The notes under the pieces are model-generated. The model saw only the letters and a list, made by a program, of their open reading frames with translations. It had not been told where the DNA came from and searched no databases. A stretch of DNA of 64,000 nt, taken from contig CAJFOS010000002.1 of assembly GCA_904397865.1 (NCBI GenBank), positions 62,001 to 126,000 on the forward strand. Reading direction: 5' to 3'. The DNA comes from Candidatus Allochristensenella caecavium. Its GTDB lineage: Bacteria; Bacillota; Clostridia; Christensenellales; QAND01. Within the stretch, counting starts at the first letter, position 1; the number at the start of each line of letters is the position of its first letter. Positions 1-64,000 of this stretch are shown piece after piece. A program made the position numbers and the translations under genes.

Positions 1-507
1 GCCGTATTTGGCCCACAGAAAGGGGTTACACCTGCCCAATTGCCTCTGTTGGACCACGCACTTTTTCAATGGGGGCAGCTGTTGGAATACGCAACCGGCC
101 GGGCCGTATGTTGCCGGCCCGGTGCAGGGGCTGCAGGCGGGTTGGGTGCCGCGCTGCTTTCTTTGGGGGGCATATGGCACAGCGGCGTCAGCTACCTGAT
201 GCATCTGGTTCATTGGAAGGACCGTATCGCATGTGCCGATATCGTTTTGACTGGCGAAGGCCGGCTGGACGCCTCCTCTCTGTTTGGCAAAGCTCCCTAC
301 GCCGTTATGCAAAGCGCTGACGCCCATGGAATTCCCTGCTATGCTTTTTGCGGCGCCGTACAACCTTCTTTGCCCCCAGTCACGGGCCTTTCGCAGGCAT
401 ATTGCATCGCGCCGCACCTTCCTGAATCAATACGTATCTCACAAGCAGCCTCACTCCTGCAGATGTGCGTCCATCGTTGGGCGCTACAGTTCCCTTTGGA
501 ATCATAA
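1..507 (+). CDS. Glycerate kinase, C-terminal part (truncated by window edge)
   Basis: The reading frame is open from base 1, so the gene begins before the window; 168 residues are visible. The segment contains FGPQKGVTPAQ at its start, then a glycine-rich PGAGAAGGLGAAL stretch and VLTGEGRLDASS followed by GKAPYAVM. These are hallmark motifs of the GlxK/GarK glycerate kinase family, which phosphorylates D-glycerate with ATP in the cytoplasm to give 2- or 3-phosphoglycerate. Family members are about 370-380 residues, so a little under half is visible. A terminator hairpin follows directly. The motif match is strong; which phosphoglycerate is made cannot be read from this fragment. Confidence 0.9.
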   Translation, partial: AVFGPQKGVTPAQLPLLDHALFQWGQLLEYATGRAVCCRPGAGAAGGLGAALLSLGGIWHSGVSYLMHLVHWKDRIACADIVLTGEGRLDASSLFGKAPYAVMQSADAHGIPCYAFCGAVQPSLPPVTGLSQAYCIAPHLPESIRISQAASLLQMCVHRWALQFPLES

Positions 508-541
508 AAAAAGAGAGCTGCGAATGCAGCCCTCTTTTTTA
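505..541. terminator. Bidirectional intrinsic terminator
   Basis: A short GC hairpin (GCTGC-GAAT-GCAGC core) is flanked by an A run on the left and a T run on the right. It can end the glycerate kinase transcript on the plus strand and the small Cys/Gly-rich gene on the minus strand. Confidence 0.8.
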
Positions 542-549
542 TCCATCTC

Positions 550-735
550 TTAGCAGCCGCAGCCAACGCTACGATTGCTGCCCCAGCCGCCGCAGCAGCT
601 CAAAATCAGGAGCAACGGAATAATCTCTTCGCAGCCACAACCGCCGTCACGGCCGCCGAAGAAGCCGCCATTTCCGCCGCAGCAGAACAGAAGTAGGATT
701 AACAGCCAGCAAGAATCGTTTCCAAAGCAGTTCAT
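550..735 (-). CDS. Small Cys/Gly-rich hydrophobic protein of unknown function
   Basis: Encodes 61 residues with a good AAGGGGG ribosome binding site before the ATG. The peptide has a hydrophobic block (SCWLLILLLFCCGG), a Gly-Gly-Phe-rich middle with GGCGC, a second hydrophobic block (IIPLLLILSCCGG) and a C-terminal VGCGC. Nine cysteines occur in 61 residues. I do not recognise a named family. Short Cys/Gly-rich proteins with hydrophobic halves are common among sporulation-associated or membrane-associated peptides in Firmicutes, but that link is inference. A bidirectional terminator lies just downstream, which supports it being a real transcription unit. Confidence 0.6.
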   Translation of the reverse strand: MNCFGNDSCWLLILLLFCCGGNGGFFGGRDGGCGCEEIIPLLLILSCCGGWGSNRSVGCGC

Positions 736-899
736 TGAAGAATCCCCCTTGATTGTAATTTGCCTTGTTTTCAGGCTCGCTTTATATTACGCGGCAATCC
801 ATAAAGCGTGACGCTTTGCCTGACACTCTTTTCCTTTATGCGTGAATCTGCTATCATAGAGCTATTGTAAGCAAGCATCATATGGAAAGGATGAATCAT

Positions 900-2285
900 A
901 TGGCAACCGTGACAATGGAAAAACTGGTCGCGCTGTGCAAAAGCCGCGGCTTCGTATATCCCGGTTCTGAATTGTACGGAGGGCTGGCCAACGCCTGGGA
1001 TTATGGCCCGCTCGGCATCGAAATCAAGAACAATATCAAACAGGCTTGGTGGAAAAAATTCGTGCGTCAATCCCCCTATAATGTCGGTCTGGACGCCGCC
1101 ATTCTCATGAATCCGCAGGTCTGGGTTGCTTCAGGTCATGTCGGCGGTTTTTCCGACCCGCTGATGGATTGCAAAAAATGCAAAGCACGCTTTCGTGCCG
1201 ACCAGTTGATTGAAGAATTCGCCGCTCAAAACGGGCTGGATGTGAAAGTGGACGGCATGACCGGTGAACAGTTGGAAGCCTTCATCGCTGCCCATAATGT
1301 TCCCTGCCCCGAATGCGGCGAACACGCCTTCACCGGCATCCGTAAATTCAATCTTATGTTCAAGACTTTCCAAGGCGTCAATGAGGATACTGCCTCGGAA
1401 ATTTATCTGCGTCCGGAGACTGCGCAGGGTATTTTTGTCAATTTCAAAAATGTGCTGCGCACCACCCGCAAAAAATTGCCCTTCGGCATCGGGCAGATTG
1501 GCAAATCCTTCCGCAACGAAATCACGCCGGGCAATTTTATCTTCCGTACCCGTGAATTTGAACAGATGGAACTGGAATTTTTCTGCATGCCAGGTGAGGA
1601 TTTGCAGTGGTTCGCCTATTGGAAGGAATTTTGCGTCAACTTCCTTTATTCCATCGGCCTCAAAGAAGAAAATATCTTCCTGCGTGACCATGACCCCGAA
1701 GAACTGTCCCACTATTCCAACGCCACCACCGACATCGAATTCCGCTATCCCTTTGGCGTTAAAGAACTCTGGGGCATTGCCGACCGTACGGACTTTGACC
1801 TCAAAGCGCACAGCAAAGAATCCGGCGAAGCACTCGAATATATGGACCCCACCACCGGCCAAAAGGTTGTTCCCTACTGTATTGAGCCCAGTGTCGGCGT
1901 TGACCGGCTGATGCTCGCGCTCATGTGCGATGCTTATGATGAACAGACGTTGGACAACGGTGATGTGCGTACCGTCCTGCATCTGCATCCGGTTATTGCG
2001 CCGTTTAAGGCCGCCGTTCTTCCCTTACAGAAAAAGTTGGGCGATACCGCTAAGGAAATCTTTGCTGACCTATCCGCCGATTTCATGGTCGATTATGATG
2101 AATCCGGCTCCATCGGCAAACGATACCGCCGGCAGGATGAGATTGGGACCCCCTACTGCATCACCATCGATTTTGATACGTTGGAAAAAGGCACCGTCAC
2201 CATTCGTGACCGCGATACCATGCAACAGATTACCCTGCCGCGCGAACAGGTGCACACCTGGCTGGCCGAAAAAACCAAATTTTAA
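900..2285 (+). CDS. glyQS: Glycine--tRNA ligase (single-chain, dimeric type)
   Basis: Class II aminoacyl-tRNA synthetase that charges tRNA-Gly in the cytoplasm; 461 residues, normal for the alpha2 form. Visible: [18 protein letters not shown] near residues 22-39, a zinc-ribbon insertion with C91/C94 and C136/C139, motif 2 around [19 protein letters not shown], and motif 3 in [12 protein letters not shown]. The C-terminal 100 residues form the anticodon-binding domain. I chose the ATG at 900 because GGAAAGG sits nine bases upstream; two in-frame ATGs at 882 and 891 lie upstream of or inside that site. The 146-base upstream gap is too short for, and lacks, a T-box. A terminator follows directly. 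Confidence 0.97.
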
Positions 2286-2295
2286 TCATGTATAC

Positions 2296-2325
2296 CAAAA
2301 AGGACGGCTAGGCCGTCCTTTTTGA
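2296..2325. terminator. Bidirectional terminator between glyQS and hflX
   Basis: Stem GGACGGC/GCCGTCC with a TAG loop, A run on the left and T run on the right; it serves both convergent genes. Confidence 0.85.
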
Positions 2326-2340
2326 TTTTCATCCATTTTT

Positions 2341-4089
2341 CTATAAGGTCTGCGTGGGCAATTGTCCTACAATGCGGTTCCATGCTGCCTTGGGCAGGCG
2401 CACATGCATGCGCGTTCCCGTCTGCTCATATGTTTCGGACAATACCTGGCCCGCTTGCCGCGCCAGCGCTGCCAAATCACCGCGTGCATAAGGGATGAAC
2501 AGTGTCCCCTCCTGCATCGTATGAGCCAGCGCCTGGGCAATTGCTTCTCGCAGCATTTCCAACCCCTGTCCGGTACGCGCGCTGATACCCACCGCACCTT
2601 TGGGCACAAAGGATGAAGCCGCCACATCCATTTTGTTCATCACTGTCAGGCGCGGCGTATCCCCCGCGCCCAGCATACCCAGCACTTCCTCAACCACCTG
2701 CATCTGCTTTTCCCGTTCCGGATGTGAGGCGTCCACCACATGCAGCAATAAATCCGCATGAATCGCCTCCTCCAGTGTAGAGCGAAATGCCTCCACCAGG
2801 TCATGGGGCAGTTTTTGCACGAACCCAACTGTATCCGTCAACAGCATTTCCCGGCCGTCCACTTCCATACGCCGTGTCAGCGGGTCCAGCGTTGCAAACA
2901 GCTTGTTCTCCGCCAGCGCGTCTGCACCGCTGAGGGCATTGAGCAGCGTACTCTTTCCCGCGTTGGTGTAACCAACCAGCGCCAGCGTCGGTGTGCCGGA
3001 TGCATTTCTGCGCGCCCGGCGCGTTTCCCTCTGCTTTCCAATCTGCTCAATTTCACTGCGCAACTCATAAATCCGCCGCCGGATACGCCGCCGGTCTGTC
3101 TCTATCTTGCTTTCACCCGGCCCGCGCGTACCGATGCCCCCGCCCAGACGGCTCAAAGCCAGCCCTTCTCCAACCAACCGCGGCAGGCGGTATTGCAGCT
3201 GTGCCAGTTCCACCTGCAGTTTTCCTTCCCGGCTCTGAGCGCGCATGGCAAAAATGTCTAGGATTAACGTTGTCCGGTCGATAATCTTGGCATCGATGAT
3301 GTTTTCCAGGTTCCGTACCTGCAGGGCGGATAGCTCATCGTCAAAAATAAACATCCCCGCACCCGTATCTCCCCGCACCATTGCCAATTCCTGGGCTTTC
3401 CCGCTGCCTACATAATAAGCTTTGTCCGGCACGGGGCGTTCCTGTACTTCAACCCGCACCACTTCGGCGCCGGCGGTGCGCGCCAGTTCCGCCAGTTCCG
3501 GCATGGTCTGTGCGTCTAGCCCTACCAGCACGCATTTTTCCGGTCCTTGTTGCGGGGCAAATGCCTCAAATCGTCCAACCGCCTGGTCCGCCTGGAAAAT
3601 CGCTTGCATGAGCAGCTCTGAAGGAATGCGTGCCGGGTCCATCGGGCCCGCTATGCGCACATCCGGTTCAGTGCCAGTCAAAAACGCCGCATATAGGTCC
3701 GTCGGCATACCGTCCCGGACGCCCACCGCTGCCATCGCATCAAACCGCGCTTGCCGCAATGTCCCCAAATCCACATCCGAAAGCCGCCCGCTGGCACTGG
3801 GGTGCGTGTGGATGCACCGAATCCCGCACAGCCGCGACAGCGAGCGCATCGTACGCAGCTGCGGCATGGATACGCGGTTGAAATGCCCGATGCTCACATC
3901 CCGCACCGTTCCATCGCGCGCAATCAACACCGAAATTTCCCGCTTGCATGCCTGGGTGAACCGCGCCATATCCACCAACAGCTCCGGCGTTGCAAAAGCC
4001 GCACGGCCCAGCTTATATGCATAAAGCGTCTGGATTTGCTCCAGCAGTGTCTGGGACAAACCCGTTGTATTTCCATTTACCTTTTCCAT
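2341..4089 (-). CDS. hflX: GTPase HflX with an N-terminal JAMM-like domain
   Basis: HflX is a ribosome-associated GTPase that splits stalled 70S ribosomes. The 582-residue product carries the HflX N-terminal domain ([10 protein letters not shown]) and a G domain with G1 [10 protein letters not shown]3 DTVGF and G4 NKMD. It also has an extension of about 170 residues that E. coli HflX lacks. That extension contains E51 and the string [14 protein letters not shown] (residues 94-107). This has the spacing of the JAMM/MPN+ metalloprotease motif (HxHP, six residues, SxxD), as in RadC. The start at 4089 has a GGGGG ribosome binding site. The HflX call is firm; metal binding or protease activity of the extension is inferred from the motif alone. 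Confidence 0.95.
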
Positions 4090-4117
4090 ATCTATTCCCC
4101 CTGTCTTACGCATCTGC

Positions 4118-4152
4118 GCATGGCGGGATAAAAAACAATCCATCCCGCATGC
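4118..4152 (-). other. Stable hairpin in the hflX leader
   Basis: Arms GCATGCGGGAT and ATCCCGCCATGC pair over 11 bases with one bulge and enclose a T-rich loop. There is no T run after it, so it is not an obvious terminator. It lies between the upstream small gene and hflX and could be an RNA stability or processing element. The function is unknown. Confidence 0.4.
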
Positions 4153-4194
4153 GTTCTGCATACTGGATGGACTGTGTATCAACCCATTCTTGCC

Positions 4195-4458
4195 TTATGG
4201 TTCATCCGGCGCCACACTTGCACCCGGCGTATCCGTCGGCACGACATTCATCGTCGCGCCCGGCGTCGGCAAAGGAAGCGTCGGCCCCATCGTCACAGTC
4301 AATTGCTCGCCGTTGCCCGTCTGTCCCTGGGCGGCTACCGTCGCGTCCTCGCGCAGCGAACGCACGCCGAAATACCCACATGCGCCCACAGCCGCAACCA
4401 TCAGTATGCTGACCAATATTGTTACAACCTTGTTTTTCTTCTTCGCGGTATTGCGCAT
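4195..4458 (-). CDS. Small membrane-anchored protein with Pro/Thr-rich tail
   Basis: 87 residues. A basic start (MRNTAKKKNK) is followed by one transmembrane segment (about residues 11-31) and an extracytoplasmic tail rich in Thr, Pro, Gly and Ala. The start at 4458 has a GGAGAG site; an in-frame GTG six bases upstream is less well placed. The layout is an N-in, C-out anchored peptide with no recognisable domain. It sits between hflX and another small secreted protein on the same strand. Function unknown; it may be a cell-surface or spore-surface factor, but the sequence does not show this directly. Confidence 0.6.
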   Translation of the reverse strand: MRNTAKKKNKVVTILVSILMVAAVGACGYFGVRSLREDATVAAQGQTGNGEQLTVTMGPTLPLPTPGATMNVVPTDTPGASVAPDEP

Positions 4459-4533
4459 GGTCACTCTCCTCTTTCTTTCCTATGGATGAAAACGAGGTTA
4501 TTATACAGGATTTTCGCTCTTCATGCAACGCAT

Positions 4534-4560
4534 GAAAAAAAGCGCCGAATTTTCGGCGCT
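4534..4560 (-). terminator. Intrinsic terminator after the small lipoprotein gene
   Basis: Stem AGCGCCGAA/TTCGGCGCT followed on the minus strand by a run of seven T. Confidence 0.85.
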
Positions 4561-4567
4561 TTTGCTT

Positions 4568-4810
4568 TTATTGGGCGGGGGTTTCCGTTGGAACCGGATT
4601 CAGATGCGGCGTATTGCCTGGGGGAATCGGGTTGGGCGTTGTTGTTCCATTGGTTGGCACCGGTGTATTCCCTGGCGCCACTGGTTGGTTCTGTGTCGCC
4701 ATCGGTCCAGTTGACGAAGGGCTGGCATTCGGGTCTGCAGTCGGCGAACAGGCCGCCAGGCCCAACGCCATGGTAAAGGCAAGCACAGCACATATACATG
4801 CTTTTTTCAT
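4568..4810 (-). CDS. Small lipoprotein, Pro/Thr/Asn-rich
   Basis: 80 residues beginning MKKACICAVLAFTMALGL, then the lipobox LAAC, so the mature protein starts at a lipidated cysteine and is exported. The mature part is low-complexity (TP, NP and PT repeats) with no domain I recognise. The ATG at 4810 has AGAGAGG eleven bases upstream; an in-frame GTG at 4822 overlaps that site and is unlikely. Its neighbour at 4195-4458 has the same layout of membrane anchor plus Pro/Thr tail, but a terminator separates the two. Function unknown. Confidence 0.65.
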   Translation of the reverse strand: MKKACICAVLAFTMALGLAACSPTADPNASPSSTGPMATQNQPVAPGNTPVPTNGTTTPNPIPPGNTPHLNPVPTETPAQ

Positions 4811-4896
4811 CTTTCTAGGCACCTCTCTTTGAGAATCGAGTTGTGCCTAGTATGCGCGCTTCATCGGCATTTATACGCCAAGCCGATTTGTCCGGT

Positions 4897-5910
4897 TCAA
4901 TCCATCGTTTTTCCGAAAAATTCGACTGTTTTTTTCACTTTTTTCATCAGTGCATCGAATTGCGCCGGTGTCAGCGACTGCGCGCCATCGGACAGCGCCG
5001 TTTCCGGTGAATTGTGCACTTCAATCATCAATCCGTCCGCACCTGCTGCAATGGCTGCCATCGACAGCGATTCGACCATCCAGCTCATACCGGCCGCGTG
5101 GCTTGGGTCAATCACAATCGGCAGATGCGTCAGCCGGCGCAACATCGGCACCGCAGAAATATCCAGCGTGTTGCGCATGGATGTTTCAAACGTGCGGATG
5201 CCACGTTCACAAAGAATGACGTTCTCGTTCCCGCCTGCCATGATGTATTCCGCGCTCATCAGTAGTTCTTCCAGCGTGTTGGACAAACCGCGTTTGAGCA
5301 ACACCGTTTTTTTCGTATGCCCCAATTCTTTGAGCAGTTCAAAGTTCTGCATATTGCGGGCGCCCACCTGCACCACATCCACATCTTCAAACAAAGGGAT
5401 ATGCGTAGTGTTCATCAATTCTGTGACAATGGGCAGGCCCGTTGCTTTGCGTGCTTTACGCAGCAATTCCAGCCCATCAGCCCGCAGACCCTGGAACGAG
5501 TATGGCGAGGTACGCGGCTTGAATGCGCCGCCGCGCAGCAGCCCTGCTCCGGAAGCTTTGACCGCCCGGGCCACCTCGATAATCTGTGCTTCGCTTTCCA
5601 CGCTGCACGGTCCGGCAATCACCTGAAAATGACCGCCGCCTATCTTGCGGCCCGCTATTTCAATCACCGTATCCGCTGGATGGAATGTCCGATTGGCTTT
5701 TTTGTACGGTTCCTGAATCCGCCGCACTTGGTCCACTACTTCATTGGCCTGAATGTTTTCGATATCCACCTGCGTCGTATCGCCGACCAGCCCCAGCAGG
5801 CGTGTCTGTACACCCTGGGATTCATGGATTTCCAACCCTTTTGCTTTCAGCTGTTCAATCAACTGATTGACTTTTTGTTCATTGGCGTTCTTCTTCAGGA
5901 TAATAATCAT
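4897..5910 (-). CDS. aroF: 3-deoxy-7-phosphoheptulonate (DAHP) synthase with N-terminal regulatory domain
   Basis: First enzyme of the shikimate pathway: condenses phosphoenolpyruvate and erythrose 4-phosphate in the cytoplasm. The 337-residue protein has an N-terminal ferredoxin-like domain (about residues 1-70) and a TIM barrel with AGPCSVES, KPRTSPYSFQG and DPSHAAG. This is the type I-beta arrangement seen in Thermotoga and Bacillus, where the extra N-terminal domain allows feedback inhibition. The start at 5910 has AGGA seven bases upstream; an in-frame extension to 5967 has no ribosome binding site and runs towards the leader terminator. Expression is very likely set by the Tyr/Phe leader peptide and attenuator just upstream. 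Confidence 0.95.
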   Translation of the reverse strand: MIIILKKNANEQKVNQLIEQLKAKGLEIHESQGVQTRLLGLVGDTTQVDIENIQANEVVDQVRRIQEPYKKANRTFHPADTVIEIAGRKIGGGHFQVIAGPCSVESEAQIIEVARAVKASGAGLLRGGAFKPRTSPYSFQGLRADGLELLRKARKATGLPIVTELMNTTHIPLFEDVDVVQVGARNMQNFELLKELGHTKKTVLLKRGLSNTLEELLMSAEYIMAGGNENVILCERGIRTFETSMRNTLDISAVPMLRRLTHLPIVIDPSHAAGMSWMVESLSMAAIAAGADGLMIEVHNSPETALSDGAQSLTPAQFDALMKKVKKTVEFFGKTMD

Positions 5911-5989
5911 ACAAAATTCCTCGCTTTCCCATCGGGCAAAGATAAAATGGCTGCCGAAGACCGGCAAACTTGCAGCAAGCGCGGGATGA

Positions 5990-6030
5990 AAAATAAAAAA
6001 GGCAGGTACTTTGCTACGAAAGTACCTGCC
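5990..6030 (-). terminator. Attenuator terminator in the aroF leader
   Basis: On the minus strand GGCAGGTACTTT pairs perfectly with AAAGTACCTGCC around a six-base loop and is followed by six T. It lies between the leader peptide stop and the aroF start, so it would stop transcription before aroF. Its 5' arm and loop (6013-6026) can instead pair with 6075-6088 inside the leader gene, which would prevent the terminator. Confidence 0.88.
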
Positions 6031-6050
6031 TCATTCATCGCGTCACTTGT

Positions 6051-6164
6051 TCAGCACAACGGTTCTTGAGAAACGGTCTTTTCATAGCAAACAAGGCCAT
6101 AGCCATAATAATAGCTAAAGCCAAACGCGTACAAATATGCATTTGTAAACGAACGATGTGCCAT
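6051..6164 (-). CDS. Tyr/Phe-rich leader peptide of aroF
   Basis: A 37-codon gene with an AAGGAG ribosome binding site ten bases before its ATG, placed about 25 bases after a consensus promoter. The peptide has Tyr at positions 10, 12, 18, 19, 20, 22 and 27 and Phe at 6, 14 and 16. This includes the core GFSYYYGYG. Codons 15-17 (6114-6122) can pair with codons 26-30 (6075-6088), and the latter can also pair with the terminator arm. This is the layout of classical ribosome-mediated attenuation: stalling at Tyr codons would free the antiterminator and allow aroF transcription. No T-box sequence is present. The mechanism is inferred from the sequence. Confidence 0.85.
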   Translation of the reverse strand: MAHRSFTNAYLYAFGFSYYYGYGLVCYEKTVSQEPLC

Positions 6165-6196
6165 TAAAGCCGTTCTCCTTTTTTGATGTTGCAATC

Positions 6197-6225
6197 AACA
6201 TACACTAAGCCGCTCCGGTTGTCAA
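6197..6225 (-). promoter_or_regulatory. Promoter of the aroF leader
   Basis: A perfect -35 TTGACA (6220-6225) is 17 bases from a -10 TATGTT (6197-6202). The predicted start is near 6190, leaving a short untranslated leader before the leader-peptide ribosome binding site. Confidence 0.8.
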
Positions 6226-6552
6226 GCCTTTTTTGAATAGACTACCCGAATTGATTGCCTGGTTCATGCATGGACAAACTTGCCATCATTCTTTGTTTTA
6301 TTGTTGGATTCTTCTTTTATAGGCTTTTTCTTTATCTCCGGTCACTAAAGTTGAGGCACATACTTCGGATGCTATACCCCCGCGGCAGTCTCACAGCAAC
6401 GGCATCGCCCATGTATTATAACACTTTATTAAACTAAATTGTAAGTGAATAAACTGTCTCCTTTCGCATCCCTTGCTTGCCATTATGTCGACTGGAAATC
6501 TTGTATCTTCTCTCCGACTCTCACGTTTCAAATCTGCTATATCTATTCTCAA
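6226..6552. other. Intergenic region without a convincing gene
   Basis: About 330 bases upstream of the aroF promoter and downstream of the SEC-C gene terminator. An open frame at 6255-6437 lacks a ribosome binding site and has no recognisable protein features. I see no RNA gene or repeat here. Confidence 0.5.
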
Positions 6553-6583
6553 ACAAAAAAGCGGAGGAAGTTCCTCCGCTTTC
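6553..6583 (-). terminator. Terminator after the SEC-C gene
   Basis: AGCGGAGGAA pairs with TTCCTCCGCT and is followed on the minus strand by six T. It ends the long minus-strand operon that includes icd. Confidence 0.88.
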
Positions 6584-6600
6584 CATTTATGCTTGCATGC

Positions 6601-7098
6601 TCACACGTTTGCACCGCAACATTTCTTGTATTTCTTACCACTGCCACAAGGACAGGGAGCATTTCGGTCAATTTTATGACTGACAGCCTGCTTGCTCAAG
6701 CGATGTTCTTTGGTAATCTCCTTGCGGCGTTCCTCTGAAAGAACGTCCTCCCACTCTTTTAAGCCATACAGCCAGCTTGCCTTGGCTTCCAGCATGTTAA
6801 AATACAGCTTTTCAAAATCCACATCCAAGTTGATTGCGCTGTTCGTGCGGAGCTTGTCCAAGTCCATCGGCTTTTTCAGGCTTGTATTGATGCCCTCCAT
6901 GAATCCGGTGAAAAACAACGGTTCAAAATTATACTGTTCCACCAATTCGGAAAATTTGCCCGTAATCGGCGTGCCATGCTGGGCCAGAATCACCTTGTAC
7001 AGGTCCTCTTCACGGGCATAGTATTTTTCCTTAAACTCATCCAAGTTGTCGTCCGTCATGTGGTCGACATAATCATTCCATTCGCTCATTAAAGACAT
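6601..7098 (-). CDS. SEC-C motif protein
   Basis: 165 residues, mostly acidic and alpha-helical, ending in [18 protein letters not shown]. This is the zinc-binding SEC-C motif also found at the C-terminus of SecA. The motif binds zinc and in SecA contacts SecB and ribosomes; in stand-alone proteins the partner is generally unknown. The start at 7098 has GGAGGGG six bases upstream. It lies 15 bases after the icd stop, so the two are cotranscribed, and a strong terminator follows. The family call is firm; the function is not. Confidence 0.85.
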
Positions 7099-7113
7099 AA
7101 TGGTCCCCTCCCC

Positions 7114-8322
7114 TTATTGCGCAAGCGTTTCGTAATTAGCACGAACCGCTTGAATAAATGCTTTTGTTGAAAGTGTCTGTTTGTCAGCAAGGCTGCTCAA
7201 GGCCGTTAAATCACCCGTCATCTTGCCCTGCGCAATGGTCTGCAGGCTCGCCTGCTCCAGCCGGTCCGCAAACTGTACCAAGTCCTCCAGGCCGTCCATC
7301 GTACCGCGCTGCCGCAGCGCACCCGTCCACGCAAAGATGGTCGCCATCGGATTCGTACTGGTCGTTTCCCCTTTAAGATGGCGGTAATAATGCCGCGTGA
7401 CCGTGCCATGGGCCGCTTCAAACTCATACAATCCATCCGGTGAAACCAACACGCTGGTCATCATCGCAAGGCTGCCAAAGGCCGTGGCGAGCATGTCGCT
7501 CATCACATCCCCGTCATAGTTCTTGCACGCCCAGATAAAACCGCCTTTGGAGCGCATGACACGCGCTACGGCATCATCTATCAGCGTATACGTATAGGAA
7601 ATGCCGGCATCGGCAAACGCCTGCTGGTATTCGTTTTCAAAAATGGTATTGAATTCCTCTTTGAATTTACCATCATAAATCTTGGAAATAGTATCTTTGG
7701 ATGCAAACCACAAATCCTGTTTCGTTTCCAATGCATAGGTAAAACAGGAACGCGCAAAGCTATCGATGCTTTTTACGGTGTTGTGCATGCCCTGTACCAC
7801 GCCGGGCGCGTCAAACCGGTGCACCACGGCTTCCCCTATGCCATCCTCGCTTTCGTATACCAACTTCACCGTGCCGGGTTTATTGATTTGCAGCTCCACT
7901 GCTTTGTACACATCGCCATACGCATGGCGGGCAATCGTAATCGGTTTTTCCCAATTGGGCACGATGGGCGCAATGCCGTCAACCAGAATCGGCGCACGGA
8001 ATACCGTACCGTCCAATGCAGCCCGAATGGTCGCATTAGGGCTCGGATACATACGTTTGAGCGTGTATTCCTCCATGCGTTGTGCGTTCGGGGTAATCGT
8101 CGCACATTTGACGCCAACACCCAGCCGTTTTATCGCTTCTGCCGCCTCCAGCGTCACTGCATCGTCCGTGCGGTCGCGATGGTTCAGCCCCAAATCATAA
8201 TATTCCGTCTTCAAGTCGATGAACGGAAGCAACAGTTCCTCTTTTATCATCTTCCAGATGATGCGCGTCATCTCGTCCCCGTCCATCTCCACAAGCGGCG
8301 TTTTCATTGCAATTTTTGTCAT
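7114..8322 (-). CDS. icd: NADP-dependent isocitrate dehydrogenase
   Basis: Converts isocitrate to 2-oxoglutarate with NADP reduction, supplying carbon for glutamate synthesis. The 402-residue protein matches the dimeric, eukaryote-like NADP-IDH subfamily: VEMDGDEMTRIIW at the N-terminus, SPNATIRAALDGTVFR for substrate binding, and WACKNYDGDVMSDM for metal binding. The start at 8322 follows AAAGGAG. It sits 27 bases downstream of a small membrane protein gene and 15 bases upstream of the SEC-C gene, so it is an internal operon member. The window also carries gdhA, which uses its product. Confidence 0.95.
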   Translation of the reverse strand: MTKIAMKTPLVEMDGDEMTRIIWKMIKEELLLPFIDLKTEYYDLGLNHRDRTDDAVTLEAAEAIKRLGVGVKCATITPNAQRMEEYTLKRMYPSPNATIRAALDGTVFRAPILVDGIAPIVPNWEKPITIARHAYGDVYKAVELQINKPGTVKLVYESEDGIGEAVVHRFDAPGVVQGMHNTVKSIDSFARSCFTYALETKQDLWFASKDTISKIYDGKFKEEFNTIFENEYQQAFADAGISYTYTLIDDAVARVMRSKGGFIWACKNYDGDVMSDMLATAFGSLAMMTSVLVSPDGLYEFEAAHGTVTRHYYRHLKGETTSTNPMATIFAWTGALRQRGTMDGLEDLVQFADRLEQASLQTIAQGKMTGDLTALSSLADKQTLSTKAFIQAVRANYETLAQ

Positions 8323-8349
8323 GACCCTTTTCTCCTTTGACCAGCAGGC

Positions 8350-8778
8350 TTACACCCGCACGCGCACAAAGCGCGCAAAAAAATCTTCCACATCCAACGC
8401 GCGTTCCGTCAACCAAGGGGTAATTTTATTGCGCCCCTGGCGGGTCAACGTCATACATAGCACCCAGAACAGCAAGATGCCCAGGTACCAACCGTATAAA
8501 ACGACCCAGCAAACCAGCGTTATAACGCTGCGGAGGATGGTTTCAAATCCAAAAAAAGGCAAAACGAAATGCAGCGCCACACGGACTAAGAGGCCGCCAA
8601 TCAGCGCAATTAATCCAAATACTATCGCCTGCGCACCATGAAATGCCTTGATATCATCCTCATACCGCAGCCCGGAAACAAGCATCGGAATGCCCGTGAT
8701 AACCCCCAGTAAATAACTGGACCATATAGGCCAGCGCAGGGGTGTTTTTTCGCGAGGCTCCTTATTTCGCTTACCCAC
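8350..8778 (-). CDS. Small integral membrane protein, unknown function
   Basis: 142 residues with a basic N-terminus (MGKRNKEPREK) and three to four hydrophobic segments (about residues 18-36, 48-68, 75-97 and 97-112). The C-terminal tail is charged and probably cytoplasmic. The start overlaps the last eight bases of ddl, which indicates translational coupling to it. No family recognised. Position directly after ddl and a membrane-anchored MurF-like ligase hints at an envelope role, but this is inference from context only. Confidence 0.7.
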   Translation of the reverse strand: MGKRNKEPREKTPLRWPIWSSYLLGVITGIPMLVSGLRYEDDIKAFHGAQAIVFGLIALIGGLLVRVALHFVLPFFGFETILRSVITLVCWVVLYGWYLGILLFWVLCMTLTRQGRNKITPWLTERALDVEDFFARFVRVRV

Positions 8779-10003
8779 GTTTGACTCCTTTGGCGCCCTT
8801 CAAACCGCCGCCCTTTTGCACTTTTTCCAAAATGGATGAATCATACGCATAGCTGTTTGCCTTTTTTTCCTCCGCAGCAAGCAACGCGATACGCACCAAT
8901 TCATCAATCAAGGCTGTGTAACTCATCCCGCACGGCTCCCACAGATAAAACGCCATAGAACCCGGGATGGTATTTATCTCATTCACATAAAGAGCCCCAT
9001 CGCTCTGGTCAACCAGAAAATCAATCCGGACCACGCCTTTGCAATCCATCTCCGCGAAGATATCACAGGCAAGCTGCTGGATTCGCTGGGTCATTTCCTC
9101 CCCGATAGGTGCAGGAATCTCGCGTGAAGCGGATTGCATGCCTTTTCCTTTTCCGCCGTTGATATATTTATCGTCAAATGTCAGGAATTCCTTCCATCCC
9201 TTTGGTTTTTCACAAACGCTGGCTTTGCAGTCCCGCCCATAGCCGAGCACCGAACAGTTGATTTCCATCGGCTCCTGCACGCCTTTCTCCACGACGACTT
9301 TACGGTCGTATGCAAAAGCGAGTTCCAGTGCATCTGCCAATTCTTCTGCACATTTGACGCATGAGATACCAATGCTTGAACCCAGCCTTGCAGGTTTGAC
9401 ATACATTGGGTATCCAATGGTTTCCTCCAGCTTTTTCTGCCAGCCCTGTGCATCCTGCTGCCAGGCGCTGCGCGTAAAGTCGAGGCCGGGCACCATGGGA
9501 AATCCACAACCGGCAAACACCTTTTTCATCAATGCCTTATCCATGCCGGCTGCGCTCGCACCAACAGATGGGCTGGTATACGGAATATCGGACAATTCCA
9601 GCATGCCCTGCAGGGAACCGTCTTCCCCATGCACACCGTGCATGCACAGAAACGCTACATCGATTTTCTGTGCACGTTCTTCGACAACAGTCTTGCTCTC
9701 CTTTTTCCCAAACAGGCCTCCGCCTTCCTGCACCGTGGTCACCTGTTTGACCAATAGGCCCTCGCCCGGTGTGGAGGATAAGCGCACCTGTTGCGCTCCG
9801 CAGGCGGACGGGTTAAAGCACGCATAGATGGAAACATCCCGCAGACAGGCGCCCGTGTACCATTTACCATCGCGCGCCAAATATACCGGCACGATTTCAT
9901 ACCGGCTCGTGTCCGCATATTCCATCGCTTGCAAACCAGTGACAATGGAAACATCATGTTCCACACTGCGGCCGCCAAAGAAAAACGCCAAAGTCTGTTT
10001 CAT
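8771..10003 (-). CDS. ddl: D-alanine--D-alanine ligase
   Basis: ATP-grasp enzyme that joins two D-alanines for the peptidoglycan stem peptide; cytoplasmic. The 410-residue product has FFGGRSVEHDVSIVTG at the N-terminus, CMHGVHGEDGSLQGMLE, the grasp loop YVKPARLGSSIGIS and the metal site NEINTIPGS near the C-terminus. A Lys/Gly-rich tail of about 30 residues extends beyond the usual end. The start at 10003 is chosen because GAGAGGA is about ten bases upstream; an ATG nine bases earlier sits too close to the site. It follows the MurF-like gene by 18 bases, so both steps of the D-Ala-D-Ala branch are coded together. Confidence 0.93.
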   Translation of the reverse strand: MKQTLAFFFGGRSVEHDVSIVTGLQAMEYADTSRYEIVPVYLARDGKWYTGACLRDVSIYACFNPSACGAQQVRLSSTPGEGLLVKQVTTVQEGGGLFGKKESKTVVEERAQKIDVAFLCMHGVHGEDGSLQGMLELSDIPYTSPSVGASAAGMDKALMKKVFAGCGFPMVPGLDFTRSAWQQDAQGWQKKLEETIGYPMYVKPARLGSSIGISCVKCAEELADALELAFAYDRKVVVEKGVQEPMEINCSVLGYGRDCKASVCEKPKGWKEFLTFDDKYINGGKGKGMQSASREIPAPIGEEMTQRIQQLACDIFAEMDCKGVVRIDFLVDQSDGALYVNEINTIPGSMAFYLWEPCGMSYTALIDELVRIALLAAEEKKANSYAYDSSILEKVQKGGGLKGAKGVKRG

Positions 10004-10021
10004 TATCTGCATTCCTCTCCC

Positions 10022-11731
10022 CTATTGCTCATAATGGTCAGGCAAATCATTCTCAAACAACACAACATCGCGCGGGCGCGCAAGCAGCGCTAAAATGGCG
10101 CTTGCATCATCCAGGTTTTCCGCGATAAAAATATTTTTTTGGTCAAATCCTGCCTGCAGCAAGCCGCGTTCCATGGGTACAGCGCGCGTTTTGCCAACCA
10201 GAATTACAATATCACAAACCGGCGCCATGCGTGCGCCAAATTTTTCGTTTTCCCTTTCCTCTTCCGCCCCCAGCTCCACCATTCCTGGGGTGATACAAAT
10301 TTTTCTATAGCCATCGAAACTTGCCAATACGTCCATAGCCGCCTGGGTACCGGTGGGATTGCTGTTAAACGCATCATCAATCACAAGTGAACCCGTGCCC
10401 GGGTCAATCAGCTGCAGACGGTGTTCCACCGGTTCCGCCTGTGCAATGCCTGCGGCAACCTGTTCCATCGTGAGCCCCATTTCCAACGCCACTGCCGCGC
10501 AGCCCAGCACGTTCATCACGTTGTGTCTTCCCAGCAGCTTGCAGGTGCATGCAATACGTTCACCCGATTTTTGCACCAAGTCAAACGAACTGCCAAACGG
10601 CCCTGTCTGAATGGCCTCTGCCCAGACGTCCAAATCATCGCCGTCAATGCCAAACAGGCGTTTGTTGCCTGTAAAACGCTGATAAAGTTGTTTACAGATG
10701 CCATGGTCCTCCGGAAAAAATCCGATTCCGTCCGGCCCAAGCGCCTGCATGATTTCGTATTTGGTATTGGTGATATTCTCCTGGCTGCCAAACGTCTCCA
10801 GGTGCTGGTTGCCCACGCTGGTCAACAGGCTGTACTGCGGGGGGATAATCTCGCACAATTCAGCAATCTCATGTGTGTGCCGCGCACCCATCTCCGCAAT
10901 AATGACGTCGTTTTCATCTGTCAGCATTTCCCGCACCATACGCGTGATGCCCATGGGCGTATTATAGCTCGCTGGCGGCACCAGCGGATGATATTTCTGT
11001 TTTAAAATTGCGCCCAAAATAAACTTCGTGCTTGTTTTGCCATAGCTGCCCGTAATACCGATGCGTTTGAGGTCCGGGCGGCTCTGGATGATGCGTTTCG
11101 CATCATCGATAAATCGCTGGTTGATTTTCTGTTCCGGCTTTTCACGCAGGCGCGCGGCCAGGCGCACCCACTGGTGCACCATGCACAACGGCCACGCCGC
11201 CACAACCGTAGAGAACAGAATCCCAAACAACCACGCTGCAGGTGCGTCTTCAATCGAAATAATCGCATTGCACACCAGTACGGCGATTCCCACGCACACA
11301 GCACACACCGCTACACATACCACACGCGTACAACGGTATAGCCGTTTCATCCGTTCCGTCCAAACCAATTCTTTTTTTTGTTTTTGTGCGCGGCGTTGCT
11401 TGGCAATCTCCAAACCCAACGCCATATACAACGCAAAGGTGACCGCACTGACAACGCATCCAGCGATAACCGATACCCAGATGTTCAGCGCGCAGGCAAT
11501 CGTTTCCCCCACAACGGCCACAAGTACCACGCTGTAAAACGGCCGGACATCTGCCCGGTTCCGCTTAAGTGTGCGCAGGTATCCGTCACATTGATACGAA
11601 TCCAACTGCAAAAGATGTAAAAAACGAATCGTATTGCGAATCGTCACATAAGCAACACCCGCTACCAATACCGCTGCATAGAGCACCACTGCCGCAAACG
11701 GCAAGGATAGAAAGCTGCTGATGATGGTCAT
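10022..11731 (-). CDS. Membrane-anchored MurF-like Mur ligase
   Basis: 569 residues. The first 195 or so hold four to five hydrophobic segments with a charged loop between them. A complete Mur ligase follows: P-loop GITGSYGKTSTKF near residue 225, the middle domain with IIAEMGARHTHEI and TSVGNQHLETFGS, and a C-terminal domain with DDAFNSNPTGTQAAM. The motifs fit MurF, which adds D-Ala-D-Ala to UDP-MurNAc-tripeptide, and the next gene is ddl. Ordinary MurF is soluble, at about 450 residues, so the membrane part is unusual. The start overlaps the hydrolase stop by four bases (ATGA). It could be the main MurF or a specialised paralogue. Confidence 0.85.
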   Translation of the reverse strand: MTIISSFLSLPFAAVVLYAAVLVAGVAYVTIRNTIRFLHLLQLDSYQCDGYLRTLKRNRADVRPFYSVVLVAVVGETIACALNIWVSVIAGCVVSAVTFALYMALGLEIAKQRRAQKQKKELVWTERMKRLYRCTRVVCVAVCAVCVGIAVLVCNAIISIEDAPAAWLFGILFSTVVAAWPLCMVHQWVRLAARLREKPEQKINQRFIDDAKRIIQSRPDLKRIGITGSYGKTSTKFILGAILKQKYHPLVPPASYNTPMGITRMVREMLTDENDVIIAEMGARHTHEIAELCEIIPPQYSLLTSVGNQHLETFGSQENITNTKYEIMQALGPDGIGFFPEDHGICKQLYQRFTGNKRLFGIDGDDLDVWAEAIQTGPFGSSFDLVQKSGERIACTCKLLGRHNVMNVLGCAAVALEMGLTMEQVAAGIAQAEPVEHRLQLIDPGTGSLVIDDAFNSNPTGTQAAMDVLASFDGYRKICITPGMVELGAEEERENEKFGARMAPVCDIVILVGKTRAVPMERGLLQAGFDQKNIFIAENLDDASAILALLARPRDVVLFENDLPDHYEQ

Positions 11732-12510
11732 GCTGTTTCCTCACTTAACAGAAAATTATCGATAATCGCCAGGAACTGCGGCAACCGGTCCAAATAGGCA
11801 AAATGTCCGCACCCTTCAAAACGCACCAAGCCACTGTCACGGATTTTTTTCTCCATCAATTCTCCCATCCAAAGTGGGGTTGCCGTATCTTCTGTACCCC
11901 AAATCAAAAGGGTGGAATTCTGGATTTGTTCCAGACATCCTGTCAAATCCTCATTGACAACCAGCGAAAATGTGCGCTTCATTTGCTCCGGCAGTGCCCG
12001 GTATTCTTCGCTGCCGGCATTCTGTGTCCTGGCCTGTAAATCTACTCCAAAGGCCTTGACTATGCTCCGTATCCAGCCTATACGCGCCATCTTTTTCAAT
12101 AATTTAAACGTATAAACGCGCCAATAATAGGAAAAGCCTCGTTTAGGCAAGATGCCCGCCCCGCCTGTCAGCACAATTTTGGAAAAAAGCGCGGGGTCAG
12201 CAGCTGCTAACTTCAGCACCACGCGTGCGCCAAAGGAATGAGCAATCACATCGCAACCACGGATATGCATCCGTTCGATAAACGCGCGGGTTACCTGTGC
12301 AAAATCATCCACGCGCCAGGGTTCCTGCGGCGTTTGACTGCGTCCATGGGCCGGAAAGTCAATCGCATAGGCATGCGCTTTGCGGCTGACAAACTGGTAC
12401 ACAGGCGCAAAGCTGTCCGCATTGCCACCCCATCCATGCAGTAGCAGCACGGGTTTGCCCGTCCCCTGTTCCTGATAATACACACGCACGCCATGCGTTT
12501 CAAATTCCAT
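11728..12510 (-). CDS. Alpha/beta hydrolase
   Basis: 260 residues with the alpha/beta hydrolase fold: oxyanion region LLLHGWGGN, nucleophile elbow AHSFGARV, acidic residue in WGTEDTATP and catalytic histidine in GCGHFAY. The catalytic triad is therefore complete. The start at 12510 follows GAGGCGG; a longer in-frame start 18 bases upstream lacks a site. It is the first gene of the operon with the MurF-like ligase and ddl, overlapping the former by four bases. The substrate is unknown; the context suggests a cell-wall precursor, lipid or amide substrate, which is inference. Confidence 0.88.
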   Translation of the reverse strand: MEFETHGVRVYYQEQGTGKPVLLLHGWGGNADSFAPVYQFVSRKAHAYAIDFPAHGRSQTPQEPWRVDDFAQVTRAFIERMHIRGCDVIAHSFGARVVLKLAAADPALFSKIVLTGGAGILPKRGFSYYWRVYTFKLLKKMARIGWIRSIVKAFGVDLQARTQNAGSEEYRALPEQMKRTFSLVVNEDLTGCLEQIQNSTLLIWGTEDTATPLWMGELMEKKIRDSGLVRFEGCGHFAYLDRLPQFLAIIDNFLLSEETA

Positions 12511-12545
12511 CCGTTTCCGCCTCAACAATCCAATAAAAACAGGTT

Positions 12546-12575
12546 ATTATACCTTATTTTGTCTCTTTGTTGCAA
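12546..12575 (-). promoter_or_regulatory. Promoter of the hydrolase-murF-ddl-icd operon
   Basis: -35 TTGCAA (12570-12575) and -10 TATAAT (12546-12551) with an 18-base spacer, overlapping the 3' end of rimI. It gives the downstream operon its own start. Confidence 0.65.
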
Positions 12576-13021
12576 TCCGCTGTCCGCCACAAAATCAGCG
12601 CGTCCTCTCCCGTGTCCGCATAATAATGCTTGCGCCGTCCCTGTTCAACGAATCCAAACGCGTGATATAGCGCCAATGCAGCTTCGTTGGACGGCCGCAC
12701 CTCCAGGGTAATGCTGTATACATGCCGCTGTTCCATCCACTGCAAAAGCGTCTGCATCAGCAGGCGGCCCACACCCTGTTTCCGATAAGGCGGGGCAACC
12801 GCTACATTGGTAATATGCCCTTCATCCAGGATATGCCAAATGCCTGCGTAACCAATCAGCCGTCCTTGGCAAAACGCGCCGGCATACAACGCGCAGGGGT
12901 TTTGTACCACGTCCTCCCAGAGCGACTGCCGGCTCCAGGGAATGGTAAAGCATTGCTGTTCCAGCATATGCAGTTCCTCCACGTCGCTTTCCTGCAAAGG
13001 GCGCATAAGAATTGCATTCAT
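12554..13021 (-). CDS. rimI: Ribosomal-protein-alanine N-acetyltransferase RimI
   Basis: GNAT-fold acetyltransferase of 155 residues, placed next to the tRNA t6A genes as in many bacteria. The acetyl-CoA binding signature is VAPPYRKQGVGRLLM, followed by YSITLEVRPSNEAALALYHAFGF, which is typical of RimI. The family acetylates the N-terminal alanine of ribosomal protein S18. The start at 13021 overlaps the tsaB stop (ATGA) with GAGG about eleven bases upstream; an in-frame ATG at 13006 is a weaker option. The substrate is inferred from family and context. Confidence 0.88.
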   Translation of the reverse strand: MNAILMRPLQESDVEELHMLEQQCFTIPWSRQSLWEDVVQNPCALYAGAFCQGRLIGYAGIWHILDEGHITNVAVAPPYRKQGVGRLLMQTLLQWMEQRHVYSITLEVRPSNEAALALYHAFGFVEQGRRKHYYADTGEDALILWRTADCNKETK

Positions 13022-13692
13022 CGCTTCTGCGCCTCGCGTTCCGCTTGGGGAATGCGCAGATACAATGGTTCCAGCGTGTCTGCGCTTTGCCACTGTGCAA
13101 GCGGGGTGCGCGCGGCAATGGCGGCCACGCTGGCTGCACACTGCAGCCGATGTGCCTCATCCAACAATACCGCCTGCCCGCCAAGCGTGTCCCTGACCGT
13201 CTGCTCATGCACACGTATCCCATCGCCTGCAAAACAAGCCCGTTGCCCCAGCGCCTGGATGGGGCGCAAAAAATCAGTCAGCTTCATCGCGCACGGCGCA
13301 ACTATGCATGCCCGTTCCCGATAAGCTGCACAGTATACTTCGCCCCGCCGCGCATCCATGATTGCACACCGCACAGGCGCCCCCTGTGCTTGCAGGCACA
13401 AAGCATCCAGCGTATTGACTCCCAAACAGGGAATCCTACGGGCCTGTGCAATCGCTTTCGTACACGCAATGCCAATCCGCAGTCCCGTAAAGCTGCCTGG
13501 TCCGGCCGCAACGGCAATTCCCTCCACCTGTTCGATGGTTGTGTCGCTGTAATGAAGCACATCGTCCACCAGCAGCATGATTTTTTCACTGTGGGTCTGG
13601 CGGTTTTCCACATAGGCCTGTGCAAGCAGACGGTTTTCGTATACGGCGGCGCTGGCCGCCGGACCGCTTGTATCGATTGCTAAAATTCGCAT
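13018..13692 (-). CDS. tsaB: tRNA threonylcarbamoyladenosine biosynthesis protein TsaB
   Basis: TsaB is the non-catalytic partner of TsaD in making t6A at position 37 of ANN-reading tRNAs. The 224-residue product starts ILAIDTSGPAASAAVYE and has the conserved VAAGPGSFTGLRIGIACTKA segment, both diagnostic. It overlaps tsaE by 13 bases and rimI by four, forming a tight tsaE-tsaB-rimI unit. tsaD is not in the window. Confidence 0.95.
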   Translation of the reverse strand: MRILAIDTSGPAASAAVYENRLLAQAYVENRQTHSEKIMLLVDDVLHYSDTTIEQVEGIAVAAGPGSFTGLRIGIACTKAIAQARRIPCLGVNTLDALCLQAQGAPVRCAIMDARRGEVYCAAYRERACIVAPCAMKLTDFLRPIQALGQRACFAGDGIRVHEQTVRDTLGGQAVLLDEAHRLQCAASVAAIAARTPLAQWQSADTLEPLYLRIPQAEREAQKR

Positions 13693-14141
13693 CCCAGTTC
13701 CTCCTGCAGCCTTCGTTCATCCTTCACGCCGTCTATACGAATGGTACGCGCCTGCTCGTCCGCTTGCTGCGGCGTCAGTTCTACACAAATGGGGGCCTGC
13801 ACCCAGTCCTCCAGCCCCTGCGGCCATTCAACCAGGCAGATGGTATCCGGCGCTTCCAGATATTCTTCCAGGCCCAGTTCCTCCAACCCTTGCCCTTCAA
13901 GGCGGTATAAATCCATATGTACCAGCATCCCCTTCGCCAGCGGATGCTCGTGAACAAGCGCAAAGGTGGGGCTGCTGATGTGCCCTTTTATCCCTAACGC
14001 CTGTGCTACGCCGCGCACAAATGCCGTCTTGCCCGCCCCAGGCCTTCCGTATAGGAAAACAACATCACATGGATGCAGGCAGCGGGCCAGTGCCGCGGCC
14101 AAACGTTCGGTTTGTTGTTCGTTTGCGGTTTGAAATAGCAT
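13680..14141 (-). CDS. tsaE: tRNA threonylcarbamoyladenosine biosynthesis ATPase TsaE
   Basis: P-loop ATPase of 153 residues that drives turnover of the TsaB-TsaD complex in t6A synthesis. It shows the Walker A motif GRPGAGKTAFVRG and the family string SSPTFALVHEH, followed by MDLYRLEG. The ATG at 14141 is preferred; an upstream in-frame TTG at 14162 overlaps the yitT stop but has no ribosome binding site, and the site before 14141 is only moderate (GAGACGGACGG). The gene overlaps tsaB. Confidence 0.93.
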   Translation of the reverse strand: MLFQTANEQQTERLAAALARCLHPCDVVFLYGRPGAGKTAFVRGVAQALGIKGHISSPTFALVHEHPLAKGMLVHMDLYRLEGQGLEELGLEEYLEAPDTICLVEWPQGLEDWVQAPICVELTPQQADEQARTIRIDGVKDERRLQEELGCEF

Positions 14142-14158
14142 TTCCGTCCGTCTCTTTC

Positions 14159-15001
14159 TCAATGTCCGGGCGGTGCATGAAAACCCTCTCCGCTGACCTC
14201 CCTAACGTCTGAAACAAATAGAAACGCCTGCGGGTCCACCTGCCGGACCAGTTTTTTAATCGTCACAATTTCGCGGCTGCTCTTGACAATGCATATCAGC
14301 ATATCCCGCGCTTGTCCGCTGTAGGTGCCAGTAGCGGGAATACGCGTACACCCGCGCTCCATTTCTGTCAAAATCCGCTGTTCCATCCGTTCACTGCTGG
14401 CCGTGATGATATTGACTTTTTTCGCCCCGGCCATGCCGGCAGCCACCATGTCAAAAACTTTGCTGGACAGGTAGAGCGCGATGAGGGCATAAAACGCCAA
14501 ATCCAGCGAAAAGACGAACGCACTCAACGCCACTACGCAGGCGTCCACCGCAAATAACAGCCAAGGAATCTGGATATGCGGCCAAATAGGCTGCAGCAGT
14601 TGTGCCAAAAGCGCCGTACCTCCGGAATTTCCTCCAGCACGCAGAATCAGCCCCAAGCCAGCCCCCATTACAACGCCGCCCAGCACAGTGGCCAATAAGA
14701 TGTCATTTGTCAGCGTCATGATGGGCACATAATCGGTCACTACGCTCATCAGCACCACGCTGTATAACGTATACAGTGTAAATTTTGCTCCATACCGAAC
14801 CCAGCTGCAAATGAACAACGGCGCGTTCAGCGCCATCATCAGCGTGCCGGCTGGAATATGAAGTTGGTATTGCAAAACCGTCGCCAGGCCGCTGACGCCG
14901 CCTGGTGCAATCTGGTGCGGCACCAAAAACGCAGCCATGGATAAACCCATGAGAATCGAACCAAGGCCGATTCCGGCGAGCTCCTGTACCATCTTTTTCA
15001 A
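14159..15001 (-). CDS. YitT family membrane protein
   Basis: 280 residues: five to six transmembrane segments over the first 200 residues (including GLGSILMGLSMAAFLVPHQI and GGVVMGAGLGLILRAGGNSGG), then a soluble C-terminal domain of the DUF2179 type (ERGCTRIPATGTYSG, CIVKSSREIVTIKKLVRQVDP). The GxxxGGNSGGT motif is typical of the family. Function in the family is unknown; a transport role is often supposed. The start is a TTG at 15001 with GGAGG nine bases upstream. It directly precedes tsaE. Confidence 0.9.
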   Translation of the reverse strand: MKKMVQELAGIGLGSILMGLSMAAFLVPHQIAPGGVSGLATVLQYQLHIPAGTLMMALNAPLFICSWVRYGAKFTLYTLYSVVLMSVVTDYVPIMTLTNDILLATVLGGVVMGAGLGLILRAGGNSGGTALLAQLLQPIWPHIQIPWLLFAVDACVVALSAFVFSLDLAFYALIALYLSSKVFDMVAAGMAGAKKVNIITASSERMEQRILTEMERGCTRIPATGTYSGQARDMLICIVKSSREIVTIKKLVRQVDPQAFLFVSDVREVSGEGFHAPPGH

Positions 15002-15063
15002 AACAACCGACCTCCTTCTCTTTCATTCTTACCCACATACGGAGGAAGAAGTCCGTTATTTTG

Positions 15064-15100
15064 CAAAAAAGAATAGCGGAAAGGCCATCCTTTCCGCTAT
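15064..15100 (-). terminator. Terminator after mazF
   Basis: A 12-base perfect stem, ATAGCGGAAAGG with CCTTTCCGCTAT, is followed by TCTTTTTT on the minus strand. Confidence 0.88.
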
Positions 15101-15109
15101 TATACCACG

Positions 15110-15460
15110 CTATGCGCCGTCCTGAAACCCTAGACTCGCTCGCAGCGCCTTATCAATTTGCCGCATCTTTTCCTCCGACAACCGGCCCACCAGCGCCCGC
15201 AGGCGTGATTTGTCCAGTGTGCGAATCTGTTCCAGCAGCACGATGGAAGGTTTGTGCAAGCCGCTCTCTTCCGGCATAACATGGATGTGCGTAGGCAACT
15301 CTGCCTTCTGTGTGGCCGCCGTAATCGCCGCGATGATGACCGTGGGGCTATAGCGGTTGCCGCGGTCGTTTTGGATAATTAAGACAGGGCGTAACCCTCC
15401 CTGTTCGCTGCCCACCACGGGATTCAGGTTGGCCAGATAAATTTCTGCGCGTTTGACCAT
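15110..15460 (-). CDS. mazF: MazF/PemK-type endoribonuclease toxin
   Basis: 116 residues matching the NdoA/MazF family: RAEIYLANLNPVVGSEQGGL near the N-terminus, RPVLIIQNDRGNRYSPTVI, then LLEQIRTLDKSRL. The family cleaves specific single-stranded RNA sites. The start at 15460 has AGGTGA upstream; an in-frame extension to 15697 runs through the neighbouring terminator and is not coding. No MazE or RHH-type antitoxin gene is adjacent: upstream is an aldo/keto reductase terminator and downstream a YitT gene. In Bacillus the partner lies just upstream, so this copy is either solitary or paired with a distant antitoxin. Confidence 0.9.
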   Translation of the reverse strand: MVKRAEIYLANLNPVVGSEQGGLRPVLIIQNDRGNRYSPTVIIAAITAATQKAELPTHIHVMPEESGLHKPSIVLLEQIRTLDKSRLRALVGRLSEEKMRQIDKALRASLGFQDGA

Positions 15461-15527
15461 GGGCTTCACCTGCAGTTTCTTTTGTAGGGGGTTCGCTATA
15501 AAATATGCCTGCCGCGCAGAATCGCTA

Positions 15528-15560
15528 CAAAAAAGGAGGATGCTGTCAAGCCTCCTCCTT
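15528..15560 (-). terminator. Terminator after the aldo/keto reductase gene
   Basis: GGAGGA pairs with TCCTCC (with inner GC pairs) and is followed by six T on the minus strand. It separates the metabolic operon from mazF. Confidence 0.8.
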
Positions 15561-15597
15561 CTCTGTTTCGGATATTCCATATCGTGTTTGGTACGGA

Positions 15598-16740
15598 TTA
15601 TGCCCCCGCCAAAATAGCCTGCATGCACCGCTGGATTTTCTGCATTTCCTCCGGGATACGGATTCCCTGCGGACAATGCTGCATACATTGGCCGCACCCT
15701 ACGCAGCGGTCGGCTCGCTTACTCTCTTCCATCGCCTGATAACCGTCTCTGAAGTGATGAGCCTTTTTATCAATCGCATACTGGTTGTATAGCTTAAACA
15801 TCTGCGGGATATCCACGCCCGCCGGACAATCCATACAATAACGGCAGCCCGTACATGGGATGGTAACGCTGCGTCGGTATTCCGCCAGCGCCGCAGCGAC
15901 AACTTCGTATTCCCGCTCGTTCAGCGGGGCAAACGGCGTCATTGTCGCTACGTTATCCCGTACCTGTTCAAGCGTAGTCATGCCGCTAAGCACCGTCATC
16001 ACATTGGGCAGCGACGCCGCGTACCGAATCGCCCAGGATGCCACGCTCCGTTCCGTATTTGCCTGTTCCAGCACGCCGGCCGCACTGGGGCTCAACGAAG
16101 CCAGCACACCGCCGCGGACGGGTTCCATCACAATGCAAGGCACACCATAAGCCTGAATTCGTTCATACTGCCCTTTGGCATCCTGCATCTCCCAATCCAG
16201 ATAATTGAGTTGAATCTGTACAAAATCCCAGGGGTGTTTGGCTAAAATCATGTCCAATGCGGCCGGTGTATCGTGAAAGGAAAACCCGAGATTGCGGATT
16301 TTCCCCTCTGCTTTTTTTCGCTGCAAAACACCGTAGATATCGGTGTGCGCATAGTCCGCCTCATATTTTTCAGCGCTGAGTGCATGGCAGAGATAAAAGT
16401 CGAAATAATCCACCTGACATTTTCGCAACTGCTCTTCAAAAATGCGTTCTGCATCCGCTTCGCTCTTCACCAGCCAGCCGGGCATCTTATCCGCTAAATA
16501 AAAGCTTTCGCGCGGATACTTGCGCAGCGCCTGGCCGATGAATTGTTCGGATTTTCCTTCATGATAGGGATAGGCAGTATCAAAATACGTGACGCCGTGT
16601 TCATAAGCATAATCAATCATCTGCTGACCTGTCTGGTAATCGATATCCGTCTTTCCCTGCTCTGTCAGCGGCAGACGCATGCACCCAAATCCTAAAAGGG
16701 ACGGGTTCCCCACAATGTTGGGAAAAGGCCGTGCAATCAT
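15598..16740 (-). CDS. Aldo/keto reductase with C-terminal 4Fe-4S ferredoxin domain
   Basis: 380 residues. The N-terminal TIM-barrel domain has FGCMRLPL and the catalytic tyrosine in FDTAYPYHEGKSE, typical of aldo/keto reductases. The last 100 residues hold two ferredoxin-like clusters, CTGCRYCMDCPAG and CVGCGQCMQHCPQG, which suggest electron transfer through two [4Fe-4S] centres. Proteins with this layout are common in anaerobic Clostridia; the physiological substrate is unknown. The start has AAGGAGG seven bases upstream. It follows NnrDE by 23 bases in the same operon. Confidence 0.9.
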   Translation of the reverse strand: MIARPFPNIVGNPSLLGFGCMRLPLTEQGKTDIDYQTGQQMIDYAYEHGVTYFDTAYPYHEGKSEQFIGQALRKYPRESFYLADKMPGWLVKSEADAERIFEEQLRKCQVDYFDFYLCHALSAEKYEADYAHTDIYGVLQRKKAEGKIRNLGFSFHDTPAALDMILAKHPWDFVQIQLNYLDWEMQDAKGQYERIQAYGVPCIVMEPVRGGVLASLSPSAAGVLEQANTERSVASWAIRYAASLPNVMTVLSGMTTLEQVRDNVATMTPFAPLNEREYEVVAAALAEYRRSVTIPCTGCRYCMDCPAGVDIPQMFKLYNQYAIDKKAHHFRDGYQAMEESKRADRCVGCGQCMQHCPQGIRIPEEMQKIQRCMQAILAGA

Positions 16741-16763
16741 CCTGGTTTCCTCCTTCTTCTGGT

Positions 16764-18308
16764 CTATTCAAACAGGGCGTCTCCCTGTTTTTGTTCCAGT
16801 GAACGAAACACCTCCGGCAATGCGGCAATCGTATCTGTGGGTAGCATCGCGGTCATACCCAACCGCTGCTGTGCCTTTTCGCCTGCACGGCCGCACACAT
16901 ACACGCCTAGGCATGCCGCATAAAAGGAGGCGTATCCCTGCGCCAGCAGTCCCGTTATACAACCCGCCAGCACGTCGCCGCTGCCGCCCTTGGCCATGCC
17001 CGGCCCGCCTGTGGTTATCACAGCTGAACGGTCGGGGGCGGCGACAATCGTGCTCGCATTCTTTAACACCACAATACAGCCCGTCTCCCTGGCAAAACGC
17101 TCGCTGTAGGAAAACGGGTCCCCCAGCAAATCTGAAACCTCCACCCGCATTAAACGGGCCAATTCCATTGGGTGCGGCGTCAATACAACCGGTCCTGCGG
17201 CATGCCGTAGCCAATCCGTTCGTTCCAGCCGGGCCAACGTATTTAACGCATCCGCGTCCAACACCAACGGTACTGACGCTGCCAGTGCGGCTTGTAAAAG
17301 CTCGGCAATGCCTGCGCCCTGCCCCATGCCCGGACCAAGCACAGCTGCATTTGCATGGGCCAGCAACGATGCCAAAATCGGCGCGCCGCCCCGGTCATAC
17401 TGGCCGTCTGTGTCCGGCATATCCTGCGTCATGGCACAGGTAAGTTTATTGCGGTAAAACGGCGAAACCGTGCAGGGCGACGCCAGCACAAGCGTGCCGC
17501 AACCCGCCCGCAGCGCACTTTTGACGCACATCTCTCCCGCGCCCACCATCGTCCGGCTTCCCACCACCGCTACCACGCGGCCATATGTTCCCTTGTGACT
17601 GGCACGTGCACGGGTTATCGGCCGTACATCGGACTGGGTAAACCAACCGCGTGGTATTTGTGCCCGATAATCGCTCTCAAACGGATATACTACCTGTACG
17701 CGGCCGGCCTTTTCCGCCGCCGGGAACAGCAAATGTGCCGGCTTATATCCCATAAATGTAACCGTATGATGGGCCTGCACAACTGCTTGATGTACGCCGC
17801 CCGCATCTGGAAACACTCCTGAAGGAAGGTCAACCGCCCATACATCCGCCTCTTTTCCCAGTGTATTGATGGTTTCAATTGCAGCGGCAAACATCCCCTC
17901 GGGCGCCCGGTTGCTTCCTGTACCGAACAGCGCGTCCACCACCAGATTCGGCGTGCTGCCGGTCAACCCCTGTCCCCAGTGCGCGAAGTTCTCGATTGTA
18001 TATACCTCTACCCTGGTCTCTTTTAACCGGCGCAGATGGAACTGCCTCTCTGCCCGTTCCTGCCCCTTTCCCAGACAGAACAGACGCACTTGGTGTGTGG
18101 CCGCCAGTTCAGCTGCCAACGCCACTCCGTCCGTTCCATTCAACCCTGGTCCACAGAAAATCCAGACGCGCCCGTGCGGATGCGCCTGACAAACGCAGCG
18201 GGCCATTTGTCGACCCACCGCGCTTGTCAGCGACTCCAGCGTGGCCCCTTGTTCAAGCGCACGCGCATCCATCTGTGCAATCTCTTCCGAACGGTACAGT
18301 GTATGCAT
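16764..18308 (-). CDS. nnr: Bifunctional NAD(P)H-hydrate repair enzyme (epimerase and dehydratase)
   Basis: 514 residues. The N-terminal half (about 1-215) is a YjeF_N epimerase with IFCGPGLNGTDGVALA, VDALFGTG and AVDLPSGVFPDAGG. The C-terminal half is the ADP/ATP-dependent dehydratase with SHKGTYGRVVAVVGS, VLTPHPMELARL and GGSGDVLAGCITGLLAQG. Together they repair hydrated NADH and NADPH back to active cofactor. The length and order fit the fused Nnr of E. coli YjeF type. Start at 18308 follows AAGGAGC. Neighbours in the run include birA, a P1 peptidase and an aldo/keto reductase. Confidence 0.96.
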   Translation of the reverse strand: MHTLYRSEEIAQMDARALEQGATLESLTSAVGRQMARCVCQAHPHGRVWIFCGPGLNGTDGVALAAELAATHQVRLFCLGKGQERAERQFHLRRLKETRVEVYTIENFAHWGQGLTGSTPNLVVDALFGTGSNRAPEGMFAAAIETINTLGKEADVWAVDLPSGVFPDAGGVHQAVVQAHHTVTFMGYKPAHLLFPAAEKAGRVQVVYPFESDYRAQIPRGWFTQSDVRPITRARASHKGTYGRVVAVVGSRTMVGAGEMCVKSALRAGCGTLVLASPCTVSPFYRNKLTCAMTQDMPDTDGQYDRGGAPILASLLAHANAAVLGPGMGQGAGIAELLQAALAASVPLVLDADALNTLARLERTDWLRHAAGPVVLTPHPMELARLMRVEVSDLLGDPFSYSERFARETGCIVVLKNASTIVAAPDRSAVITTGGPGMAKGGSGDVLAGCITGLLAQGYASFYAACLGVYVCGRAGEKAQQRLGMTAMLPTDTIAALPEVFRSLEQKQGDALFE

Positions 18309-18325
18309 GAAAGCGCTCCTTTTTT

Positions 18326-19231
18326 CTATGCGTCGCGCCGGGTCACGGCGTTGACAATCGCACGCGCCATCACTTCTGCAGCCAAGGCAAACAACACATC
18401 CGGGTCCACTTCAAACTGATTGGTCGCCATGGCAAAAACCGTGTCTCCGTCATACATGGTATGCACCGGGTGAATGGCCATCGCATAACCGTCATGCCCG
18501 AGCATGGCCAGCCGGTGTGCCTGTGCCTTTGTTAAAATGGCGTCGGTGGCCAGCAAACCGATTGTGGTGTTCGTCCCCTGCAGGGGTTTGACCAGCGGCG
18601 GACCCTGCAACAAGTTGCCGTTTGCATCGCGCGCACCCTGAATCAACTGTCCGTTGACAGGATTGACAATCTGGCCGGCCGCGTTCACCGCCACGGCCGC
18701 AGCCAGCGTCGCCGGCCCTATCTGTACGCTCGCACAACCAAATCCTCCCGGCGATTGATACTCCATTCCGTACAGTTTGCCAACCGTGGCCCCCGTTCCC
18801 GCACCGTGCAGGCCCTGTTTGAGCGGAGCTTTCCCCGCCTGCTGAGCCGCCTGTGCACCCATCTGTGCATCCGGACGCACATGCATATCTCCATTCGCTA
18901 GGTCAAACAACACCGCGCTGCCCACAATCGGCACCTTGCCGACGCCGACATCATACCCGATATTTTTCTTTTCCAATTCGCGCATCACGCCATCCGCGGC
19001 GGCCAGGCCATAGGCGCTTCCACCTGCCAAGACTACAGCATGCACGGCCGGCACCATGTTAATGGGCGCAAACGCATCCGTTTCCCGTGTGCCCGGCGCA
19101 CCGCCGCGCACATCCACGCCGCCGGTTGCACCTTCCTGACAAATCACCACCGTACATCCGGTGCGCGCTTGCGCATTGGTTGCGTGCGCCGCTGTAATGC
19201 CCTTTACGTCCGTAATGCATCCGTTATACAT
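18326..19231 (-). CDS. P1 family peptidase (DmpA/NylC-like)
   Basis: 301 residues with the P1 (N-terminal nucleophile) fold: GITAAHATNAQARTGCTVV at the start, VRGGAPGTRETDAF, VVLAGGSAYGLAAADGVM and the self-cleavage region GTNTTIGLLATDA. In NylC-type enzymes the chain cuts between Asn and Thr in that motif and the new Thr is the nucleophile. The family includes D-aminopeptidases and nylon oligomer hydrolases; this substrate is unknown. The gene overlaps birA by eight bases. The N-Thr cleavage site is intact, so activity is plausible. Confidence 0.9.
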   Translation of the reverse strand: MYNGCITDVKGITAAHATNAQARTGCTVVICQEGATGGVDVRGGAPGTRETDAFAPINMVPAVHAVVLAGGSAYGLAAADGVMRELEKKNIGYDVGVGKVPIVGSAVLFDLANGDMHVRPDAQMGAQAAQQAGKAPLKQGLHGAGTGATVGKLYGMEYQSPGGFGCASVQIGPATLAAAVAVNAAGQIVNPVNGQLIQGARDANGNLLQGPPLVKPLQGTNTTIGLLATDAILTKAQAHRLAMLGHDGYAMAIHPVHTMYDGDTVFAMATNQFEVDPDVLFALAAEVMARAIVNAVTRRDA

Positions 19232-20207
19232 AGATACCCTCTCCTCTCACACTGACATCGCCTGCGACAACGCGTTTCCGCTTTCCCTCCTGCTCAATTA
19301 CCAGGCATCCATCCCGGTCAAAACCGATGCACTTGCCCTCGCTCTTCTTTCCAAACGCTTCGATTGTGACCGTCTTGCCAATCAACGCGCTCTGTTTGGC
19401 ATATTCGCTAATCACCGGTGCAAAATCCTCCGTCGCCAAGTACGCATCGTACAAGGCAAAAAACTGCGTCAAAAACACCAGCAGCATCTGCCCGCGCGAA
19501 GTCTCCCGCTTGCATTCCAGATATGCACTGGTTGCAATATTGCGCAATTCCAGCGGAAACTGTTTTTGGTTTACATTGATACCAATGCCGCAAACGATAT
19601 ATTCAATTCCATCACATTCCGCGCTCATCTCCGTCAGAATGCCGCAGATTTTCCGCCCGTCCACCAATACATCGTTTGGCCATTTCAGTTTGGGTGTCAG
19701 CCCCGTCTGCGTTTCTATTGCGCGCGCAACCGCCAACGCCGCGATTAAGGAAATCTTCGGCGCATCCGTCGGCCGCATCCGCGGACGCAGCAGAAGCGAA
19801 AACATCAACGATGTCCCCGGTTCTCCCGTCCAGGGGCGCGCCATCCGTCCGCGTGCATGCGTCTGCGCTTCCGTCACAACGACCGTCACATCCGGAGCGC
19901 CTTTGGCCGCCAGACGCTTGGCCAAATCATTGGTGCTGTCCGTCTGCTGTGTATAATGGAAATGGCAGCGCTTCAGCGTGCCGGAAAAATCATATGTGCT
20001 CAAAATTTCCGGCGCCAGCGAATCCGGCACATGCACCAGCCGGTATCCACAGTTTGGCTTGCTCTCCAGTTCACACCCCAGTTTTTTCAGCGCGTCCATG
20101 TGCTTCCATACCGCAGCACGCGTGATGCCCAGCCGCTGAGCGATGTCCTCTCCGGAAATATACCGGTCCGGCGACTGCAATAGCAGCGCCAAAATCTGTT
20201 CTCTCAT
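19224..20207 (-). CDS. birA: Biotin--protein ligase and biotin operon repressor BirA
   Basis: 327 residues. An N-terminal winged helix (GEDIAQRLGITRAAVWKHMD) precedes a ligase domain with TDSTNDLAKRL, KWPNDVLVDGRKICGILTE and a C-terminal SH3-like part. It activates biotin to biotinyl-AMP, attaches it to carboxylases and can repress biotin genes. The usual GRGRxGRxW loop reads ARGRMARPW here, with two glycines replaced by alanine. The start at 20207 overlaps the recX stop as ATGA; an in-frame TTG six bases upstream is less likely. Identity is secure; the effect of the loop change is unknown. Confidence 0.94.
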   Translation of the reverse strand: MREQILALLLQSPDRYISGEDIAQRLGITRAAVWKHMDALKKLGCELESKPNCGYRLVHVPDSLAPEILSTYDFSGTLKRCHFHYTQQTDSTNDLAKRLAAKGAPDVTVVVTEAQTHARGRMARPWTGEPGTSLMFSLLLRPRMRPTDAPKISLIAALAVARAIETQTGLTPKLKWPNDVLVDGRKICGILTEMSAECDGIEYIVCGIGINVNQKQFPLELRNIATSAYLECKRETSRGQMLLVFLTQFFALYDAYLATEDFAPVISEYAKQSALIGKTVTIEAFGKKSEGKCIGFDRDGCLVIEQEGKRKRVVAGDVSVRGEGIYV

Positions 20208-20674
20208 TCCCAATCCACATCCTTTACGTGCGCCAACGCATTGCGCATCATATCATAACTGAATCCGCGCGTAAGCAACGCGCGCTGTACTTTCATCAGA
20301 GCAGCTCGGTCCGTGCCATGCTTTTGCACCAGTTTTTCGCACAACACGTCGCATGCACGCTGCTCATCCTCTGTGTTGTAGGATTGTAGGCTTCTTTCAA
20401 TCGTCTCCTTGCCAATCCCCTTGCGGTACAGACCTTGGGAGAGCACATACTTGCCAATGGGCTTGGTTGCTGTCCGGGTGCGAATCCATTCATCTGCAAA
20501 GGCCTGGTCATCAATATACCGGTATTCCTTCAGCCGCTCCATTACCGCGGCGATTTCTTCCGGTGCATATTCTTTTTTTTCCAGATACTGCCTCATTTCC
20601 TTTTCCGAACGCATCCGTGCCGTCAGATAAGTAAGCGCCGCATCCATGCACGTTTTTTTCATCTTTCCCGCCAT
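20204..20674 (-). CDS. recX: Regulatory protein RecX
   Basis: 156 residues, nearly all helical, with the triple-helix repeats of RecX: ALTYLTARMRSEKEMRQYL, YRYIDDQAFADEWI and GIGKETIERSL. RecX limits RecA filament growth in the cytoplasm. The ATG at 20674 follows GAGGTG. recA is not adjacent here; birA follows with a four-base overlap. Confidence 0.9.
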   Translation of the reverse strand: MAGKMKKTCMDAALTYLTARMRSEKEMRQYLEKKEYAPEEIAAVMERLKEYRYIDDQAFADEWIRTRTATKPIGKYVLSQGLYRKGIGKETIERSLQSYNTEDEQRACDVLCEKLVQKHGTDRAALMKVQRALLTRGFSYDMMRNALAHVKDVDWE

Positions 20675-20706
20675 CAAGCGTACACCTCAGTTGATTGTTC
20701 GTTAAC

Positions 20707-20735
20707 ATTATACACCATTTTGGCTTTTGTTTCGA
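20707..20735 (-). promoter_or_regulatory. Likely promoter of recX operon
   Basis: -10 TATAAT (20707-20712) with a weak -35 TCGAAA 17 bases away. The -10 is good; the -35 matches only four of six positions. Confidence 0.45.
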
Positions 20736-20801
20736 CGGTGCGTATATTTTCCCATCATCCGTGGCAAAGTTAAACCATCAAAATCCAAAGGAGGACTCCG
20801 G

Positions 20802-21008
20802 ATGAATCAACAAAATGCCTCTATGCAGGCACGCGATTTGCAAAACCTGATGGACCTGATGAACCACGAAGCCGTCGCCTATCAAAAGGCCAAAGCCTAT
20901 GCCGCCCTGATGCAGGACGGCAACGCCCAGCGCGTTGTCAACGACGTATGTCAACACCATAAACAAAGCTTCGACACCATGGACCAGTACCTGTCCACCA
21001 AAAACTGA
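20802..21008 (+). CDS. Small spore coat-like protein
   Basis: 68 residues, helical and Gln/Met-rich, beginning MNQQNASMQARDLQNLMD. The ATG follows AAAGGAGG by eight bases. Together with the next gene it forms the pair of small helical proteins commonly seen for clostridial CotF-like coat components, and the segment HEAVAYQKAKAYAALMQD resembles ferritin-like helical coat proteins. The coat assignment rests mainly on the neighbour and overall shape. Expression would be expected late in sporulation. Confidence 0.65.
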   Translation: MNQQNASMQARDLQNLMDLMNHEAVAYQKAKAYAALMQDGNAQRVVNDVCQHHKQSFDTMDQYLSTKN

Positions 21009-21021
21009 GGAGGAACCATCG

Positions 21022-21297
21022 ATGCAAGCCAATCAAGCGTTTGATGAAAAAACCATGCTGGAAGACCTGCTTAATTCCCAAAAACAGCGTATGGACGCTT
21101 ACTGTACGCTGCTGTGGGAAAGCTCATGCCCGCAACAGCGCATGATGCTTTCCGACCTGTTGATTGAAGCAGCCGAAGACCAGTTTGCTATCTTTGAGCT
21201 GCTACGCCAAAAAGGCTGGTATCCTGGCAAGGAAGCCAGCGAACAAGAACTGCAGCAGGCCAAACAAAAAGCTCAGCAACTCAAAGGCAGTATGTAA
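21022..21297 (+). CDS. CotF-family spore coat protein
   Basis: 91 residues: FDEKTMLEDLLNSQKQRMD near the start, an acidic helix (SDLLIEAAEDQFAIFELL), then the characteristic RQKGWYPGKEAS and a Gln/Lys-rich tail. This is the layout of CotF-type spore coat proteins in Clostridia and Bacilli. The ATG at 21022 follows GAGGAGG; the upstream coat-like gene ends 13 bases before it, so they share a transcript. A terminator follows. It marks the organism as a spore former or a recent descendant of one. Confidence 0.85.
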   Translation: MQANQAFDEKTMLEDLLNSQKQRMDAYCTLLWESSCPQQRMMLSDLLIEAAEDQFAIFELLRQKGWYPGKEASEQELQQAKQKAQQLKGSM

Positions 21298-21300
21298 TGT

Positions 21301-21331
21301 AAAAGGAAGCCGGAAACGGCTTCCTTTTTTA
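21301..21331 (+). terminator. Terminator after the coat genes
   Basis: AAGGAAGCCG-GAAA-CGGCTTCCTT followed by a T run; it also sits at the end of the convergent zinc-ribbon gene. Confidence 0.88.
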
Positions 21332-21541
21332 TGCCTCACGGTCGTATGTCAGCAAGATATCCAACGGCACGGGGCCGCCTTTTTCCATCGCTTTTCCAGA
21401 ACCAATGCAAGCATCGCATTCATGCCTGCATTCCGGGCAAACACACCGGCTATCAATTCCCTGTTCGCTTTGCACCATCAGCGCGCCGCAATGCGGACAA
21501 TTGCAAATCATTCTCTTCGCCTTCTTTTTTTGTTTTATCAT
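21329..21541 (-). CDS. Small zinc-ribbon protein
   Basis: 70 residues. A basic start (MIKQKKKAKRM) is followed by CNCPHCGAL, CVCPECRHECDAC and a tail ending in LDILLTYDREA. The two CPxC pairs are those of a zinc ribbon. The ATG at 21541 lies behind GGAGGGAAGG; an in-frame extension upstream has no such site. No specific function recognised; such small ribbons often bind nucleic acid or act as adaptor pieces. Confidence 0.7.
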   Translation of the reverse strand: MIKQKKKAKRMICNCPHCGALMVQSEQGIDSRCVCPECRHECDACIGSGKAMEKGGPVPLDILLTYDREA

Positions 21542-21631
21542 ACCACCTTCCCTCCTGTGCGGCAAATTGCGCTCGTCAGCCGGTTCTGCTATAATCAGGG
21601 CGACATGCATGCGGAAAGAAGGAGAGGCGCT

Positions 21632-22540
21632 ATGAAGCCACGGCAAATTTTATACATCGTCTTAGCGGTGCTTATCGTTGCGTTTGCGCTGATTGCCTTC
21701 TTTTTCTTCCGCAACCGCAATCGACAGGCGGAGCCGGAAGCCACCCAAACACCTGTGGCCAGCATGATTATCACGCCCCGGCCCACCAGTACGCCTGACC
21801 CCACCCCCACACCGGTTCCTACCCCTACGCCAAATCCTACGCCCATCATTGAAACATCCGACCCCATGCCGGGTGACCGCGGGATGATTGTCGCTTGTGT
21901 GCAAGAACGGCTGCGGGCGCTTGGGTACTATCTCTATCAGCCAACTTCCTATTATATGGGGGTTACCCAACAAGCTGTCAAAACGTTTCAGCAGGCGCAC
22001 AATCTGGATGCCGACGGTGTGTTGGGGCAGTCTACGCTGTCCATGCTATTCTCTACCCGTGCTAAACCCGCCTCCGTCGTCACCCCGACACCGGCCGGTT
22101 CCGCGCCGCCAACCGTGCGCCCGCGCGAGTATGGCACGCCCATCCGCTGGGAACAGGCCAACGCTGAAGCCCCGATAAACAGTCAATTTCTCGTTGTGGA
22201 TTTGACCAGTCAGCTGTATTTTACCGCTGTGCGTACAGGCGGTACGACGCACATGGAAATCGAACCGGCTAACGCAGAACAAACAGCACGGTATCTGAGC
22301 ATTTTCTCCGGTGCCGGCAGCTATGAAAAACGTCCCTGCCTGATTGAATACAACGGGCAAATTTGGGCGGCATCGCTGTGCGGCATGCCGCACGGAACCG
22401 CCACAATACCCGGCAATAACTGCAGCGGTACGCTTTGTCTGTATTTCTTTGATAGCACCGGACACGAAACCAGCGTTCCCGATATCGAGCACAACGCAAA
22501 TTTATTGATTGCCAGCGATGGGCAGCAGCCGCAACAATAG
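21632..22540 (+). CDS. Membrane-anchored peptidoglycan-binding protein with divergent YkuD-like C-terminal domain
   Basis: 302 residues: cytoplasmic start MKPRQ, one transmembrane helix (about 7-27), a TPTP-rich linker (about 40-72), a PG_binding_1 domain (VQERLRALGYYLY ... ADGVLGQSTLSMLF) and a C-terminal domain of about 125 residues. That last domain matches two proteins at 57491-60182, sharing GMPHG, a paired Asn and a Cys about 15 residues after the His. Here the residue after CL is Tyr where the paralogues have CIH, so this copy may be inactive. It would sit on the outer face of the membrane and bind the wall. Start at 21632 follows GGAGAGG. Confidence 0.8.
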   Translation: MKPRQILYIVLAVLIVAFALIAFFFFRNRNRQAEPEATQTPVASMIITPRPTSTPDPTPTPVPTPTPNPTPIIETSDPMPGDRGMIVACVQERLRALGYYLYQPTSYYMGVTQQAVKTFQQAHNLDADGVLGQSTLSMLFSTRAKPASVVTPTPAGSAPPTVRPREYGTPIRWEQANAEAPINSQFLVVDLTSQLYFTAVRTGGTTHMEIEPANAEQTARYLSIFSGAGSYEKRPCLIEYNGQIWAASLCGMPHGTATIPGNNCSGTLCLYFFDSTGHETSVPDIEHNANLLIASDGQQPQQ

Positions 22541-22554
22541 CTCAGCTTATAATG

Positions 22555-22587
22555 AAAACGACATGTTGCGCATGTCGTTTTTTATTT
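22555..22587 (+). terminator. Terminator after the peptidoglycan-binding gene
   Basis: AAACGACATG pairs with CATGTCGTTT and is followed by a T run. Confidence 0.9.
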
Positions 22588-22695
22588 CTATTTTTGAATT
22601 TTTTGAAAAGTGATTGCTTTTTCTTTCTTTTTTCGTGTATGATAAAAAAAGGTTTTTATACCGTTCTGTTATATAAAGGAAAGGAGGAAAGGCAT

Positions 22696-23142
22696 TTGGA
22701 TAAGGAAAATAATCTCAAGCAAGTTACTGATTTGCTTTATCGGAGTTCGCCCGCCATTCGCCAAGTGATGTCGTCTGTGTTTTCCGATAACACCGGAAAC
22801 GGGTCCACTTCCACTTTACAAATCATGCTGCTATCCGTTCTGGATGAACAGGACGAAATTTCCATGGGTGATTTGGCCACGCAGCTTGCATTAAGCAAGA
22901 GCAATGCTACCATGCATGTAGATAAATTGGTGGACCGTGGATTGGTTGAACGCTACAACAGTACGGAAGACCGCCGAGTTATATTGGTGCGCATCACCGA
23001 GAAAGGGCATGATTTTCTTAACCGTTGCAAAAAAGGAACGGCCGAAGAGTTGCGCCTGAAAGTATCCATTCTTAAGGCAAATGAAATGGCGGATTTGACA
23101 GATGCAATGAACGTAATTTCCAAAATTTTGTCGAAAAAGTAA
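22696..23142 (+). CDS. MarR-family transcriptional regulator
   Basis: 148 residues with the MarR winged helix: LQIMLLSVLDEQDEISMGD, recognition helix LATQLALSKSNATMHVDKL and the wing GLVERYNSTEDRRVILVRIT. MarR dimers bind palindromes and release on ligand binding. The start is TTG at 22696 behind a strong AAGGAGGAAAGG; longer in-frame starts upstream would run back towards the previous terminator. The next genes on the strand are a palindrome-bearing intergenic region and a PTS transporter, a plausible target. Confidence 0.9.
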   Translation: MDKENNLKQVTDLLYRSSPAIRQVMSSVFSDNTGNGSTSTLQIMLLSVLDEQDEISMGDLATQLALSKSNATMHVDKLVDRGLVERYNSTEDRRVILVRITEKGHDFLNRCKKGTAEELRLKVSILKANEMADLTDAMNVISKILSKK

Positions 23143-23188
23143 TTTTTTCTTCAAAAAAAGGAAAAAAGCGTTATTTTTTAGTTGCAAT

Positions 23189-23209
23189 ATTTCATTTTTT
23201 GTATTATTC
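23189..23209 (+). repeat. Direct repeat, copy 1 (21 bases)
   Basis: ATTTCATTTTTTGTATTATT plus a final C. It matches copy 2 at 23319-23339 in 19 of 21 bases. Copy 1 runs straight into a perfect 14-base palindrome, TTCTGAATTCAGAA (23207-23220). Confidence 0.6.
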
Positions 23210-23220
23210 TGAATTCAGAA
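23207..23220. promoter_or_regulatory. Perfect 14-base palindrome, possible operator
   Basis: TTCTGAATTCAGAA reads the same on both strands. It lies 65 bases after the marR stop and upstream of the PTS gene. Size and symmetry fit a MarR-type operator, but binding is inferred. Confidence 0.4.
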
Positions 23221-23252
23221 GTTTTAAGTGAAACAAGTTGCTTATGGTTCTT

Positions 23253-23308
23253 CCCGCTCCTTGTTGCTTTCGAATTGTATACACTCCAAGGTAATGCGGG
23301 GCTTTTTT
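23253..23308 (+). terminator. Probable terminator after marR
   Basis: CCCGC (23253-23257) pairs with GCGGG (23296-23300), with inner CCTTG/CAAGG pairing; a run of six T follows. The loop is large, so the strength is uncertain. Confidence 0.6.
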
Positions 23309-23318
23309 ATCGGCAATT

Positions 23319-23339
23319 ATTTCAATTTTTGTACTATTC
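23319..23339 (+). repeat. Direct repeat, copy 2 (21 bases)
   Basis: ATTTCAATTTTTGTACTATT plus a final C, matching copy 1 at 23189-23209 with two mismatches, 130 bases apart. A TATAAT follows a few bases later, so this copy overlaps the likely promoter of the PTS gene. Confidence 0.6.
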
Positions 23340-23420
23340 AAAAGTATAATATTTGCAGACCCTCATAGAATGATAGCAACCAGGCAGTCTGTAACACACC
23401 CTGACAGATTGCATGAACAC

Positions 23421-23500
23421 ACGGTATCTTAAAACTTGCAGCATATAGATACCGTCCTCCCAAAGGAGGCGGCGGATTGGATGCCAATGCGCCGCCCTCC
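23421..23500 (+). other. Structured untranslated leader of the PTS gene
   Basis: This is part of the 468-base gap between marR and the PTS gene. Two strong hairpins lie in tandem. ACGGTATCT pairs with AGATACCGT (23421-23455). A 15-pair stem then runs from GGAGG at 23465 to CCTCC at 23500 with an ATG loop. CCTCC at 23456-23460 can compete for the same GGAGG. There is no T run, so it is not a plain terminator. It matches no riboswitch I know; it may be a regulatory or stabilising RNA element. Confidence 0.5.
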
Positions 23501-23611
23501 TCTCCCCGATTTGGATTCAGTTTCATGATGCACAAGGGATAAATGAGAAGAAAGGAGGCTGCACAAAACGTACATCCCTTTCATCCTGATTGAAAAAGGA
23601 GGTTATCATTG

Positions 23612-25240
23612 ATGGGCTCTATTAGTCTTCTTACCGCGGTTATTCTCGGGCTCTGGTTCTATTTTATTAAAAGTTCTTGGGTTCCTCTTGGGCTCTGGTA
23701 TCATACGTTATATCGTCCATTGGCCAGCGGTCTATTTGTCGGTATTCTTATGGGCGACCCCGTACAAGGAACCATCATCGGCGCCAATATCAACCTGGTG
23801 TATATCGGTTATATGTCCGTGGGCGGTTCCTCTCCGGGGGACCCTTCATTGGCGGGTGTAGTTGGCACAGCACTCGCGCTGGCCAGCCATCTTTCACCGG
23901 AACAGGCGTTGGTTCTCTCCGTTCCAATTGGTCTATTGGGCGGTGTGTTGGACACGTTCCAGATGACAGTCAAATCCATCTTCCCGCACCGTATGGAGGA
24001 CGCCTGCTGTAAGGAAGGCAACCTGCGAAAGATGACATTCCTTCACATTGGCCCACCGGAATTGGTGCGGTTTGCCGCAACCTTCCCCGTCGTCTTTTTA
24101 GGATGCTATTTCGGGGCTCCTGTTGTTGAAGCTATCGTGCACGGTATTCCTCAATCCGTTTTGAATGGCTTGACGCTGGTCGGTACGCTGATGCCTGCGC
24201 TTGGTATCTGTCTGAACTTGCGCGTCATCGCCAAGCGGGATACGCTTCCCTTCTATTTCCTTGGATTCTTCGCTGTTCTGTATTTTGAACTGAGCATCAT
24301 TGGCGTGACGGTGTTTGGCGTTATCATTGCGATTCTGCGCTTTGTCTCGTTCTCGCGTTCCACAACGCCGGTGGAAAATGAACAGCACCAAGAAGGACAA
24401 CCGGAACCGGAACTTGCAGCACCCGAACATCGAATCAAATTGGAGAAAAAAGATATTCGCCATGCGTTTGTGATGTGGCGCTGGTTCACCTTCGCCTGTT
24501 ACAACTATGAAGGCCTGATGTCCATGGGGTTTGCCCAATGCATGGCAAAACTGATGCAGAAACTGTATCCCGACCCGGAAGAATATAAAGTGGAAATGAA
24601 ACGCCACTTTGCATTTTTCAACACCGAGCCGAACGTCGGCACCATCGTCCATGGTGTGACGATTGCTATGGAAGAACAGCGGGCTAACGGTGCGCCGATT
24701 ACGGCCGAATCCATCAGCGCGGTAAAGACCGGTTTGATGGGCCCGATGGCTGGTATCGGCGATACGATTACCCAGGGCATTACCACGCCCATCATGCTTT
24801 CCATCGGCATCTCCATGGCGTTGGAAGGCAACATCATGGGGCCGATTGTGTTCGTCGTGCTCAACGGCGCGTTAATCCTTTCGATGTCCTATGCGATGTG
24901 GATGTATGGCTATCGTCTGGGCAGCGCGGCTGTAGAACGGTTGATTGCAGGCGGGCTGATGCAACAGCTAATGATTGCGGCCGGCACACTGGGCTGTTTG
25001 GTGCTTGGCGCCTTGACTGCTACGACCGTCGCCATCAGCACGCCCATCGCCTTTACCATCGGCGTATCGGAATTCACCCTACAGACGGGCTTGTTTGACC
25101 AGATTCTACCTGGCTTGCTGCCGTTGGCCTTTACGATGGTCACATTCTGGCTCGTACAGAAAAACTGGAAACCCAATAAAATTCTGTTGCTCATTTTCCT
25201 GTTTGGTTTAGTAACGGGCACGATTGGCATCTTCGCCTAA
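23612..25240 (+). CDS. PTS mannose/sorbose-family transporter, fused IIC and IID
   Basis: 542 residues. The first 250 or so are an EIIC domain (RPLASGLFVGILMGDPVQG, PGDPSLAGVVGTALALA). After a charged linker (about 255-270) comes a complete EIID domain with DIRHAFVMWRWFTFACYNYE, FFNTEPNVGTIVHGVTIAME, LMGPMAGIGDT and a C-terminal membrane region. In this family IIC and IID are normally two proteins. No EIIA or EIIB gene lies nearby, so phosphate would have to come from elsewhere. The start at 23612 follows AAGGAGG; an upstream MarR gene and a structured leader may control it. The sugar is unknown. Confidence 0.9.
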   Translation: MGSISLLTAVILGLWFYFIKSSWVPLGLWYHTLYRPLASGLFVGILMGDPVQGTIIGANINLVYIGYMSVGGSSPGDPSLAGVVGTALALASHLSPEQALVLSVPIGLLGGVLDTFQMTVKSIFPHRMEDACCKEGNLRKMTFLHIGPPELVRFAATFPVVFLGCYFGAPVVEAIVHGIPQSVLNGLTLVGTLMPALGICLNLRVIAKRDTLPFYFLGFFAVLYFELSIIGVTVFGVIIAILRFVSFSRSTTPVENEQHQEGQPEPELAAPEHRIKLEKKDIRHAFVMWRWFTFACYNYEGLMSMGFAQCMAKLMQKLYPDPEEYKVEMKRHFAFFNTEPNVGTIVHGVTIAMEEQRANGAPITAESISAVKTGLMGPMAGIGDTITQGITTPIMLSIGISMALEGNIMGPIVFVVLNGALILSMSYAMWMYGYRLGSAAVERLIAGGLMQQLMIAAGTLGCLVLGALTATTVAISTPIAFTIGVSEFTLQTGLFDQILPGLLPLAFTMVTFWLVQKNWKPNKILLLIFLFGLVTGTIGIFA

Positions 25241-25263
25241 TTGAAGAACGGAAAAACCATATG

Positions 25264-25297
25264 CAAAAAAAGGACGTCTTGAGACGTCCTTTTTTAT
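25264..25297. terminator. Bidirectional terminator between PTS and deaminase genes
   Basis: AGGACGTC-TTGA-GACGTCCT with A run on the left and T run on the right. Confidence 0.92.
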
Positions 25298-25299
25298 TT

Positions 25300-26598
25300 T
25301 TAGACCAATTCTTCCGCCGCGCGCTGTGCTTCTTTACGGATACGTTCGATGTCCAGCGTCTTATATTCACCTGCTTGATAGAGAATGCGGCCATTGACCA
25401 TCGTCAAATAAACATCGCTTCCCTGCGCGCTGTAGACCACCTGGCTGCTGGCATTGTGCATCGGAACCATGTGCGGCTGGTCCACATCCAATAAAATCAA
25501 ATCCGCTTTATAACCGGGCTGCAACACGCCGCCGCCCGTTCCCAGTGCCTGCGCGCCATATTGTGTCGCCATCGTCAACGCCTGCCCGGCCGGAACAGCA
25601 TCCGCTTTCCGTTCGGCGCCCTTTTGCAGGAAGGCCGCAAAACGCATCTCCTCTATCATATTCAGGTTGTTGTTGCTGGCTGCGCCGTCCGTGCCGATGG
25701 CCACCGGAATGCCCCGTTCCAACATATGCGTGACCGGCGCAATCCCGCTGCCAAGTTTGAGGTTGGATTCTGGGCAATGCAGTGGAACGACCTGATGTTC
25801 AACCATCAAAGCGATGTCCGATGGTTCCACATATACGCAGTGGGCAGCTAAAACTTTCCCCTGCAGACAGCCTTGTTCTTCCAACAGACCCAGCGGCGTA
25901 AGCCCCTGATGACGCTGTTTGCATTCTTCATGTTCGTTCTGCGTTTCCGAAACGTGAATGTGCATCGGCACACCCAATTCCTGCGCCAAAACGCCGCACT
26001 TTTGCAAAAAGGGAGCGGAGCAAGTATATTCCGCGTGCGGCGCAATGGTAGTGTGCACTCGCCCGCCTGCACCCCCTTCAAACCGTTCGCAAAATGCGCG
26101 GGCTTGTGCAAGGCTGTTTTCCATCTCAGCCGGTACGGTGCTGTTGCAGGTGACGCAGCGGGTCAGCAATGCTTTTAAACCACTTTCTTTCGTGGCCTGA
26201 AAAATCTGTTCGCTAAAAAAATACATGTCGTTAAAGGCAACGGTACCGGTGCGAATCATCTCCGCCATGGCCAGCAAACTGCCCCAATACACACGTTCTT
26301 CATTGAGATGACTTTCCAACGGCCAGATGCGCTCGTTCAGCCAGGTATGCAGGGGCAAATCATCTGCTGCACTGCGAAACAGCACCATCGGGCTATGCGC
26401 ATGGGCATTGACAAAGCCAGGCATGGCAATGCGACCCTGCCCATCGATGATATGAGCGTCCGCCTGATAGGGCGGTGCGGATGCCATTGCACCCGTATAA
26501 ACAATCGTATCCCCTTGGATGACCACTACGCCATCCGGCCGTTCGTCTGTACCGGATGCGCTACCAATCAGCCGCACATGTTCGATAACCGTCTGCAT
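25300..26598 (-). CDS. mtaD: 5-methylthioadenosine/S-adenosylhomocysteine deaminase
   Basis: 432-residue amidohydrolase with metal ligands in NAHAHSPMVLFRS, HVSETQNEH and GTDGAASNNNLNM, plus the ATZ/TRZ signature WLNERIWPLE. The family deaminates adenosine-like compounds such as MTA, SAH or 5'-deoxyadenosine to inosine forms. The ATG starts immediately after the stop of the adenosylhomocysteinase-like gene, so the two are translated together. That pairing suggests SAH is deaminated before or instead of being hydrolysed. The exact substrate is not decided by sequence. Confidence 0.9.
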   Translation of the reverse strand: MQTVIEHVRLIGSASGTDERPDGVVVIQGDTIVYTGAMASAPPYQADAHIIDGQGRIAMPGFVNAHAHSPMVLFRSAADDLPLHTWLNERIWPLESHLNEERVYWGSLLAMAEMIRTGTVAFNDMYFFSEQIFQATKESGLKALLTRCVTCNSTVPAEMENSLAQARAFCERFEGGAGGRVHTTIAPHAEYTCSAPFLQKCGVLAQELGVPMHIHVSETQNEHEECKQRHQGLTPLGLLEEQGCLQGKVLAAHCVYVEPSDIALMVEHQVVPLHCPESNLKLGSGIAPVTHMLERGIPVAIGTDGAASNNNLNMIEEMRFAAFLQKGAERKADAVPAGQALTMATQYGAQALGTGGGVLQPGYKADLILLDVDQPHMVPMHNASSQVVYSAQGSDVYLTMVNGRILYQAGEYKTLDIERIRKEAQRAAEELV

Positions 26599-27852
26599 CT
26601 ATGCTTCCTCTTTTCCGATATAAACAGCCTGCTCATGCGTCAATGTATCCATGGTCATGCCCAGTGTATGTACTTTGAGCTGCGCAACCTGCTGGTCGAT
26701 TTCTTCGGGTACGGAATACACTTGCTTTTGCAGCGTGCCGCCGTGTTTGGCCAGATAGGCCAGACTCAGCGCCTGCACGGCAAAGCTCATATCCATGATT
26801 TCAATCGGGTGTCCATCCGCCGCGGCAATGTTCACCAATCGCCCATCTGCCAACAGATGCAACACGCGGCCATCCGCCAATTGATATGCCATGATGTTCG
26901 GGCGGCTTTCATAGCTGCGCACGCTCAAAGCCTGCAAATCCCGCTTATTGATTTCAACATCAAAATGGCCTGCATTGCAAAGCAGCGCACCATCCTTCAT
27001 GTTCTGCATATGCGCACCGGTGATGATATCCCTGCATCCCGTCGCGGTGATGAAAATATCGCCCACCACGGCCGCATCCGCCATCGCCATAACTTCAAAC
27101 CCATCCATCGCCGCTTCCAGTGCACGGACAGCATCTACCTCCGTCACCACGACACGAGCCCCCAGGCCCTTGGCGCGCATGGCGATGCCCCGCGCACACC
27201 AGCCGTAGCCTCCGACCACTACGCGTTTGCCCGCGATGAGCAGATTGGTATTGCGCATGATGGCATCCATCGTCGATTGACCGGTGCCGTAACGGTTATC
27301 AAACAGATGTTTGCAACGTGCGTCATTGACCGCCATCATTGGGTAGGGCAGCTCTCCCTGTTTGGCGAGCCGGCGCATGCGCATAACACCGGTTGTGGTT
27401 TCCTCTGTCCCTGCAATCAAGCGCTCACCCAATTCCGGATGACGCGTGTGCAGCGTGCCAAGCAAATCACCCCCGTCGTCCAGAATTAGATGCGGTTTGC
27501 AGGCCAGCGCAGCATCCAGATGCGATTGATAGGTATCCATATCTACTCCGTGGACAGCATAAACTGAAAAGCCGTCCTCTGCCAGCGAAGCCGCAATGCT
27601 ATCCTGCGTAGAAAGCGGGTTACAACCCGTACAAACAACCTGCGCCCCACCGGCACGCAACACATGGGCCAAATACGCTGTCTTTGCTTCCAAGTGAATG
27701 GAGATGGCAATCGTCATGCCAGCAAAGGGACGTTCTTTTTCAAATTGTGCCCGAATCGCATTTAACAGCGGCATATAAGCTGCTGCCCATTCAATCTTCG
27801 CTTTTCCCTGCGGCGCGAGCGAACGGTCCCGTACGATACTTTCATCCAACAT
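26599..27852 (-). CDS. ahcY: Adenosylhomocysteinase-like hydrolase
   Basis: 417 residues: the substrate domain (AISIHLEAKTAYLAHVL, NDARCKHLFDNRYGTGQST) and the NAD-binding fold (VVVGGYGWCARGIAMRAKG) are intact. The chain ends YIGKEEA and lacks the C-terminal Lys-Tyr tail of eukaryotic SAH hydrolases, as in the shorter archaeal and Thermotoga enzymes. Canonical function is SAH to adenosine and homocysteine; with an adjacent SAH/MTA deaminase it may instead act on S-inosylhomocysteine, as shown for a methanogen homologue. The start overlaps the galU stop as TAATG. Fold call firm, substrate uncertain. Confidence 0.93.
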   Translation of the reverse strand: MLDESIVRDRSLAPQGKAKIEWAAAYMPLLNAIRAQFEKERPFAGMTIAISIHLEAKTAYLAHVLRAGGAQVVCTGCNPLSTQDSIAASLAEDGFSVYAVHGVDMDTYQSHLDAALACKPHLILDDGGDLLGTLHTRHPELGERLIAGTEETTTGVMRMRRLAKQGELPYPMMAVNDARCKHLFDNRYGTGQSTMDAIMRNTNLLIAGKRVVVGGYGWCARGIAMRAKGLGARVVVTEVDAVRALEAAMDGFEVMAMADAAVVGDIFITATGCRDIITGAHMQNMKDGALLCNAGHFDVEINKRDLQALSVRSYESRPNIMAYQLADGRVLHLLADGRLVNIAAADGHPIEIMDMSFAVQALSLAYLAKHGGTLQKQVYSVPEEIDQQVAQLKVHTLGMTMDTLTHEQAVYIGKEEA

Positions 27853-28736
27853 TAGAAAGCCCCTTCCTCTCCGCGCTGGCGCAAAAAGGCGGCAAACGCT
27901 TCCTTCAAATCGTCCCGCTGCAGGGCAAAATCCACCGTGGCGCGCAAGAAACCCAGCTTCTGCCCTACGTCATAGCGCTGACCGCGGAAATTCACCGCGT
28001 ACATCTGTTCCTGCTTAGCCAATTGTACCAGCGCATCCGTCAGCTGGATTTCGCCGCCAGCACCCGGTTCGGTCTGGGCGAGGATATCGAAAATCGCAGG
28101 AGTGATGATATAGCGTCCAAATACAGCCAGGTTGGACGGCGCATCCTGTGGCTGCGGCTTTTCCACCAAGGTGTTGATTTTATATACCCCCTCCTCGCCT
28201 TTATAGGCAGGGTCAGGCGCGATAACACCATAACGGCTGGTGTCCTCTTTGGCGACCTCTGAAACGCCGATGACCGTGGCACCTGTCTGTTCATAGACAT
28301 CCATCAGTTGGCGCAAGGCGGGGCGTTCGCATACCGCAACATCATCCCCCAGCAAAACCGCGAACGGTTCATCCTGCAAAAGCGTATGTGCACAATAGAT
28401 AGCATGCCCCAAGCCACGCGGCGCTTTTTGACGAATATAATGGATGTTGACCATGTCGGAAATGGCACGAATCTGTTTGAGCATGTCGTCCTTGCCGTGT
28501 TGAGCGAGTTCCTGTTCCAATTCAGGTGCATAGTCAAAATGGTCTTCAATGGCGCGTTTGTTGCGCCCTGTAATCACCAAAATATCCTCAATGCCGGATG
28601 CAACGGCCTCTTCAACGATATATTGAATGGTGGGCTTGTCCACAATCGGCAGCATCTCTTTGGGCTGCGCCTTGGTTGCGGGCAAAAAACGCGTGCCCAA
28701 ACCAGCAGCTGGAATGATAGCCTTTTTTACTTTCAT
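27852..28736 (-). CDS. galU: UTP--glucose-1-phosphate uridylyltransferase
   Basis: 294 residues; makes UDP-glucose for polysaccharide and lipid glycosylation. The nucleotide loop KKAIIPAAGLGTRFLPATKA is diagnostic, followed by PKEMLPIVDKPTIQYIVEEA and VEKPQPQDAPSNLAVFGRYI. The ATG at 28736 follows AGGAGG; an in-frame extension lies upstream of it. It leads the galU-ahcY-mtaD operon. The polysaccharide island in the same window would use UDP-sugars of this kind. Confidence 0.95.
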   Translation of the reverse strand: MKVKKAIIPAAGLGTRFLPATKAQPKEMLPIVDKPTIQYIVEEAVASGIEDILVITGRNKRAIEDHFDYAPELEQELAQHGKDDMLKQIRAISDMVNIHYIRQKAPRGLGHAIYCAHTLLQDEPFAVLLGDDVAVCERPALRQLMDVYEQTGATVIGVSEVAKEDTSRYGVIAPDPAYKGEEGVYKINTLVEKPQPQDAPSNLAVFGRYIITPAIFDILAQTEPGAGGEIQLTDALVQLAKQEQMYAVNFRGQRYDVGQKLGFLRATVDFALQRDDLKEAFAAFLRQRGEEGAF

Positions 28737-28780
28737 CGGTAAAACCTCCTCCTCACTTTGCAAGGAACGATATATGGTGT

Positions 28781-28808
28781 ATTATACAATAAAGCGTTTT
28801 ATTTTCAA
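28781..28808 (-). promoter_or_regulatory. Promoter of galU operon
   Basis: -35 TTGAAA (28803-28808) and -10 TATAAT (28781-28786), spacer 16. Confidence 0.7.
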
Positions 28809-28857
28809 AGAACGCGCAGGTATCGATAAAAAACGACAGAATCATCCCTCTTTTTTC

Positions 28858-28886
28858 TTGCATTTTATCGACATTCCTCTTATAAT
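28858..28886 (+). promoter_or_regulatory. Promoter of perR-rubrerythrin operon with possible PerR box
   Basis: -35 TTGCAT (28858-28863) and -10 TATAAT (28881-28886), 17-base spacer. Just after the start, 28900-28916 contains the AT-rich palindrome AATAATTATT, which could be part of a Per/Fur box and give autoregulation. The box match is partial. Confidence 0.7.
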
Positions 28887-28923
28887 AAACAATAACAAGA
28901 ATAATTATTAAAAGGAGGATGTT

Positions 28924-29328
28924 ATGAAGCCCGCAACCAGCCAATTTCGTAATTCCAAGCAGCGGCAACGCGTGTTGGACACCGTTGCACATGCAGGGTT
29001 CCACCCTACGGCGGACTGGGTCTATCAGCAGATACGCCTGGAAGATCCCAACATCAGCCTGGGAACCGTATACCGAAATCTGGATGTTCTTTATCAAATG
29101 GGCAAAATCGGCCGTGTCGGTGTAGGCGATGGTCCAGAGGCGTTTGATGCCAATCCCATGCCCCACTATCATCTGATTTGCCGGGAATGCGGACGCGTGG
29201 AGGATATGCCCATGCCTTATATGACGGAACTGGACCGCCAAGCACAGCAAGCCGGCTTTTCCGTCACAGGACACCGGATTTTGTTTGAAGGGCTATGTGA
29301 GGAATGTGCCAAGCGCACACGCCAATAA
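28924..29328 (+). CDS. perR: Fur-family regulator, PerR type
   Basis: 134 residues: winged helix with HPTADWVYQQIR and ISLGTVYRNLDVL, then HYHLICRECGRVEDM and a second zinc pair in GLCEECAKR. The four cysteines form the structural zinc site of PerR/Fur. Placement directly before rubrerythrin is the usual clostridial PerR arrangement, so it likely senses peroxide through metal-catalysed oxidation. The start follows AAAGGAGG. Confidence 0.9.
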   Translation: MKPATSQFRNSKQRQRVLDTVAHAGFHPTADWVYQQIRLEDPNISLGTVYRNLDVLYQMGKIGRVGVGDGPEAFDANPMPHYHLICRECGRVEDMPMPYMTELDRQAQQAGFSVTGHRILFEGLCEECAKRTRQ

Positions 29329-29359
29329 AAACATGTATCATTCAAAGGAGGTCAAAACA

Positions 29360-29893
29360 ATGGAACTGAAAGGAAGCCGTACGGAAGAATGCTTGAAGAC
29401 TGCATTTGCAGGGGAAAGCCAAGCGCGCAACAAGTACACGTTCTGGGCGTCTGTAGCGAAAAAGGAAGGCTATGAACAAATCGCTGCCATTTTCCTTGAA
29501 ACCGCTGACAACGAAAAAGAACACGCCAAAAAGCTGTTTCGTTTCCTGGGGGGGATTAACGACACACCGCAGAACCTGGTAGACGCGGCCGCCGGCGAAC
29601 GGTATGAATGGACGGAAATGTACAAAAATTTCGCCATCATTGCCAAGGAAGAGGGCTTTGAAGAAATCGCTACATTCTTTGAGGAAGTCGGCGAAGTGGA
29701 AGAAGAGCACGATAAGCGTTATACCCAATTGCTCAAAACGCTGCAGGAAGGCCATACCTTTGTGCGCGACAGTGAACAGAAATGGCATTGCCGCAATTGT
29801 GGCTATGTCCACACTGGCAAATCCGCACCTGAGGTGTGCCCATGCTGCCTGCACCCGCAAGCATTTTTTGAAATTCTCGCGGAAAATTATTGA
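29360..29893 (+). CDS. rbr: Rubrerythrin
   Basis: 177 residues. Ferritin-like diiron domain: AFAGESQARNKYTFWA, ETADNEKEHAKKLF and EEVGEVEEEHDKRY give the Glu and His ligands. The C-terminal rubredoxin-like domain has CRNCGY and CPCC for one Fe(Cys)4 centre. It reduces hydrogen peroxide in anaerobes. The ATG follows AAAGGAGG; an in-frame start upstream lies within the end of perR. It is cotranscribed with perR and followed by a terminator. Confidence 0.96.
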   Translation: MELKGSRTEECLKTAFAGESQARNKYTFWASVAKKEGYEQIAAIFLETADNEKEHAKKLFRFLGGINDTPQNLVDAAAGERYEWTEMYKNFAIIAKEEGFEEIATFFEEVGEVEEEHDKRYTQLLKTLQEGHTFVRDSEQKWHCRNCGYVHTGKSAPEVCPCCLHPQAFFEILAENY

Positions 29894-29904
29894 GATTCCA
29901 GTGT

Positions 29905-29937
29905 AAAAAAGGCGGTGCTGAAGCATCGTCTTTTTTC
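29905..29937 (+). terminator. Terminator after rubrerythrin
   Basis: GGCGGTGCT pairs with AGCATCGTC (with G-U and mismatch positions) and precedes six T. Confidence 0.75.
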
Positions 29938-29965
29938 TGTTTACGTTTTCTTTACAAACAGAACA

Positions 29966-29994
29966 TTGCCATGGTTGGAAAAAAGCGGTACAAT
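29966..29994 (+). promoter_or_regulatory. Promoter upstream of the phosphodiester glycosidase gene
   Basis: -35 TTGCCA (29966-29971) and -10 TACAAT (29989-29994) with a 17-base spacer. Confidence 0.7.
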
Positions 29995-30057
29995 TCGTTA
30001 CAGTATGGGCCCGTCCCCATGCACAGTATTTTTGAACCATGATGCGAGGAAACTGAA

Positions 30058-30960
30058 TTGTTACAAAAAAGCCGATACACCCGTCCCTATCTATTTGCCA
30101 TTGTGATGGCGGTGCTGCTGGTATGCAGTACGGCTTGGGTCTTGCTGAGCACATTTGTATTTGCCCGGGAAGAAGTGCCAGTCGAAACGCCGGTTGCCAC
30201 CCCCACCCCTTCCACCGATACCAGTGCACCGACTGCTACGCCGAACACACCGGTGATTTCGACGGACACGCAGTATGATGACGGCAATATCAAAATCAAT
30301 ATCGAGACCGTGAAACAGGAAAACCTGACCTATTATGTGGCGGACATCCAGTTATCTGACGTCAAATATCTAAAAACCGCATTTGCCCAAGGCAAGTTTG
30401 GCCGCAACTACACGCAAACCACCTCGCAAATGGCGGAGGAAAACAACGCCATTCTTGCCATCTCTGGCGACTATTATGGATTCCGGGACAACGGCATCAT
30501 CATCCGCAACGGCACGTTGTACCGCGATAAAGCGGCCGACGAATCCTTGGTTGTCATGAGCAATGGGGACTTCAAAATCGTCAAAGACAGCGAGACTTCC
30601 GGCGAACAGTTGAAGGCAGAAGGCGCCATCCACAGCTTTTCCTTTGGCCCGACGCTGGTGGAAAATGGGCAGTACGCTCCACGCACATCCAAAGTGAATA
30701 CAAACAATCCACGTACCGGTATCGGCCAAGTCGGACCGCTTCACTATGTGTTCATCGTTGTAGATGGACGCGGCGCGGGCGGCAGCCAGGGCTTAAAAAT
30801 GCAAGATTTCGCCCAGCTGTTTGTCGACCGGGGCTGTTCGGTTGCGTACAATTTGGACGGCGGCGGCACTTCCACCATGTGGATGAATGGCAAAGTGGTA
30901 AACAATCCCAGTTATGGGGAAGAGCGCCGGCTGAGCGATATCATCTATATTGGGAAATAA
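30058..30960 (+). CDS. Phosphodiester glycosidase (NAGPA) family protein, membrane anchored
   Basis: 300 residues: a transmembrane anchor (about 12-34), a TPTP/TAT linker (about 40-70), then a NAGPA-type domain with AILAISGDYYGFRDNGIIIR, NPRTGIGQVG, FIVVDGRGAGGSQGL and YNLDGGGTSTMWMNG. The last motif is the family signature. Members hydrolyse phosphodiester-linked sugars or modify cell-wall glycopolymers; the substrate here is unknown. The start is TTG at 30058 with GAGGA about nine bases upstream. The next gene starts 10 bases after the stop. Confidence 0.9.
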   Translation: MLQKSRYTRPYLFAIVMAVLLVCSTAWVLLSTFVFAREEVPVETPVATPTPSTDTSAPTATPNTPVISTDTQYDDGNIKINIETVKQENLTYYVADIQLSDVKYLKTAFAQGKFGRNYTQTTSQMAEENNAILAISGDYYGFRDNGIIIRNGTLYRDKAADESLVVMSNGDFKIVKDSETSGEQLKAEGAIHSFSFGPTLVENGQYAPRTSKVNTNNPRTGIGQVGPLHYVFIVVDGRGAGGSQGLKMQDFAQLFVDRGCSVAYNLDGGGTSTMWMNGKVVNNPSYGEERRLSDIIYIGK

Positions 30961-30970
30961 GGAGGCCGTC

Positions 30971-31396
30971 ATGAATCGATTGAAACGAAACTGCAAATGT
31001 TATTGCATCATTACGGCCGTGATTGCGCTGTTCTGTATTGTATATACGATTCTGGGCCGCGGCGTGTTTTCCCCCAGTATGACGTTCGCATGGGCGTATC
31101 CCTGTGTGTTGGGGTTGGGGTGGAATTTCGCACTGCTGTTCATCCAGCGCAACATCCGCTTTACCGGCACGGTTGGTTATCGGCTGTATGTAAACGCGTA
31201 CAACACCGGCGTTGCTTTTTTGACCGTCAGCAGTGCGCTGGACGGCATTATGTACATTGCGGGTACCAGTTCCCCTTACATTGCATGGATGCGCTGGTTT
31301 GGGTGGATTATGCTGGGCATTGGCCTTTTGCTATTTGTGGTACTGATTGCACAGGCCTCGCAAGACCGCGCACATCGGGTACCGCGGCGGCATTGA
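30971..31396 (+). CDS. Four-helix membrane protein of unknown function
   Basis: 141 residues with four hydrophobic segments (about residues 12-32, 40-58, 72-95 and 103-127) and a basic C-terminus (RAHRVPRRH). Start at 30971 follows GGAGG. It is cotranscribed with the NAGPA-like gene, so a link to surface glycan processing is plausible but unproven. No family recognised. Confidence 0.7.
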   Translation: MNRLKRNCKCYCIITAVIALFCIVYTILGRGVFSPSMTFAWAYPCVLGLGWNFALLFIQRNIRFTGTVGYRLYVNAYNTGVAFLTVSSALDGIMYIAGTSSPYIAWMRWFGWIMLGIGLLLFVVLIAQASQDRAHRVPRRH

Positions 31397-31408
31397 ACGA
31401 TTGAAATG

Positions 31409-31441
31409 CAAAAAAGCAGACACGAGAGCGTCTGCTTTTTT
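31409..31441. terminator. Bidirectional terminator
   Basis: AAGCAGAC pairs with GTCTGCTT, with an A run on the left and a T run on the right, between the two convergent operons. Confidence 0.9.
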
Positions 31442-31461
31442 CTTTCTCATTTATCGCTTCT

Positions 31462-32076
31462 TTATTGCATATACGGATTGAAATCACGTTCACGCTGAAG
31501 CGTAGTGGTCCGCTCATGGCCGGGCAGAACGCGATAATCCCCCTCCAGAGCGGCTAATTTACGCAGTGATTGGCGCATGGTATTCATGTCCCCTGTGGGG
31601 AAATCCACGCGGCCGCAACTGCTATAGAACAGCGTATCCCCCGCCACAAGATAGGAATCCACCTGATAGCATACACTTCCCTCCGTATGCCCCGGCGTTT
31701 CCAATACATGGAACTGCATACTGCCCACAGTGATGCAATCCCCTTCTTTAACCCAGCGGTCTGCGTGCAGCGAGCGTTCTTCGCCGAGCATGATGGATAA
31801 ATTTAGTTTGGGGTCTGCCAATACAGCCTGTTCCTTCTCGCCTGCATAGACGGGGCAATGGTAGGTTTCCCGTAGTTTTTGCACAGCTCCCGTATGGTCA
31901 AAATGACCATGGGTCAATAAAATGGCTTCCACCTTTAACTGCTGTTGATTGATAAATTCCTGCATTTCGGAGCCATCTCCGTCACAGTCTACAATCGCAC
32001 AGTGCCGCCCTTCATCGTAAAACAGATAACAGTTTGTCCCCATCTCGCCTAAAATGAACTGCTTGACTTCCACCAT
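31462..32076 (-). CDS. MBL-fold metallohydrolase (YqgX/GloB-like)
   Basis: 204 residues with the metallo-beta-lactamase site LTHGHFDHTG, then ETPGHTEGSVCY, VAGDTLFYSSCGRVDFPTGD and the final His in LPGHERTTTLQRE. All usual ligands for two metals are present. The family includes glyoxalase II-like thioester hydrolases. It ends the RR-kinase-GerMN-pdp-deoC run. Substrate unknown. Confidence 0.9.
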   Translation of the reverse strand: MVEVKQFILGEMGTNCYLFYDEGRHCAIVDCDGDGSEMQEFINQQQLKVEAILLTHGHFDHTGAVQKLRETYHCPVYAGEKEQAVLADPKLNLSIMLGEERSLHADRWVKEGDCITVGSMQFHVLETPGHTEGSVCYQVDSYLVAGDTLFYSSCGRVDFPTGDMNTMRQSLRKLAALEGDYRVLPGHERTTTLQRERDFNPYMQ

Positions 32077-32100
32077 CGCGTCTTTCTTCCCCTTTTCGTT

Positions 32101-32763
32101 TTATATAGACGTGTTTGCCTGCTGCATAATTGCAACGCTGTTGCTTACACCCAGCCGGTCTGCACCCGCACGAAGCATCTGCATGGCCTGTTCATACGTA
32201 CGGATGCCGCCGGACGCCTTTATTTTCATTGTATCGCCAACCGTCCGGCGCATCAAGGCCACATCTTCCGCTTTTGCTCCGCAAGCGCCAAACCCGGTGG
32301 ATGTTTTAACAAAGGCAGCGCCTGCTTTTTGTGCACATAAGCAAGCTTGCACGATTTCTTCTTCATGCAACAAGCATGTTTCCAGGATAACCTTGACAAT
32401 AGCCGGACGCGCAGCTTCCACTACTGCGGCGATATCCGCGTGCACAGCCTGCCAATCTGCCTGTTTGGCGGCGCCGATATGCATGACCATATCGATTTCC
32501 AGCGCGCCATCTGCCACGGCTTGCCGCGTTTCCGCCACTTTGACCTGGGTGTGCATTGCACCCAGCGGAAAACCGACCACACAGCAAGCTTTTACATCAC
32601 TTCCCCGCAAAAGCGCGTGCGCCAGCGGCACATAGCAGCCATTGACACAGACGCTGGCAAACCCGTATGTCAGGGCCTGTTGACAAAGCGTGCGGATTTG
32701 TTCAGCCGTAGCTTCTGGCTTCAGCAAGGTATGGTCCATATATTTTGCAAGCCTATGCGTCAA
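32101..32763 (-). CDS. deoC: Deoxyribose-phosphate aldolase
   Basis: 220 residues; cleaves 2-deoxyribose 5-phosphate to glyceraldehyde 3-phosphate and acetaldehyde. Visible: KYMDHTLLKPEAT, VVGFPLGAMHTQVKVAE and the Schiff-base lysine in AFVKTSTGFGACGA. The start is TTG at 32763 behind GGGGAGGA, overlapping pdp by 11 bases; a longer frame has no ribosome binding site. Together with pdp it degrades deoxynucleosides. Confidence 0.95.
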   Translation of the reverse strand: MTHRLAKYMDHTLLKPEATAEQIRTLCQQALTYGFASVCVNGCYVPLAHALLRGSDVKACCVVGFPLGAMHTQVKVAETRQAVADGALEIDMVMHIGAAKQADWQAVHADIAAVVEAARPAIVKVILETCLLHEEEIVQACLCAQKAGAAFVKTSTGFGACGAKAEDVALMRRTVGDTMKIKASGGIRTYEQAMQMLRAGADRLGVSNSVAIMQQANTSI

Positions 32764-34093
32764 AAAAACGTTCCTCCCCTTCTGCACGTACCACACCGAA
32801 TACCAGCGGCACCGCAACCGGCTTGTGGTCCTGCATGACAATCGCCTGCAAAAAGCGATGTTCCGCCTGTTCTGCCTGCGCAGTATCGTTGAGATAAAAA
32901 TCTGCTAAGGGCTGCCCTTTTTCCACAAAATCACCAACGCGCACGTGCATTTGGATGCCCACCAGCGGGTCAATCACATCTTCTTTTTTCATCCGTCCCG
33001 CTCCCAGCATCTGTGCGGCCATCCCAATTTCGGCGGCCTGCATCCGCGCTACATAACCGCTTTGTGGCGCTACAACCGGATGGATAATAGATGCCTGTCC
33101 AAGGAGCGAAACATCCTCACAGACGCGCGCATCGCCGCCCTGGGCTTGAATCATGACCCGCATCTTCTCCAGGGCGTCCCCATTTCTCAGCGCCTGTTCC
33201 AGCATTGCGCGGGCCTGAACGCTTGTCTGTGCTTTGCCCGTCATGCGCAGCAGTTGTTCACCCAGCAGCAAGCATACTTCCCGCAGCGGGCTGTCCACAT
33301 GTCTGCCCTGCAAAATTTCAATCGCTTCCCGTACATCCAAGGCGTTTCCAATGCTGTTTCCCAGCGGCTGGTCCATATCCGTAACGATAGCGGCAATCCG
33401 TTTGCCCAGATGGGCGCCGATATCTACCATCGTACGCGCCAACGCAAACGAATCCTCCACTGTATGCATGAAGGCGCCGCTTCCCGTCTTCACATCCAGC
33501 ACGATTACGTCTGTGCCGGCGGCGAGCTTCTTGCTCATCACAGAGGAAGCAATCAACGGCAACGATTCCACAGTCCCCGTCACATCGCGCAGTGCGTACA
33601 GCTTTTTATCTGCCGGTGCAAGTGCCTGCGTCTGCCCAACGATAGCCGCGCCGTTATCCCGTACCAGCTGCACCAGTGTTTCCGGGGAAATTTCAACCCG
33701 ATAACCGGGAATGGACTCCAATTTATCTAGCGTGCCGCCGGTGTGCCCCAAGCCGCGACCGGACATCTTGGCCATTTTCAAGCCGCAGGCCGCGGCCAGC
33801 GGCACTAAAATCAGCGTTGTCGTATCCCCTACGCCGCCGGTAGAATGTTTATCGCACACCACGTCCCCAACGGCCGATAAGTCAACTGTCTGGCCACTAT
33901 GGGTCATAGCATCGGTCAAATCCGCAGTTTCCTGCGCATCCATTCCTTTGAGCACAATGGCCATTAACAGCGCCGCCGCCTGATAATCCGGAATTTCACC
34001 GCGTGTAAAACCCTGTACAAAATCATCGATTTCCTGCCGGCTCAATGCGTGACCATCGCGTTTTTTAGCGATGATATCCACCATTTGCATCAT
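32753..34093 (-). CDS. pdp: Pyrimidine-nucleoside phosphorylase
   Basis: 446 residues; phosphorolysis of uridine, deoxyuridine and thymidine. Motifs: KRDGHALSRQEIDDFVQGF, DKHSTGGVGDTTTLILVPL (phosphate site) and MSGRGLGHTGGTLDKLESIP. Three in-frame ATGs (34093, 34090, 34084) follow AGGAGG; the middle one has the best spacing but all give the same domain. The next gene is deoC, which completes the catabolic route. Confidence 0.95.
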   Translation of the reverse strand: MMQMVDIIAKKRDGHALSRQEIDDFVQGFTRGEIPDYQAAALLMAIVLKGMDAQETADLTDAMTHSGQTVDLSAVGDVVCDKHSTGGVGDTTTLILVPLAAACGLKMAKMSGRGLGHTGGTLDKLESIPGYRVEISPETLVQLVRDNGAAIVGQTQALAPADKKLYALRDVTGTVESLPLIASSVMSKKLAAGTDVIVLDVKTGSGAFMHTVEDSFALARTMVDIGAHLGKRIAAIVTDMDQPLGNSIGNALDVREAIEILQGRHVDSPLREVCLLLGEQLLRMTGKAQTSVQARAMLEQALRNGDALEKMRVMIQAQGGDARVCEDVSLLGQASIIHPVVAPQSGYVARMQAAEIGMAAQMLGAGRMKKEDVIDPLVGIQMHVRVGDFVEKGQPLADFYLNDTAQAEQAEHRFLQAIVMQDHKPVAVPLVFGVVRAEGEERFFDA

Positions 34094-34105
34094 TCTTTCC
34101 TCCTT

Positions 34106-35452
34106 TTAGGGAGACTGCACCAATCCCGGGTTAGCAATCAGCGCTTTCCGTAGGATGATATGACCGCTGATACTATCCACATTCTTTCCTTCATTGAGAA
34201 ACAAAACCTGACGGATATCCGCCCGTTGTGTAACCGCATTGACAATTGCATAAACCAACTGCCGTTCTTCCTGCTCGGTCAAATCCTGACAGGCTGTATA
34301 AAAATCATCCGAAAAGTTCAGTGCTATCAAATCTCCATCTCTGACATAGGAGAGAATCAGGCTTGCGTCCACCTCTTCAGGAACGACGGCTTTATAATCA
34401 GTCGGGTCCTCTTCCAGCAGGCCGCGCAGCGTTTCCTGCACAGGCGCCAGTAAAGACCCCGCGTTTTCCCAGGGAATTGTCCGTTCGCCCATAATCAGCC
34501 CATCGCCCTGTTGCGGTGCAAAATACAGCTGAACCGTGGCGCCTTGTACGCGCTGCACAGATTCCATCGTATAATACCGTTCCAAATTCATGCCGTCCAT
34601 CTGTTCCGGCAGCTGTCCGTCTGCGTAAATCCAGACCTGTTTCGCTGTGGGCACATTATAGAGCATGCTCAATGCCAGTGCTGCATAATCCACGGCCGAA
34701 AGCGCCACCCCTGTTTCCAATTGCAGATACAGGCTGATTCTTTCCCCTTCTTGGATAAAACTGCTCAACCGTATGCCGCTGGCAAATGGATTATACAGCG
34801 TATCCATCCCCGTTGGTGTACCCAGGCCCGCAAATATCGTTTCCACTATGTTTTGTTTTTCCGGTACGACTTTGGGGGTCGGCACTGCATAGCGGCTGTT
34901 TTGATTGGGGTAATAGAGCAGAAGCGCCACCGTATGCTCCTCAAGGGTATTATCAATCCATTCCATGCCGTTAACGCCCGGCGGAATGGCATCATCTTGG
35001 GTCAGGACAATATATTGCACGTCGGCGAACGCTTTGAGGGTTTGTCCGCATGCTCGCCGCAGTGTAAGGATTTCCTCGGTTTCAACCTCTTGATGAAACG
35101 ATACATCCACATAGGCCACATTTTGTACAATCAACACGCTGTTCAATTCCGTTCCCCGCGGGGCAACGGGCAAGGCCGTTCCCTCCGGGCCGGCAATGAG
35201 CCGTTCCAGAATAACGTATTCAGCGCTCAGCCCTTCCGGTACATCCATCTCGCGCGTCTCTGCAATCAGGTGCCCATCCGCATCCTGAAAATACAGGGCG
35301 GCACGCACGCTGCTCTGCAAAGGCGGAAACTGTAAGTTGACCTGTGGCGTTTGTTCTTGCTCTACCTGGGCGCCGCAGCCACCGAGCACAACCGACACCA
35401 CTAGCAACAAGGTCAACATCCAGCTAGATTTGCGGGTATAACAAGTTCCCAA
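34106..35452 (-). CDS. Lipoprotein with two GerMN-type domains
   Basis: 448 residues: signal MLTLLLVVSVVL, lipobox GGC, then two similar GerMN-type modules (about residues 45-170 and 190-300) and a C-terminal region. GerMN-typical strings are AEYVILERLIAGPEG, VAYVDVSFHQEV and LALSMLYNVPTAKQVWIYAD. The start is TTG at 35452 with GGAGG nine bases upstream, and the gene overlaps the preceding GerMN gene by 29 bases. The product is exported and lipid anchored. It may act with the two-component system upstream, as LpqB does with MtrB in actinobacteria. That role is inference. Confidence 0.85.
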   Translation of the reverse strand: MGTCYTRKSSWMLTLLLVVSVVLGGCGAQVEQEQTPQVNLQFPPLQSSVRAALYFQDADGHLIAETREMDVPEGLSAEYVILERLIAGPEGTALPVAPRGTELNSVLIVQNVAYVDVSFHQEVETEEILTLRRACGQTLKAFADVQYIVLTQDDAIPPGVNGMEWIDNTLEEHTVALLLYYPNQNSRYAVPTPKVVPEKQNIVETIFAGLGTPTGMDTLYNPFASGIRLSSFIQEGERISLYLQLETGVALSAVDYAALALSMLYNVPTAKQVWIYADGQLPEQMDGMNLERYYTMESVQRVQGATVQLYFAPQQGDGLIMGERTIPWENAGSLLAPVQETLRGLLEEDPTDYKAVVPEEVDASLILSYVRDGDLIALNFSDDFYTACQDLTEQEERQLVYAIVNAVTQRADIRQVLFLNEGKNVDSISGHIILRKALIANPGLVQSP

Positions 35453-36383
35453 TGCTGCCGCCCTCCACTCTCCAAATGCCGGATTCCTGCCGTACTTCTA
35501 CCGGCTGATTGAACTTTTGCACCGTTCGTCCATCTTGCCCTTCCAGGGCGACATCGACATACACCGTTGCGGACTGCCCGTCTGCGCTAATCACGGTTTG
35601 CGTAACGACATATCGCTGCAACACGGCGTTACTCTGTTTGAATTGATTTTGAATTTCCTGTTCGGACGGCCGGTTTTCTCCGCCTGCCAGCATACGCCGC
35701 ATCCGTGTAGCGTTCTGTTCCAAAGCTCCTTCAAACAAAATCTGCACGGCGGTATCCGGTGTGAACACGAGCTCGTTATTCCGGCTCAGCGGTTCCAGCA
35801 ATGCATCCGCCTGTTCTGTAAAACCGACCTGGCCGCGCGTGGGCCTTGCCCCACGCGTCCTTATGTCACTTGTGATTAAAATCTGCACTTGCTGGTACTC
35901 ATCGCTGTGCGTCAATGTGTTGACCACTGCGTACAGGGCCAACTGTTTGCGATGAGCCAGGGCTTGCGCATCCAGATTGGCCCACGCTGCAGGCGTTTGG
36001 ATAAACGCCTCGGACAACGTCACATAAAGCACTTCATTTTCGCTGTACACCTCACCTACCTGCGTGCCCTCCGGCAACGCCGCGGCCAAATCCAATCCGC
36101 TTTCCGGCTGTTGGGCCAGTTCCCGCAGCAACACCTGCTGCCTGCTTTCCGAACTCTGTATACGCGCGCGGCGGGTGTAACCTGCCAACGCATTCTCGTT
36201 TTCAATGGGATAATAGAGCGTCAGCGTATCCGTCTGGCTTCCGCCCGCCGTAGTCATGGGATTGATGGCGGGCATATATTCGGATTCCGGCGCGGATTCG
36301 CTGATGCCTGCACAGGCAGTCGGCAGACAGGCCAGTACAACGGCCAGAAAAATGGCCATCCATCGCTTGATTCGTACTCTCAT
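35424..36383 (-). CDS. Lipoprotein with GerMN domain
   Basis: 319 residues: basic start MRVRIKRWMAIFLAVVLACL and lipobox PTAC, so exported and lipidated. A GerMN domain covers about residues 45-185 (TLTLYYPIENENALAGYTRR, EVLYVTLSEAFIQTP, LYAVVNTLTHSDEYQQVQIL). The C-terminal 110 residues (about 205-319) are a second beta-rich domain. The ATG at 36383 overlaps the kinase stop (ATGA) behind GGGGG. This is the direct neighbour of the kinase and thus the best LpqB analogue of the pair. Confidence 0.85.
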   Translation of the reverse strand: MRVRIKRWMAIFLAVVLACLPTACAGISESAPESEYMPAINPMTTAGGSQTDTLTLYYPIENENALAGYTRRARIQSSESRQQVLLRELAQQPESGLDLAAALPEGTQVGEVYSENEVLYVTLSEAFIQTPAAWANLDAQALAHRKQLALYAVVNTLTHSDEYQQVQILITSDIRTRGARPTRGQVGFTEQADALLEPLSRNNELVFTPDTAVQILFEGALEQNATRMRRMLAGGENRPSEQEIQNQFKQSNAVLQRYVVTQTVISADGQSATVYVDVALEGQDGRTVQKFNQPVEVRQESGIWRVEGGSIGNLLYPQI

Positions 36384-37828
36384 CCTTCCAACCCCCATTG
36401 TGGTACACGCATCGTAAAAATCGAGCCTTTATTCTCTTCGCTTTCGAGCATGATATCTCCGCCGTGCAGGCGGCAAATCTGCTGTACAATGGAAAGGCCC
36501 AAACCCGTACCGCCTGTTTCACGCGAACGGGCTTTATCCACCCGATAAAAACGTTCGAAAATTTTGGCCTGGTCATCCTTGGGAATCCCGATGCCCGTAT
36601 CGGCAACGTGGATGGCCACCCATTGTTCCTGTACATCCACCGAAATCGTGACGCTGCCGCCTTGCGGTGTGTATTTGATGCCGTTGGAAATCAGGTTAAT
36701 CAGGGCTGTTGTCATCTTAATCCGGTCGCATTGCAGGCGGATGACCGTCGGCAAAACAATCAGCGCCACCCCTTTTTCGTCCGCGATGGGCTGCAACGTT
36801 TTCACCGCTTCTTCGATGATATCGCTCACGGGTTGATTGGTATATCGCATCGCCACACTGCTGCGTTCGGTTTGTGCCAATTCGAGCAGGTCGCTCAACA
36901 GGGAGTTGGAACGGTCAATCTGCTCGTTGATATCATTGAGAAACTCCTTATACATTTCTTCCGGCACATTCTCCTGATACAAAAGCGACTCGGTCAAAAT
37001 CTTGATGGCACTCATCGGCGTTTTCAGTTCATGCGACGCGTTGGATACAAATTCACTGCGCTGGCGGTCAATGCTGGCCAATTGTTCGCTCATGCGATTG
37101 AAGGTGCGGCCCATTTCCGCAATCTCGCTTGCACCGGTTACGCGCACACGGGCCTCGAAATCGCCATGGCTCATCCGCCGAATGGCGCTTGTCATTTGGG
37201 TAATAGGCATAGAAATCCAACGCGAGATAAAAATACTGGCCACTACCAGAATTACAAGGATGCACACCGACACCACTGTGAACTTCGTCATAACAGAATG
37301 GGTCAAATCCACCACATCCTGCATTGGCAGGCTGACCAGGAGGATGCCCACTTCGCGCGATTGATGCACGATGGAAGCCGTATAATAGACCACCCAGGTT
37401 TTGCCTATGCCCAATAACGAGGGGTTGCCAGTATTGACACGGTGATATCCATAAGAGGCATTGGTTTTTCCCTGACGCACATCCTCAACCTCCGGATGCC
37501 GCAGCAGCCGTCCGTTCAGTTCCGCGTGCGTGTCGCACAGCACGATGCCGTCCATATCCAGCACCAGAATGCGGCCGCCCAGTTCCTGCGCAGCGGAAAC
37601 GGACTGCACATAAAGGTCCGATGCATCCCTGTTGGCCGTATAGGAGGCCAGGCGAGCCGCCACGTTTTCCACTTGTTCGGATTGTGTAGTGGTACGCTGG
37701 GAAATCAAAAAGTTCCCAACCAGTTGATTGACCGTTAGGAACACAAAGAAGAACGCTAATGCGAACAATAGCGTATAGAGGACGACAATCCGTCCGCGTA
37801 TGGTACCAAAGATTTTACCGCCCCGCAA
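36380..37828 (-). CDS. Sensor histidine kinase
   Basis: 482 residues: TM1 (about 13-33), an extracytoplasmic sensor (34-180) with MDGIVLCDTHAELNGRLL, TM2 (about 181-203), HAMP (204-256), the phospho-acceptor His266 in SNASHELKTPMSAIKI, and an HATPase with LINLISNGIKYTPQGG and RETGGTGLGLSIVQQI. This is the ResE/PhoR/WalK layout. The start is TTG at 37828 inside the end of the response regulator gene, behind GGAGTGGG. The signal it senses is not known; the sensor domain and the two GerMN lipoproteins downstream point to an envelope cue. Confidence 0.94.
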   Translation of the reverse strand: MRGGKIFGTIRGRIVVLYTLLFALAFFFVFLTVNQLVGNFLISQRTTTQSEQVENVAARLASYTANRDASDLYVQSVSAAQELGGRILVLDMDGIVLCDTHAELNGRLLRHPEVEDVRQGKTNASYGYHRVNTGNPSLLGIGKTWVVYYTASIVHQSREVGILLVSLPMQDVVDLTHSVMTKFTVVSVCILVILVVASIFISRWISMPITQMTSAIRRMSHGDFEARVRVTGASEIAEMGRTFNRMSEQLASIDRQRSEFVSNASHELKTPMSAIKILTESLLYQENVPEEMYKEFLNDINEQIDRSNSLLSDLLELAQTERSSVAMRYTNQPVSDIIEEAVKTLQPIADEKGVALIVLPTVIRLQCDRIKMTTALINLISNGIKYTPQGGSVTISVDVQEQWVAIHVADTGIGIPKDDQAKIFERFYRVDKARSRETGGTGLGLSIVQQICRLHGGDIMLESEENKGSIFTMRVPQWGLEG

Positions 37829-38513
37829 AATAATATCCCACTCCCCATTTGGTTAAGATATATTCCGGATGCGCGCTGTCCCGTTCCAACTTCTCGCGCA
37901 GGCGGCGGATATGCACATCCACTGTGCGCAGGTCATATACGTTTTCTTCTCCCCGCTCGTTTTTCCACAGCGCATCATGCAAATCTTCACGTGAGAACAC
38001 CCGACCGATGTGGCTGGCCATTGTCCAAAGCAGGTTGAATTCCTTGGCCGTCAGATTGATTTCTTTTCCATCACGCTGTACGCTGCGCGCCGCAGGGTCA
38101 ATCACAAGCCCGCGCACCTGCAGGGGCTTGGCCGTTGTATTCTGTTTGTGCGCCGTCCGCCGCAATACGGATTTAATCCGGGCCTTGACTTCCAAGATAT
38201 TGAACGGTTTGACCATATAATCATCCGCCCCGTATTCAAAACCCAATATCTTGTCCATATCTTCACCGCGCGCCGTCAGCATAATGACCGGCAAATCCGA
38301 CGTTTCCCGAATTTTTTGCAGCACGTCTGTTCCACTGATTTTGGGCAGCATGACGTCCAGCAAGACCAAATCGTAATGCTGATGGTCAATCTGTTCCAAT
38401 GCGGCTTGGCCATCCAGTGCCTCATCCACCAGATACCCATCCTGTTCGAGTGCAAATCGCAACCCTTTCAAAATCATTGGTTCATCATCGACTGCCAAAA
38501 TCCGGTATGCCAT
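37815..38513 (-). CDS. OmpR-family response regulator
   Basis: 232 residues: receiver domain with VDDEP, phospho-acceptor Asp53 in LVLLDVMLPK and the switch lysine in YMVKPF; then a winged-helix DNA-binding domain (INLTAKEFNLLWTMASHIG, VDVHIRRLREKLE). The ATG at 38513 is eight bases after AAGGAG; one codon upstream is an alternative. It is the first gene of the run that ends at the MBL-fold hydrolase. A TATAAT sits at 38569-38574 upstream. Confidence 0.95.
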   Translation of the reverse strand: MAYRILAVDDEPMILKGLRFALEQDGYLVDEALDGQAALEQIDHQHYDLVLLDVMLPKISGTDVLQKIRETSDLPVIMLTARGEDMDKILGFEYGADDYMVKPFNILEVKARIKSVLRRTAHKQNTTAKPLQVRGLVIDPAARSVQRDGKEINLTAKEFNLLWTMASHIGRVFSREDLHDALWKNERGEENVYDLRTVDVHIRRLREKLERDSAHPEYILTKWGVGYYFAGR

Positions 38514-38606
38514 CATTTCTCTCCTTACAGCATGTATGTCCTTTTTAAATAAACGCTATGGTTGTTGTATTATAGCATAAAAACGGCGTTGAAAAAAATG
38601 GGCCTT

Positions 38607-39005
38607 TTATTGTTCTTCAATGATTATAGTCATATCCGTTTGCACAACCTGCGCCATCTGCTCCTGATTGAGCACGGCACGTTCCGTCGGTCCACCGGCA
38701 AGCATCAGCGCATCCGCCACCGTCTGCCCTTTTGTCAGTGTATAACGGCCAGGTTTATATACCGCGCCCTTGATTTCCACATAAACCGTGAGTGATTCCG
38801 GATATGGCGTTGCTATGGATGAGGCCGACGGCGTCAAAGAAGGAGTGACAGTCGATACGGCGTTGTTTTGCGGTGCCGATTGTGTCCGTGCGCGCAACTG
38901 CAGGAACAGATAACCCAACACGGCGAGCAGCACCAAGGCCAAGGCAAGCAGTACCATTTTTCGCATATCCGGTGCAGTTTGCCTTTTCTCATCCTTTTTC
39001 TGCAT
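38607..39005 (-). CDS. Membrane-anchored SLBB-domain protein
   Basis: 132 residues: transmembrane helix (about 19-38), a Ser/Thr/Pro-rich linker, then one SLBB-type module (YVEIKGAVYKPGRYTLTKGQ, VADALMLAGGPTERAVLNQE). That module is the one found at the start of ComEA and in polysaccharide export proteins. The DNA-binding helix-hairpin-helix of ComEA is absent. Start at 39005 follows AGAGG. It is divergent from dacF, and the -10 elements of the two promoters overlap. Function unknown; possibly a surface glycan-binding anchor. Confidence 0.75.
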   Translation of the reverse strand: MQKKDEKRQTAPDMRKMVLLALALVLLAVLGYLFLQLRARTQSAPQNNAVSTVTPSLTPSASSIATPYPESLTVYVEIKGAVYKPGRYTLTKGQTVADALMLAGGPTERAVLNQEQMAQVVQTDMTIIIEEQ

Positions 39006-39031
39006 AATTCTGCCTCTTTCGTATAAAAGCA

Positions 39032-39060
39032 TGGACATTTTCTTCTTTTTTATATTATAC
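39032..39060 (+). promoter_or_regulatory. Likely dacF promoter implying a leaderless transcript
   Basis: -35 TGGACA (39032-39037) and -10 TTATAC (39055-39060) with a 17-base spacer predict a start at about 39066-39068. The dacF ATG is at 39069 and has no ribosome binding site, so the mRNA may be leaderless. On the other strand a TATAAT at 39054-39059 overlaps this -10. Confidence 0.5.
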
Positions 39061-39068
39061 TTATCGGT

Positions 39069-40520
39069 ATGGATAAGCAACTTTTTTCAAAATGGATCGC
39101 GCGCGCATGCGCGTTGCTGATGATTGGTGCAAGCGTGTTGGGGGTTTCGCCTGCGGCACACGCTGCCACAGAAGCGCCTACGTCGGATGTCGATGCTTAT
39201 GTTTTAGCCGATTTTGATACGGGGGAGATTCTTTTATCCAAGGATGCGGATAAGCGCCTTGAACCGGCCAGCACGACAAAATTAATGACTGCGCTATTGT
39301 TGGTGGAAAACAAATCCGATTTGTCTGAAAAAGTGACGGTGGGCGCAGAGGTAAACCCATTCCCTAAGGGTTCCAGCCTGATGGGGCTGGAAGAGCATGA
39401 AACCCTTTCATTGATGGACCTTCTCTACGGCGCCATGCTTCCATCCGGCAACGATGCTGCCGCCGCTATCGCAGTAGCGGTGGGCGGTGATATGGATCAT
39501 TTTATCGAAATGATGAACCAGCGTGCGCAGGAACTGGGCATGACGGGTACGCATTATGTCAATCCACATGGGTTGACGACCAGAGAAGAGGATGAAGAAC
39601 ACTATACGACTGCGGCGGATATGCGCCTGCTAACGATTGCGGCTCTATCCAATGAAACGATTGCAAAAGTGCTCAAAACACCTTCTTACCAGACCAGTCC
39701 GACCAACAAACACCCCAATGGTTTTGCTTTGCAGACCACGAACAAATTGATTTCTGAAAAGGAAAATGACCAGCAGTATAATTATCGTTATGCTATTGGC
39801 GGTAAAACCGGCGTAACGACGGCTGCCGGCGGATGTTTGTGCGCAGCGGCGGAAAAGGGGGACCGGAAGTTGGTGGCCGTCATCCTGGGCGACCACAGTC
39901 TCAAAGGGACGCAGAAATATTACAAGCGTTGGACAGATTCCGCGGCGTTCTTTGATTATGGATTTACCTTGCAGCGCGTGGATTTGACGGAAAAGGTAAA
40001 AGCCGTATCCCTTACCGGCACGCCTCCCGGTTCGGAAAAAGACGTGCAGCTCGTCCCGCAGTATGATACGGATGCCATTGCAAAGTGGGTGGATAGCGAT
40101 ACTGCGGCAACCTTGGGTGCAGCTGACGCACAGGTGACGGCCAGTATCGAATGGGATGAAAGCCTAGCTTCACCCGCACCGGAAGGAAATGTGCTTGGAC
40201 AGGTTGTTTATAAAATTGGCGATACAGAAATCTATCGTTGTAATGTGACGCAAAAGGTGGAGGCCAAACAAACGCCGGCCAGCGATGGCGAAGGCGGAGC
40301 CAATGTATTTCTCATCATCTTGCTGGTGGTTGTGGGCCTTTTGCTGCTGTTGTTGATTTTGCGCATGGTATTGGTAGCCCAGCAGCGCAAACGGGCCCGG
40401 ATGCGGCGGCGTTCTCGTTATCTGGATGAAGGGCCACGGCGCAACAATTTGCGTGGGCGGCGGTTGCCGGACCCCTATGATTTGGGGCGGCAGCGTGACC
40501 GACATCACCGGTATCGTTAA
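39069..40520 (+). CDS. dacF: D-alanyl-D-alanine carboxypeptidase (DacF-type penicillin-binding protein)
   Basis: 483 residues: signal peptide (about 1-32, ending AAHA), serine peptidase domain with S68-T-T-K71 (SxxK), S126-G-N128 (SxN) and KTGVTTAAGG (KTG), a C-terminal beta domain, and a second transmembrane anchor (about 415-440) followed by a very basic Arg-rich tail. It trims the terminal D-Ala from peptidoglycan stem peptides outside the membrane. The signal peptide supports the ATG at 39069 even though no ribosome binding site is present. A terminator follows. Confidence 0.93.
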   Translation: MDKQLFSKWIARACALLMIGASVLGVSPAAHAATEAPTSDVDAYVLADFDTGEILLSKDADKRLEPASTTKLMTALLLVENKSDLSEKVTVGAEVNPFPKGSSLMGLEEHETLSLMDLLYGAMLPSGNDAAAAIAVAVGGDMDHFIEMMNQRAQELGMTGTHYVNPHGLTTREEDEEHYTTAADMRLLTIAALSNETIAKVLKTPSYQTSPTNKHPNGFALQTTNKLISEKENDQQYNYRYAIGGKTGVTTAAGGCLCAAAEKGDRKLVAVILGDHSLKGTQKYYKRWTDSAAFFDYGFTLQRVDLTEKVKAVSLTGTPPGSEKDVQLVPQYDTDAIAKWVDSDTAATLGAADAQVTASIEWDESLASPAPEGNVLGQVVYKIGDTEIYRCNVTQKVEAKQTPASDGEGGANVFLIILLVVVGLLLLLLILRMVLVAQQRKRARMRRRSRYLDEGPRRNNLRGRRLPDPYDLGRQRDRHHRYR

Positions 40521-40535
40521 GCGTGGACGAAATGA

Positions 40536-40570
40536 AAAAGGGACAAGCATGAAGATGCTTGTCCCTTTTC
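40536..40570. terminator. Bidirectional terminator between dacF and rsfS
   Basis: A long perfect stem AAAAGGGACAAGCAT with ATGCTTGTCCCTTTT, GAAG loop. Confidence 0.93.
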
Positions 40571-40574
40571 TTGT

Positions 40575-40934
40575 TTATTTTACAGGTGCATAAACCGTGG
40601 TGTTCGTTCCATCGTTCCATAGACGTTCCAGGTTGTAAAAGGCACGCTCCTCCTGGTGAAAGAGATGCACAATCACATCGCCCAAGTCCATGACCACCCA
40701 CCGTCCGGCACGATATCCATCCAACCGGACAGCATTCAGCCCGCGTTTTTTCAGCATTTCCAGCACTTCATCACACATCGCATGGACTTGCAGCGGGTTT
40801 TGGCCACTGGCAACAACAAAGCAATCGGCCAGAATGGATAAGCCCGTTAAGTCAATAATCTGAATGTCCTCCGCTTTTTTGGCATCCAGGGATTGCGCAA
40901 CGGCAAGGGCCAGTTCGTGCGCTTGTTCGGTCAT
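40575..40934 (-). CDS. rsfS: Ribosomal silencing factor RsfS
   Basis: 119 residues with the RsfS core: QIIDLTGLSILADCFVVASG, GYRAGRWVVMDLGDVIVHLF and FYNLERLW. It binds ribosomal protein uL14 and blocks subunit joining when nutrients are scarce. It overlaps yqeK by four bases (ATGA). Order nadD-yqeK-rsfS is conserved in Firmicutes. Confidence 0.95.
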   Translation of the reverse strand: MTEQAHELALAVAQSLDAKKAEDIQIIDLTGLSILADCFVVASGQNPLQVHAMCDEVLEMLKKRGLNAVRLDGYRAGRWVVMDLGDVIVHLFHQEERAFYNLERLWNDGTNTTVYAPVK

Positions 40935-41503
40935 GCAAATTCCTCCTCGTTTTTTAATGCTTTTAGTGCGGCAAGGGTCGTTGGGTGCGGGGGCAAACGC
41001 CTATCCCGCAAGTAGGCGATAGACTGTTCCATGCTTGCGCAGAGCGCGGCATGCAAATCCCGCTGTGCCAAGGCACGCAAGGCATCCACCCCTGGATAAT
41101 CCCGGTTCGGCTCAATGGCATCGGAAAGGTAGAGAATACGGCTTAATGTATCCATCGGTACGCCGCCTAATGTATGTTGGCAGACTGCATGCAGCAGGCT
41201 CTGGTCGTTTATCCCCCATTTTTCATGCGCCCATGCTGCAGCGATTGGACCGTGCAATATTTCCGGATGTGCCTGCGTGTAGGCATCCACTGCAATGCCG
41301 TACCTGTGAGCTTGCTGCAGTGCTTCTTCCCCGTCCAATCCACGAGCCAAATCATGCAACAATCCTGCCAGATATGCTTTCTGAGGGTCGGCACCATGCC
41401 GCTGGGCCAGTTGTCGGGCCGTTTGCGCTACCCCTAGGATATGCGCTTTTCGTTTAGGGGAAACCGATGTATCTAATACTTGTAAAATATCCTGTTCAAT
41501 CAT
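40931..41503 (-). CDS. yqeK: YqeK HD-domain hydrolase (Ap4A hydrolase family)
   Basis: 190 residues. HD metal motif HILGVAQTARQLAQRHG, then LAGLLHDLARGLDGEEAL and LHGPIAAAWA, with the nucleotide pocket residues of the family (LSRILYLSDAIEPNRDYPGV). YqeK enzymes split diadenosine tetraphosphate symmetrically. It overlaps nadD by eight bases and rsfS by four. Confidence 0.93.
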   Translation of the reverse strand: MIEQDILQVLDTSVSPKRKAHILGVAQTARQLAQRHGADPQKAYLAGLLHDLARGLDGEEALQQAHRYGIAVDAYTQAHPEILHGPIAAAWAHEKWGINDQSLLHAVCQHTLGGVPMDTLSRILYLSDAIEPNRDYPGVDALRALAQRDLHAALCASMEQSIAYLRDRRLPPHPTTLAALKALKNEEEFA

Positions 41504-42152
41504 GATGATACACGCCCTTATGCCGGATATACCATTCTACTTCTGCGGGCACCAGCCCGTTGAGTGATTCGCCGCGGCGAGCACGCGCCCGTATCTGCGT
41601 AGAAGAAACCTGCGGACATTGGCGACGAGATACCAAGATATTGGCGCCAAACTGACGGGTTAAGCGCTCCATTTCCTTTTCCACCGCCTGGCTGGATTCC
41701 CCGATACGCGGAAAGGCAATAAAACTACACAACGCCAACACCAGCGCATAATCTTTCCACGAAGATAATTGCAATACAGTGTCTGCCCCAACCAAAAAAT
41801 AGTATTCGGCATCCAGCTGCGCACGCAATGCACGCAATGTATCCACGGTATAGGTAGTGCCAGCCCGTTCGATTTCCAAATCATCCATGCGCATGCGTTC
41901 CCGCCCGTTGATAGCGGCGCATATCATGGCCACCCGGTCCTTCGCGCAGGCGATGAATTCCCCGTTTTTATGTGGAGGTTGCCCGGTGGGGATAAACACC
42001 ACTTCATCCAGGCCAAACTCTTCCAACGCAGCTTGCGCCATGGCCATATGCCCGTTGTGTATGGGATTAAATGTGCCGCCCAGCAACCCAATACGCGGTT
42101 TGGCACACCACAGCGGAAGGCCCGGTATGCTACAAATCTGTTCTCCTGGAAT
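41496..42152 (-). CDS. nadD: Nicotinate-nucleotide adenylyltransferase with apparent ATT start
   Basis: 218 residues by the proposed start; converts nicotinate mononucleotide to deamido-NAD. Signature RIGLLGGTFNPIHNGHMAMA, then FIPTGQPPHKN, YFLVGADTVLQL and SSTQIRARARRGESL. A promoter at 42178-42206 places the transcript start near 42171. Between there and the first conserved strand there is no in-frame ATG, GTG or usable TTG. An ATT at 42152 has GGGGGAG six bases upstream, and a second ATT (codon 6) has AGGAG. The only upstream TTG lies inside the -35 box. Identity is firm; the start needs protein evidence. Confidence 0.88.
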   Translation of the reverse strand: MPGEQICSIPGLPLWCAKPRIGLLGGTFNPIHNGHMAMAQAALEEFGLDEVVFIPTGQPPHKNGEFIACAKDRVAMICAAINGRERMRMDDLEIERAGTTYTVDTLRALRAQLDAEYYFLVGADTVLQLSSWKDYALVLALCSFIAFPRIGESSQAVEKEMERLTRQFGANILVSRRQCPQVSSTQIRARARRGESLNGLVPAEVEWYIRHKGVYHHD

Positions 42153-42177
42153 GGCGTTCTCCCCCTTTCTTTTCTTT

Positions 42178-42206
42178 ATTATAATCCATGAAGATACGGT
42201 TTGCAA
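42178..42206 (-). promoter_or_regulatory. Promoter of nadD-yqeK-rsfS
   Basis: -35 TTGCAA (42201-42206), -10 TATAAT (42178-42183), 17-base spacer; predicted start near 42171. Confidence 0.75.
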
Positions 42207-42268
42207 AAGGCGTTTGTATAGTCATTGTATTCTTCGGCCATACTAACAAATGTTGGGAGGGATGTCCG

Positions 42269-43162
42269 ATGTTGAACCGACAACTGCGCGCCTATTACCG
42301 CAGCGCTATGTTTGGCAACCGCAGCACGTTGGCCCGTGCCATCGATTTTATCGCCTTACGCCTATTTGTCTTTGTAGCGCTTTATGTATGGTTTTCCCTG
42401 CAAACGGCCCAACTGACACTCAGTGCTATCCTGGCCGGCGTAGGGGTGGGGATGGTTTCCATCGCCCTGTCGTTATATAAAAGTATTCGCCTCGACCGCT
42501 TTGTCGCACAGAAAAGAATGGAGCTTTCGCGGGACTATCTATTTGAAAAAATGGTTCTTCTGCCTCGGCATGCGTTTTTGCAAATGCTTCGTGAAATGGC
42601 GGGCGAATTGGGGTATACCGTAAAAAAAACACTGCCTTTTGGCCTGCTTTGCTCGCACTATGAAGGGGAAAGCCTTATCTTTGCACTGCAGAACCATCCG
42701 CAAAACAAAGTCAGCCCGCAGCAAATTCTGAATTGTTACCGGAAGGCACGTGAATATCATATCCACCAGATTACGCTTGTATCAACGGCCCCTCTGCAGG
42801 AAGAAGCCCGGTCCTTTCTACATAAAATTCCAGATATGTCCGTTGATATTTGGAGCCGACAGCAGATTCTGCACCTGGCACAAAAGCAACACCGTCTGCC
42901 CGATGCACAGGAGGTCGAGGCTGCGCTTCTGCAGGAACTGGAACAAAGACGTATGAGCTTGAAAAAGATGAAACAAGAAGCGCTCTATTCTTCCCGGGCC
43001 CGCGCCTATCTCGTCTGCGGTGTGATTCTGGGTGTTGCGTCCTGGATTACCGGTCAGCATATCTATTATCCGCTCATGGCGGGGCTATGTTTCTTTTTGG
43101 CCTTTGTCTCCTTTTTCAACGGACAGCGCGACGCCGCCAAACGCCCTCACTCCTCACTTTAA
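42269..43162 (+). CDS. Membrane protein with restriction-endonuclease-like domain
   Basis: 297 residues: two transmembrane helices near the start (about 30-48 and 52-72), a soluble middle and two more helices near the end (about 250-285). The middle (about 95-200) resembles an Mrr-type nuclease fold (LLPRHAFLQMLREMAGELGY, FALQNHP, QILNCYRKAREYHIHQITLV). The expected catalytic QxK reads QNH, so nuclease activity is doubtful. Start at 42269 follows GGGAGGG. It sits divergently from nadD inside an otherwise conserved obg-rsfS block. Fold assignment is tentative. Confidence 0.55.
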   Translation: MLNRQLRAYYRSAMFGNRSTLARAIDFIALRLFVFVALYVWFSLQTAQLTLSAILAGVGVGMVSIALSLYKSIRLDRFVAQKRMELSRDYLFEKMVLLPRHAFLQMLREMAGELGYTVKKTLPFGLLCSHYEGESLIFALQNHPQNKVSPQQILNCYRKAREYHIHQITLVSTAPLQEEARSFLHKIPDMSVDIWSRQQILHLAQKQHRLPDAQEVEAALLQELEQRRMSLKKMKQEALYSSRARAYLVCGVILGVASWITGQHIYYPLMAGLCFFLAFVSFFNGQRDAAKRPHSSL

Positions 43163-43260
43163 AAGCATCATCCGTACGCTTATCCGCGCGTATGCAAAAA
43201 AAGGGGGGGCGTTTCCTATCCGACTGAAATCTTTTCGTTTAATTTTTATTCAATAAGTGC

Positions 43261-43302
43261 AACGTGCGGCACAGGCGCTTTTCTTTGACCGCACGTTTTT
43301 TT
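43261..43302 (+). terminator. Terminator after the nuclease-like gene
   Basis: AACGTGCGG (43261-43269) pairs with CCGCACGTT (43289-43297), 19-base loop, followed by T. Confidence 0.7.
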
Positions 43303-43546
43303 CGAAAAAGGATATTTCGGTTGCTTGGAAAAGGTTTTCGCAAAGATGCTTTGCATGCTAGTTTGAACAATCATTTGCCCGCAACAAAATATAAGAAAAT
43401 ATGAACTCACTTACCAGCATTCAGTATGCCAAGGCAGCAGGAAGAAGCACTCCGCAGGTTGTTCCGCTGTGTTTTACCGCACGGGTCGAAGCGATGAAAG
43501 AATACAGCGCGCTTGCCCATCCAGTTTGCGCGAGATGCTCTTTTAA
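43303..43546. other. Intergenic region without recognised features
   Basis: About 240 bases (384 from the previous stop) before the convergent SNF transporter end. A small plus-strand frame at 43401-43622 overlaps the transporter's 3' end antisense and has no ribosome binding site. No terminator for the transporter is obvious here. Confidence 0.5.
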
Positions 43547-44914
43547 TCAACTGAAAAACATGCCGATGTATCCTTGCACAAAAATGTACAGGACGATGAT
43601 GGGAATCAAATACTTGGCGTAAACATATATCTTGCCGGGAAAACGAAGCCCTTTACCGGTATTGACCTCCTGCAAAAATGGCTGCCATCCCCAGCCCCGC
43701 TTGCATGTACAGAACCATACATACACCAGTGAGCCCAACGGCATAATGTTATTGCTAATCAGAAAATCTTCAAAATCCGAAATGCTCAGCCCGAGCGGTT
43801 GAATCCCACTCCAAATATTGTTGCCCAACAGCGCAGGCAACGCCAATACAAACACGAGAACAACGTTCACAAGGCAAGCCTTTCTACGGCTCCAGTTCCA
43901 TAAATCCATCGCAAAGGAAAGGATATTTTCAAATACCGCAATCAACGTGGACAGGGCTGCGAATAAAATAAAGATGAAAAACAGCGTGCCCCATAACTGG
44001 CCCAGTGGCATGGCATTAAAGATATTGGGCAGCGTGACAAAAATCAATGGCGGACCGGACGCCGGGTCGACCCCACTGGCAAAACAAGCGGGAATGATGA
44101 TAAGACCTGCCATGATGGCAACCATGGTATCCAAGGCTGTGACATGAATGGCTTCGCCCAAAATCCGGCGTTCTTTTGTGAGATAACTACCGAAGATAGC
44201 CATGCCACCCATGCCGATACTCAATGTAAAAAAGGCCTGCCCCAATGCGGCAAACATGACGTTGGCCACCCCTTTTTCCGCTACCTTTTGAAAGTCGGGG
44301 ACCAGATAATACCGCAGCCCCTCGCCCGCACCGGGCAGCGTCAAGGAGCGGACGGCCAACACCACCATAATGCCAATCAACAGCACCATCATAACTTTGG
44401 TAATCTTCTCCACGCCATTCTTTAATCCCAGCGAACAGATGCCAAACCCCACCAATATCACTACTGCCAGGCAAATGACTTGCAGCCATGGATTGGCCAC
44501 CATCTGGTCAAATTGATGCTGAATCTGCACATTGTCCAGCCCTGTAAAATCGCCCTTCATCATCTTTGCGACGTAGGCGAGAATCCACCCGGAAATGACG
44601 GTGTAGAACATCATCAGCAGATAATTGCCTGCCATACCAACGTAGCCAAACCAATGCCATTTCGTCCCCTCTGGCTCCAGTTGACGAAATGAGCTGGCCA
44701 CGCTTTTGCGGCTGGCGCGGCCAACGGAAAATTCCATCGACATAATGGGAATCCCCAATATGGCTAAAAAGAACAGATAGATTACGATAAAGGCCGCGCC
44801 GCCGTTTTCCCCCACGATGTAGGGAAACCGCCACACGTTTCCCAGACCAATGGCACAACCTGCCGAAATCAAAATAAATCCCAAGCGGGAACCAAACGTT
44901 TCCCTTTGTTTCAT
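43547..44914 (-). CDS. Sodium-dependent transporter of the SNF (NSS) family
   Basis: 455 residues, about eleven to twelve membrane helices. The N-terminal signature FGSRLGFILISAGCAIGLGN and WRFPYIVGENGGAAFIVIYL is that of bacterial amino-acid transporters of the LeuT type, which move amino acids with Na+. The start at 44914 has GAAGGG about ten bases upstream. It follows yhbY in the same direction and separates yhbY from the nadD block. The amino acid carried is not evident. Confidence 0.94.
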   Translation of the reverse strand: MKQRETFGSRLGFILISAGCAIGLGNVWRFPYIVGENGGAAFIVIYLFFLAILGIPIMSMEFSVGRASRKSVASSFRQLEPEGTKWHWFGYVGMAGNYLLMMFYTVISGWILAYVAKMMKGDFTGLDNVQIQHQFDQMVANPWLQVICLAVVILVGFGICSLGLKNGVEKITKVMMVLLIGIMVVLAVRSLTLPGAGEGLRYYLVPDFQKVAEKGVANVMFAALGQAFFTLSIGMGGMAIFGSYLTKERRILGEAIHVTALDTMVAIMAGLIIIPACFASGVDPASGPPLIFVTLPNIFNAMPLGQLWGTLFFIFILFAALSTLIAVFENILSFAMDLWNWSRRKACLVNVVLVFVLALPALLGNNIWSGIQPLGLSISDFEDFLISNNIMPLGSLVYVWFCTCKRGWGWQPFLQEVNTGKGLRFPGKIYVYAKYLIPIIVLYIFVQGYIGMFFS

Positions 44915-44971
44915 CGCTAGACAACCCTTCACTGTTTTTTTGTTTTCCCCATCCAAGCAAGCAAAGGGCGC

Positions 44972-45259
44972 TTACAATTGAATCCTCGGTTTTTCGTGAT
45001 TGCGCCGGTACAGCACAAATTTCCGACCAATGGCCTGCACTGGTTCGGCGCATACACGCTCGCTTAGAATATGCAATGCCTCTTTAGCCGTATATTCCGC
45101 ATTTTCCTGCACGGTGCCTTTAATCAATTCTCGTGCAGTCAGTGCATCATCCACTTGCGTCACAAGGTGGTCAGTAATGCCAGCCTTACCAATGTGGACG
45201 ATAGGTTCCAATTGATTGGCCATCGCACGCAGCACAGCGCGCTGTTTGGTATTTATCAT
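44972..45259 (-). CDS. yhbY: YhbY-type ribosome assembly RNA-binding protein
   Basis: 95 residues with the CRS1-YhbY fold: INTKQRAVLRAMANQLEPIV, HIGKAGITDHLVTQVDDAL, REL and the GxxF pair QAIGRKFVLYRR. It binds pre-50S particles. It lies 12 bases after obg, the usual pairing. Confidence 0.95.
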   Translation of the reverse strand: MINTKQRAVLRAMANQLEPIVHIGKAGITDHLVTQVDDALTARELIKGTVQENAEYTAKEALHILSERVCAEPVQAIGRKFVLYRRNHEKPRIQL

Positions 45260-45271
45260 CTTATTTACCCC

Positions 45272-46540
45272 TTATTCTACAAATTCAAATTCATAACCGG
45301 CCAGGATAACCGTATCGCCTGTCTTGGCCCCTTTCTCACGCAGGGCGGCGATGATACCCTGCTTTTCCAGCTGTTCGCCAAAATACCGTACGGAGTCACG
45401 GTCATCGGGATAGACACGGCGCATGATTTCCTCTGCCAGGGTCCCTTCCACCTCGTATACATCCGCCGCCATTTTGTGTACTTCAAACGTCTTTTGCTCC
45501 CACAGTTCACTCTCGTCAAAAATTTCCGGTTCCAATTCCACCGGTGGCAAAGCATCCACCATATCGGCAGCTCTACGCATCAAAGGCAGCAAGCCCTGAT
45601 GCGTCGCCGCGCTGATGGAAAATACCTCCAATCCCTTTTGCGTCAGAGCTTCCCGCAGCCGCGCCAATTGGACGCCATCCACGTCAAGGTCACACTTATT
45701 GGCGGCCACAAGCATAGGCCGCTGTGCTAATTCCGGGCTGTACTGTTCCAGCTCCCGCATGATGGTGGCAAAGTCCTCCAGCGGGTCTCGTCCTTCCATG
45801 CCGGAGATATCCACCATATGAATCAGCATGCGGGTGCGTTCCACATGCCGCAGAAATTCGTGTCCCAGCCCCTGTCCTTCGCTTGCTCCTTCAATCAGGC
45901 CTGGAATATCGGCCAACGTATAATTGCGGCCGTCCACCGTCGCCACCCCCAAATTAGGGGAAAGCGTGGTGAAATGATAATTGGCAATTTTGGGGTTGGC
46001 GCGCGTCAACGCCGCCAACGTAGTGGACTTTCCAACATTGGGAAAGCCAACCAGCCCGATATCCGCTACGCTCTTTAACTCGAGCCGTACCCATCGGCCC
46101 ATCTTACGCACGCCGGGTTGCGCAAAACGCGGAGCACGGCGCGTGGGCGTAGCAAATTTCGCATTCCCGCGGCCGCCACGGCCGCCGTATAAAACGGTTT
46201 TGGGAACATCCGCTTCCGATAAATTCGCCATTACCGCACCGGTTTGTTCATCGTAGACCACGGTCCCTAACGGCACGGTGATGGTCAGCGGTTCCGCATT
46301 CTGTCCGCTTCGGTTCCGGGAGCTGCCGGGCGCGCCGTTTTCCGCCTTAAAATGCCGCTTATGCGTAAAGTCCATCAGCGTTCGCAGGCCCGAGGCCGCA
46401 ATAAAGCGAACATCGCCGCCCTTTCCACCATCCCCGCCGTCTGGCCCGCCGTCCGGCACGTACTTTTCACGATGGAAAGAAACGCATCCGTCCCCACCAT
46501 CGCCTGCCTTAATAAAAATCCTTGCTTTATCAACAAACAT
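45272..46540 (-). CDS. obg: GTPase Obg
   Basis: 422 residues: the glycine-rich Obg fold (about 1-158, FIKAGDGGDGCVSFHREKYV), the G domain with GFPNVGKSTT, DIPGLIEGASEGQGLG and NKCDLD, and a C-terminal OCT domain (about 345-422). It acts in late 50S ribosome assembly and the stringent and sporulation responses. Start at 46540 follows GAGGAC; a longer frame has no site. Confidence 0.97.
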   Translation of the reverse strand: MFVDKARIFIKAGDGGDGCVSFHREKYVPDGGPDGGDGGKGGDVRFIAASGLRTLMDFTHKRHFKAENGAPGSSRNRSGQNAEPLTITVPLGTVVYDEQTGAVMANLSEADVPKTVLYGGRGGRGNAKFATPTRRAPRFAQPGVRKMGRWVRLELKSVADIGLVGFPNVGKSTTLAALTRANPKIANYHFTTLSPNLGVATVDGRNYTLADIPGLIEGASEGQGLGHEFLRHVERTRMLIHMVDISGMEGRDPLEDFATIMRELEQYSPELAQRPMLVAANKCDLDVDGVQLARLREALTQKGLEVFSISAATHQGLLPLMRRAADMVDALPPVELEPEIFDESELWEQKTFEVHKMAADVYEVEGTLAEEIMRRVYPDDRDSVRYFGEQLEKQGIIAALREKGAKTGDTVILAGYEFEFVE

Positions 46541-46651
46541 ATGTTTTCTGTCCTCGCTTTCATTTTGATTATACCAGCGTCCGATTGATGGATGCAATCA
46601 TCCTGTGTCTTTTTCCTTTATTATGCGCCAGAACAGGTTTTTTTCTTTAAA

Positions 46652-46687
46652 TAAAAAGCGCAGGCAAACCTGCCTGCGCCCTTTTTT
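46652..46687. terminator. Terminator after gdhA
   Basis: GCGCAGGCA pairs with TGCCTGCGC around an AACC loop, with T runs on both strands. Confidence 0.9.
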
Positions 46688-46703
46688 ACCTTCAAATGGA
46701 CAA

Positions 46704-48077
<1,374 letters not shown>

Positions 48078-48140
48078 TTACAACCGGGCTTCTCACATGG
48101 AATACAAAAATTTTACCACTTGATTTTCCACACCGCAACC

Positions 48141-48827
48141 CTAAGCTTCCTTGGCTTTCGCTGTTTTTTTCGCACGTTGCGGGTGCATGGTTTCACACCA
48201 CGGCACCAGGGGGCATTCTGCACATTTGGGATTGCGGGCACTGCATATGCGCCTTCCATGCCAAATCAGCCAATGATGGGCGATGCTCCATTTATCCTTT
48301 GGAATGTTTTCCATCAACTGTTCTTCCGTTTTTTCTACATTTTTCGCGTGCGCCAAGCCAAGCCGGTTGGATACGCGGAATACGTGCGTGTCGACGGCAA
48401 TCGCATCCATGCCAAATGCATTGGAACAGACGACATTCGCCGTTTTGCGCCCCACCCCTGGCAGCTTTTGCAACAATTCGAGGTCCGCAGGGACTTGTCC
48501 ATCGTATTGGTCCACCAGGATGTTGCAAGTCATCACGATGTTTTTGGCCTTGGTGGCATAAAAACCGCAGCTGCGGATATAGGGCGCCAGCTCCTCCGGC
48601 GTCAGTTTGGCCATGGCTCGGGCATCCGGATAATCAGCAAACAGCTTCGGTGTAACCTTATTGACCTGTTTGTCCGTGCATTGTGCGGATAGAATCGTTG
48701 CAATCAACAATTCAAACGCGTTTGTAAAATCCAAGCCGGGCTTCGCATCCGGATACGCCTGCGCCAAGGCCTGCAGAATTGCATCAATCCGGGCGCGTTC
48801 CTTGGCCGACATCTTTTTATTTGCCAT
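48141..48827 (-). CDS. nth: Endonuclease III
   Basis: 228 residues; removes oxidised pyrimidines and nicks abasic sites. The helix-hairpin-helix LPGVGRKTANVVCSNAF, the catalytic Asp in AVDTHVFRVSNRLG and the [4Fe-4S] ligands C-x6-C-x2-C-x5-C in CSARNPKCAECPLVPWC are complete. A C-terminal basic tail is slightly longer than usual. Confidence 0.97.
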   Translation of the reverse strand: MANKKMSAKERARIDAILQALAQAYPDAKPGLDFTNAFELLIATILSAQCTDKQVNKVTPKLFADYPDARAMAKLTPEELAPYIRSCGFYATKAKNIVMTCNILVDQYDGQVPADLELLQKLPGVGRKTANVVCSNAFGMDAIAVDTHVFRVSNRLGLAHAKNVEKTEEQLMENIPKDKWSIAHHWLIWHGRRICSARNPKCAECPLVPWCETMHPQRAKKTAKAKEA

Positions 48828-48881
48828 GCGTTTCCCCCCTCTTTTTCACTGGGGTGATTATAGCATGGTTCGCATTCGACA

Positions 48882-49175
48882 TCAATCGTCCAGGTGTTGC
48901 ATTTTCTGCACTAATTCCTGCATCTTCCGGCGCTGCTGCGTGTCAAGCATCGGGCTGACGGACTGCATAAAGGATTGAATCTGCTGCGGATTGAACTGAC
49001 CGCTCTCCATCTGGCGGCGCGCGGTCTCAAACAATTCCTGCTGCATCTGCTGCGGGCTTTTCCCTTTCAAAGCCCCCATCATCTTCCGGATATCCGCCTC
49101 CTGTACGCCGGTTTGTTTGGCCGCTTGTTGAGTGCCGCGGCGGTTTCGTTTGCTTCCCATCAAATCTTTCGGCAT
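48882..49175 (-). CDS. Uncharacterised Gln-rich helical protein
   Basis: 97 residues. A basic start (MPKDLMGSKRNRRG) is followed by Gln/Met-rich helices (KGKSPQQMQQELFETARRQM, NPQQIQSFMQSVSPMLD) and an acidic end. The ATG at 49175 lies behind GAGGAGGG; an in-frame extension has no site. No domain recognised. It is divergent from the equally unknown 49280-49801, and a CATACAAT box of sporulation type lies upstream, so the pair may be sporulation products. Confidence 0.6.
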   Translation of the reverse strand: MPKDLMGSKRNRRGTQQAAKQTGVQEADIRKMMGALKGKSPQQMQQELFETARRQMESGQFNPQQIQSFMQSVSPMLDTQQRRKMQELVQKMQHLDD

Positions 49176-49195
49176 CCAAATCCCTCCTCGCAGCC

Positions 49196-49259
49196 ATTGT
49201 ATGCAGGTGGCCTGTCCCCCATGAACGACGTACTGACACGCACACCCGTGCATAGAATA
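49196..49259. promoter_or_regulatory. Possible divergent sporulation-sigma promoters
   Basis: CATACAAT (minus strand, 49196-49203) matches the sigma-E -10 consensus. CATAGAATA (plus strand, 49251-49259) matches the sigma-K-like CATANNNTA. The -35 elements are weak, so this is tentative. Confidence 0.35.
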
Positions 49260-49279
49260 GGAACGAGGAGGTGGTGCCT

Positions 49280-49801
49280 ATGCGGCACCGTACAACCAAT
49301 TATCATACCGTGCCTCTGCAGCCCCCAGCTCCGGTTCGTCGCCCGCCTGCTCCCTGCCCGCCTGCCCCCTGCGCGCCTACGGACTGGCTGGCCTTGGCTG
49401 CGCTGCTCGATGGCGATGGACTGGATTTGGCCTTGCGCATGGAGCGCTTTTTACCCGCGCGCGCCCGCACCGCAATCAATGCCGCCCAGCAGGCACGCAA
49501 CGCCAGTGAACAGATTTGGCAAAGCGCGCAAGTCCGTACCGCGCTGCAACGCCACGAACAAAAAAAACAGTGGGAACGCGCTGAAGCGCTCCGCACCCTA
49601 TCGGATTGCCAATGTATGCGCCGGAATGGCTGGCAACAGCCCCTGCAACAAATGGCTCAGGCCGATGAACAACTGACCCGGTTACAGGACTGTCAGCGTT
49701 CCGGCAATTGGGCGCCGCTCTTGATGGAAATGATAGGCCCCAAGCTGGGCCCAATGGGGGCTTTGATGGGGATGTTGGGCGCGCAAAACCGTGAGGAATG
49801 A
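49280..49801 (+). CDS. Uncharacterised Pro-rich, helical protein
   Basis: 173 residues: a Pro/Ala/Cys-rich start (RPPAPCPPAPCAP, about 20-33), an Ala/Arg-rich helical middle (PARARTAINAAQQARN, RHEQKKQWERAEALRTL), and a Met/Gly-rich end (LMEMIGPKLGPMGALMGMLG). The ATG at 49280 follows GAGGAGGT; GTG codons just upstream are part of the site. No family recognised. Its end resembles low-complexity hydrophobic tails of coat-like proteins. Confidence 0.6.
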   Translation: MRHRTTNYHTVPLQPPAPVRRPPAPCPPAPCAPTDWLALAALLDGDGLDLALRMERFLPARARTAINAAQQARNASEQIWQSAQVRTALQRHEQKKQWERAEALRTLSDCQCMRRNGWQQPLQQMAQADEQLTRLQDCQRSGNWAPLLMEMIGPKLGPMGALMGMLGAQNREE

Positions 49802-49847
49802 TGCGTTTTTGTCATAAAGGTTCACACAAACCTCACATTCTGTCTGT

Positions 49848-49876
49848 TTGATTCGAATGGCATTGTATCGTATAAT
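49848..49876 (+). promoter_or_regulatory. Promoter of the TIM-barrel-like gene
   Basis: -35 TTGATT (49848-49853), -10 TATAAT (49871-49876), 17-base spacer. Confidence 0.75.
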
Positions 49877-49912
49877 AACTATATAAATGATACTGAATCA
49901 GGGGGCAGACCG

Positions 49913-50587
49913 ATGCAACAACACACCAAGCAAGTTCCGGTCATCAATGGCAATTTGCGCAAGCATATTGTCGAGGTGCCCAAAGTGATTTCGCAATGCA
50001 GTGGCATTCGCATTTTCGGCCGGCGCATTAAATCGCTCATCTTCACCACTGATATTGCCATCATCCGCAACTGCAATGCCGATGCAGTCATCGCTGTCTA
50101 CCCCTTTACTCCGCAGCCCATGATATCGCATGCCTTAATAATGGCATCCGATATCCCGTTGTTTTGTGGCGTTGGCGGCGGCACAACGCGCGGGAAACGC
50201 GTTATCGACTTGGCAAGCGACGCTGAGCATCAGGGGGCCATGGGCGTTGTATTGAACGCGCCAACCAGCAATGAAACGCTTGCTTCTGTCTGTGAACGGC
50301 TTGAAATCCCTGCTGTTATTACCGTATTGAACGAGCAGGCCGATATCGCAGCGCGGTTGGAGGCCGGCGCCTCCATTCTCAATGTCAGCGCATCGACGCG
50401 CACACCCGAGGTCGTACAAGCTATCCGCAATGATTTCCCGGATGTACCCATCATCGCTACAGGCGGGCCGACGGAAGAGAGCATCCTGCGAACCATCGAG
50501 GCCGGCGCCAATGCCATCAGCTATACGCCGCCCACCAATGCTGAACTTTTTCACATCATGATGAACGAATACCGTGGAGAAACTTGA
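49913..50587 (+). CDS. Probable TIM-barrel protein of unknown function
   Basis: 224 residues. Repeated beta-strand-like strings (IRIFGRRIKSLIFTTDIAII, DAVIAVYPFTPQPMISHAL, IPLFCGVGGGT, GAMGVVLNAPTSNETLASVC, IPAVITVLN, ASILNVSAS, VPIIATGGPTEESILRTIEA and ANAISYTPP) fit an eight-strand barrel. The Gly-rich ATGGPTEESI is phosphate-binding-like, as in KDPG aldolase or ThiG. I recall similar clostridial proteins labelled loosely as hydrolase, without a proven function. It has its own promoter and terminator, so it is probably a single-gene unit. Confidence 0.7.
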   Translation: MQQHTKQVPVINGNLRKHIVEVPKVISQCSGIRIFGRRIKSLIFTTDIAIIRNCNADAVIAVYPFTPQPMISHALIMASDIPLFCGVGGGTTRGKRVIDLASDAEHQGAMGVVLNAPTSNETLASVCERLEIPAVITVLNEQADIAARLEAGASILNVSASTRTPEVVQAIRNDFPDVPIIATGGPTEESILRTIEAGANAISYTPPTNAELFHIMMNEYRGET

Positions 50588-50596
50588 TATTCCCTG

Positions 50597-50627
50597 AACA
50601 GCCGTATAAAAAGCGGCTGTTTTTTAT
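50597..50627 (+). terminator. Terminator after the TIM-barrel gene
   Basis: AACAGCCG pairs with CGGCTGTT and is followed by a T run. Confidence 0.88.
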
Positions 50628-50769
50628 ATATCTTCAGACTCCTGTCCAATATGACATGCGGAAAGCATATCCCCGTACCTCTTTGCGCAAGAGACAAAAG
50701 GCAATGACAACGGGCTACGGGGGGCCATTGGGCATACAGTTTATGGCGATATACTTTGCGGTATTAGAA

Positions 50770-50797
50770 AGAAAAGCCCACGTAAAGTGGGCTTTTT
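50770..50797 (-). terminator. Terminator after ctpA
   Basis: AAAGCCCAC-GTAAA-GTGGGCTTT ahead of T on the minus strand. Confidence 0.85.
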
Positions 50798-50800
50798 GGT

Positions 50801-52021
50801 TCAGCGGGCCGGCGTCGATTGCGGACTCGCCGTCGGCGTAGGTTGTGGATGTAAGGTCTGTTGCATCACTTCTACGGCTTTTTGCAGCTGTGTATCCGTT
50901 TCTTCTGTTAATAGCGTAGGGTCATCCAACACCTCTTGCGGCAATTGTATTTCCACATCCGGCGTGATGCCAACCCCATGGATATTACGCCCATTGGGCG
51001 TGTAGTAGGTGGCGATTGTCACTCGAAGCCCACCGCCGTTTGAAATCGGCAATATGCGCTGGATGACGCCTTTCCCATAGCTCTTCATCCCAACGACCGT
51101 AGCCGCTTCATGGTCTTGCAATGCGCCGACCAATATCTCGCTGGCCGAGGCTGAGTTCTCATTTATCAGCACTGCCATGGGCAAGTCTACGCAGGCAGCG
51201 TCAGAGGTATATGTCTGTTCATTTCCATTCTTATCTTTTGTATAAACAATTTTTCCGCTTGGAAGCAACATATCCGCAATGGCTACTGCAGAATCTACAT
51301 AGCCGCCTGGGTTGCTGCGCAAATCCAAAATCAGTGCCTGAGCACCTTTGTCCTGTAAATCCTGCAGCGCCGTTTGAAATTCTTCTATACAGTTCAGAGA
51401 AAATTCAGAAAGGGCAATATAACCAATTTCCTTATTCAGCATTTTACTTTCCACATACTGAATGGCAATTTCGCTACGTTCCGCCTTAAACTCCTTTTTC
51501 TGGTCGTTCCGTTGAACAACAAGTGTCACTTCCGTTCCCTTTTTCCCGCGAATTCGATTGGAAATGACGGTCAATTCCTGTTCCGGGTCTATTGCTTGCC
51601 CATCAATGCTGAGAATACGGTCGTTGACCTGCAAACCGGTTTGTTCCGCCGGCGTATTGGCAAAGACACGGATAATTACCGGATAGCCCTGTTCATCTTT
51701 GCTGACCTGCACGCCGATTCCCTCATAGCTTTCTTCAGAGGCCGCATTATATTCTGCCAATTCCTCGCTATTCATGTACTGCGTGTACGGGTCGCCGAGT
51801 GCTTCCACCATGCCATGCAGCGCACCGTCCGCCACCTTGTCCGTATCTACTTCCTTATAGTAGCTCTGATTGAGCAAGGTTCCAATCTCTTCGTATAAAT
51901 CAAAAATAGGCCCCTTGGAGTCAATTTTGTTTTGCATCGTGCTGCGGCCAATAAAGAAACAGCTTGTTCCTACGATGGCCACCAGCAAAAAAGCTGCTAA
52001 TATTCGACTGGTTCGTTTCAT
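50801..52021 (-). CDS. ctpA: S41-family C-terminal processing peptidase
   Basis: 406 residues: transmembrane or signal segment (about 6-26), a PDZ domain (about 85-170; YEGIGVQVSKDEQG, NDRILSIDGQAIDPEQELT), the peptidase core with LRSNPGGYVDSAV, catalytic Ser in NENSASASEIL and Lys in SYGKGVIQR, and a Pro/Thr-rich end. It is an extracytoplasmic protease. The ATG at 52021 follows AGGAGC. In sporulating bacteria relatives process signals for sigma-K; which substrate applies here is unknown. Confidence 0.95.
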   Translation of the reverse strand: MKRTSRILAAFLLVAIVGTSCFFIGRSTMQNKIDSKGPIFDLYEEIGTLLNQSYYKEVDTDKVADGALHGMVEALGDPYTQYMNSEELAEYNAASEESYEGIGVQVSKDEQGYPVIIRVFANTPAEQTGLQVNDRILSIDGQAIDPEQELTVISNRIRGKKGTEVTLVVQRNDQKKEFKAERSEIAIQYVESKMLNKEIGYIALSEFSLNCIEEFQTALQDLQDKGAQALILDLRSNPGGYVDSAVAIADMLLPSGKIVYTKDKNGNEQTYTSDAACVDLPMAVLINENSASASEILVGALQDHEAATVVGMKSYGKGVIQRILPISNGGGLRVTIATYYTPNGRNIHGVGITPDVEIQLPQEVLDDPTLLTEETDTQLQKAVEVMQQTLHPQPTPTASPQSTPAR

Positions 52022-52101
52022 CGAATCGCTCCTATTCTCATCCAATGCGCTTATTGTACCACAATGTGGAAAAAATCAAAACGGGTTTACCCCTAGCGAC
52101 G

Positions 52102-52137
52102 CAAAAAGGCGGAAACAAAGCACGTTTGTTCCCACCT
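52102..52137 (-). terminator. Terminator after the flippase operon
   Basis: GGTGGGAACAAA pairs with TTTGTTTCCGCC (with two G-U pairs), CGTGC loop, then T on the minus strand. It separates the polysaccharide island from ctpA. Confidence 0.8.
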
Positions 52138-52248
52138 TTGTCCACATTTGGAGAAATCCCCTTTTTTCCATGGCCGCTTGCAGGGATATTTTTCCCCCTA
52201 CTCCCTTGCTTGACCGCTTCCGCATAAATAAGCGTGCGGCAGCAGCCT

Positions 52249-53490
52249 TTAAGATTGGCCAAATATCCTCTTAAACGTATGCATGCTCATCAAAAGTGAA
52301 AGTACTACCTGTACAATCTGTCCGCCAATCAATGCAATCGTCGTCCCTATGAGCCCTAACGGACGGATGCATAGCAATGATAGAATGATGGTCGTCGCCA
52401 AACCAAACACATCGCCCCAGACCAATGCTTTCAAATCCCTTACAACAATTAAAACCGTAGCCCAGAGCCATGAACCTGCCGCCAATGCTGCTGAGAGTAA
52501 AATGGGATACAAAAGCCAGACATACTCACCAATCTGAGAGCCAAATAACAGAGTAAGTCCCCAATTGCCCAACAGTGCGGCCGCAATAAAGGCCAACGCT
52601 GTGACACATAATATCGCCAATATGCATTTACGAATCAACTTGGCAAAATCAGCCCTATCTCTATTTTCCACACTGCGGGCAAAAGAGCCCACCAATGGAG
52701 AAAATATATATGAAGAAGCCATCTGTATAATCATAGATGGTGTTGCTACCGATGCATAAATACCCAGCATCTCCCTACTCTGCAACGACTCTAGAAAATA
52801 GCGTGGTGCGGCCTGTAGCGTACTGTTCAAAAATGAGTGCATCACCATAGGAAAGCACAACAAAAGCAACTTTCTTATCTGGCGTGTATCAAACTGTGGA
52901 CGAATATCCGCCAATCTTCTTGTATGCGGAATATCGTAGCACAATACCACAAAGAATGAGAATACTGCCATTAAAACGATACTTAAAAACAGATTTTGCA
53001 GCACATAAAGCGAGGCGATGAAAACTACTAGTGTGCCTACCCCACGCAAGCCAAATGAAATACCAATATAATCCATACGCATCGCTTTCTGGTCAATGCC
53101 ATGAAAGACATCTACCCCTGCCTCTGCTAAGCGAATAAACATATAGGCAATGATACAAAGTGCCTGGTCTTCGTTATATGGGTTAGCCCATACAAATACT
53201 GCACAAATTACTAAACTAGCTAAGCAGGTTATCATACGCGTAGCAACGTATACTCCATCCGTATATAACGGCTTTAGGTCTGATACCTGATAGTTGCGTA
53301 ATCCATAATTTGCAATGCAAACAAAGGAACCAGTTAAACTCATGGCTAAGGAAAGCACGCCTGCATCCGAAAACCCGACACTCAAACGTACAACCAGAAT
53401 CGTTGTCAGCCATTGACAAAAAAAGTAGGTAATATTGCCGATGGAATTATATAAAATATTTTTTTGAAGGGAAATTTGCTGTTCGCTCAT
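52249..53490 (-). CDS. Oligosaccharide flippase (Wzx/MATE-like)
   Basis: 413 residues with about 12 membrane helices. The N-terminal pattern LQKNILYNSIGNITYFFCQW and a mid-chain region near ESLQSREMLGIYASVATPSM fit the polysaccharide transporter family that flips lipid-linked oligosaccharides outward. It follows the GT8 gene by 24 bases. The gene is visibly richer in A and T than its housekeeping neighbours, typical of exchanged surface-glycan loci. Confidence 0.88.
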   Translation of the reverse strand: MSEQQISLQKNILYNSIGNITYFFCQWLTTILVVRLSVGFSDAGVLSLAMSLTGSFVCIANYGLRNYQVSDLKPLYTDGVYVATRMITCLASLVICAVFVWANPYNEDQALCIIAYMFIRLAEAGVDVFHGIDQKAMRMDYIGISFGLRGVGTLVVFIASLYVLQNLFLSIVLMAVFSFFVVLCYDIPHTRRLADIRPQFDTRQIRKLLLLCFPMVMHSFLNSTLQAAPRYFLESLQSREMLGIYASVATPSMIIQMASSYIFSPLVGSFARSVENRDRADFAKLIRKCILAILCVTALAFIAAALLGNWGLTLLFGSQIGEYVWLLYPILLSAALAAGSWLWATVLIVVRDLKALVWGDVFGLATTIILSLLCIRPLGLIGTTIALIGGQIVQVVLSLLMSMHTFKRIFGQS

Positions 53491-53514
53491 TGAACCATTC
53501 TTTCTTTTATGCTG

Positions 53515-54492
53515 TTACACTTTCCCGAATAATTTAAATTTCTTGCTTCCAATATTTCGATAAAACCAGACGCGGAAACCAGGCCATATTCGTGTTATTT
53601 GATTCAACACTACAAAACACATCATATAAAGTTCTTTTCCCTTTATCTTTGGTGTGCCTGCCCAGGGGGTTAGCGCTAGATAATGGGCGTAATATTTTTG
53701 GTAAGGGTTACGGTTTCCTCGAAACCATGGTCGCTGGTCTCCCAAAAAATGGATTACGGTCGGGTGTTGTATCGCCTCCTGAACCTCTTCCTCTGAAATG
53801 GCCGCATAGGAAGGCGTAATTTTTAATATGTATCGATACGGAAAGTATTTAATAAAATGGGTAAAATTATAGCGAGGCGGTAGAATTTTGATTCGGCCTT
53901 TTAATGTCAGATTAATCAAATCCTGGTCCACATAATTTAATTTCCCATTATAAATCTTGGCATTCTCTAGAATCGCCGTCTCAACATTCTCATCTCTCCA
54001 CTTTTTTACATCTATCAAAAGCATGCCCGAATTGAAATAGGGCAAATCTATCGTAAGCCCCAAATTTTCTCGAATTCTTGGATGGATATTGAACTCCGGC
54101 ACACCCGCCAATACACAGTTTCCCAACTCTGTATTCCATAATACTTGTAAAGAATCGTTAATGATAATATCACAGTCGAAATAAATTATTCGTTCAACAT
54201 CAGCAGGTAAAAGCCGCCCAATAAATAAACGCGCTAGAATGGCATCGCTATAACCTGCTGTGTCTAAATAAAATCCGAACTGCTCTCTCATCTCGCCAAT
54301 TTCGATAAACGAAATCTCTCGATGAAATTTTTGCGCAATGCTCTCTAATTTTTCTTTGCTCGACTGTGTGAGCTTCATGCTGAAGATATATACATGAATT
54401 CGTTCCATATGCCGATTTTGGTCCATCAACGAATACATTGACACACCTGCATAAATAGCATAGGCATCATTACAAGCGTATACGACGTTCAT
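53515..54492 (-). CDS. Glycosyltransferase family 8
   Basis: 325 residues: VVYACNDAYAIYAGVSMYSL at the start, a DxD-type motif in IIYFDCDIIIND that binds metal and UDP-sugar, and YFNSGMLLIDVKKWRDEN typical of GT8. The enzyme transfers a sugar, probably glucose or galactose, in cytoplasmic glycan assembly. Start at 54492 follows AAGGAC. It is the first gene of the minus half of the island, with a hairpin terminator in its leader. Confidence 0.92.
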   Translation of the reverse strand: MNVVYACNDAYAIYAGVSMYSLMDQNRHMERIHVYIFSMKLTQSSKEKLESIAQKFHREISFIEIGEMREQFGFYLDTAGYSDAILARLFIGRLLPADVERIIYFDCDIIINDSLQVLWNTELGNCVLAGVPEFNIHPRIRENLGLTIDLPYFNSGMLLIDVKKWRDENVETAILENAKIYNGKLNYVDQDLINLTLKGRIKILPPRYNFTHFIKYFPYRYILKITPSYAAISEEEVQEAIQHPTVIHFLGDQRPWFRGNRNPYQKYYAHYLALTPWAGTPKIKGKELYMMCFVVLNQITRIWPGFRVWFYRNIGSKKFKLFGKV

Positions 54493-54565
54493 TTTTTCCG
54501 TCCTTTATTTACTAAATACTCATTCAGGGGTACTATAATTCGCAGTTATCATATCGGATTCGTTC

Positions 54566-54614
54566 TAAAAAAGCAAGTTGAGCGAATGGGGTCACCTCTT
54601 TCTGTAACTTGCTA
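54566..54614 (-). terminator. Leader terminator upstream of the GT8-flippase operon
   Basis: AGCAAGTT pairs with AACTTGCT across a 26-base loop that can partly fold itself; on the minus strand six T follow. It lies about 75 bases before the GT8 start, so it may act as an attenuator or simply block upstream transcription. The plus-strand promoter -35 overlaps its edge. Confidence 0.55.
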
Positions 54615-54637
54615 TCTTTTACAAATATGCCTATAAT
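54609..54637 (+). promoter_or_regulatory. Promoter of the GT2-epimerase-acyltransferase operon
   Basis: -35 TTGCTA (54609-54614) and -10 TATAAT (54632-54637), 17-base spacer. The -10 is part of an 18-base near-palindrome (54632-54649) that also gives a TATAAT on the minus strand. Confidence 0.65.
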
Positions 54638-54723
54638 ACAAGTATTATAAAATTGGTTTTTTATGTGCTTCTTTCCGATGTCAAAACACGGAAAGAGAGC
54701 GCACAGATAGGGTGGAATTTCAC

Positions 54724-55521
54724 ATGCCTTTTTCTAGCAAGGACCATACGTTCGTCGTATGTGCTTATAAAGACAATGCGCATCTAGAGGAATGTATCCT
54801 TTCACTGAAAAATCAAACGGTACCCAGTACCGTCTATTTGTCTACCTCCACGCCCAGCCCTTATATTGAGGACATCTGTAAGCGCAACGATGTGCCGATG
54901 TTTGTCAATACAGGGGAAAAGGGTCCTGCGGCAGATTGGAATTTTGCCTTTTCGCAAACGAACACGCCTTTGGTCACTTTAGCGCATCAGGATGATTACT
55001 ATGAACCCAATTTTCTGGAAACCGTTATATCCTATGCAAACCGCAGGACGGATACTTTAATTCTATTTTCCGATTATTATGAACTCAAGTTGGGCGGCGT
55101 ACAAAAAACCAATACGCTATTGAAAATCAAACGGATTCTCAACTGGCCGCTTCGTTTCCGCTGTTTCTACCGCAGTCGATTCGTTCGGCGCCGTTCCTTG
55201 TCGTTTGGTTGTGCAATTTGTTGTCCCGCTGTCACACTGGTCCGGCCAAACGTGGGCTTTCCTGTTTTTGACCAGACTTATCGAAATAGCTGTGATTATT
55301 ACACCTGGGTTCTGTTATCTAAAAAAAGAGGGAGTTTTATCTACATCCCGAAGATGCTGATGGCGCACCGCATTTATGCGGAATCTGCCACCACGTTGAA
55401 TTTACAAGAAAACATTCGTAAAAAAGAGGACTTGGAGATACTTTGTACCTTATGGCCGCGGCCCGTCGCCAAGTTTATCAATCATTTTTATGCAAAAAGC
55501 GAGAAAAGCAACCAAGTTTAA
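54724..55521 (+). CDS. Glycosyltransferase family 2
   Basis: 265 residues: FVVCAYKDNAHLEECILSLK, GPAADWNFAFSQTNTPLVTL and the acidic pair in AHQDDYYEPNFLE fit the GT-A fold of family 2. The ATG at 54724 follows GGTGG by eight bases. First gene of the plus-strand half of the island. Acceptor and donor sugars unknown. Confidence 0.85.
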   Translation: MPFSSKDHTFVVCAYKDNAHLEECILSLKNQTVPSTVYLSTSTPSPYIEDICKRNDVPMFVNTGEKGPAADWNFAFSQTNTPLVTLAHQDDYYEPNFLETVISYANRRTDTLILFSDYYELKLGGVQKTNTLLKIKRILNWPLRFRCFYRSRFVRRRSLSFGCAICCPAVTLVRPNVGFPVFDQTYRNSCDYYTWVLLSKKRGSFIYIPKMLMAHRIYAESATTLNLQENIRKKEDLEILCTLWPRPVAKFINHFYAKSEKSNQV

Positions 55522-55536
55522 TGCGGGAGGCTGTTT

Positions 55537-56382
55537 ATGCAACAAAAACGGATTTTAGTTACCGGCGCCAATGGATATTTGGGCCGCCATGTCGTACGGG
55601 CCCTTTTGGAGCTCAAGCAAGAAGTGCTCGCGTGCGACCTTGCTTTTGATGCTGTGGATTCCCGCGCCCATCAAATCAACGAATCAATTTTTAGTGGTGC
55701 AGCGGATATTTATCGTCGCGTAGGTTCCCCCGATGTTTGTCTGCATCTGGCCTGGCGCGATGGCTTTTTACACAATTCTCCCGCCCATATGGGTGACCTT
55801 TCCGCCCATTATACGTTCCTTCTTCATATGTTGGATGGAGGGCTTCCTCATATAGCAGCAATGGGCTCTATGCATGAAGTCGGTTACTGGGAGGGCGTTA
55901 TTGATGAGCATACCCCTACTCAACCGCTTTCTATGTACGGCATTGCAAAAAATAGCCTGCGGCAGGCGCTTGCATTGATGGCACAAGCGCATGAGGCAGT
56001 CTATCAGTGGCTGCGTGGGTATTATATTTTGGGGGATGATTTACATAATCACTCTATTTTCTCTCGTATCACACAGTTGGAATCCGAAGGAGCCTCTACC
56101 TTCCCGTTTACGACGGGGAAGAATAAATTTGATTTCATCTATATTGATGAACTAGCTAAACAGATTGCCTGCACTATTTGTCAAGAAGAGGTGACGGGCA
56201 TTATAAACTGTTGCAGCGGAAAACCAGTCTCTTTGGCTGAACAGGTGGAACAGTTTCTATCCGAGCATCATTTCTCCATTCGCCCGGAATATGGCGCCTA
56301 TCCAGACCGGCCATATGATTCGCCAGGCATGTGGGGGGATCCCACAAAAATCCAGACGATTCTTACCCTATTTAAAAAATAA
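55537..56382 (+). CDS. NAD-dependent epimerase/dehydratase
   Basis: 281-residue extended short-chain dehydrogenase: NAD loop VTGANGYLGRHVV and catalytic YxxxK as MYGIAKNSL. It likely modifies a nucleotide sugar (epimerisation, dehydration or reduction). The ATG follows GGGAGG. It sits 15 bases after the GT2 gene. Confidence 0.88.
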   Translation: MQQKRILVTGANGYLGRHVVRALLELKQEVLACDLAFDAVDSRAHQINESIFSGAADIYRRVGSPDVCLHLAWRDGFLHNSPAHMGDLSAHYTFLLHMLDGGLPHIAAMGSMHEVGYWEGVIDEHTPTQPLSMYGIAKNSLRQALALMAQAHEAVYQWLRGYYILGDDLHNHSIFSRITQLESEGASTFPFTTGKNKFDFIYIDELAKQIACTICQEEVTGIINCCSGKPVSLAEQVEQFLSEHHFSIRPEYGAYPDRPYDSPGMWGDPTKIQTILTLFKK

Positions 56383-56394
56383 GGAGCGACTCCC

Positions 56395-57444
56395 TTGAAG
56401 ACAACTAAGTCCTTGGCGCAATGTGTATGTGGGAAGCAAAACAACCTGGATTTATTTCGTTTTATTGCCGCTTTACTCGTGATTTTTTCTCACGCGTATC
56501 CGATTTGTCTGGGAAGTACTGGACTTGACCCTTTGGAACGATTTACTTCTGAGCAGCTTTCGTTTGGTGGTTTAGCTGTTTCAGTATTTTTTGTATACGG
56601 TGGTTTTTTAATTGCGCATAGTGCCGATCGAAGCAAGACAGCACGTCATTACTTTGTTTCGCGTTGTTTGCGTATATTTCCTGCGCTTTGGTTTGCTGTT
56701 TTCACTCTTGCCTTTATTATTGGCCCTCTCTTTTCCAGTTTATCAACCAGTGCGTATTTCCAATCGTCAGATACCTATTTGTATTTACTTAATGGCGTTT
56801 TAATTTTGCGACATCCACTTCCGGGTGTATTCACTCACAATGTATACAATGCAACCGTTAACGGGGCACTTTGGACACTTCCTATTGAGTTTTTATGCTA
56901 TATCGCTTGCTTCATTGCATATAAACTCGGCTTCTTTCAAAAAAAGCGATTCATTTGGTCGTTACCCATCATGATTGCTTTCTATTTTGGCATGCCGCAA
57001 CTCATTGGCGCGGATTCCATCCTCAATGCAGCGCTACGCCCCGTCGTTCTCTTTTACATTGGTATTGGTTTTTATGTGTATCGAGAGCATATTTCATTGC
57101 GCATTCCTGTCGCTCTCCTCTGCCTGTTTATTATTATCATCAGTATTCCTCTCGGTATTTTGGAATATGCCTTCTTGCTGTGTTTCCCTTATATCATGTT
57201 CACATTCGGTTTTGGTTGTAGGCAAATATGGCCTAATTTTACCAAACGGGGCGAATTCTCTTATGGCATCTATTTATGGGGATGGCCCATTCAACAATGC
57301 CTATGTGTTCTTTTTCAATTCACCCTCTCCCCCTTCATGAACTTTTTAATCGCCACACCATTGGCAATTCTTATGGGAGTTATTTCTTATTACTGTATCG
57401 AACGTTACTGTATCAAACTAAAAAAACGACTAACCGGTAAATAG
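56395..57444 (+). CDS. Acyltransferase family 3 (OafA/YrhL-like)
   Basis: 349 residues, about ten membrane helices. The start NNLDLFRFIAALLVIFSHAY carries the catalytic His, and FFVYGGFLIAHSADRSKTAR follows, both typical of O-acyltransferases that acetylate surface polysaccharide. The start is TTG at 56395, 12 bases after the epimerase stop with AAGGAG. Strongly AT-rich compared with the flanking genes. Confidence 0.9.
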   Translation: MKTTKSLAQCVCGKQNNLDLFRFIAALLVIFSHAYPICLGSTGLDPLERFTSEQLSFGGLAVSVFFVYGGFLIAHSADRSKTARHYFVSRCLRIFPALWFAVFTLAFIIGPLFSSLSTSAYFQSSDTYLYLLNGVLILRHPLPGVFTHNVYNATVNGALWTLPIEFLCYIACFIAYKLGFFQKKRFIWSLPIMIAFYFGMPQLIGADSILNAALRPVVLFYIGIGFYVYREHISLRIPVALLCLFIIIISIPLGILEYAFLLCFPYIMFTFGFGCRQIWPNFTKRGEFSYGIYLWGWPIQQCLCVLFQFTLSPFMNFLIATPLAILMGVISYYCIERYCIKLKKRLTGK

Positions 57445-57478
57445 AAAAAAGCGTATCCGAATCGGATACGCTTTTTTC
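57445..57478. terminator. Bidirectional terminator at the island end
   Basis: AGCGTATCCGA pairs with TCGGATACGCT, with A and T runs on either side. Confidence 0.93.
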
Positions 57479-57490
57479 TATTTCTATCTT

Positions 57491-58858
57491 TTATTGCCCT
57501 GCGTTATATGCCTGTTTAACGGCCGCCTGATGCGCAGGGTCCATAGTTTGCCGTACATGCGTCTTGCTCTTATAGAAGTGAATACAGCTATGACCATTGA
57601 AGTTATTGTTACCGATGCTCTGTCCGCCATGCGGCATTCCATTGATGCTGGCAGCAAATACATAACTTCCATAAACCACCCAAACTGCACGGCGGTTCCA
57701 ACTCCATCGTCCGCCATATACGCGCTTCATCTTTGCCGTATCCTCAGCCGTCAACGGTTCGGTATCGATGTGTAACCAGCCACCTAAACGCCTTCCATTC
57801 CAGGATACGCCCGTGCGCACATCTATCACTTTATACGTCGCTCCACGTGGAATAATCTTATTCACCTGACTCCATTCCGTCATCCGTACGCGGCCTTTTA
57901 CCTGATTCGCTTCAGAAATCGTCAGCTTAATATCGTTATCCCCATACAGCAGTTTCAACGTTTCTTCGCCTGCAACGCCATCTGCAGTCAACTTGGCTGC
58001 CTTTTGGAAGTCCGCCACCGCTTTTGCTGTTTTGGGGCCGTAATCGCCCGTTGCATCACCCACAAAGAACCCGCGGCGGCTTAGTTCCTTTTGCGCTTTG
58101 ACAACCGCGTCACCGCTCATCCCCTTTTTGAGCATACGCGTCGCCTGCTCACCCGTAAAGGGGCCTGTTACCAACAGGCTGTTTTTCTGTACATATCCTG
58201 TCTGGCCCTGATAGGTCACCTTGTAATAGCCGCTGTCATAATCCGTGACTTGCACACCACAACCACCGGCCAGCGTACTGATAACCCCTGCATCTTTCTT
58301 GGGTTCGCTCAGCATATTCACAGCATCCTGCAATACTGTTCCGTTGCGGCCATCATCGCTGAGCACAAATACCAAATCGTTGCGTACATAGCCTTCCAAA
58401 ATACCAAACCGTACCTGATACCAGTTATCCTTGGTGGAAATGACTTCCACCGTTATTCCCTCATTTAATGCAGCTAATATCTGGGCATCTGTATTCGCAT
58501 CCGCACGCAATTTGATATTCGTTCCCATAATGCGGCCTTTTTCCTGGATATTGGTGCTGATTTCCCCATCGCCTTGCTCACCAGATTCATCCAGCACGCC
58601 GTTGTCATCCGCTTCTGTCAACGTTGCGTTTGCCGTACCGCCAAAGAAAAACAGAAGATTTCCTTCTTCAAACGCTGCATGCAACGCCTGCTCATCTTCA
58701 ATTTTGAATGAAGATGGGTCCGTAGTAACGATGTCCGTCGGGGTGGGTTCTGCTTCCGGCATGGACGCAGCAAATCCCGTCAAAACAAAGTTTGCCGGGA
58801 TTAGCATCATCATGAGAGCGCCTGCCATGGCCGAACGTCGAAAGCATTTCGAGGCCAA
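57491..58858 (-). CDS. Secreted SH3b/peptidoglycan-binding protein with YkuD-like C-terminal domain
   Basis: 455 residues: signal (about 1-32), two bacterial SH3 domains (about 108-170 and 175-230; MGTNIKLRADANTDAQILA, YYKVTYQGQTGYVQKNSL), a PG_binding_1 domain (about 238-305; SGDAVVKAQKELSRRGFFVG) and a C-terminal domain with VRTGVSWNGRRLGGWLHIDT, INGMPHGGQS and HSCIHFYKSKTH. That last domain is shared with the next gene and with 21632-22540 and resembles a divergent L,D-transpeptidase (His, then Cys 15 residues on). Start is TTG at 58858 behind GGAGG. Wall-bound, probably acting on peptidoglycan. Confidence 0.8.
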   Translation of the reverse strand: MASKCFRRSAMAGALMMMLIPANFVLTGFAASMPEAEPTPTDIVTTDPSSFKIEDEQALHAAFEEGNLLFFFGGTANATLTEADDNGVLDESGEQGDGEISTNIQEKGRIMGTNIKLRADANTDAQILAALNEGITVEVISTKDNWYQVRFGILEGYVRNDLVFVLSDDGRNGTVLQDAVNMLSEPKKDAGVISTLAGGCGVQVTDYDSGYYKVTYQGQTGYVQKNSLLVTGPFTGEQATRMLKKGMSGDAVVKAQKELSRRGFFVGDATGDYGPKTAKAVADFQKAAKLTADGVAGEETLKLLYGDNDIKLTISEANQVKGRVRMTEWSQVNKIIPRGATYKVIDVRTGVSWNGRRLGGWLHIDTEPLTAEDTAKMKRVYGGRWSWNRRAVWVVYGSYVFAASINGMPHGGQSIGNNNFNGHSCIHFYKSKTHVRQTMDPAHQAAVKQAYNAGQ

Positions 58859-58883
58859 ATAGACTCCTCCTCTGGTTTGTTTT

Positions 58884-60182
58884 TTATTTACTCAAACGTA
58901 CTGCTTCATCAATACAGGCCTGGTGCGCCGAGTCCACACGGTTTCCGCCATGCGTCTTGGAGCCTACAAAGTGGATACAGACCTGTCCGTTCATGCCGTT
59001 GTTCGGCAACGTGTCACTGCCATGCGGCATACCATTGATGGACGCTGCATAGGTTTTTCCACCTACAATGACCCATACCGGGCGGCGGCTCCAGCTCCAC
59101 GACCCGCCATATGCTTTTTTCAGCGCCGCGGTATCGGACTGCGTTGCTGGTTCGACGTCCGCATGATATGTGCCACCCATACGCTTCATCTTCATTGTGA
59201 TGCCGGTACGAGCGTCAATCACCGTGACATATTGGCCGCGTTTCCACATATTGTTCATGCCGCCAAACCAGTTAATCTTAATCGCTTTTCCTTTGCTATC
59301 TGAAATGACCGGTTTCTTTGTCGAAGATGGCTTTTTGGTCGAAGACGGTTTCTTTGTCGAAGATGGCTTTTTGGTCGAAGACGGTTTCTTCGTCGCTTTG
59401 GGCGTCGGTGTCGGAGTAGGCGTGGGTTTGACATACGCTTTCAATCCCTGGATGGTGGCCGGGCCGGCAATCCCATCCTGTTTCAATTCGCCCGCTAACT
59501 GGAAATCCAGCACCGCGCTATATGTTTCCATGTCGAAGAAACCATGCGCATCGCCTTCATAGAATTCCTTTTGTTTGAGCAGCTTTTGCAAATCGGCAAC
59601 TGCCTGGTTGTTATCTCCCAAACGCACCACCGTTGTTTCTTCTGCTTCCCCATCCGTTTCCTCTTCCATGGACGCCATGATAGCTTCCATACCATAGAGG
59701 TTCAGCTGGGTATCCGGGTCTGCAACGCCTGTCGCTTCTACCCCAAGCTGATTCTGCAACGCCGTTACCGCGTCCTTCGTCGCCTGACCATAGCTGCCGG
59801 TGGGGTCGGATTCCAAGAACCCTGTATTGCGCAGGGCCACCTGGAGCAGCACGATTTCATCACCAATCATGCCCTCCTGCAAAGTCTGCAGGTCCAGCTC
59901 TATCGTTTTGCTTTCCTGGCCTTCCTGCGCCTGTGTCAACTGTTCAGTGCCGTCTTCCGTTTTTTGTACGCTCTTAATCGCCGTCAAAAGGGAGAGCACA
60001 TCTGGAAATTTCGTATCATTATTGATAAGTAACGAGAGTCCCGAACCATCATCCGTTGCCGTCGGCATGGCTGTAGCCGAAGGGGTCGCTGTCGGATTCT
60101 CTGTAGCTGCTGCCGCTCCCGTTGCACATGAAAGGATGACTAACATTGCCGCAAGAGTTAAGGCTGCTTTTTTTCGTATCAT
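58884..60182 (-). CDS. Secreted peptidoglycan-binding protein with Lys/Ser/Thr/Pro repeats and YkuD-like C-terminal domain
   Basis: 432 residues: signal peptide ending near AAAA (about 1-25), two PG_binding modules (about 105-175, 190-255; SYGQATKDAVTALQNQLGVE, YSAVLDFQLAGELKQDGIAG), a TPTPTPTP-plus-STKKPS linker with five repeats (about 260-297), and the shared C-terminal domain (IDARTGITMKMKRMGGTYHA, INGMPHGSDT, GQVCIHFVGSKTHGG). Start at 60182 follows AAGGAG. It is the upstream paralogue of 57491-58858; the two lie 25 bases apart in one operon. Likely a wall-anchored enzyme. Confidence 0.82.
   Translation of the reverse strand: MIRKKAALTLAAMLVILSCATGAAAATENPTATPSATAMPTATDDGSGLSLLINNDTKFPDVLSLLTAIKSVQKTEDGTEQLTQAQEGQESKTIELDLQTLQEGMIGDEIVLLQVALRNTGFLESDPTGSYGQATKDAVTALQNQLGVEATGVADPDTQLNLYGMEAIMASMEEETDGEAEETTVVRLGDNNQAVADLQKLLKQKEFYEGDAHGFFDMETYSAVLDFQLAGELKQDGIAGPATIQGLKAYVKPTPTPTPTPKATKKPSSTKKPSSTKKPSSTKKPSSTKKPVISDSKGKAIKINWFGGMNNMWKRGQYVTVIDARTGITMKMKRMGGTYHADVEPATQSDTAALKKAYGGSWSWSRRPVWVIVGGKTYAASINGMPHGSDTLPNNGMNGQVCIHFVGSKTHGGNRVDSAHQACIDEAVRLSK
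59311..59382 (-). repeat. Two perfect 36-base tandem repeats
   Basis: 59311-59346 and 59347-59382 are identical base for base and encode two six-residue SSTKKP units each in the linker of the wall protein. The lack of silent drift suggests recent slippage or duplication. Confidence 0.9.
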
Positions 60183-60372
60183 ACCATTCTCCTTCGTAAA
60201 CGTTGCTCGATTCTTTCTTATTTCCTTCACTTTCCTGCACATTTTAACGCAGTTTGCCTTGTCCGTCAAAAGAGCATTTGTGAGAAAACGAAAGATTTAG
60301 GCCGATATTTTCTTCTAATCGCTTCAAATCAAGATGTTGCAAAAATATTACAAATCATTTCATAATTGTTTC

Positions 60373-60924
60373 CTATTGACTCGCAAGCATCCGTTTGACC
60401 GACAACATATCGACAAAAGCGTCCGTTTTTTTACTGGCATCACGCAAAAGAGCCGCTGGGTGGAATGTGGCCATCAACATTCGGCCATCCTTTTCAAACC
60501 AGACGCCGCGCGACTTGGTAATCCGCAAATTCTTATCATAATATTGATTGAGTGCTGTCGCGCCCATCAAAAGTATTATCCGCGGATTGACCATTTCAAT
60601 CTGCTGATACAAATAGCCCAGGCAGGCCTGTGCTTCCTCGTCCTTCGGCGTGCGGTTTTGCGGCGGTCGGCATTTAACAATATTGGTAATGTAGATATCC
60701 TCCCGCTTTAAATCGATTGCATCCAGCATCTGGTCCAGCAATTGACCCGCGCGGCCAATAAACGGGCGGCCATACCGGTCCTCATCTGCCCCAGGCCCTT
60801 CTCCGATAATCATCAACCGCGCCTGTAAGTTGCCCTCTCCCGGCACGGTTTGCGTACGCGTCTGGCAGAGCGGACAACGCTGACAATTTGCAATCGTATC
60901 CACCAGCGCCTGATAATCGTCCAT
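60373..60924 (-). CDS. Uracil-DNA glycosylase, family 4 (Fe-S)
   Basis: 183 residues: Fe-S cysteines CQRCPLC at the start, the active motif [20 protein letters not shown], a middle [19 protein letters not shown] and the DNA-contact motif FHPAALLRD. It removes uracil from DNA. The ATG at 60924 follows AGGAGG. It ends the fchA-folD-udg run, about 60 bases after folD. Confidence 0.93.
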
Positions 60925-60985
60925 CCCATCCTCCTGCTTTTCTTTTCCTAATTCATCATATCGCATACATTTTTGATAGAAATGC

Positions 60986-61849
60986 CTACAGATGTGCGGC
61001 GTTTTTCCGATTCATGGCGGCCCGCACCACATGTTCAAGCAGCAGCCATGTCGTAATCCCGCCTACACCGCCCGGCACCGGCGTCACGAGTGCCGCATGG
61101 GCCATTTCCGCAGCATCTACATCACCGCACAAACGTCCCTGGGCATCTACATGGATGCCTACGTCCACCACGACCGCCTCGGGCGCTACCATGGCTGCGT
61201 CATTTACCATTTTGGCCTGCCCGACTGCAGCCACTAGAATATCCGCCTGACGGCTGACCGATGGCAGGTCCGCCGTTCCGGTATGACAAATGGTCACTGT
61301 TGCGTTGCGTTTGAGAAGCATCATCGCCAACGGTTTCCCCACCACCAGGCTGCGTCCCAGCACAACAACCCGTTTGCCGGCAATCGGAATCCGCTCATGT
61401 TCCAGAAGGCGTACAACCGCTTCCGCTGTACAAGGGGCAAAACCGGTTTCATCTCCACAAAATAATTTGGCCAGCGAAGCCTGCGTCATGCAATCCACGT
61501 CTTTTTCTGGGCGTATCTGTGCAATGACAGCTGCTTCGTCCACCCCTTTGGGCAATGGACGGAAGAGCAGAATCCCATGCACCGTTTCATCCTCGTCCAG
61601 CTGTGTAATCGCTTGGCAGCAAGTCTGCGTTGTACTCTCCACAGGCAGGGTGACTACACGGCAGGCTACCCCCAGCTGCTCGCATTTTTTTACCGCATTG
61701 CGTTCGTAGGCCAAATCATCCGGCCGTTCGCCAACCCGTACAATGGCCAGACAGGGGACTACACCGCCCGCTGTGCACCGTGTCACCTGTTCTTTTAACT
61801 GTTCCTTGATATGGGCGATTGTCGATGCGCCTTTTAAAAATTCGGACAT
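60986..61849 (-). CDS. folD: Bifunctional methylene-THF dehydrogenase/methenyl-THF cyclohydrolase
   Basis: 287 residues: the catalytic Tyr and Lys in AYERNAVKKCEQLG, HGILLFRPLP and the NADP loop VVLGRSLVVGKPLAMMLLKR. It interconverts 5,10-methylene- and 10-formyl-tetrahydrofolate. Start at 61849 follows GGAGG and overlaps fchA by 16 bases. Confidence 0.97.
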   Translation of the reverse strand: MSEFLKGASTIAHIKEQLKEQVTRCTAGGVVPCLAIVRVGERPDDLAYERNAVKKCEQLGVACRVVTLPVESTTQTCCQAITQLDEDETVHGILLFRPLPKGVDEAAVIAQIRPEKDVDCMTQASLAKLFCGDETGFAPCTAEAVVRLLEHERIPIAGKRVVVLGRSLVVGKPLAMMLLKRNATVTICHTGTADLPSVSRQADILVAAVGQAKMVNDAAMVAPEAVVVDVGIHVDAQGRLCGDVDAAEMAHAALVTPVPGGVGGITTWLLLEHVVRAAMNRKNAAHL

Positions 61850-62466
61850 AGGGTTTCCTCCACTGCTTGTATGATTCGTTCAGCCGTCCGGCGAGCCTGT
61901 TCCAATCTTGTTTGACATTTCTGCATGAGAGCACCCCTGCGTCGTTCATCCGCCAGCATGCCCGCATTAATATATACATTCATGGCCGCCGTATGTGCGC
62001 AAGCCCAACAAAGCGCAGCACCGCATCCCACATCACTGACAACCAGCCGGCTGGCTTTGTCATGCAGTTGTTCAAGCAATTCCAGCGCTTGCACACATTG
62101 TTTTAACACCGTCAACGGCGGCTGCGCAGCCTCATACAAAGCCTGCTGCAGCACGCGCTCTTTTTCCTGCTTCTGCTCTTCTGTATCCTTAGGCATGCCG
62201 TATGCCTTTGCCAACGGTGCAAATGCGTCTGCATCCGCTTGAATGCCTGTTAAAAAGGCCTGTGAAAGACGCGTCAGCTCTGCTGCGCTTTCCTGCATGC
62301 AGGTTTGTACATCTGCATATTTTTTTTTGCCAACGGTCAGATTGGCCGCCATGGCGCCCAGCGCTGCCCCCAAAGCGCCTGCTAGGGCGCTGACGCCACC
62401 GCCGCCCGGCACCGGTGCTTTGCTGCACAATTGCTTGGTAAATGCTTCCAGAGAAAGGCATTCCAT
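61834..62466 (-). CDS. fchA: Formiminotetrahydrofolate cyclodeaminase family protein
   Basis: 210 residues: SKAPVPGGGGVSALAGALGA at the start, GKKKYADVQT and the helical rest match FchA/FTCD-C, which releases ammonia from formimino-THF to give methenyl-THF. Its product is the FolD substrate. The start at 62466 follows AGGA and a promoter at 62498-62526; a longer frame runs through that promoter. In Clostridia this branch supports purine or histidine breakdown. Confidence 0.92.
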   Translation of the reverse strand: MECLSLEAFTKQLCSKAPVPGGGGVSALAGALGAALGAMAANLTVGKKKYADVQTCMQESAAELTRLSQAFLTGIQADADAFAPLAKAYGMPKDTEEQKQEKERVLQQALYEAAQPPLTVLKQCVQALELLEQLHDKASRLVVSDVGCGAALCWACAHTAAMNVYINAGMLADERRRGALMQKCQTRLEQARRTAERIIQAVEETLCPNF

Positions 62467-62497
62467 TCCGTTTCCTACTTTCTGTTTCTTCCCTGTT

Positions 62498-62526
62498 AGT
62501 GTATCGATTTTTGCCGAACGGTGCAA
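62498..62526 (-). promoter_or_regulatory. Promoter of fchA-folD-udg operon
   Basis: -35 TTGCAC (62521-62526), -10 TACACT (62498-62503), 17-base spacer. Confidence 0.65.
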
Positions 62527-62611
62527 CCCACAATCCACCCGGACAAGGACGAATCGGCTTCTTTTGTCGTCACGGCCCATATTGCGCGGGCAATGTCGCC
62601 TCGCGCTGTAC

Positions 62612-62639
62612 AAAAAAGAGGCCAACCAATTGGTTGGCC
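62612..62639 (-). terminator. Terminator after ptsI
   Basis: A perfect 20-base palindrome GGCCAACCAATTGGTTGGCC is followed by TCTTTTTT on the minus strand. Confidence 0.9.
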
Positions 62640-62654
62640 CCCCATATGCAAGGG

Positions 62655-64000
62655 TTAACCTTCGTAGATTTCCTTGAGCAACGCATCCAAGCGTTCGTTG
62701 ACTTCCTTGGCCGTAAACATCTCCAAGCATTCGTCCACAACCGCTTTGACATGCGCGTGGTCCGCTTTGCGAATCAGGTTCTTGATTGTCGGAATGGAAC
62801 CGCCGCTCATGGAGAATTCATCCAAACCCAGGCCCAGCAACAGCGCCGCGCCCTTTTCATCGCCGGCCAATTCGCCACAGACGCCCGTCCATTTGCCTTC
62901 CTTGTGCGAAGCATCGATAATCATCTTAATCGCACGGATGACCGCCGGGTGCAACGGTTGATACAAATCGGCAATCATTTCATTGCCGCGGTCTACCGCC
63001 AGCACATACTGCGTCAAGTCGTTTGTGCCAATGCTGAAGAAGTCGACAATCTTTGCCAGCTTGTCCGCATTGATAGCAGCCGCCGGCGTTTCGACCATCG
63101 TACCGACCTTCAGGTCTTTGTCGTATGCAATGCCTTCCGCGTCCAGTTCCGCCTTACATTCATCCATAATGGCTTTCATCTGATAGATTTCGTCCGCGGA
63201 AATAATCATCGGATACATGACGCACAGTTTGCCATACACGCTCGCACGCAGGATAGCACGCAACTGCGGTTTGATGATATCCAAACGGTCAAAGTACATA
63301 CGAACGGCACGCCAGCCCAAGAACGGGTTCATTTCCGCCGGGAACTGAATGCATTCCGCCGCTTTATCGCCGCCGATATCCAGCGTACGGATAACCACCT
63401 GGTGGCCCTGTGCGCCTTCTGCAACCGCTTTGTATGCCTCATACTGCTCATCTTCGGTCGGCAGCGTCGGACGGTTCATGAACAGGAATTCCGTGCGGAA
63501 CAGGCCTACGCCTTCTGCGCCGTTATCCATCGCACCTTTGACATCGTTGGGCGAAGCGATGTTACCCACCACTTCCACACGATGGCCGTCTTTGGTTTCC
63601 GCCGGCAGATTTTTCACCAAATCCAGCTGACGTTTATGTTCAAGGAACTTCTCCAGTTTCTCATTTGCCACTTTAAGCTGCTCGTCCGTCGGATTGATGA
63701 TGATATCGCCATCGACCGAATCCAGGATGACCATATCGTCCTGTTTGACGTGCTGAAGGATATCGCCCGTGCCCACGATGGCCGGTAGACCCATAATACG
63801 TGCGATAATCGACGTATGCGATGTACGGCCGCCGATTTCCGTAACAAAGCCTTTGACATAATTCATGTCCATCGTCGCCGTATCCGACGGCGTTAAGTCA
63901 TTCGCAAAGACGACGACCTGGTCGCGCAGCGTAGCGAGCGAAACACGCGCGTTGCCCGTCGCGTTTTCCAGCACACGGCTGCCCACGTCCTTGATGTCCG
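62655..64000 (-). CDS. ptsI: PTS enzyme I (phosphoenolpyruvate--protein phosphotransferase), C-terminal part
   Basis: The frame is open to the window edge; 447 residues of about 570 are visible. The central swivel region (VTEIGGRTSHTSIIAR carries the phosphorylated His) and the PEP-binding barrel (FRTEFLFMNR, RTLDIGGDKAA, FSIGTNDLTQYVLAVDRGNE, GVCGELAGDEKGA with the catalytic Cys) are present. It starts the sugar PTS phosphate relay and would supply the IIC-IID system at 23.6 kb through HPr and an unlinked IIA/IIB. A perfect hairpin terminator follows. Confidence 0.97.
   Translation of the reverse strand, partial: DIKDVGSRVLENATGNARVSLATLRDQVVVFANDLTPSDTATMDMNYVKGFVTEIGGRTSHTSIIARIMGLPAIVGTGDILQHVKQDDMVILDSVDGDIIINPTDEQLKVANEKLEKFLEHKRQLDLVKNLPAETKDGHRVEVVGNIASPNDVKGAMDNGAEGVGLFRTEFLFMNRPTLPTEDEQYEAYKAVAEGAQGHQVVIRTLDIGGDKAAECIQFPAEMNPFLGWRAVRMYFDRLDIIKPQLRAILRASVYGKLCVMYPMIISADEIYQMKAIMDECKAELDAEGIAYDKDLKVGTMVETPAAAINADKLAKIVDFFSIGTNDLTQYVLAVDRGNEMIADLYQPLHPAVIRAIKMIIDASHKEGKWTGVCGELAGDEKGAALLLGLGLDEFSMSGGSIPTIKNLIRKADHAHVKAVVDECLEMFTAKEVNERLDALLKEIYEG

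Follow-up and report, generated by a model that had tools for sequence, protein, structure and literature searches.

Leader-peptide attenuation is usually associated with Proteobacteria and Actinobacteria, and control by T-boxes and TRAP with Firmicutes. In the pheA and pheST attenuators of γ-proteobacteria (Phe_leader type), the leader is rich in the regulated amino acid and an antiterminator competes with a terminator. Ordinary attenuation inside Firmicutes is represented by the His leader peptides before hisZ and hisS in bacilli (PMC2965389). For aroF, an old proposal of attenuation in E. coli is cited in PMC2659441, and the aroF gene of Corynebacterium glutamicum (cg1129) has a short Phe-Tyr-Phe leader, which the passage concerning it in PMC4046766 presents as a predicted attenuator. 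The uORFC-13-1 motif of Acholeplasma aroF consists of an upstream ORF (uORF) with one or more Phe codons, a promoter and a terminator, and attenuation was proposed for it (PMC8632094). With these predictions on record for Corynebacterium and Acholeplasma, Tyr/Phe or Phe leaders of aroF are not new outside Clostridia. The original prediction for the locus described here knew of no Tyr/Phe leader of aroF in this group, and our search of the open-licence literature, which may miss subscription work, likewise turned up no description of an aroF leader in Clostridia. As far as searched, the kind of attenuator is known, but a broad Clostridial family of it seems undescribed.

The locus was analyzed in a stretch of 64,000 nucleotides (hereafter, the window), and all of its elements lie on the minus strand. 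The gene presumed to be regulated (4897–5910, ATG at 5910) encodes an AroF-type DAHP synthase, as indicated by matches to PRK08673 and TIGR01361, with an N-terminal ferredoxin-like DAHP_snth_FXD domain. A σ70-type promoter, TTGACA-17-TATGTT (6197–6225), is present and agrees with the consensus at 10 of 12 positions. It is followed by the Shine-Dalgarno (SD) sequence AAGGAG (6176–6181) and by the leader ORF (6052–6165; ATG at 6165, stop codon TGA at 6054–6052), which specifies the peptide MAHRSFTNAYLYAFGFSYYYGYGLVCYEKTVSQEPLC. As originally described, this frame has 37 codons, of which seven are Tyr (codons 10, 12, 18, 19, 20, 22 and 27) and three are Phe (codons 6, 14 and 16). An intrinsic terminator with a 6-nt loop and U6 (5995–6031) begins 20 nt after the leader stop codon and is located approximately 85 nt 5′ of the aroF start; its perfect stem (6031–6019/6012–6000) measures 13 bp, one more than first reported, and the run of six T occupies 6000–5995. 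Thus, an SD-led short ORF with a cluster of end-product codons lies upstream of a biosynthetic gene, and an intrinsic terminator separates the two. The region 5′ of the leader promoter (about 6270–6440) contains a TATAAT-like box near 6420 and, after it, non-coding sequence. A small RNA was considered at 6270–6415, but its structure was no stronger than that of shuffled sequences and it had no Rfam match at gathering score.

The window leader shares with those of pheA and pheST its richness in regulated residues and its competing antiterminator and terminator, but differs from them in the gene (DAHP synthase), in the use of both Tyr and Phe codons, in the phylum and in the lack of a match to an Rfam model. 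It resembles the cg1129 leader as a short aromatic leader before a DAHP synthase gene; however, the actinobacterial description, in the passage concerned, names three consecutive aromatic codons and gives no co-variation (PMC4046766), whereas the window leader has ten aromatic codons. With uORFC-13-1 it has in common the uORF, promoter and terminator before aroF, but the 24 representatives of that motif are confined to Acholeplasma and environmental sequences, and Tyr is not named for it. The hisZ and hisS leaders of bacilli use histidine and precede other genes. Neither the window nor any of 40 aroF loci matched an existing Rfam family at gathering score, although uORFC-13-1 may be outside Rfam 15.

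To place the leader among relatives, 194 aroF upstream regions were collected from order-mates of the window's genome, with no congener among them, and from named genomes. A strict test, which combined an SD sequence, a short ORF and an aromatic score, was passed by 54.6% of these regions; the corresponding figures were 3.0% for dinucleotide shuffles and 0.5% for reverse complements. With a looser test, 75% of the regions passed, against a background of approximately 9%. In the SD-led ORFs, Tyr was enriched 3.8-fold and Phe 2.2-fold over shuffles, whereas His, Trp (0.37) and Asp were depleted, and when the upstream region of the window itself was shuffled 5000 times with dinucleotides preserved, its Tyr/Phe score was never attained. 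Given the excess of real regions over both controls in the strict test, the aromatic-rich leader arrangement upstream of aroF is not due to chance. A hand count places leaders in 22 of the order's 33 families, and Marasmitruncus massiliensis, Angelakisella massiliensis, Aminicella lysinilytica and Emergencia are examples of named organisms with one, so that conserved Tyr/Phe frames do exist in related aroF leaders; intrinsic terminators between leader ORF and structural gene were also found in relatives. No leader was detectable for about one quarter to one half of the sampled aroF genes. Having its own promoter, SD sequence and terminator, and specifying an aromatic and hydrophobic peptide, the short ORF might instead encode a real small protein, such as a membrane micropeptide, with a terminator that merely ends its own transcript. 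We consider this very improbable, because relatives conserve the Tyr/Phe clusters only and vary in length and in the rest of the sequence, because the peptide has no Pfam match and because pairing links the leader RNA to the terminator that belongs to it, as described below. A substitution test in one subgroup counted 29 synonymous and 29 non-synonymous changes, which by itself is no proof of translation.

The antiterminator of the window is predicted to form between segment 2 (6080–6091, UUUGCUAUGAAA) and segment 3 (6010–6021), which pair at 12 of 12 positions, one G-U pair included; a related motif pairs in the loci L034, L036, L043 and L015. The pairing of 6075–6088 with 6013–6026 at 12 of 14 positions, as originally given, is correct, and the register 6091–6080 with 6021–6010 is the cleaner one. 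Because segment 3 runs from the end of the terminator 5′ arm through the loop and 3 nt into the 3′ arm, antiterminator and terminator are mutually exclusive. Nascent-RNA folding was performed on an RNA ending at 6010, with the rest of the terminator 3′ arm still absent, and the leading edge of the ribosome was assumed to lie 12 nt beyond the A-site codon. Under these conditions, the antiterminator formed with a probability of approximately 0.9 when the ribosome stalled no later than codon 20 (Tyr20) and of 0.00 from codon 21 on; segment 2 is thus left accessible only by stalls at or before Tyr20. The control codons Tyr18–Tyr20, which with Tyr22 form the YYYGY cluster at 6100–6114, are well placed, since the ribosome reaches segment 2 from codon 21. 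By computation, then, a stall at the control codons frees an antiterminator that excludes the terminator. The nascent fold without a ribosome also permits the antiterminator. When the whole terminator is present, equilibrium folds prefer it for most stall sites; the switch must therefore be kinetic and dependent on the order of transcription, on which known attenuators likewise depend. When the complete leader is folded in the absence of a ribosome, the terminator forms and segment 2 is predicted by the minimum free energy fold to pair with the SD/start region (6177–6159), which we designate as the predicted segment 1. The original prediction had placed segment 1 at 6114–6122 and had it masked by a ribosome stalled at Tyr codons 18–22; pairing of 6114–6122 was recovered in none of the folds, and this segment 1 is not supported. 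Compared with shuffled leaders, the window antiterminator taken singly is unexceptional, being equalled by 17% of shuffles.

Comparison across relatives linked the leader to its terminator. For 123 distinct leaders/loci, the duplex of a leader with its own terminator had a mean energy of −13.7 kcal/mol, as compared with −9.8 kcal/mol for permuted partners (z = −18), and a shuffled-leader control agreed (Wilcoxon p ~3e-20). In 95% of 99 relatives, more of the antiterminator was freed by a Tyr/Phe stall than by a ribosome located on the stop codon. Among seven sequences from the window's own subfamily, the cognate pairing was matched or beaten in 107 of 5040 permutations. Another subfamily, 17 sequences defined by the motif AGCUUUACC...GGUAAGGCU, was aligned after the variable linker between leader and terminator had been cut out, and the structures were picked by eye. 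In this subfamily one strand of a hairpin, the segment 1:2 protector, is made up of the Tyr/Phe codons; over this hairpin and the terminator, two-sided changes were found at nine of 17 pairs (for example, one pair changing from A-U to G-C in seven of the 17 sequences), 96% of cells were paired and the covariation score was attained by none of 500 shuffles. The subfamily antiterminator, the alignment of which is blurred by indels, was 74.7% paired, whereas no slid control exceeded 48%, and it had fewer two-sided changes. The GGUAAGGCU subfamily thus has a clear protector hairpin with co-variation, whereas the window has only the predicted SD/start pairing. A whole-leader alignment of 34 diverse sequences (MAFFT/RNAalifold) gave no consensus fold because linkers vary. 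As a whole, leader and own terminator co-vary across relatives and one subfamily shows compensatory changes, as the original prediction would lead one to expect. The same data bear on the possibility that the leader acts on translation, with its ORF governing ribosome reinitiation or access at aroF rather than transcription. One potential transcript does span leader and aroF, and reinitiation from leaders has been proposed in bacteria (PMC4833913); nevertheless, this is highly unlikely here, given that the element finishes with a perfect intrinsic terminator and U6 some way ahead of aroF and that leader and terminator are linked by co-variation.

From the enriched leaders, the co-varying pairing and the Tyr20 switch in the folds, we conclude that the window element is very probably a ribosome-mediated transcription attenuator that places aroF under the control of the supply of charged tRNA-Tyr and tRNA-Phe. 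Translation of the leader frame, stalling of the ribosome and the direction of the response are inferred as follows. When both tRNAs are charged and ample, the ribosome would pass codon 21 and cover segment 2 (6091–6080), upon which the terminator (6031–6000) would form and transcription would end before aroF. When Tyr (or Phe) is scarce, the ribosome would stall at or before Tyr18–Tyr20, and the free segment 2 would pair with 6021–6010 ahead of the synthesis of the terminator 3′ arm, so that the polymerase would continue into aroF.

T-box leaders (RF00230) similarly control a terminator, in their case by sensing uncharged tRNA, and the original prediction noted that Firmicutes more often use them, or TRAP, for aromatic genes. 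An Rfam search identified 12 T-boxes in the present genome; upstream of aroF, the RF00230 covariance model found no match, while the same search detected T-boxes elsewhere. Although T-boxes are the usual Firmicute device, a translation-free RNA sensor (T-box, TRAP-like element or riboswitch) driving the terminator, with the Tyr/Phe codons incidental, is extremely unlikely in view of the strong residue-specific enrichment within an SD-led frame and of the lack of any Rfam family at gathering score in the window or the 40 aroF loci. At the leader, the search for a T-box, riboswitch or other Rfam element gave sub-threshold hits only, and these were attributed to chance. T-boxes and a putative leader-peptide attenuator of aroF thus coexist in one genome, with no genome-wide replacement of one by the other.

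In three relatives, trpE is preceded by a T-box. The whole genome of the source organism (G000) has no match to anthranilate synthase TrpE (PF04715), and since this match is missing the organism is probably auxotrophic for Trp, as most members of its order would be, in which 65 of 81 genomes had none. Among genomes with leaders, a Trp codon was present in the aromatic cluster of the leader in eight of 17 trpE-positive but only one of 52 trpE-negative genomes (p = 2e-5; lists entered by hand, and related genomes are not independent); by family, the counts were approximately four of nine with trpE and one of 18 without (p = 0.03). Trp-containing leaders (e.g. STRFFSMFSFNGLYRWSLFAC and FFFGWFYFSRFF) were observed at L012, L014, L019, L006, L254, L255, L249 and L164, mostly in genomes with trpE, and several precede a second DAHP synthase copy. 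The window's genome has two DAHP synthases, one alone with the leader and the other in an aro operon on contig 5 (pheA-aroB-aroC-aroE/aroK-aroQ-DAHP synthase-aroA; L224:2211–9372), the genes of which were named from ORF reading, with profile checks for DAHP synthase and pheA only. No leader was found in the 131 nt before pheA in this operon, and its shikimate dehydrogenase and kinase appear to be fused (421-aa ORF). Many relatives have aroF and pheA on one strand, with aroF approximately 3.5–5 kb upstream, and this arrangement suggests that a whole shikimate-to-Phe operon follows the leader in those genomes. Elsewhere in the window, a 61-aa Gly/Cys-rich ORF (GGNGGFFGGRDGGCGC...; 550–735, minus strand) perhaps encodes a small coat-like protein.

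In a tree of DAHP synthases, the window protein clustered with sequences from Marasmitruncus (the nearest), Ruthenibacterium, Anaerofilum and Gemmiger; support was weak for the exact sister (0.45) and 0.89–0.97 for the wider group. The end of the window leader resembles the endings of leaders in this group (GLVCYE/GLFCCE), and gene and leader may have been transferred jointly. Faecalibacterium and Gemmiger belong to the same DAHP synthase group, and their aroF genes had no leader on inspection. A close aroF with a Tyr/Phe-rich short ORF upstream was also observed in metagenome-assembled genomes (MAGs) labelled as non-Firmicutes, namely Treponema (L066, L095), Lentisphaerae/Oligosphaeraceae/Victivallales (L077, L081, L094, L112) and Thermoguttaceae (L079), and would represent either horizontal transfer or mis-binned contigs. 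It is conceivable, although we would lean slightly against it, that the aroF leaders make up a Clostridial regulatory family, ancient or mobile, that travels with aroF between phyla and whose codons read out the end products of the shikimate pathway, with Tyr and Phe only where Trp synthesis was lost and Trp added where trpE is present.

More than 100 natural variants are now offered for testing the co-evolution of leader codons and RNA folds. Leader attenuation appears to be a common control of the entry into aromatic amino acid synthesis across gut Clostridia that also use T-boxes, which bears on the supply of Tyr and Phe by gut bacteria.

Follow-up and report, generated by a model that had tools for sequence, protein, structure and literature searches.

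A two-component system linked to GerMN-domain proteins is probably a multi-part cell-wall sensor found across the Clostridia

In the genome of Candidatus Allochristensenella caecavium, a gut-type member of the Clostridia, the genes for an OmpR-family response regulator (RR) and a HAMP sensor histidine kinase (HK) are followed by two genes for GerMN-domain proteins, LP1 and LP2. The initial annotation of the window (the whole 64,000-nt stretch of DNA analysed) likened this cluster to the actinobacterial mtrA-mtrB-lpqB unit. This raises the question of what the GerMN proteins do beside a kinase, and of how such a unit is related to the known envelope-sensing systems. Pfam matches and frame overlaps confirmed all four genes (Table 1). 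With the longest frames, RR and HK overlap by 14 nt, HK and LP1 by 19 nt (4 nt if LP1 begins at an inner ATG, at 36383), and LP1 and LP2 by 29 nt, via a TTG start. The pyrimidine-nucleoside phosphorylase gene that starts 12 nt after LP2 is preceded by AGGAGG, so the transcription unit may extend past LP2; of 26 loci, only that of the window's own genome has this gene, which is probably co-transcribed with the cluster in that genome alone. The SLBB gene near the RR gene was also present in other Clostridia (L042, L118, L119, L123, L184-L186 and others), and 11 of the order's 23 loci, along with others in the class, have the S11 carboxypeptidase gene upstream of RR. Promoter and terminator scans gave counts near the shuffled expectation (13 vs 8.4 and 14 vs 9.4, respectively) and were left unused. 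An extended -10-like sequence, TGCTATAAT, was spotted by eye only, within 38577-38569.

Table 1. Features of the GerMN-linked cluster and its neighbours (positions in the window)
Feature	Position	Strand	Basis or remark
Pyrimidine-nucleoside phosphorylase	32753..34093	-	Pfam; 12 nt behind LP2
LP2, probable lipoprotein with three GerMN domains, 448 aa	34106..35452	-	Germane 2.6e-30
LP1, extracellular, probable lipoprotein with one GerMN and a C-terminal NTF2-like domain	35424..36398	-	Germane 1.1e-14
NTF2-like domain of LP1, residues 211-324	35427..35768	-	Predicted structure
GerMN domain of LP1, residues 60-175	35874..36221	-	Pfam; 6gzb match
HK, PAS-less HAMP sensor histidine kinase, 482 aa	36380..37828	-	TTG start overlaps RR stop
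Predicted extracytoplasmic sensor domain of HK, ~residues 38-169, Cache/PDC-type fold	37322..37717	-	AlphaFold2 model
RR, OmpR-family response regulator, 233 aa	37815..38516	-	Pfam Response_reg 2.4e-30, Trans_reg_C 9.1e-26
SLBB-domain protein, upstream of RR	38607..39080	-	SLBB 3.9e-08
D-Ala-D-Ala carboxypeptidase (peptidase S11), divergent	39069..40520	+	Peptidase_S11 1.3e-52

The mtrA-mtrB-lpqB-like layout recurred across the order and the class, and is not peculiar to one Firmicute. An orthologue of the kinase was detected in exactly 23 of 61 relatives from the order (333-713 bits, the next kinases scoring 315 bits or less in these 61 genomes), and the LP1-LP2 pair was present in all 23; no kinase-bearing genome of the order thus lacked the GerMN proteins. 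The pair was found without the kinase only in G008, a genome 51% complete in which the locus lies at a contig end, while the remaining 37 genomes had neither. The joint presence gave a Fisher p of 6e-16, a value that counts the genomes as independent despite their kinship. The 23 genomes span 13 families, f1 being the only mixed one. The pairing was also kept where synteny was broken: in G005 the kinase and LP genes are convergent and in G014 and G058 they lie on different contigs, so that these three genomes keep both although no single operon holds them, and in G032 the RR gene is displaced while HK, LP1 and LP2 are still together. In the class survey (PF10646 matches listed to E ~2e-22), a GerMN gene lay directly downstream of the kinase in 60 of 64 kinase-bearing genomes, as judged from listed coordinates (24 genomes), loci (28) or fetched regions (8). 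Because the HK search profile was derived from kinases with the GerMN link, this count may miss orthologues that lack it. Of the other four genomes, one is broken by a contig end and three had no adjacent GerMN gene. Cultured carriers in the Clostridia include Christensenella, Flavonifractor, Anaeromonas and Cellulosilyticum. PF10646 occurs in only two genes of the window's 1.6-Mb genome, those for LP1 and LP2; this, and the same arrangement in many other genomes, indicate that the cluster did not arise by chance.

Both proteins scored above the Germane (PF10646) cut-off of 23 bits (LP1, 55.4; LP2, 105.8). The LP2 match extends over three stretches, the best at residues 308-425, which indicates three GerMN modules and bears out the tandem modules proposed at first. 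Two such stretches, as in GerM, were found in six of the eight kinase-linked single GerMN proteins scanned from other Clostridia. In the structure model of LP1 (mean pLDDT 87.0), the GerMN domain matched GerM of Bacillus subtilis (6gzb; Z 14.7, 129 residues aligned, rmsd 2.4), and the predicted NTF2-like domain matched N-terminal domains from class B PBPs (Z ~12; for 8f3o, Z 12.3, 107 aligned, rmsd 2.6). Pfam matches of NTF2 type were weak and limited to a few of 22 LP1 homologues (best, DUF4440 at 1.7e-4). The structural matches listed for LP1 included neither YycH nor YycI, an absence from a list that is not evidence. The lipobox is clean in LP2 (LGGC) and weaker in LP1 (VLAC); a strict pattern detected it in 14 of 22 LP1 homologues, 16 of 22 LP2 homologues and four of ten single GerMN proteins, suggesting that anchoring differs among them.

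The GerMN proteins might simply be outputs, that is, envelope-assembly or wall-binding proteins encoded in the same operon as their regulator and making no contact with the kinase. The overlap of the genes on the same strand would suit this, as would the three modules of LP2, which look like a structural or binding array, and the separation of the LP genes from RR-HK in G014 and G058. Moreover, GerM of B. subtilis, which shares the fold and is the only GerMN protein studied in the literature consulted, is reported to act as an assembly factor for the sporulation (engulfment) complex and not as a kinase regulator, and the available text of that source mentions no two-component genes with it (PMC7924749). 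However, outputs would be expected at times without the kinase, or the kinase without them, and in the order only the incomplete G008 is of this kind; further, G032 keeps HK-LP1-LP2 together with RR displaced. We consider it rather unlikely that the proteins are outputs alone. The joint occurrence of kinase and GerMN proteins fits an output gene too.

The Pfam scan of the HK identified HAMP (1.3e-14, residues 200-250), HisKA (7.4e-16, residues 256-321) and HATPase_c (4e-32) domains, and neither a PAS nor a named sensor domain at E<=0.01. Residues 1-246, modelled with AlphaFold2 (mean pLDDT 82.2), found their best match in the WalK-YycH integrative model 9a5d (Z 17.4, 234 residues aligned, rmsd 3.1); the WalK ectodomain 4ywz gave Z 15.4 (139 aligned, rmsd 2.0) and other Cache domains 13-15. 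Residues D99, E113, G127, H129 and G161 of the ectodomain were invariant in all 20 aligned orthologues. In predicted structure, the HK ectodomain is most like that of WalK.

The WalRK-WalHI system (YycFGHI) of the Bacilli shares with the cluster this predicted ectodomain fold and the presence, behind the kinase gene, of genes for two membrane-anchored extracellular proteins (~440-455 and ~260-280 aa; PMC4801191, PMC7299342). WalK is reported to sense wall hydrolysis through its Cache domain and to be inhibited by WalH and WalI, which bind it (PMC7299342). The cluster could thus be a Clostridia version of WalRK in which GerMN proteins replace WalH and WalI. The best curated models agree with this, being YycF for the RR (233 bits, the best NCBIfam match) and WalK for the HK (NF033092, 277 bits), as does the presence of metallo-beta-lactamase and ComEC genes after the cluster in several loci; a PAS-less WalK with a lipoprotein is, in addition, reported for C. 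difficile (PMC9210968). These scores nevertheless fall under the cut-offs (340 and 725), and with the YycF model the cluster RR ranks only third in its own genome. Five genomes (G159, G213, G236, G240 and G262) contain, besides the GerMN-linked system, a separate locus with an RR, a kinase of 588-601 aa and a gene in the YycH position, the YycH match exceeding the Pfam cut-off in four of the five. The YycH-linked kinase of G240, the single one scanned, has a HAMP-PAS-HisKA arrangement, unlike the PAS-less cluster HK. Because of this coexistence the identification of the cluster as WalRK was rejected, and a Clostridia version of it, largely refuted by the same loci, appears very unlikely. In genomes without YycH a role swap is possible; YycH (PF07435) had no match in the window's genome.

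By its Pfam name, the GerMN domain would suggest a sporulation or spore-germination locus, and Spo0A is present in the window's genome. The system, however, occurred with no Spo0A match in G005, G006, G056 and G058 (90-99% complete) and in G051 (71% complete), while Spo0A was present in 36 of the 37 genomes having neither HK nor the LP pair. The system thus occurs without Spo0A and Spo0A without the system, and this candidate, which was rejected, is extremely improbable.

The cluster and MtrAB-LpqB have in common the order RR, PAS-less HAMP kinase and GerMN lipoprotein, and such a likeness could mean that both descend from a single three-part system in a common ancestor of Clostridia and Actinobacteria. 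With the MtrB equivalog (NF040691), the HK surpassed all other kinases of its genome (218 vs 168 bits, a 50-bit lead). In addition, hhalign gave 45% for the LP1 C-terminal part against the LpqB N-terminal domain, compared with at most 6.2% for ten other segments and 3.9% for 60 column shuffles; this comparison, built on four LpqB sequences, weakly suggests that the NTF2-like domain resembles that LpqB domain above controls and is possibly common to both proteins. Against orthology, the HK lies far under the MtrB cut-off (450), as it does under that of PnpS (271 bits; cut-off 400), and the RR under that of MtrA (NF040689; 210.7 bits, cut-off 300). The Pfam scan detected no beta-propeller (Gmad1) in LP1 or LP2, whereas three of four LpqB references have Gmad1 and the fourth PD40. 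The domain order also differs (GerMN-NTF2 in LP1; N-terminal domain-GerMN-propeller in LpqB), and the cluster encodes a pair of extracellular proteins, of which LP2 carries three GerMN modules.

In sequence-based trees, all GerMN-linked kinases tested form a single clade, separate from that of MtrAB, with support of 100/97 for HK (38 rows) and of 100/100 (37 rows) and 100/99 (27 rows) for RR+HK. In the HK-only tree, a branch with support of 57/79 separates the 15 other kinases from MtrB and the GerMN clade, while in both RR+HK trees WalRK/PhoR-type kinases were nearer to this clade than MtrAB (90/67 and 93/85). MtrAB was represented by only 5-6 rows, on a long branch, and C. difficile WalK was left out. 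A joint GerMN-linked and MtrAB side of a branch was not rejected by the AU test (p 0.376 and 0.21); GerMN-linked and WalRK kinases alone held together were no better supported (p 0.398). The phylogeny thus separated the clades, with a sister relation still compatible with the AU test, and the resemblance initially proposed is supported in part, by the gene order. Membership in MtrAB was rejected on the curated cut-offs, the missing propeller and the separate clade, and orthology of the whole unit is unlikely.

We favour, as moderately probable, a four-part Wal-like envelope-sensing system in which the GerMN proteins would be accessory regulators, an arrangement comparable to MtrAB-LpqB, WalRK-WalHI and walA-walRK. 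This sensor reading is supported by the joint presence, the pairing kept despite broken synteny, the single clade, the WalK-like predicted ectodomain and the wall-gene neighbour. It has precedents in WalH/WalI, in LpqB, reported to lower MtrB activity (PMC5845573), and in WalA. The C. difficile walA-walR-walK-truA2 operon likewise joins a PAS-less Cache Wal-type kinase to a lipoprotein gene, and its authors compared it to MtrAB; WalA differs in being encoded upstream and in being described as a beta-propeller protein, instead of GerMN, that is unique to C. difficile (PMC9210968). In the proposed system, the Cache-type ectodomain would read a cue from the wall or envelope; by analogy with that reported for B. 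subtilis WalK, this is probably a fragment of peptidoglycan. Membrane-anchored LP1 and LP2 would adjoin the ectodomain and set its activity in one direction or the other, LP1 as the constant partner and LP2 as a multi-module extension, so that the GerMN proteins would tune the kinase. The HK would phosphorylate the OmpR-type RR, which may control wall genes, perhaps including that of the neighbouring D,D-carboxypeptidase. The system would work like MtrAB-LpqB and WalRK-WalHI, yet as a clade of its own.

A wider proposal, which we hold as doubtful, is that PAS-less Cache kinases with LpqB-type lipoproteins make up a third, ancient group among the wall-sensing two-component systems, distinct from WalRK-WalHI and predating the split between Clostridia and Actinobacteria. 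Its survivors would be MtrAB-LpqB, the GerMN-linked system and perhaps C. difficile WalA-WalRK, their GerMN, NTF2-like and propeller modules having been reshuffled from one lineage to another.

The literature searched, most subscription papers being outside its scope, held no earlier description of a GerMN-linked RR-HK unit. The cluster is probably a hitherto undescribed multi-part cell-wall sensor, a partnership extending across the class Clostridia. Known tuners of wall-sensing kinases are WalH/WalI in Bacilli and LpqB in Actinobacteria, and C. difficile has a lipoprotein of its own, WalA. If this sensor reading is true, the GerMN domain would gain a job outside sporulation, a third lineage would become available for testing the control of kinases by extracellular partners, and the finding would bear on the origin of MtrAB-LpqB.

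The response regulator (RR), the PAS-less HAMP kinase (HK), the one-GerMN protein with an NTF2-like domain (LP1) and the three-GerMN protein (LP2), the latter two probable lipoproteins, are encoded by overlapping genes at the only GerMN locus in this 1.6 Mb genome. Pfam confirmed the domain content proposed in the initial annotation, except that LP2 contains three GerMN stretches. LP2 is followed, after a few bases, by genes encoding a pyrimidine-nucleoside phosphorylase, deoC and a metallo-hydrolase; in other genomes this position is held by a different gene, such as ComEC or that for DNA polymerase III delta.

The cluster is real and conserved. PF10646 (GerMN) matches were found in 26 of the 61 genomes of the order Christensenellales, which includes Christensenella, and 26 stretches were taken, with genes labelled by phmmer. 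A profile built from 20 kinases and run on the 61 genomes identified an HK orthologue in 23, with scores of 333 to 713 bits, the lowest belonging to a kinase truncated at a contig end; no other kinase exceeded 315 bits, and six rows of these lower-scoring ones were left out of the count. All 23 genomes contain LP1 and LP2. The sole further genome with the pair, G008 (51% complete), has it at a contig end, and HK was not found there. The four genes are contiguous on one strand in 17 of the 23. In G002 and G056 a contig end falls inside the unit, in G014 and G058 RR-HK and LP1-LP2 lie on separate contigs, in G005 the two pairs are convergent, and in G032 RR lies ∼11 kb upstream of HK, with a 3140-aa frame, part of it matching Cna_B, in between. 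G032 is one of the Christensenella relatives in which RR and HK are separated; in another, C. hongkongensis, a 2.2-kb gap splits them. No HK orthologue was detected in G027 or G040, which have other GerMN genes. Tandem GerMN proteins not linked to the kinase (330–371-aa frames) were seen in loci L003, L028 (G036), L055 (G040) and L056 (G027), some in relatives lacking the kinase.

Coordinates of the features discussed
Feature	Sequence	Position	Strand
RR, HK, LP1, LP2	window	34106-38516	minus
Genes behind LP2	window	31462-34093	minus
3140-aa frame, G032	L177	3040-12462	
RR-HK gap, C. hongkongensis	L085	between 3287 and 5477	
Lipoproteins behind orthologue-like kinase, G215	L216	3037-5868	
Adjacent Spo0A_C frames, window's genome	G000:C6	54808-55593	

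Among 196 evenly drawn genomes of Clostridia, 64 contained the kinase (E<=1e-100) and at least 134 a GerMN domain. A GerMN gene lay directly downstream of the kinase, on the same strand, in 60 of these 64; in G261 a contig ended behind the kinase, and G167, G279 and G215 had no GerMN gene at that position. In G215 two lipoproteins, by eye like solute-binding proteins, follow an orthologue-like kinase, possibly a swap of kinase partner. G199 and G172 each carry a further kinase with a lower score, which has no GerMN gene beside it. A scan of a named genome collection gave 61 loci: Christensenella had the four-gene order, as did MAGs labelled as Mahella, Oscillospiraceae and other groups, and RR-HK preceded one GerMN protein in Flavonifractor sp. 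An92, Cellulosilyticum ruminicola (kinase split over two frames), two species of Anaeromonas, Lachnospiraceae, Butyrivibrio, Defluviitaleaceae and others. Pfam detected two GerMN stretches in six of eight such single proteins scanned. Many GerMN loci of this collection had no two-component genes nearby.

The GerMN-linked kinases placed in trees firmly form one clade. In a 59-row HK-core tree, 38 of them lay on one side of a branch (100/97) and MtrB formed its own clade (100/100); RR+HK trees recovered the GerMN-linked clade with 37 rows (100/100) or 27 rows (100/99). For MtrB, 41 Actinomycetota genomes were searched: references were taken from the four that exceeded the cut-off, along with two sequences scoring about 420 bits, one from a locus in a fifth genome and the other an additional copy in G097. 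In the tree with the 27-row clade, WalRK-type kinases grouped with the GerMN clade, apart from MtrAB and the remaining kinases (93/85). AU tests rejected neither a joint GerMN+MtrAB clade (p 0.21 and 0.376) nor GerMN+WalRK alone (p 0.398). The proposed likeness to MtrAB-LpqB is sound as a design and does not extend to membership. LpqB is described as lowering MtrB activity (PMC5845573) and as its likely periplasmic modulator (PMC12338722), and a drawing that sets the mtrAB/lpqB operon next to yycFGHI had already appeared in PMC3262814.

In the LP1 model (pLDDT 87), the GerMN domain matched 6gzb with Z 14.7 over 129 aligned residues (rmsd 2.4). The predicted NTF2-like domain scored best, at a Z of about 12, against the N-terminal domain of class B PBPs; its sequence support was weak (DUF4440, 1.7e-4, best of 22). 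Against the LpqB N-terminal domain (four sequences) hhalign gave 45%, with ten other segments at <=6.2% and 60 column shuffles at <=3.9%. The modelled kinase ectodomain (pLDDT 82) was of Cache type, with WalK on top (9a5d, Z 17.4; 4ywz, Z 15.4); because DctB, CitA and others scored 14–15, the match is best read as a Cache fold, WalK-like.

WalK is reported to be inhibited by WalH and WalI and to sense D,L-endopeptidase products through its Cache domain (PMC7299342); in S. aureus WalH and WalI are described as more accessory (PMC4801191). YycH matched in 30 of the 196 class genomes (22 over the cut-off) and in 13 of the 64 kinase-bearing ones (seven over), with no match in the window's genome. 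Ten YycH regions were inspected. Five kinase-bearing genomes (G159, G213, G236, G240, G262) also hold a separate RR and 588–601-aa kinase before YycH, which largely rules out that the system is WalRK; the one such kinase scanned, from G240, has a PAS domain. No two-component pair lay near YycH in G214, G237 or G126 within the stretch examined. Loci L223, L224 and L231 (family f50), from genomes with a GerMN-linked kinase, have a YycH match without a walRK pair in the stretch examined.

Spo0A occurs in 55 of the 61 relatives, the window's genome included. The reading as a sporulation locus was rejected, since five of the 23 kinase-bearing genomes (G005, G006, G051, G056, G058) gave no Spo0A match. 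Short frames (about 110–150 aa) in the window's genome, including an adjacent pair, matched Spo0A in its DNA-binding domain alone; such stand-alone frames occur in many relatives, with up to nine Spo0A_C matches in G036.

In C. difficile, PMC9210968 describes an essential operon common to a PAS-less WalK and a lipoprotein, WalA, whose role it gives as unknown. From its anatomy, the present system would be an envelope sensor in which extracellular GerMN partners set kinase output. An S11 carboxypeptidase adjoins 11 of the 23 loci of the order (some stretches being too short to show it), a neighbourhood that suggests a link with the cell wall.
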